Shown: piece by piece, positions 1 through 14,948 of the stretch
How the letters are laid out: each line of letters starts with the position of its first letter
Numbering within the stretch: position 1 is the stretch's first letter
DNA from: Saccharofermentans sp.
GTDB taxonomy: Bacteria > Bacillota_A > Clostridia > Saccharofermentanales > Saccharofermentanaceae
DNA length: 14,948 nucleotides
Direction: 5' to 3'
NCBI GenBank assembly: GCA_024695565.1
Contig: JAILHX010000002.1
Location: 1 to 14,948, forward strand
The notes under the pieces: generated by a model
Seen by the model: only the letters and a program-made list of their open reading frames with translations
The model's database searches: none
What the model was told of the DNA's origin: nothing
Translations under genes and position numbers: made by a program

Positions 1-1
1 G

Positions 2-145
2 CATGGTCTTTTTGAATATGTACCTGCAATGTGTCATCTTGATTATGTGATGAGCGAATTAGGCGGAGCCTCAAACTTTGTAAGAGAATACACGCTCGCA
101 TCAGGCGGACCGTACTGCGATTGCGGATATAAAAAGAAAGCATGA
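2..145 (+). CDS. C-terminal fragment, L-2-amino-thiazoline-4-carboxylic acid hydrolase-like protein (partial)
   Basis: An open frame runs in from the left edge and ends at TGA 143-145, giving 47 residues. The visible end, with CxLDYVMSE-like, FVREYTLASGG and YCDCGYKKKA segments, resembles the C-terminus of the ATC hydrolase family (PF14196), which typically ends in a threonine-rich strand, a glycine turn and a Cys-Asp-Phe/Cys motif. Family members hydrolyse L-2-amino-thiazoline-4-carboxylate in L-cysteine-producing Pseudomonas, but most clostridial homologues have no tested function. The start lies outside the window, so length and operon partners cannot be judged. The frame is certain; the family call rests on 47 residues only. 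Confidence 0.6.
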   Translation, partial: HGLFEYVPAMCHLDYVMSELGGASNFVREYTLASGGPYCDCGYKKKA

Positions 146-188
146 ACACCGGCTTTATCCCACGTTAGAAAATACCTCGTTTTTTTTA

Positions 189-217
189 TTGACATCCTTC
201 AAACAAATTGGTAATAT
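189..217 (+). promoter_or_regulatory. Sigma-A-type promoter of the DUF3793-flavodoxin operon
   Basis: A consensus -35 TTGACA (189-194) is followed by a 17-nt spacer and a -10 TAATAT (212-217). Transcription should begin near 224, inside the palindrome at 225-240. It lies 75 nt before the DUF3793 start and is preceded by a run of eight T (about 181-188). Confidence 0.8.
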
Positions 218-224
218 TCTTGCG

Positions 225-240
225 GTTAGTTATGACTAAC
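225..240 (+). promoter_or_regulatory. Palindromic operator GTTAGT-TATG-ACTAAC, candidate metal-repressor (DtxR-family) site
   Basis: A perfect 6-bp inverted repeat with a 4-nt centre covers the predicted transcription start, where a bound repressor would block initiation. Its half-sites resemble the TTAG/CTAA halves of DtxR/IdeR-type iron boxes. The downstream flavodoxin is a classic iron-limitation gene and a DtxR-family gene lies at 3530. The palindrome is seen directly; the identity of the binding protein is inferred. Confidence 0.65.
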
Positions 241-291
241 AAGAGTAAACAATAAATAACCGAAGGAAACTTCTAGAAAGGGTTTTAGCCT

Positions 292-843
292 ATGTTTGAC
301 GAGCTGGTGGTCAGAAACTGTGCACCTACTCTTGCAGGCATTAAGGTCGGCAGTCTGTTCAATTGTATCGGACAGGACTACGAAGAAACATTGAACTGTG
401 TCCGTTCCCTTAACAGAAGACTTCATCCTTATGGTGTCCGGTTGATCACCGGTTTTTCTGAAAACAAGCCTTCATTGGTCTATATGTACCGTCCCGAAAA
501 ACTCAGAAAGTATTTCATGGAAGATGATGTAAGAAGTCTTCTTTTTGAGTTCGGATATGAACCCGATGATGTTGACTGCTGTGTGAAGACACTTGTCGGA
601 AAACTCTTTGATTCTGAAGAATTTCCCCATGAGATAGGTCTGTTCCTTGGTTACCCGTCAGAAGATGTCAGAGGGTTTATCGAGAATCGCGCGTGCGGCT
701 CAAAATGCATCGGATGCTGGAAAGTTTACGGTGATGTTGCTCAGGCTCAAGAAAGGTTTGCTTTATATAACAAATGTACATCGATCTACTGCAGAAGATT
801 AAGAGAAGGCAGCAGCATCGAGAAATTAACTACGGCGTGCTGA
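292..843 (+). CDS. DUF3793 family protein
   Basis: This 183-residue soluble protein has no signal peptide or membrane segment. It matches the DUF3793 family (PF12672) in its hallmark order: an N-terminal CAPTLAGIKVGSLF stretch, a middle RP-E-L segment, HEIGLFLGYPSEDVRGFIEN around residues 113-132, a CIGCWKVYGD segment near 139-149, and a basic C-terminus SSIEKL. The function is unknown. DUF3793 genes in Clostridia often sit beside flavodoxin or iron-transport genes, as here: the flavodoxin start is 24 nt downstream. A purine-rich ribosome site (GAAAGGG) precedes ATG 292. The clustered cysteines (C135, C139 and C142 approximately, plus the C-terminal Cys) could bind metal or be redox-active, but that is speculation. 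Regulation by the upstream palindrome is likely. Confidence 0.85.
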   Translation: MFDELVVRNCAPTLAGIKVGSLFNCIGQDYEETLNCVRSLNRRLHPYGVRLITGFSENKPSLVYMYRPEKLRKYFMEDDVRSLLFEFGYEPDDVDCCVKTLVGKLFDSEEFPHEIGLFLGYPSEDVRGFIENRACGSKCIGCWKVYGDVAQAQERFALYNKCTSIYCRRLREGSSIEKLTTAC

Positions 844-867
844 CGCCAATAGAAAGGATCTATTTAT

Positions 868-1290
868 ATGAAAACAGCAGTTGTTTTTTGGAGTGGTACG
901 GGCAATACGGAGGCTATGGCAAATGCAGTAGCAGACGGCATGAAGGAAAAGGGCGCAGAGGTTTCTGTACTTGGTCCGGCAGATTTTACAGCAGATAAGA
1001 TCGCTGAATATGATGCAATCGCATTTGGTTGTCCTGCAATGGGTAATGAAGTTCTCGAAGAAAGTGAATTCGATCCCATGTTTACTGCAATCGAAGGTTC
1101 ACTTTCCGGTAAGAAGATCGCTCTCTTCGGCTCATTCGGATGGGGCGACGGCGAGTGGATGAGAAACTGGGAAGACCGCTGCAAGGCTGCAGGTGCAACA
1201 CTTGCATGTGACAGCGTAACCGTTAATGAGTCTCCTGACAGCGACGGTGTTGAGAACTGCAAGAAGTTAGGCGCCGCACTCGCTTCTTAA
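868..1290 (+). CDS. Flavodoxin (short-chain)
   Basis: This 140-residue protein is the usual length for clostridial short-chain flavodoxins. It begins with a beta-strand and the FMN phosphate-binding loop SGTGNTE (residues 9-15). Further on it has the CPAMGNEVLEE loop (near 55-65) and a LFGSFGWGDGEW segment (near 90-101), the two loops that normally frame the isoalloxazine ring. Flavodoxin carries single electrons in the cytoplasm and replaces ferredoxin when iron is short, for example with pyruvate:ferredoxin oxidoreductase or hydrogenase partners. A ribosome site (AAAGGA) precedes ATG 868. It is the second gene behind the palindrome-controlled promoter, 24 nt after DUF3793, so iron-responsive expression is the natural reading. 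gpmA follows after 39 nt. Confidence 0.95.
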   Translation: MKTAVVFWSGTGNTEAMANAVADGMKEKGAEVSVLGPADFTADKIAEYDAIAFGCPAMGNEVLEESEFDPMFTAIEGSLSGKKIALFGSFGWGDGEWMRNWEDRCKAAGATLACDSVTVNESPDSDGVENCKKLGAALAS

Positions 1291-1329
1291 ACTTACGGTC
1301 AGACAACTGATCAGAATCGGAGTATAAAA

Positions 1330-2085
1330 ATGAGTTACAGGATAGTACTTATAAGACACGGCGAATCCGAATGGAACAAGGCAAATCTTTTTACAGGCTG
1401 GACTGACGTAGATCTGTCCGATGCAGGAAGAGAAGAGGCTAAAAACGGAGGGCGCCTCCTTAAGGAAGAAGGAATATCTTTTGATGTTTGCTTCACATCA
1501 GTTCTTAAGAGAGCCATTCATACGGCAAATCTTGTCCTTGATGAGATGGATGAGATCTATATTCCCCAGATCAAGTCATGGAAGCTTAATGAGCGGCATT
1601 ATGGTGCTCTGCAGGGATTAAACAAATCTGAAACAGCAGAGAAATACGGCGAGGATCAGGTTAAGATCTGGAGACGTTCTTTTGACGTTAAACCTCCGGC
1701 ATTGGAAGAAAATGACCAAAGGAATCCTGCTCTGCAGCCTGCGTATAAATACGTTGATAAGTATTTCCTCCCGCTGACAGAGAGCCTCGAGACAACTATT
1801 GAGAGAGTTATTCCTTACTATCTTGAGACTATCGTTCCCGAGATCCGTGCCGGCAAGAGTGTACTTATCGCTGCTCACGGAAACTCTTTAAGAGCTCTCG
1901 TTAAGTATCTCGATAACATTTCAGATGAAGATATCTTAGGTCTCAATATTCCTACGGGTACACCTCTCGTATATGAGTTAGGTGATGACTTCAAGGCAAT
2001 CAGTCACAGATATCTCGGAGATCAGAGTGCTATCGAAGCAAAGATGAAAGCAGTTGCCAATCAGGGAGCCAAAAAGGTGAACTGA
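1330..2085 (+). CDS. gpmA: 2,3-bisphosphoglycerate-dependent phosphoglycerate mutase
   Basis: This glycolytic and gluconeogenic enzyme interconverts 3- and 2-phosphoglycerate in the cytoplasm. Its 251 residues fit the dPGM family (E. coli GpmA is 250). The RHGES motif puts the phosphohistidine at H10; the proton donor/acceptor E88 lies in the [11 protein letters not shown] segment and the second catalytic His at H183 in [10 protein letters not shown]. The [15 protein letters not shown] insert near 119-133 is typical of the dPGM lid. It starts 39 nt after flavodoxin, with GGAG at about 1318-1321 as ribosome site. I see no terminator or convincing promoter in that gap, so it probably shares the flavodoxin transcript. 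eno follows after another 39 nt, so two consecutive glycolytic steps are together. Confidence 0.97.
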
Positions 2086-3426
<1,341 letters not shown>

Positions 3427-3453
3427 TTTCTCCTCTGTTTATACATCATGTCT

Positions 3454-3492
3454 GAGGAGGGCTGCTGTAAGGATGATGCAGCAGCCCTTCTT
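3454..3492 (+). terminator. Intrinsic terminator after eno
   Basis: The perfect arms GGGCTGCTG (3459-3467) and CAGCAGCCC (3479-3487) extend outward with A-U, G-C and G-U pairs to about 14 bp around an 11-nt loop. A short pyrimidine tail (TTCTTCC) follows. It separates eno from the DtxR-family gene. Confidence 0.8.
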
Positions 3493-3529
3493 CCGTTAAT
3501 AAAGTTAAGGGGATATTTGGAGGTCTTAT

Positions 3530-3895
3530 ATGTGTCTTAGAGAGTCAGGGGAGATGTATCTTGAGACTGTTATGGTGCTCTCGGAAAGCGGAGCTCCTGT
3601 CCGCTCGTTGGATGTAGCTAATCACTTGGGTTTTTCAAAACCGAGTGTCAGCCGCGCCATGGGAAAACTTAAGTCAGAGAACTACATAGTTATTGATCCT
3701 CAAGGCTATATAACACTAACGGAAAAAGGGAATAGTATCGCAAAGAAAATCCTTGAGAAAAGATTCGTTCTGAAAGAATTGATCATGTCTCTGGGAGTAG
3801 ATGAGGAAACAGCTGCAAGCGATGCCTGCAGGATCGAACATGTATTGAGCGACGCAACTTTCGATGCATTGAAAGCTTATCAGCAAAAATCCTGA
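3530..3895 (+). CDS. DtxR-family metal-dependent transcriptional regulator
   Basis: This 121-residue cytoplasmic repressor has an N-terminal winged helix (residues about 8-65; recognition region FSKPSVSRAMGKL at 35-47; wing PQGYITLTEKG) and a C-terminal dimerisation/metal domain (about 70-121), with no SH3-like third domain. The DtxR-type primary metal ligands are visible: M9 in GEMYLE and C100, E103 and H104 in DACRIEHVLSD, the set typical of iron sensors. The ancillary-site residues of DtxR (H79, E83, H98) align with R78, K82 and A96 here, so that site appears lost. GGAGG at about 3520 gives a good ribosome site for ATG 3530. Likely target: the palindrome at 225-240. The hydrolase gene at 3942 starts only 46 nt downstream and may be co-transcribed. 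Confidence 0.9.
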   Translation: MCLRESGEMYLETVMVLSESGAPVRSLDVANHLGFSKPSVSRAMGKLKSENYIVIDPQGYITLTEKGNSIAKKILEKRFVLKELIMSLGVDEETAASDACRIEHVLSDATFDALKAYQQKS

Positions 3896-3909
3896 ATGTT
3901 TGTTATAGA

Positions 3910-3943
3910 ATAGAATCATTCGACATATGGAGGATGATTCTAT
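3910..3943 (+). promoter_or_regulatory. Perfect inverted repeat with the ribosome site of the next gene in its loop
   Basis: Arms 3910-3919 and 3934-3943 are perfectly complementary over 10 bp (ATAGAATCAT / ATGATTCTAT). The 14-nt loop holds GGAGG (3929-3933), and the right arm takes in the AT of start codon 3942. As RNA this would hold the start codon in a stem while exposing the ribosome site; as DNA it could be an operator. The structure is seen; its role is inferred. Confidence 0.5.
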
Positions 3944-5549
3944 GGCAATGATGGAAAGACCTGTTGTTAAGGATTGCAACGGCGGCAGATGCTGGGAGAA
4001 CACTTTTGATTCCTTCACGATGAAGGTCTTTGTTCCGGATAACGATCTGGACGGACAGACGAACAACTACGGGTTCAGAGCACCTTTGCTGCTGGTTCTC
4101 GAAGAAGAAAAACAGGATATTGAGAGTTCGGTAAGATTTGCGCATTCAACAGGTCTTGCTGATATAGCGGCCAAATACGATTCGAGCGTGCTGTTCATTT
4201 CTCCGACAGCAGAAGGCGGATGGGATGCAGTTGGCAGTTCACTTTATGCGGACGTTATTGCTGAGATAAAGCTTATCCAGGTCTATAAGGACGGAATCGT
4301 TGAGGACTTCAACTTCTTCACTCAGACATTTGAAGGTTATTATGCGCGAGGCGCCAAGTTCCGTACGGATATATACAGTTACGGCAAGTCAGCGGACTTC
4401 GTAGCAAAGAACCTTCTTAAGACTATAGAGGGTGAATATCTCTGGGGCACCGGCGAGATTACTCCTGCAATGTGTTCCATGGAGAATCTGAGCGTCGTTC
4501 CTGATGTACAGCGTAAAGATATTGCTGTCTTAAGTGTCGGCAACAGCGAAGAGATCAACGAGGCTTTCATCGGCTGTCAGAATATCCTTTTCAAAGATAA
4601 AGCAGACTATGTAAGCGACTACGATTCCTTTGTTAAGAAGTTCAAGATGTGGTGCGGAGTCATCGAGTTTGAACCTGACTTCGATGAGCTCGGAATGATC
4701 GAGGACGTAAGCTTCGTTACTGTAAAGACTTCGCCCGATAATGGTTTTCTGCCGGAAAAAGTGCCCGAGCACAAAGTCGGTTACTTCGCTTACTACAATA
4801 AAGGTCTTTTGGAGGGTGGCAGGGTCCCTCTCGTCATAGGATTTCACGGCGGCGGCGATTCTTCGATGTACCTGACCTTTGTTGCGCGCTGGTGGAATGT
4901 TGCCCGTAAATACAATTTCCTTTATGTAGGCATCGAAAACCATCAGTTCGTTACCGCGACAGAAGCAAGAGACATTATCGAGGTCTTAAAGACACGTTAT
5001 CCAATAGATTCCGAACGCATCTATGCAACAGGATTCTCGATGGGAAGCGGCAAGACATGGGATCTCTATCAGGAATACCCTGAGATCCTTGCAGGCATTA
5101 TGCCGTGCAGCGCACTGTTCCCGGTTTATACGACATTCTGGGGCAAGCCCGTTACCGACAGACTCAATAAGACGGTTCCTGTACCGGTTTTCTATTCAGG
5201 CGGATATAAGTCCCATCTCGGAGAACTTCCGTTCCAGAGCGAAGGCGGCGTAGAGCGTGTTCAGTATGTCGCTGAAGTCAATAAACTTAAGAGGTCATTT
5301 GCAGGTATTACTTTTGAGGACAAAGATGACTGGGCAGATCCCATTTGGGGCATTCCGGGTGACCGTACCGAAGAAGTTTACGATCCGACGAGGGACGCGA
5401 CATTGAATATCAATTATTATGACAGCGAGGACGGTGTCTGCAGAACTGCTTTTGCCAGTGTCAGCAATCAGATCCACGAGTGCAGGGAACACAGCATAGA
5501 GAATGCCTGGAAGTTCATATCGAAGTTCAAGAGGACCGTATCCTATTGA
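3942..5549 (+). CDS. Alpha/beta-hydrolase, PHB-depolymerase/feruloyl-esterase-like, possibly with a second inactive hydrolase half
   Basis: I choose ATG 3942 (535 residues) because GGAGG at 3929-3933 lies 8 nt before it; the in-frame ATG at 3927 overlaps the ribosome site itself. The C-terminal half (about 280-535) is an alpha/beta-hydrolase: strand plus oxyanion HGGGD (H302), nucleophile elbow GFSMG (S366), and a candidate catalytic His in QIHECREHS (H512 or H517) near the end. The pattern recalls the PHB depolymerase/LpqC esterases. No signal peptide is present, so it acts inside the cell. The first half (about 10-250) has a similar rhythm (LLLVLEEE strand, VLFISPTAEGGW, then IYSYGKSADFVAKNLLK) without a GxSxG elbow, suggesting a degenerate second hydrolase unit. 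The substrate is unknown. It follows the DtxR gene closely; its stop codon overlaps the next promoter. Confidence 0.8.
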   Translation: MAMMERPVVKDCNGGRCWENTFDSFTMKVFVPDNDLDGQTNNYGFRAPLLLVLEEEKQDIESSVRFAHSTGLADIAAKYDSSVLFISPTAEGGWDAVGSSLYADVIAEIKLIQVYKDGIVEDFNFFTQTFEGYYARGAKFRTDIYSYGKSADFVAKNLLKTIEGEYLWGTGEITPAMCSMENLSVVPDVQRKDIAVLSVGNSEEINEAFIGCQNILFKDKADYVSDYDSFVKKFKMWCGVIEFEPDFDELGMIEDVSFVTVKTSPDNGFLPEKVPEHKVGYFAYYNKGLLEGGRVPLVIGFHGGGDSSMYLTFVARWWNVARKYNFLYVGIENHQFVTATEARDIIEVLKTRYPIDSERIYATGFSMGSGKTWDLYQEYPEILAGIMPCSALFPVYTTFWGKPVTDRLNKTVPVPVFYSGGYKSHLGELPFQSEGGVERVQYVAEVNKLKRSFAGITFEDKDDWADPIWGIPGDRTEEVYDPTRDATLNINYYDSEDGVCRTAFASVSNQIHECREHSIENAWKFISKFKRTVSY

Positions 5550-5574
5550 CCGTGTGGGTAAATGTTGTTAAAAT
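5546..5574 (+). promoter_or_regulatory. Promoter of the cysteine leader and serine acetyltransferase
   Basis: TTGACC (5546-5551), a 17-nt spacer and TAAAAT (5569-5574) form a good sigma-A promoter. The -35 overlaps the stop codon of the preceding hydrolase gene. Transcription should start near 5581, about 25 nt before the leader peptide ATG. Confidence 0.7.
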
Positions 5575-5606
5575 TCCAACATCTTCTGATACTTAAGGGG
5601 AAGCAC

Positions 5607-5678
5607 ATGTCTTTTAACAGATTTACATGTTGTTGCTGTTGTACGTCCAAGGGTAAATTCTTATGGGCGCATGATTGA
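5607..5678 (+). CDS. Leader peptide with five consecutive cysteine codons
   Basis: This 23-codon open frame starts at ATG 5607 behind AAGGGGA (5595-5601) and stops at TGA 5676-5678. It encodes MSFNRFT, then five cysteines in a row (codons TGT TGT TGC TGT TGT at 5628-5642), then a short tail ending in WAHD. It lies between a promoter and an intrinsic terminator, directly upstream of serine acetyltransferase, so a ribosome stalled for cysteinyl-tRNA would sense cysteine supply. The peptide itself is probably dispensable; its translation is the signal. The sequence just after the Cys codons (5651-5665) doubles as one arm of the antiterminator. Too short for routine gene callers. Confidence 0.85.
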   Translation: MSFNRFTCCCCCTSKGKFLWAHD

Positions 5679-5720
5679 TGCAGCTTGAGCCCCAGATAAA
5701 AACTTACGTAAGATTTGCCC
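5651..5720 (+). promoter_or_regulatory. Antiterminator of the cysteine attenuator
   Basis: Arm 5651-5665 (GGGTAAATTCTTATG) pairs with 5707-5720 (CGTAAGATTTGCCC): 14 pairs, two of them G-U, with only U5659 bulged. The distal arm takes the GCCC (5717-5720) needed for the base of the terminator, so the two structures exclude each other. The proximal arm begins 9 nt after the last Cys codon, so a ribosome stalled early in the Cys run leaves it free, while one that reaches the stop codon covers part of it. A smaller hairpin (GGGCGCAT 5665-5672 with ATGC 5678-5681 and GCCC 5689-5692) may also form. The pairing was worked out by hand from sequence. Confidence 0.75.
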
Positions 5721-5755
5721 GGAAGCTATATAATATAATAGTTTTCGGGCTTTTT
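5717..5755 (+). terminator. Intrinsic terminator of the cysteine attenuator
   Basis: GCCCGGAAGC (5717-5726) pairs with GTTTTCGGGC (5741-5750) over 10 bp (two G-U) and three further A-U pairs can form inside. TTTTT follows at 5751-5755. It ends 27 nt before the serine acetyltransferase start codon, with no gene between, so its role is regulated premature termination. Confidence 0.85.
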
Positions 5756-5782
5756 ATTTAGCTTTGCAGAAAGAGGTTATAT

Positions 5783-6742
5783 ATGACTAATAATGTTAAT
5801 CATGAAGAAATCGATAATATCGTAAAGCTTATTTTCGAAGACTACGAAGGCGGCAAGAATATCGATGCCGTTAAGCTGTTTAGTAATCCCGATAAAGATG
5901 AAGTCAGGGAGCTTGTCGAGAATTTCTTCAGGATCATATATCCCGGATATTTCCGTGACCGCACATACAAGATCTATAACCCGAAGAACAGCTTCGCCGT
6001 AACGATCGAAGATGTTTTCTATCACCTTAAAAAGCAGATTTACAGAGCTCTCGACTATTCGCAGAGCGACGATAAGGTGCCTGATGAGAAGCGAGAGGAA
6101 GAGAGCTACCGCATAACCACCGAATTCTTCAAGAAGATCCCTGTTATCAGAGAATATATTGAGACAGACCTTCTGGCTACGCTAGACGGTGACCCTGCGG
6201 CAGCTAACTTCGATGAGGTCATTCTTGCTTACCCGGGCCTCATGGCAATAACCGTTTACCGTATTGCCCATGAGCTCTATCTTCTCAAAGTACCGATCCT
6301 GCCGCGTCTCATGACCGAATATGCGCACTCCCAGACGGGAATCGATATTCACCCCGGCGCTACGATCGGCAAATACTTCTTCATCGATCACGGCACAGGT
6401 ATCGTTGTAGGTGAGACATCCATCATCGGAAGCAACGTCAAGATCTATCAGGGTGTTACCATCGGTGCTCTCTCCACAAGAGGCGGCCAGAAGCTCTCAG
6501 GCAAGAAGCGTCACCCGACTATCTGCGACAATGTAACCATTTATGCAAATGCTTCGATCCTCGGCGGCAATACCGTTATCGGTGAGAACACGGTAATCGG
6601 CGGCAACTCATTTATCACTTCTTCTGTTGAGCCGAATTCCAAGGTCAGCATGACAAATCTCGCGAAGGAGAATAAGTCTGACGGAAAGCACGTTACGAGT
6701 GAAGAAGTCAAGCAGAGCGAAGAGTGGTACTACATCATCTGA
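5783..6742 (+). CDS. cysE: Serine O-acetyltransferase (EpsC/CysE type)
   Basis: The enzyme makes O-acetylserine from serine and acetyl-CoA, the committed step of cysteine synthesis, in the cytoplasm. It has 319 residues: an all-helical N-terminal region (about 1-165) and a left-handed beta-helix of hexapeptide repeats (about 175-290; IDIHPGATIG, ASILGG, NTVIGENTVIGG). D188 in GIDIHPG and H203 in IDHGTG have the 15-residue spacing of the catalytic pair D143/H158 of E. coli CysE; H244 in KKRHP matches its H193, with a longer loop STRGGQKLSGKKRHP as in EpsC-type proteins. AGAGG lies before ATG 5783. Expression should depend on the cysteine leader upstream. No cysK is adjacent in the window. The C-terminal tail lacks an obvious CysK-binding terminal Ile pattern beyond ending in YYII. 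Confidence 0.93.
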   Translation: MTNNVNHEEIDNIVKLIFEDYEGGKNIDAVKLFSNPDKDEVRELVENFFRIIYPGYFRDRTYKIYNPKNSFAVTIEDVFYHLKKQIYRALDYSQSDDKVPDEKREEESYRITTEFFKKIPVIREYIETDLLATLDGDPAAANFDEVILAYPGLMAITVYRIAHELYLLKVPILPRLMTEYAHSQTGIDIHPGATIGKYFFIDHGTGIVVGETSIIGSNVKIYQGVTIGALSTRGGQKLSGKKRHPTICDNVTIYANASILGGNTVIGENTVIGGNSFITSSVEPNSKVSMTNLAKENKSDGKHVTSEEVKQSEEWYYII

Positions 6743-6850
6743 TGCTTTTGTCATCAGTTTGACCCGGAATTCACACAGCTTTCACTCATCCTTCATCCGC
6801 TATTCCCGAAAATTAACATCCGCCGGAATGTTATACTTCAGACGGCAGAA

Positions 6851-6902
6851 GGGAAGCGCTGTTCATATCAGGTTCAAGCGCTGGAGAAGGATAGCGCTTC
6901 CC
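6851..6902 (+). repeat. Long hairpin in the leader of the YcaQ-like gene
   Basis: GGGAAGCGCT (6851-6860) and AGCGCTTCCC (6893-6902) are perfect inverted repeats; the stem can grow inward by four pairs (two G-U). A third copy of AAGCGCT lies in the loop (about 6875-6881), allowing an alternative pairing. No T-run follows, so it is a poor terminator of the acetyltransferase gene. The rest of 6743-6946 shows no convincing gene. The role is unknown. Confidence 0.5.
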
Positions 6903-6961
6903 GGAGGGCCGCTAAATCCCCCGTTGTTATTAAAGATAAATACACTTTGCAGGTAACAGTA

Positions 6962-8155
6962 ATGGAGACCATTACCAGACTTTGCGCCAGACAGTTCATC
7001 CTGGCAAAACAAGGCTTGATAGGATCATACCGCTTCATAGGAAAAGGCGGCGCCTGCGACTATGTCCGACAGGCAGGATGCATACAGTACGACCCTGTTG
7101 ATGTCTGCGGCAAGAATGCCGAACTTACGCTTCAGTCCCGCGTTAAGGGTTTTCGTAAATCAATGCTGGCAGATCTCCTCTATAAAGACCGCCTGCTGGT
7201 TGATTATGCCGATAAGGAACTCTCCATCTGGCCTATCGAAGACTGGCCTTATTTCTCATCTTACAGGGACAGAAGCCGCGAGCTTGGCAAGACATTTAGG
7301 GGCATCGCCGAATTAAGAAAGCAGGCCGTCTCATATATTGAGGAGAACGGTCCTGTCACAAGTGATTCATTGCCGATCGAAGGTGAGATCTATTGGCATT
7401 CTTCTATGCATTGGAGCGGCAATTGGGATAAGAAATCCCAGGCGGCCAGATCGATCCTCGAACAGTTATACACTGACGGCGAACTTATTATCCATCACAA
7501 GAAGGAAAGCAGGAAATACTACGATCTGGCCTGCAGACATATCCCGCAGGATATTATGGAAGCTAAAAATCCCTGTAAGGATGAAGACAGTTTTGCTGCC
7601 TGGCGTCTGCTTAGAAGAATAGGTGCTGTAGGACTTCTGTGGGATAAGAACAGCACGGCTCTGCTCGGTCTTTACATAAATGCCGAAGAACGCAAAAAAC
7701 TGTTATCCAGGCTGACCTTAGAAGGGAAGATATGTCCCGTCATGGTTGAAGGAATCAAACAGCCATTCTATTACCGTTCTGAAGACCGGGAACTTATGAA
7801 TTCGGTTATAGAAGGCACAGTTGATCTTAAGCCAAGGATGTCATTTGTTGCACCCCTGGATCCTCTTATGTGGGATAAGGCACTGGTTAACGCTTTGTGG
7901 GATTATCAGTACACATGGGAGATATATACTCCTGCCAATAAACGCAAATACGGTTATTACACTCTGCCGGTTCTGTTCGGTGACAGGTTCGTAGGACGCA
8001 TTGAGACGGCAATCGATAAGCAGAACGGATTGCTCATCGTAAAGAACATCTGGTGGGAAGAAGGCGTCCGTCAGACAAAGAAACTGGAAAAAGCACTGGA
8101 CAGAACACTTAAAGAGTTTGCCCGGTTTAATGATTGCAGCGGCTATAAAGCTTAA
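6962..8155 (+). CDS. Winged-helix DNA glycosylase-like protein of the YcaQ/AlkX (HTH_42) family
   Basis: The 397-residue protein matches the crosslink-repair DNA glycosylase family YcaQ (PF06224). After an N-terminal helix (RLCARQFILAKQGL) comes the catalytic-type Q-x-D motif as Q42-Y43-D44 in GCIQYDPVDVCGKNAELTLQSRV, then DYADKELSIWPIEDWPYF, a winged-helix zone with IYWHSSMHWSGNWDKKSQAARSILEQLYTDGEL (near 145-180), and the APLDPLMWDKALV segment (near 305-317) also found in the family. E. coli YcaQ opens DNA interstrand crosslinks; here that role is inferred. I prefer ATG 6962 (AGG 8 nt upstream) to the in-frame TTG 6947, which has no ribosome site. It is monocistronic: its leader holds a long hairpin and its 3' end converges on ssrA. 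Confidence 0.85.
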   Translation: METITRLCARQFILAKQGLIGSYRFIGKGGACDYVRQAGCIQYDPVDVCGKNAELTLQSRVKGFRKSMLADLLYKDRLLVDYADKELSIWPIEDWPYFSSYRDRSRELGKTFRGIAELRKQAVSYIEENGPVTSDSLPIEGEIYWHSSMHWSGNWDKKSQAARSILEQLYTDGELIIHHKKESRKYYDLACRHIPQDIMEAKNPCKDEDSFAAWRLLRRIGAVGLLWDKNSTALLGLYINAEERKKLLSRLTLEGKICPVMVEGIKQPFYYRSEDRELMNSVIEGTVDLKPRMSFVAPLDPLMWDKALVNALWDYQYTWEIYTPANKRKYGYYTLPVLFGDRFVGRIETAIDKQNGLLIVKNIWWEEGVRQTKKLEKALDRTLKEFARFNDCSGYKA

Positions 8156-8187
8156 GGCTGATTCACAATTTTCAATGCTTAAAATTC

Positions 8188-8275
8188 ATATCATATATGA
8201 TATATAAATCAGACACCGCCGGAGTCTGATTTATATAGGATATATTCTATAAAAACAGGAATATATTCTGTAACA
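8188..8275. repeat. AT-rich palindromes and hairpin between the YcaQ-like gene and ssrA
   Basis: Three structures stack here: a 16-nt perfect palindrome ATATCATATATGATAT (8188-8203), a perfect 14-bp hairpin (arms 8201-8214 and 8224-8237, loop ACCGCCGGA), and a direct repeat of ATATATTCT (about 8240-8248 and 8263-8271). The hairpin is followed by mixed A/T sequence, not a T-run, so it is at best a weak or backup terminator for the plus-strand gene. I see no small gene. Confidence 0.55.
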
Positions 8276-8308
8276 AGTTTCGCGAGAGGCTAACCCTGGC
8301 TAAGAATG

Positions 8309-8374
8309 AATAAAACCTTCTGCAACTGGTTTCGCGAAGCGAACTGTTCGTGCGTTGCAGAAGGTTCTATTTTT
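8309..8374. terminator. Bidirectional terminator shared by the YcaQ-like gene and ssrA
   Basis: Perfect 13-bp arms AACCTTCTGCAAC (8314-8326) and GTTGCAGAAGGTT (8354-8366) enclose a loop that contains its own small hairpin (TTCGC/GCGAA). On the plus strand CTATTTTT follows; on the minus strand the arm runs into TTTTATTC. It lies 8 nt beyond the tmRNA 3' end, the normal place for the ssrA terminator. Confidence 0.85.
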
Positions 8375-8381
8375 GAAGTTT

Positions 8382-8760
8382 TGGTGGAGATGAGGAGAAT
8401 CGAACTCCTGTCCGAAACCTCTTCCTCCGGGACAATCTCCGGGTGCAGTCAGTATTTGAATTATTCCAATTCCCGCGTCATCTGCTGACAGATTGCGGTT
8501 CCTGTAGCTTCATAAGATTTAAGTCGCTAGCCGGCGCAAAGCTTAACCGGTAGGACTGCCTGCTTAACCTCTCTCAGACGAGGTCTTCGGTGTACGTACA
8601 CTCCCGCGAGAAGATAGGCGGAAGGACGGTAGCCTTAGGCTGCTACGAGCTCTGTCTTGTCTGCAATTACTTGCAATTCCCCGTTTTTTAAGGAGGCACA
8701 ACGAGGATCCTCCACCCGCTTTCCCGACCTCAGAAGCCCCGTCGAAACCGGTACATCCCC
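8382..8760 (-). ncRNA. ssrA: tmRNA (transfer-messenger RNA, one-piece)
   Basis: On the minus strand the RNA begins GGGGATGTACCGGTTTCGAC at 8760 and ends with a T-arm (GTTCGATTC) and CATCTCCACCA at 8382. The first seven bases GGGGATG pair with CATCTCC (one G-U), and CCA is encoded. Length is 379 nt, normal for a one-piece tmRNA. The mRNA-like part begins at GCA (8664-8662) and encodes the tag ADKTELVAA followed by TAA (8637-8635), a stop inside a GC-rich stem as usual. tmRNA with SmpB rescues stalled ribosomes and marks the product for proteolysis. smpB is not in the window. The promoter lies at 8824-8851 and the terminator at 8309-8374. Confidence 0.96.
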
Positions 8761-8772
8761 AAGTCTGAAAAG

Positions 8773-8810
8773 AATTGCTCCGGTCACGACAAGAAGTGAC
8801 CGAAGCAATT
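8773..8810 (-). terminator. Hairpin between the zinc-ribbon gene and ssrA, terminator-like on the minus strand
   Basis: Arms 8773-8787 and 8796-8810 form a 15-bp stem in minus-strand RNA (one G-U; on the plus strand that pair would be C-A) with an 8-nt loop, followed by CTTTTC. It would end the transcript of the upstream minus-strand genes, but it also lies between the likely ssrA promoter and the tmRNA 5' end. Confidence 0.6.
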
Positions 8811-8823
8811 TTGCTTACGCGTG

Positions 8824-8851
8824 ATTATACAATCTTATCTATGAATTTCAA
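8824..8851 (-). promoter_or_regulatory. Probable ssrA promoter
   Basis: On the minus strand TTGAAA (8851-8846), a 16-nt spacer and a perfect TATAAT (8829-8824) are present. The -35 overlaps the stop codon of the zinc-ribbon gene. Transcription would start near 8817, leaving about 55 nt of 5' leader to be removed by RNase P before the mature tmRNA end. Confidence 0.65.
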
Positions 8852-9423
8852 GTCTCGTCGTCAAAATTCAGATCCTTGGAAACGTCATAGGGTTCGAAGT
8901 CCTGACTGATCACTGCCTGTGCATCCTGGATCTCCTGCTCGTCTGCTGCGTCATCAGGAACATAGTCCTCAGGCTCAGCAGTCTTTGGTGTGTAATCGAT
9001 TTTGTAAGGATCAATGCCGTCGTACTTCTTATAAGGATTATCAAGGATCTCGGTGCCGCAATAGTAGCACTTGGAAGTGAAGGGACGGTTCTCCATAGCC
9101 TGGAGACCCTTGCCGCAGTTAGGGCAGGCGGTCAGGTTCTTATAGTCGGTTCTCTTCTCGAGAAGAACGGCTTCGTTAAGAGCCTTGTCGAGTTCTTCGT
9201 TGGTCATGCCTTTTTCCTTGAGCAGAAGCCATACGGCATGAAGCAGGTAGGTCTGCTTCTCGAGCTGCTTTTTCATCTCTTCGACTTCTTTTGCAGCCTG
9301 AAACTCGTTCTTGATCTGGTGATCGTTTCCGGGATTCTTGACGGAGTTGATGAGCTCGTCTGCTTCGTTAACGTTCTTGAGTTTTGCCATGTCCTTGAAT
9401 GACATAGAATCTAAACCTGACAT
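8848..9423 (-). CDS. Zinc-ribbon protein of unknown function
   Basis: I do not recognise a named family for this 191-residue soluble protein. It has a charged helical region with likely coiled coil (about 33-60, EFQAAKEVEEMKKQLEKQ), a helical stretch LHAVWLLLKEKGMTNEELDKAL (61-82), and a zinc ribbon with C100-x2-C103 and C119-x2-C122 (CPNCG and CYYCG). The acidic, unstructured C-terminus (about 145-191) is rich in Asp and Glu. AGGAGG lies 7 nt before its ATG on the minus strand. It follows the amidase gene in the same direction after 79 nt; a weak TTGTTA-18-TATATT promoter may lie in that gap. A regulatory or scaffolding role is possible, but nothing in the sequence fixes it. Confidence 0.8.
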   Translation of the reverse strand: MSGLDSMSFKDMAKLKNVNEADELINSVKNPGNDHQIKNEFQAAKEVEEMKKQLEKQTYLLHAVWLLLKEKGMTNEELDKALNEAVLLEKRTDYKNLTACPNCGKGLQAMENRPFTSKCYYCGTEILDNPYKKYDGIDPYKIDYTPKTAEPEDYVPDDAADEQEIQDAQAVISQDFEPYDVSKDLNFDDET

Positions 9424-9502
9424 ATCTGACCTCCTGTGCTAATGAATATAGATACCCTGAATCTACTATAACAAACTTTTCGATTTTTAATGCGGTAATC
9501 CT

Positions 9503-10552
9503 TTAGGAGCCGAGAAACTCTGCTACACCCACGGCAGCTTTGTAAGCTGTATCTTCAAGTCCCAAGAGCGCATCGTCATCGCTGTTTGAGAGATAACCTA
9601 CGACGAGCTGATAAGACTTTATCGAATCAGCGTGATTAAGTCCCGTGTACATGTTGGACTGCACGGATCCCAAAGATGCCGAACCGATCTCTGCTGCGAC
9701 TGAGTCTGCGAGAGCCTGACCGTCTGCTGCAGCAGAAGAAGCATAAGTTCCGGTCGAAGGAACATATACCTTGACTCCGCTGATGCTCTCGTCGGGAGCG
9801 CTGTCTGCGTGGATCCTGATGAAGTAATCAGCATTGTTGTCGATCGCAATCTGTGCCCTGTCTATGTTGGAGAGGTTAACCTCGTTTGATTCACGGGTGA
9901 GGATAACGGTAGCACCGCAACCTTCAAGATATTCCTTCATTACCAGAGCATATTCCAATGTGAGTTCGTATTCTTTGACGCCGCTGTTTATGCCGACTGC
10001 GCCGGGAGTAGCTTTTTCCTTGTCGGCATCAGTTCCGCCGCCGACCTCTTCATGTTCGTAATCGTAGTCCTGCTGGTGTCCCGGATCGATGACGATAACG
10101 ATTCCGGTGAGGTCAGGGTGGTCAGCAGGGACCGGAACAGGGGAGGGCGTAGGTGATGCCGGAACGGGAGTGGGAGTATCTGTTGGGAAGCTGTTCGGAA
10201 CAGGTCCCATGATCCCGCTCTCAGTTGTATCAGTTGCAAATGTCTCATCTGCAGGCATGCCTAACATCTGATTGAATTTTTTGTCGATGCTGTCTTTATT
10301 AAATGCGTAGATAAAATAGAAAATACCGACGATAAACAGTGCTATCAGGATTCCGAGTCCGATGCTCTGGACGGAAGACTGCTTCTTCTGTTTTACCTTA
10401 GGTTCGGTATAGTACTTCTTCGTGAAGTCAGCGATGAATGCTTCACGCTTGGATTGGGGCATCTCGCGGAGACGCTTATAGAGGAGCTTCCTCTTGTCTT
10501 CGGGAAGTTTATTGAGTATCTGCTTAAACTTTTCGAGATCAGCTTCAGCCAT
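9503..10552 (-). CDS. Membrane-anchored N-acetylmuramoyl-L-alanine amidase (amidase_3) lacking the usual catalytic Glu
   Basis: I choose the ATG at 10552 (349 residues) because GGAGG lies 5 nt upstream; an in-frame ATG at 10582 has no ribosome site. Order: charged helical cytoplasmic N-terminus (1-60), one membrane segment (62-84), a short extracellular stalk, a Pro/Thr/Ser linker (about 117-147), then amidase_3 (150-349). Zinc ligands are visible: H159 in VIDPGHQQ, E194 in SGVKEYELTLEYA, H248 in FIRIHADSA. The motif that normally holds the catalytic Glu (E-x-G-[FY]-[LI]-[ST]-N) reads VVGYLSN, with Val317 in place of Glu. A 15-residue acidic insert (DYDYEHEEVGGGTDADKEK, about 162-180) lies near the active site. 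Active amidases cut the muramoyl-alanine bond of peptidoglycan; this one may be non-catalytic or use another residue. Confidence 0.88.
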   Translation of the reverse strand: MAEADLEKFKQILNKLPEDKRKLLYKRLREMPQSKREAFIADFTKKYYTEPKVKQKKQSSVQSIGLGILIALFIVGIFYFIYAFNKDSIDKKFNQMLGMPADETFATDTTESGIMGPVPNSFPTDTPTPVPASPTPSPVPVPADHPDLTGIVIVIDPGHQQDYDYEHEEVGGGTDADKEKATPGAVGINSGVKEYELTLEYALVMKEYLEGCGATVILTRESNEVNLSNIDRAQIAIDNNADYFIRIHADSAPDESISGVKVYVPSTGTYASSAAADGQALADSVAAEIGSASLGSVQSNMYTGLNHADSIKSYQLVVGYLSNSDDDALLGLEDTAYKAAVGVAEFLGS

Positions 10553-10635
10553 AAAGTCCTCCATTAAAGAAGATAATAACATTCTTTATCTTTAGAACAA
10601 ATTATTATTGGAAACCCGCTTAAAATGGATTATTC

Positions 10636-10663
10636 ACGGGTTAGTGGGTATTGGGGCAAACAC
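10636..10663 (+). repeat. G-rich motif resembling the repeat at the right end of the window
   Basis: The stretch CGGGTTAGTGGGTATTGGGG followed by CAAACACG resembles 14878-14907 (CGGGATTAATGGGCGCTTGGGG then TTGCACG): CGGG-TTA-TGGG-TTGGGG-ACG is shared. It lies in the divergent region between the amidase and PadR genes. It could be a dispersed intergenic repeat or a chance match; nothing else was found in 10583-10697. Confidence 0.35.
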
Positions 10664-10697
10664 GGATACAGCAATCAGAATTATTTAAGATTTAGTA

Positions 10698-10726
10698 TTG
10701 AACAATAAACAGTAGTGTGCTATAAA
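10698..10726 (+). promoter_or_regulatory. Promoter of the PadR-DUF1700 operon
   Basis: TTGAAC (10698-10703), a 17-nt spacer and TATAAA (10721-10726) give a start near 10733. This rules out translation from the ATG at 10726 and leaves a leader of about 70 nt that contains a small GC hairpin (GGCGC 10743-10747 with GCGCC 10761-10765). Confidence 0.75.
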
Positions 10727-10803
10727 TGATAGTGACGGCGGAGGCGCTGAGGAATAGGGGGCGCCTTCCGGCCCGTCAATTCGGAATGAAAGGGGAATTG
10801 CCA

Positions 10804-11139
10804 ATGAACAGCCAGATCAAGAAGGGCATTCTCGATTTGTGCGTGCTGGCCTTACTTGAAAAGGGTGACAGTTATGGCTACGACCTCGCGGGTAGCCTTG
10901 CACGCAAAGTCGAAGTAGCAGACGGCACAGTTTACCCGATACTGCGTAAGCTCGCTTCTGAAGGTGTGGTATCGACATACCTGCAAGAATCTCAGAACGG
11001 GCCGCCGCGCAAGTACTACCATCTCACCGACGCCGGGCACAAGAAGCTTAACAGCGAACGAGAAGAATGGTTAAAGTTCTGCGGTGAAGTAAACGAAATA
11101 CTTGAGCGAGGAGAAACTGGAGGAAAAGCCGATGAATAA
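10804..11139 (+). CDS. PadR-family transcriptional regulator
   Basis: The 111-residue winged-helix regulator shows the PadR signature throughout: KKGILDLCVLALLEKGDSYGYDL (about 6-28), VADGTVYPILRKLASEGVVSTYLQES (near 38-63), then GPPRKYYHLTDAGHKKL. The C-terminal helix is short, as in PadR subfamily 2. ATG 10804 is preceded by AAAGGGGAA; the in-frame ATG at 10726 overlaps the -10 and cannot be used. PadR proteins usually repress neighbouring genes and often their own, released by ligands or envelope stress. Its end overlaps the DUF1700 start by 8 nt, the standard arrangement for PadR-DUF1700 pairs, where the membrane partner probably modulates or is controlled by the regulator. Confidence 0.93.
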   Translation: MNSQIKKGILDLCVLALLEKGDSYGYDLAGSLARKVEVADGTVYPILRKLASEGVVSTYLQESQNGPPRKYYHLTDAGHKKLNSEREEWLKFCGEVNEILERGETGGKADE

Positions 11140-11704
11140 GACTGAATATCTTAAGAGGCTCAGCGATGAATTAGGGCACATGCCCTACGGTGATGTAAAA
11201 GACATCATTCAATCCATTGAAGAGCATTTTACAGAAGGTTTGGGCGAGGGCAGAAGCGAAGAAGAAATTGCTGAGAGCCTTGGAGATCCCAAGGAACTTG
11301 CCGCTGAATTCAAGGATGGTGCTAAGTTCAAGCAGATCATGAAGAAGCGCAAGAAGTTGTTAGATAACTATACAGGACCCGACGGCAGAGGAAGAATCTT
11401 CGTAGTTGTATTCAATCTCTTTGTTGGTATTGCTATGTGGATCGTTCTTCTGGCAGCGATAATTGCAGCATTCATGTTCCTTGCTGCAGACTGTGGAATC
11501 GCAGGACTCATCATTGCTTCGCTCATCATGGGCAAGCTCACAGAGTTCCTTGTACCGTTCATTTTCCTGGTACTCACTCTTATTTGTATTGCGGTATTCC
11601 TCATCGCGATCCTGATCCTTGGAGTAAAGTACTACATCCGCGGTCTCAAGGCATATATCAAGTGGAACAAGCATGTATGGAACTACGGCTTGGGGGAGGA
11701 CTAA
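11132..11704 (+). CDS. DUF1700 (HAAS-domain) membrane protein
   Basis: This 190-residue protein begins with the HAAS-type helical domain (MNKTEYLKRLSDEL, then DVKDIIQSIEEHFTEGLGEGRSEEEIAESLGDPKELAAEF, residues 1-60), followed by a basic linker and three or so membrane helices (about 88-112, 118-138, 140-166), then a basic tail. I choose ATG 11132 because GGAGG lies 8 nt upstream; translation from TTG 11102 would have no ribosome site. It overlaps the PadR gene by 8 nt, so the two are translationally coupled. DUF1700 proteins are inner-membrane proteins of unknown activity that are paired with PadR regulators across Bacillota. The next gene starts 1 nt after the stop codon. Confidence 0.9.
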   Translation: MNKTEYLKRLSDELGHMPYGDVKDIIQSIEEHFTEGLGEGRSEEEIAESLGDPKELAAEFKDGAKFKQIMKKRKKLLDNYTGPDGRGRIFVVVFNLFVGIAMWIVLLAAIIAAFMFLAADCGIAGLIIASLIMGKLTEFLVPFIFLVLTLICIAVFLIAILILGVKYYIRGLKAYIKWNKHVWNYGLGED

Positions 11705-11705
11705 T

Positions 11706-11885
11706 ATGAGTAAAGGCGATGTTAAGTTACTGATTACCGGTGCGGTATCACTTTTCCTGGCTTGCTTCCTCGGAATCATCACGATTGCACTGTTTGTCAT
11801 CGGACTCGGCGGCAAAGCTTTGGAATACGACTGGAAGGGAGCTTTCAGTCAGGTTACGGAACAGGCGGAAAGTCTTAGCGACTGA
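11706..11885 (+). CDS. Small membrane protein of the PadR-DUF1700 operon
   Basis: A 59-residue protein with one long hydrophobic stretch (about residues 8-33, LLITGAVSLFLACFLGIITIALFVIG) and a soluble C-terminus ending in EQAESLSD. A very strong ribosome site GGGGGAGG lies inside the end of the DUF1700 gene, and ATG 11706 follows that gene's stop by 1 nt. No family recognised; the layout suggests a partner of the DUF1700 protein. An upstream in-frame extension to 11673 exists but would lie inside DUF1700 without a ribosome site. Confidence 0.8.
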   Translation: MSKGDVKLLITGAVSLFLACFLGIITIALFVIGLGGKALEYDWKGAFSQVTEQAESLSD

Positions 11886-11906
11886 TCTTAGGGATAAGGA
11901 TAGAAA

Positions 11907-11945
11907 GGGGGCTGTCTTGCATAGAGGACAGCCTCTACTATTTTT
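11907..11945 (+). terminator. Intrinsic terminator after the PadR operon
   Basis: GGGGGCTGTC (11907-11916) pairs with GACAGCCTCT (11927-11936) with two G-U pairs and a 10-nt loop; TACTATTTTT follows. It separates the PadR operon from the small peptide-permease pair. Confidence 0.8.
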
Positions 11946-11957
11946 ACCGTTATTAAC

Positions 11958-11985
11958 TGCCGGTATGTTATTCTGAATACCGGCA
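11958..11985 (+). promoter_or_regulatory. Perfect inverted repeat just before the ribosome site of the small membrane peptide
   Basis: TGCCGGTAT (11958-11966) and ATACCGGCA (11977-11985) form a 9-bp stem with a 10-nt loop, ending directly against AAGGAG (11985-11990). It may be an operator or an RNA hairpin near the start. No clear promoter was identified in 11946-11999. Confidence 0.5.
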
Positions 11986-11999
11986 AGGAGAATATAACT

Positions 12000-12155
12000 A
12001 TGGAACAGGATAAAGAACTTGAATCGAGGATCGAAGAAGTCCTCAAGGCGGAGAAGGAGAACAAGATCCCCCGCATGACAAAACGCGATTACATCATCGC
12101 AGCTGTGATTACGGCAATATCCCTTCTGGGGATCATCGGAGGTTTCTTCCTATGA
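12000..12155 (+). CDS. Small membrane peptide coupled to the permease-acyltransferase gene
   Basis: A 51-codon gene missed by length cut-offs. ATG 12000 has AAGGAG 9 nt upstream. The product has a charged helical N-terminus (EQDKELESRIEEVLKAEKE, residues 2-20) and one membrane helix near the end (about 31-51, YIIAAVITAISLLGIIGGFF). Its stop TGA overlaps the next start as ATGA (12152-12155), the classic sign of translational coupling. Small hydrophobic partners are known beside some transporters (for example YhdT beside PanF), so a helper subunit of the following permease is a reasonable inference. Confidence 0.8.
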   Translation: MEQDKELESRIEEVLKAEKENKIPRMTKRDYIIAAVITAISLLGIIGGFFL

Positions 12156-14803
12156 GCCGTAAGCATGATGTCAACAAAGAAATCGAGAATGAAGTCTATT
12201 GCGGAACCTTACCGGTCCTGCCCAAAGAGCGCAAATACGGATTCATGGATGCTCTTCTGGTCTTATCCGGATACTGCATCGCCACATGGAGTTACACGCA
12301 GGGCTCTTACTTAGCAACACTTGTAGGTTTTAAGCAGCTCCTGATCGGAGCGTTCCTCGCAGCAATATTCATGCTGATGGTATACCAGCTGCCGGTAATC
12401 ATGTCGGTCAGATACGGTATTGATATCTGGATCTGGCTTCGAAGTGTTTTCGGACCCAAAGGAAATAAAATAGTTACCATAATAATCATACTGGTCAACT
12501 TCCCGTGGTATGCAGTGTGTTGCGAACTGTTCGCAGACTCGATGGAAAATCTCCTGGGACTGTTCGGAATTCAACTGTTTAACGGTGCGCATCTGGTATT
12601 AAGTCTGTCATGCGTGATCGTGGGAACCATCATCGCTTTGCGCGGCGTCGGCACGATCACATGGACTACGCGTATTCTCGTCCCGCTCCTGCTTTTGGTC
12701 GGTGTGGCAGTTGTAGTAGTCGGTTTTACATCCGTGCCTATGGATGTCATCTGGAACTACCAGCCTGAGCTTGCTGGCGACGCTGACAAGACAGTTAATT
12801 ACGTTCTCAATATCGAAGCCAACTTCGCATTTGTTATTACGCTTGTCGGAGGTATGGCCGAGGTTCCGCGTCTCTGCAAATCCGAGAAGTCCGGTTACTA
12901 CGCAGGCGTATTGGGACAGGGCGCTGCCGGCTCATTCTTCGTAGTTGTCGGTGCCGTTATGGCAATCGCCATGCAGTACGTGACAGGCCAGATGGTAGAT
13001 GATCCTACACTCATGATGGCAACTCTCTCAGCACCTATCCTGGGTCTGTCGTCACTGCTTCTTGTCGCTTTCGCGAACATCGGAACACAGGCAGTAGGAT
13101 CTTACATCTACGGCGTTATGCTCAAGTCGACATTTAAAAAGTCTTCTTATAAGCTCCTTGTACTGATCCTCGGCATTTATGTTGCGATCCTCTGCGTATG
13201 GGGCAAGATAACTGAATACTTCGGCAGCTTCTTAACGATCGGCGCCTGTGTTTATGCGCCTCTGGCGGCACTTCTTTTCGTAGACTTCTTCCTCATCAGA
13301 AAGCAGAAGATCGATCTGAAGAGCGCATATGAACTGCCCGGACACACGGCTTACCGTTACACAGGCGGATTTAACATCGTGGGCATCATCTGCCTCGCGC
13401 TTGGCTTCGGATTCACGCTGGTAATTTACGATCCTATACAGGGAATTATCCACAACAGGTTATTGTTCATGCTGACACCTACGCTAGCGTCATTCATCTT
13501 CACGGGTGTGCTTTATTTCCTGCTCTGTAAGATCCCGTTTATCCGCGATTATGTAATATGCAAGGGTCCTGTTAAGAAGCCTTTTGACAGAGCGAAAACC
13601 CCGCCCAGACAGAATCTGTTCTTTATGCCTATTATCTGGCTCATCTGCAAGTTCACGACAGCTCCTTATAAGCTCAAGATCGACAAGCACAATATGGAAG
13701 GCATCAAGCCTCCGTTCCTGGTCTACGGTTCTCATAACTCGTTCATGGATTTCTATGTAACGCCGCTGGCACTGAAGCCTTACCGCGCCAACTACATCTC
13801 TGAGCTTGAAGGCTTCGAGAACTTCGGCGAATGGATCTACCGTCAGGTAGGCTGCCTTGGCACCCGTAAGTTCATCAATGACCAGTACCTCATTAAGAAC
13901 ATAATGAAGGTAATCAAGCGCGGCGACGTCATGGTCATCTATCCTGAGGCCAGATATGCCAACGTCGGAACGAATTCGCACTTAACGCCTTCCGTTGCAA
14001 AGCTTGCCAAGCTTCTGAAGGTTCCGGTCGTAACGATCAACATGCAGGGCAATTATCTGCAGCAGCCGATTTGGAATCTCAAGGAGCGCAAAGGCGCCAG
14101 GCTCCACGCTGACCTCAAGTGCGTTGTAACTCAAGATGAGATCGGTAAGCTCTCTGTCGACGAGATCCTCGCCCGCATCTCAAAAGAGCTGACTTACGAT
14201 GAATATAAGTACCAGCTCGACAACAAGATCAAGATCGATGATGAGTGGAGAGCTGAAGGCCTGCATTATCCTCTGTACCGCTGCAGGAAGTGCGGCAAGG
14301 ACTTCGCCATGACATCATCAGGCAGTAAGATCACCTGCAAATACTGCGGCGACTCTTATGAGATGGATGAATACGGCCAGCTGCATTCTTCCTCAGGAGA
14401 AGTTATTCACATTCCCGACTGGTACGAGTGGCAGAGAGGATTTGTACATGAAGAGATCAGGGAAGGCTGCTATAAGCTTGATATCCCGGTCCGTATCTGG
14501 GCTCTGCCGAATTCCGTTAACTTTGTTGACTGTGGTGAGGGAAGACTCGTTCAGGATAACAGCGGGTTCTCTCTTGAGCTCGATAACTACAGGACCGAGA
14601 AGCACGAGATATTAAAGTTCCCGGCCAAGTCCATGGTATCGCTCCACACCGAATACGATTACCGCGGCAAGTACGGTCCGTGCGTAACGCTGTCGACTTA
14701 TGATGACACATTCTTCATCTATCCGACGGACGAGAGCCGTGATGTCTTCAATCCGACGAAGATCCAGTTCGCGACTGAGTACCTGGGCGGTCTTTATACC
14801 TAA
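12152..14803 (+). CDS. NCS1-type purine/cytosine permease fused to a PlsC-like acyltransferase with zinc ribbon
   Basis: One continuous 883-residue frame holds several parts. Residues about 1-465 form a 12-helix transporter like the cytosine/purine/hydroxymethylpyrimidine permeases (PF02133): an N-terminal cytoplasmic ENEVYCGTLPVLPKERKYGFMDALLV lead, then repeated hydrophobic segments to FTGVLYFLLCKIPF. A basic linker (466-490) leads to an acyltransferase domain (about 490-690) with the HxxxxD motif H528-N-S-F-M-D533, the substrate motif YPEAR (597-601) in place of FPEGTR, and VPVVTINMQGN (624-634). A zinc ribbon follows (C711-x2-C714, C729-x2-C732), then a C-terminal domain starting HIPDWYEWQRGFVHEEIREG. 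Met492 at the junction has no ribosome site, so a separate acyltransferase is unlikely. The substrates are unknown. The start overlaps the small peptide gene. Confidence 0.88.
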   Translation: MSRKHDVNKEIENEVYCGTLPVLPKERKYGFMDALLVLSGYCIATWSYTQGSYLATLVGFKQLLIGAFLAAIFMLMVYQLPVIMSVRYGIDIWIWLRSVFGPKGNKIVTIIIILVNFPWYAVCCELFADSMENLLGLFGIQLFNGAHLVLSLSCVIVGTIIALRGVGTITWTTRILVPLLLLVGVAVVVVGFTSVPMDVIWNYQPELAGDADKTVNYVLNIEANFAFVITLVGGMAEVPRLCKSEKSGYYAGVLGQGAAGSFFVVVGAVMAIAMQYVTGQMVDDPTLMMATLSAPILGLSSLLLVAFANIGTQAVGSYIYGVMLKSTFKKSSYKLLVLILGIYVAILCVWGKITEYFGSFLTIGACVYAPLAALLFVDFFLIRKQKIDLKSAYELPGHTAYRYTGGFNIVGIICLALGFGFTLVIYDPIQGIIHNRLLFMLTPTLASFIFTGVLYFLLCKIPFIRDYVICKGPVKKPFDRAKTPPRQNLFFMPIIWLICKFTTAPYKLKIDKHNMEGIKPPFLVYGSHNSFMDFYVTPLALKPYRANYISELEGFENFGEWIYRQVGCLGTRKFINDQYLIKNIMKVIKRGDVMVIYPEARYANVGTNSHLTPSVAKLAKLLKVPVVTINMQGNYLQQPIWNLKERKGARLHADLKCVVTQDEIGKLSVDEILARISKELTYDEYKYQLDNKIKIDDEWRAEGLHYPLYRCRKCGKDFAMTSSGSKITCKYCGDSYEMDEYGQLHSSSGEVIHIPDWYEWQRGFVHEEIREGCYKLDIPVRIWALPNSVNFVDCGEGRLVQDNSGFSLELDNYRTEKHEILKFPAKSMVSLHTEYDYRGKYGPCVTLSTYDDTFFIYPTDESRDVFNPTKIQFATEYLGGLYT

Positions 14804-14810
14804 AACAAAC

Positions 14811-14846
14811 GGGCTGTCTCTTAGTTGAGGCAGCCCTTCTAAGTTT
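14811..14846 (+). terminator. Intrinsic terminator after the fusion gene
   Basis: GGGCTGTCTC (14811-14820) pairs fully with GAGGCAGCCC (14827-14836; one G-U) around a 6-nt loop, and TTCTAAGTTTT follows. It starts 7 nt after the stop codon. Confidence 0.85.
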
Positions 14847-14877
14847 TCTTCTTTCTGGGCGTGTTAATTGCCGGTCC

Positions 14878-14948
14878 CGGGATTAATGGGCGCTTGGGGT
14901 TGCACGTTGAATTGCCCCAACTTTTAATAATCCCGCTTCTTGGGGCAA
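14878..14948. repeat. G-rich imperfect palindromic repeat at the right edge
   Basis: CGGGATTA (14878-14885) pairs with TAATCCCG (about 14928-14935), TTGGGG (14894-14899) with CCCCAA (14915-14920), and TTGCCCCAA (14912-14920) is also the exact inverse of TTGGGGCAA (14940-14948), where the window stops. The same core appears in the amidase-PadR gap. It may continue past the edge; no gene is seen in 14847-14948. Confidence 0.5.

Follow-up and report, generated by a model that had tools for sequence, protein, structure and literature searches.

The serine acetyltransferase locus

The window analysed in this work, a stretch of 14,948 nucleotides from Saccharofermentans sp., contains a serine O-acetyltransferase (SAT) gene that is preceded by a short, cysteine-rich leader gene. 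The arrangement put forward in the original prediction, i.e. promoter, ribosome site, 23-codon leader, antiterminator, terminator and then cysE, is present when the letters are read directly, and its features are the following:

5541..5559, + strand: putative Rrf2/CymR-type operator TCCTATTGACCGTGTGGGT, from the sequence and the family pattern, overlapping the -35 box
5546..5574, + strand: sigma-70-type promoter TTGACC-17-TAAAAT, from the sequence, with TTGAC invariant in 11 aligned leaders
5597..5600, + strand: Shine-Dalgarno sequence GGGG of the leader gene, from the sequence
5607..5678, + strand: leader peptide gene MSFNRFTCCCCCTSKGKFLWAHD with its stop codon, from the sequence and from homologous leaders in 10 relatives
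5645..5668, + strand: 1:2 (pause/protector) hairpin GUCCA-UGGGC with inner GGG-CUU, from computed folds
5651..5720, + strand: antiterminator, 5651-5665 with 5707-5720, from sequence and folds
5717..5755, + strand: intrinsic terminator, 5717-5750 and U tract, from scan and folds
5783..6742, + strand: serine O-acetyltransferase (cysE/epsC), the regulated gene, from the profiles TIGR01172 and NF041874

The promoter agrees with the consensus at 10 of 12 positions (-35 box TTGACC at 5546-5551, a spacer of 17 nt, -10 box TAAAAT at 5569-5574), and a TG precedes the second hexamer. By itself it is not significant, since the region 5400-6000 contains 2 promoter-like sites as opposed to 1.7 expected by chance; the same region has 1 terminator-like site versus 0.4 expected. 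Folding of the 185-nt leader gave a z score of -2.3 (2 of 200 shuffles were equally good), and the 120 nt located 3' of the Cys run gave -2.6 (3 of 200). The decisive support for the predicted switch is comparative, i.e. the identical layout is found in 10 relatives.

The leader gene starts with the ATG at 5607, and the five consecutive Cys codons expected within its 23 codons are indeed there (TGT TGT TGC TGT TGT, 5628-5642). Among the 10 homologous leaders the run has five Cys in 8 and four of the five positions in 2 (L134 and L135), so that, counting the window, 9 of 11 leaders have all five; the codons within the run vary synonymously. In the leader alignment, the gaps that fall between the ATG and the Cys run are multiples of three. 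On the 3' side of the run single-base gaps change the reading frame between leader types, which is why the leader stop lies 27 to 57 nt from the start of the run. From the sequence we infer that the leader is translated. The downstream gene matches the cysE profile TIGR01172 with an E value of 6.8e-49 and 166 bits, below the cut-off of that profile (210.65); for the EpsC serine acetyltransferase profile NF041874 it reaches 155.3 bits and exceeds the cut-off, which is 150.

Alternative helices and the proposed mechanism

Three helices can form after the Cys run. The 1:2 hairpin (5645-5649 with 5664-5668, and 5651-5653 with 5660-5662), in which 95.2% of the cells are paired across 8 sequences, competes with the 5' arm of the antiterminator, i.e. 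the two exclude each other. Neither this hairpin nor the putative operator formed part of the original prediction. In the antiterminator, the 2:3 helix, GGGTAAATTCTTATG (5651-5665) pairs with CGTAAGATTTGCCC (5707-5720) through 14 pairs and one bulged U, and the terminator hairpin, which is helix 3:4 (5717-5750), has 13 pairs followed by TTTTT. The bases 5717-5720 had been proposed to be common to antiterminator and terminator; the overlap is exact and these helices are mutually exclusive. As in leader-peptide attenuators, a short ORF with a ribosome site sits between promoter and terminator, a run of end-product codons, here five Cys codons, stands before SAT, and an antiterminator excludes an intrinsic terminator.

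Folding with parts of the RNA masked, which had been suggested as a check, was carried out on 11 leaders, and alternative folds were obtained in all of them. The antiterminator is the best fold in 11 of 11 if the transcript ends before the 3' arm of the terminator, and the terminator forms in 11 of 11 if the RNA up to a point roughly 12 nt beyond the leader stop is masked. If all RNA 3' of the Cys run is left unmasked, the terminator is preferred in 8 of the 11 folds and the antiterminator in 3, which means that folding order must decide the outcome. Covariation in both stems, a further check suggested in the original prediction, is found in part. One shared column compensates, an A to G change being accompanied by U to C in the terminator partner while the U of the antiterminator partner pairs with both; antiterminator covariation among the SAT leaders is weak, as the 8-sequence alignment has 84.8% of its cells paired, a level that does not exceed shuffles (132 of 500 reach it), and one pair changed on both sides, which 70 of 500 shuffles match. 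Three leaders (L112, L113 and L115) are included in the fold test and in A1 and A2 and were omitted from alignment A4 and the covariance model because MAFFT moves their GGG by one column.

We consider it highly probable that the locus contains a trp-type, ribosome-mediated transcription attenuator that senses charged tRNA-Cys, located behind a promoter with an Rrf2/CymR-type operator. The cysteine attenuation mechanism of the original prediction thus gains support, insofar as the predicted parts are in the required order, include mutually exclusive helices and precede a gene of the cysteine pathway. If Cys-tRNA is scarce, the ribosome would stall within the Cys run and occlude the 5' arm of the 1:2 hairpin while 5651-5665 stays accessible; when 5707-5720 emerges, the antiterminator would form, and SAT would be transcribed. 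With ample cysteine the ribosome would pass over 5651-5665 to the stop codon, the terminator would form and transcription would stop. The leader ribosome site may add to this, as GGGGAAGC (5597-5604) is able to pair with GCTT (5683-5686) and CCCC (5690-5693), and a helix between this site and the RNA near the leader end may restrict repeated loading of the leader. The computed duplex is not significant in the window (p 0.145); it reaches p values of at most 0.005 in 4 of 11 SAT leaders and is not significant in 7, window included, in a test that also covered 87 of the 93 regulon leaders described below (L227 and leaders whose region was too short were omitted).

One may ask if the RNA is rather a ligand-binding riboswitch or a T-box, with the small ORF being accidental. 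T-boxes are common for cysteine genes of Bacillota (PMC2940859), and they are present in this family, with 87 matches in 17 of 17 genomes searched; the 25 of 87 whose downstream ORF was read stand before leuA-, trpE- and pheS-like genes and one unnamed regulator-like ORF (names assigned by eye). On the other hand, the T-box model RF00230 has no match in the window at E values up to 1, nor does any Rfam family match the switch at E up to 1 or the 19 related loci at gathering scores, and we regard such an RNA as extremely improbable here.

Leaders in relatives and a probable family-wide regulon

The 10 relatives with a Cys leader before SAT belong to one family of 115 genomes (Saccharofermentans MAG L001 is a named member), and 10 of the 115 match the covariance model with at least 98 bits, each directly upstream of SAT. 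Over the order (188 genomes) the model gave no further match at E 0.01 with stricter filters, and over a class sample (391 genomes) it gave nothing except G001; one match, L212 (E 0.009), has no leader layout and was dismissed as chance. Scanning whole genomes for patterns of 4 or 5 Cys codons gave mainly chance matches (counts were similar in the 4-codon control) and was set aside. The original prediction also held that close relatives should not lose the Cys run or either stem. This is true of the leader-bearing SAT loci, which keep all elements, and it is not true of 20 of the 30 SAT loci read, which have no leader. Promoter and terminator are kept in 5 of these 20, and the leaderless loci include SATs 89-91% identical that keep both. 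A single event behind the SAT leader can be dismissed, as the SAT tree (32 rows) requires 4 changes of the leader label, 3 of them forced by well-supported branches; the labels were assigned by eye, and the tree does not distinguish gain from loss.

The putative operator recurs across the family. Its common form in the family is ACCTATTGACATAGTAGGT, an inverted repeat ACCTA-N9-TAGGT, of which the window copy is a degenerate version. The right-half pattern occurs in 83 of 115 family genomes, with about 174 matches versus about 32 for the reversed pattern. Of these, approximately 150 were listed and we read 130, passing over positions within loci that had been read before and the final entries of the list; the left half ACCTAT, which lies outside the search pattern, is found in 96 of the 130, and 11 have no clear downstream ORF. 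An Rrf2 protein scores above the cut-off in 19 of 20 genomes searched (G055 has no Rrf2 match, yet has the operator and the leaders L294 and L295), and 4 of 32 Rrf2 matches are divergent genes next to the element (L404, L413, L414 and L416); the strict pattern is present only at L404 among 30 Rrf2 loci read. We infer from these sequences that an Rrf2 regulator may act on the SAT promoter through the putative operator, which would give the promoter two control layers.

Cys-rich leaders (CC or MCRM) follow 93 of the 130 sites and precede genes for trans-sulfuration enzymes, an NlpA/MetQ lipoprotein, LysR and others. A terminator was detected by scan after 77 of the 93 and not after 16, where both 93 and 77 include spurious entries (the L227 leader overlaps cysK and the L314 hairpin lies inside its leader). 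Terminator scores of at least 18 are found for 71 of 93 leaders as opposed to 1.1% of 930 shuffles; at any score a terminator occurs in 30% of the shuffles. The best leader-terminator duplex spans the 5' arm of the terminator in 76 of 77, and in 56 of 77 no more than 1 of 60 shuffles equals it, the other 21 being not clearly better than shuffles. In 30 NlpA-type leaders 99.0% of the antiterminator cells are paired and 16 are changed on both sides, and 0 of 500 shuffles are as high on either measure. Judged from this comparison, the window switch is very probably one member of a clade-specific cysteine-attenuation regulon.

The breadth of the element raises another explanation, namely that the putative Rrf2/CymR-like operator exerts all cysteine control, while leader and hairpins amount to a weak constitutive terminator and a relic small ORF. 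The pattern in 83 of 115 genomes, its presence before genes that have no Cys-run leader (iscS/nifS in 6 of 6 cases, metE in 1 of 1) and the leaderless SAT loci with promoter and terminator are in line with this. However, the Cys run and both alternative helices co-occur in each of the 11 SAT leaders, and they recur, in different letters, before other sulfur genes, which makes control by the operator alone very unlikely.

Comparison with known systems and the fixed codon pair

Attenuators of the trp/his/ilv type consist of a translated leader with a run of end-product codons, 1:2, 2:3 and 3:4 helices, and an intrinsic terminator. The window resembles them in its leader codon run, three alternative helices and intrinsic terminator, and differs in that it concerns cysteine, serine acetyltransferase and Bacillota, with an Rrf2-type element on the promoter.

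The motif uORFC-8-2, upstream of cysS in Rhodobacterales, is predicted to act as an attenuator that responds to cysteine through the ribosome, and it has tandem Cys codons and a terminator; its 145 examples are confined to alpha-proteobacteria and to cysS, and the two Cys codons are usually at 14-15 (PMC8632094). The window shares the tandem codons, the terminator and the predicted mechanism, but, going by the description of the motif, it is set apart by its gene, a serine acetyltransferase, and by belonging to a set of leaders before several other sulfur genes in a clostridial family, the named relatives being clostridial.

Cys runs in short ORFs upstream of sulfur genes, as in the window, are also described for Mycobacterium, P. 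acnes and B. longum (PMC1262725); unlike the window, these leaders have no conserved terminator hairpins according to that source. Translation attenuation is stated for those of M. smegmatis (PMC1262725; Canestrari 2020 via PMC13236596), and the window leader could similarly act by translational attenuation or Rho, without intrinsic termination. Some regulon leaders would fit: those of the RCGRMCCSC type, which stop about 20 nt upstream of O-acetylhomoserine sulfhydrylase, lack a convincing terminator. In the window, however, the hairpin of an intrinsic terminator is followed by a U tract, and SAT, which begins 32 nt further, has a ribosome site of its own past the hairpin; this leaves the explanation very little probability.

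In the literature consulted, cysteine control in Bacillota is put down to T-boxes, CymR and CysR, and the C. perfringens study notes that further mechanisms may exist in clostridia (PMC2940859). The remark in the original prediction on T-box and CymR control agrees with the C. perfringens cysK-cysE and with B. subtilis in that source. The Cys T-boxes of C. perfringens (cysK-cysE, cysP1, cysP2 and ubiG-mccBA; PMC2940859) share with the window the signal, similar targets (cysE, MccB, transport) and premature termination, but their RNA senses tRNA directly, without a leader peptide, and unlike at cysK-cysE there is no T-box at the window SAT. A literature search found no description of such a switch. 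The predicted switch is a complete candidate for another cysteine control mechanism in clostridia, and it would add a serine acetyltransferase attenuator that responds to cysteine and has all parts of the trp type. The host family has many rumen members and carries the switch upstream of many sulfur genes, which opens to test how it works, how it relates to T-boxes and how it combines with the putative control by an Rrf2 repressor.

A further addition is a fixed codon pair: most regulon leaders hold a constant TGT-CGA core, for which Cys codons alone do not account; a second CGA-UGU is often found just 5' of the leader stop, and CGA is the rarest Arg codon in sampled genes. We speculate, quite tentatively, that most regulon leaders are two-input sensors in which the fixed UGU-CGA-AUG core responds to Cys-tRNA together with an Arg-tRNA that is slow or modified, or acts by nascent-chain arrest; on the same doubtful footing the poly-Cys type of the window could be a simpler form. 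The TGTCGAATG core does not behave as an exposed element (openness 0.284 versus a leader average of 0.436; it exceeds the average in 13 of 70 leaders), and no constant pairing partner was seen in the 9 folds inspected. Leaders of this core-bearing class (class II) are present in genome G065 (L304-L306), which has no SAT leader. Each of the 10 genomes that carry the SAT leader contains the 15-mer core of the other class as well.

A probable cysteine attenuator upstream of serine O-acetyltransferase

The original prediction described a cysteine-sensing attenuator before the gene of serine O-acetyltransferase (SAT, cysE/epsC). All its named elements were located at the claimed positions when the window was read directly:

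TTGACC-17-TAAAAT, SAT promoter
GGGG, leader ribosome site, with the start codon ATG at 5607
23-codon leader gene, Cys codons at 5628-5642
5651-5665/5707-5720, antiterminator
5717-5750, intrinsic terminator, followed by a U tract
5783-6742, SAT gene, 3' of the attenuator (NF041874 EpsC above the cut-off, TIGR01172 cysE below it)

Folding alone gives the window leader modest significance (z -2.3 and -2.6). The prediction is correct on the element and also on its most likely working, in which a ribosome stalled in the Cys run would allow the antiterminator to form; the switch is most likely of a known kind. An upstream ORF (3927-5549) has its stop codon, TGA at 5547-5549, within both the -35 hexamer and the putative operator of the SAT promoter; readthrough transcripts arriving from upstream would therefore run through the attenuator as well.

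Scanning genome contigs with the window SAT protein gave 80 loci, and only two of these, L001 and L016 (identical to L115 and L135), carry a leader with at least three consecutive Cys within 600 bases upstream. The SAT protein has a match, often partial, in 114 of the 115 genomes in the family of the Saccharofermentans MAG L001. We compared the best 30 SAT loci of this family, assigning arrangements by eye: a Cys leader precedes SAT in 10, a terminator stands immediately 3' of the promoter in 5, and 15 have neither arrangement, two of them (L137 and L139) with the promoter element alone. At L118, L120, L121, L136 and L138 a terminator hairpin lies shortly 3' of the SAT promoter, with neither leader nor antiterminator.

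The leaders of the 10 relatives comprise three peptide types, namely MTFENNLLCCCCCLSQG and kin (7 relatives), MFSKKHT(I/F)CCC(I/F)C... (2) and the window's own type, MSFIRFSCCCCCPSKGEFLWAPDACN (1). The peptides diverge widely 5' of the Cys run, while the run and the following xS(K/Q/E)G, a segment that overlaps the helices, are kept. Cys codons three and four exchange TGC and TGT between types. In the alignment the gaps between start and Cys run are multiples of three; beyond it, gaps of one base change the reading frame and stop positions vary.

Alternative helices in the SAT leaders

Each of the 11 SAT leaders (the window's and those of 10 relatives) was folded 3' of the Cys run under three conditions. 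With the RNA cut before the terminator 3' arm, the best folds of 11/11 contain the antiterminator; with masking that extends about 12 nt beyond the leader stop, 11/11 contain the terminator. With nothing masked, the terminator forms in 8 and the antiterminator is kept in 3 (L111, L114, L116).

Pairing and covariation of the stems were counted in 8 leaders. In the 1:2 (pause/protector) hairpin plus terminator 95.1% of cells are paired, against 25-59% when slid, and 4 cells are changed on both sides, a count reached by 4 of 500 shuffles. The antiterminator has 84.8% of cells paired, against 20-47% when slid, a percentage not above shuffles (132/500 as high); one pair is changed on both sides (70/500 as high), and its covariation score is reached by 25/500. 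Thus the main support for the structure of the SAT leaders is its consistency across divergent leaders, and covariation less so.

A probable cysteine regulon with a fixed codon core

What is unusual is the clade-wide cysteine regulon, its union with an Rrf2-type element and its fixed TGT-CGA core. Among the open-licence PMC papers that our searches listed, a set that largely excludes subscription journals, we found no cysteine leader-peptide attenuator of Bacillota; novelty is claimed only relative to these papers and to Rfam 15. The related systems described there are predicted cysteine attenuation of Rhodobacterales cysS (PMC8632094), actinobacterial leaders with Cys runs but no terminators (PMC1262725), translation attenuation of mycobacterial cysteine genes (PMC13236596) and Cys T-boxes in C. 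perfringens (PMC2940859).

R1, a covariance model of the SAT leader, recovered all 10 SAT leaders and matched two further ones away from SAT, both with the window's promoter element. The L211 leader, MKKPINTIYKKINDNMCCCCRMC (E 1.6e-5), precedes a family-3 solute-binding protein. The L213 leader, MFKNMCCCRM... (E 0.034), precedes an ORF resembling the trans-sulfuration enzyme of L231, with a cysK-like ORF following and iscS- and iscU-like ORFs upstream (names by eye). The operator pattern TTGACHDRGTAGGT, seeded with the right half-site alone, matches in 83 of the 115 family genomes, at about 174 places, while the reversed pattern, used as control, gave about 32 (summed by hand), so chance may account for roughly a fifth of the places.

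Table. Genes downstream of 130 inspected operator-pattern places, each cluster named from one or few members.
Cys/Met-metabolism PLP enzymes: 51 of 130 places; Cys-bearing leader 49/51, with CC 47
NlpA/MetQ lipoprotein: leader 37/37 (35 with CC, 2 with MCRM)
LysR regulator: leader 3/3
GCS2 glutamate-cysteine ligase: leader 2/4
ECF S component: leader 2/3
SAT: leader 1/3 (L261, different leader type)
iscS/nifS: CC leader 0/6
Other genes: small or single clusters

A strict definition (CC or MCRM) leaves 93 leaders, including a spurious one at L227. The scan placed a terminator-like site in 77 of them (one, the L314 hairpin, spurious); sites of any score occur in 30% of 930 shuffles, and a score of at least 18 is reached by 71/93 leaders versus 1.1% of shuffles. 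The best leader-to-terminator duplex spans the terminator 5' arm in 76/77, with a median of -24.0 kcal/mol versus -15.5 with shuffled leaders, and for 56/77 at most 1 of 60 shuffles is equally stable. In the NlpA-type antiterminator (30 leaders) 99.0% of cells are paired (0/500 shuffles as high), with 4 pairs (9/500) and 16 cells (0/500) changed on both sides and a covariation score reached by 0/500. For the RCGRMCCSC-type leaders of O-acetylhomoserine sulfhydrylase (L232, L237, L248, L255, L257, L306, L314, L324, L329) the scan gave no believable terminator; these may act on translation, perhaps as a translational version.

In Cys-Arg-(Met/Lys) of the regulon leaders Cys is TGT in 71/71 and Arg is CGA in 71/71, and where Arg-Cys closes the peptide it is encoded by CGA TGT in 56/56; Arg codons at other leader positions vary. 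Class II leaders such as L222, L245 and L330, distinct from the window's poly-Cys type, have the core TGT-CGA-ATG and CGA-TGT before the stop. In stop-to-stop frames of at least 250 codons, taken from 11 family sequences, CGA is used less than any other Arg codon (2.2 per thousand) and TGC is twice as common as TGT; the leaders show the reverse bias (324 TGT vs 47 TGC). The fixed core exceeds what cysteine codons alone would require. The 15-mer ATGTGTTGTCGAATG occurs in 67/115 family genomes, among them all 10 SAT-leader genomes, and in 0/73 genomes elsewhere in the order (control pattern, one match). A class sample of 391 genomes has it in 7, six of them family members. The sole non-family genome of this sample with the MCCRM core is G300 (L374/L415), where the core also sits within a leader-and-terminator layout (by eye); transfer or contamination may account for it.

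Putative operator, possible ribosome-site helix and neighbouring features

The left half of the operator, outside the search pattern, reads ACCTAT at 96/130 sites, giving the full element ACCTATTGACATAGTAGGT; the window's form, TCCTATTGACCGTGTGGGT, is degenerate. We take the motif to resemble operators of Rrf2 proteins of the CymR/IscR kind, and infer that such a protein binds the putative operator. An Rrf2 gene (PF02082) is above the cut-off in 19/20 genomes searched; G055 has none above it, yet carries the element and leaders. A divergent, adjoining element accompanies 4 of 32 above-cut-off Rrf2 matches (L404, L413, L414, L416; the L404 protein was checked individually).

In computed duplexes the ribosome site of the leader can form a helix with a segment close to the leader's end, which would limit the leader to early ribosomes, as a comparable helix does in E. 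coli trpL. This helix reaches p <=0.05 in 48 of 87 regulon leaders tested (median z -2.0), and its letters differ by locus (GGAGGCGTGAAA at L330, AGACATGACATG at L266, GGAGGCACA at L240). Among the 11 SAT leaders 4 are at p <=0.005 and 7 above 0.05; the window helix is not significant (p 0.145), and that of L115 has the opposite sign.

Two further features of the window are:

8382-8760, minus strand, tmRNA (140 bits)
12152-14803, ORF combining a cytosine/purine permease domain (PF02133) with an acyltransferase domain (PF01553), an apparently unusual pairing
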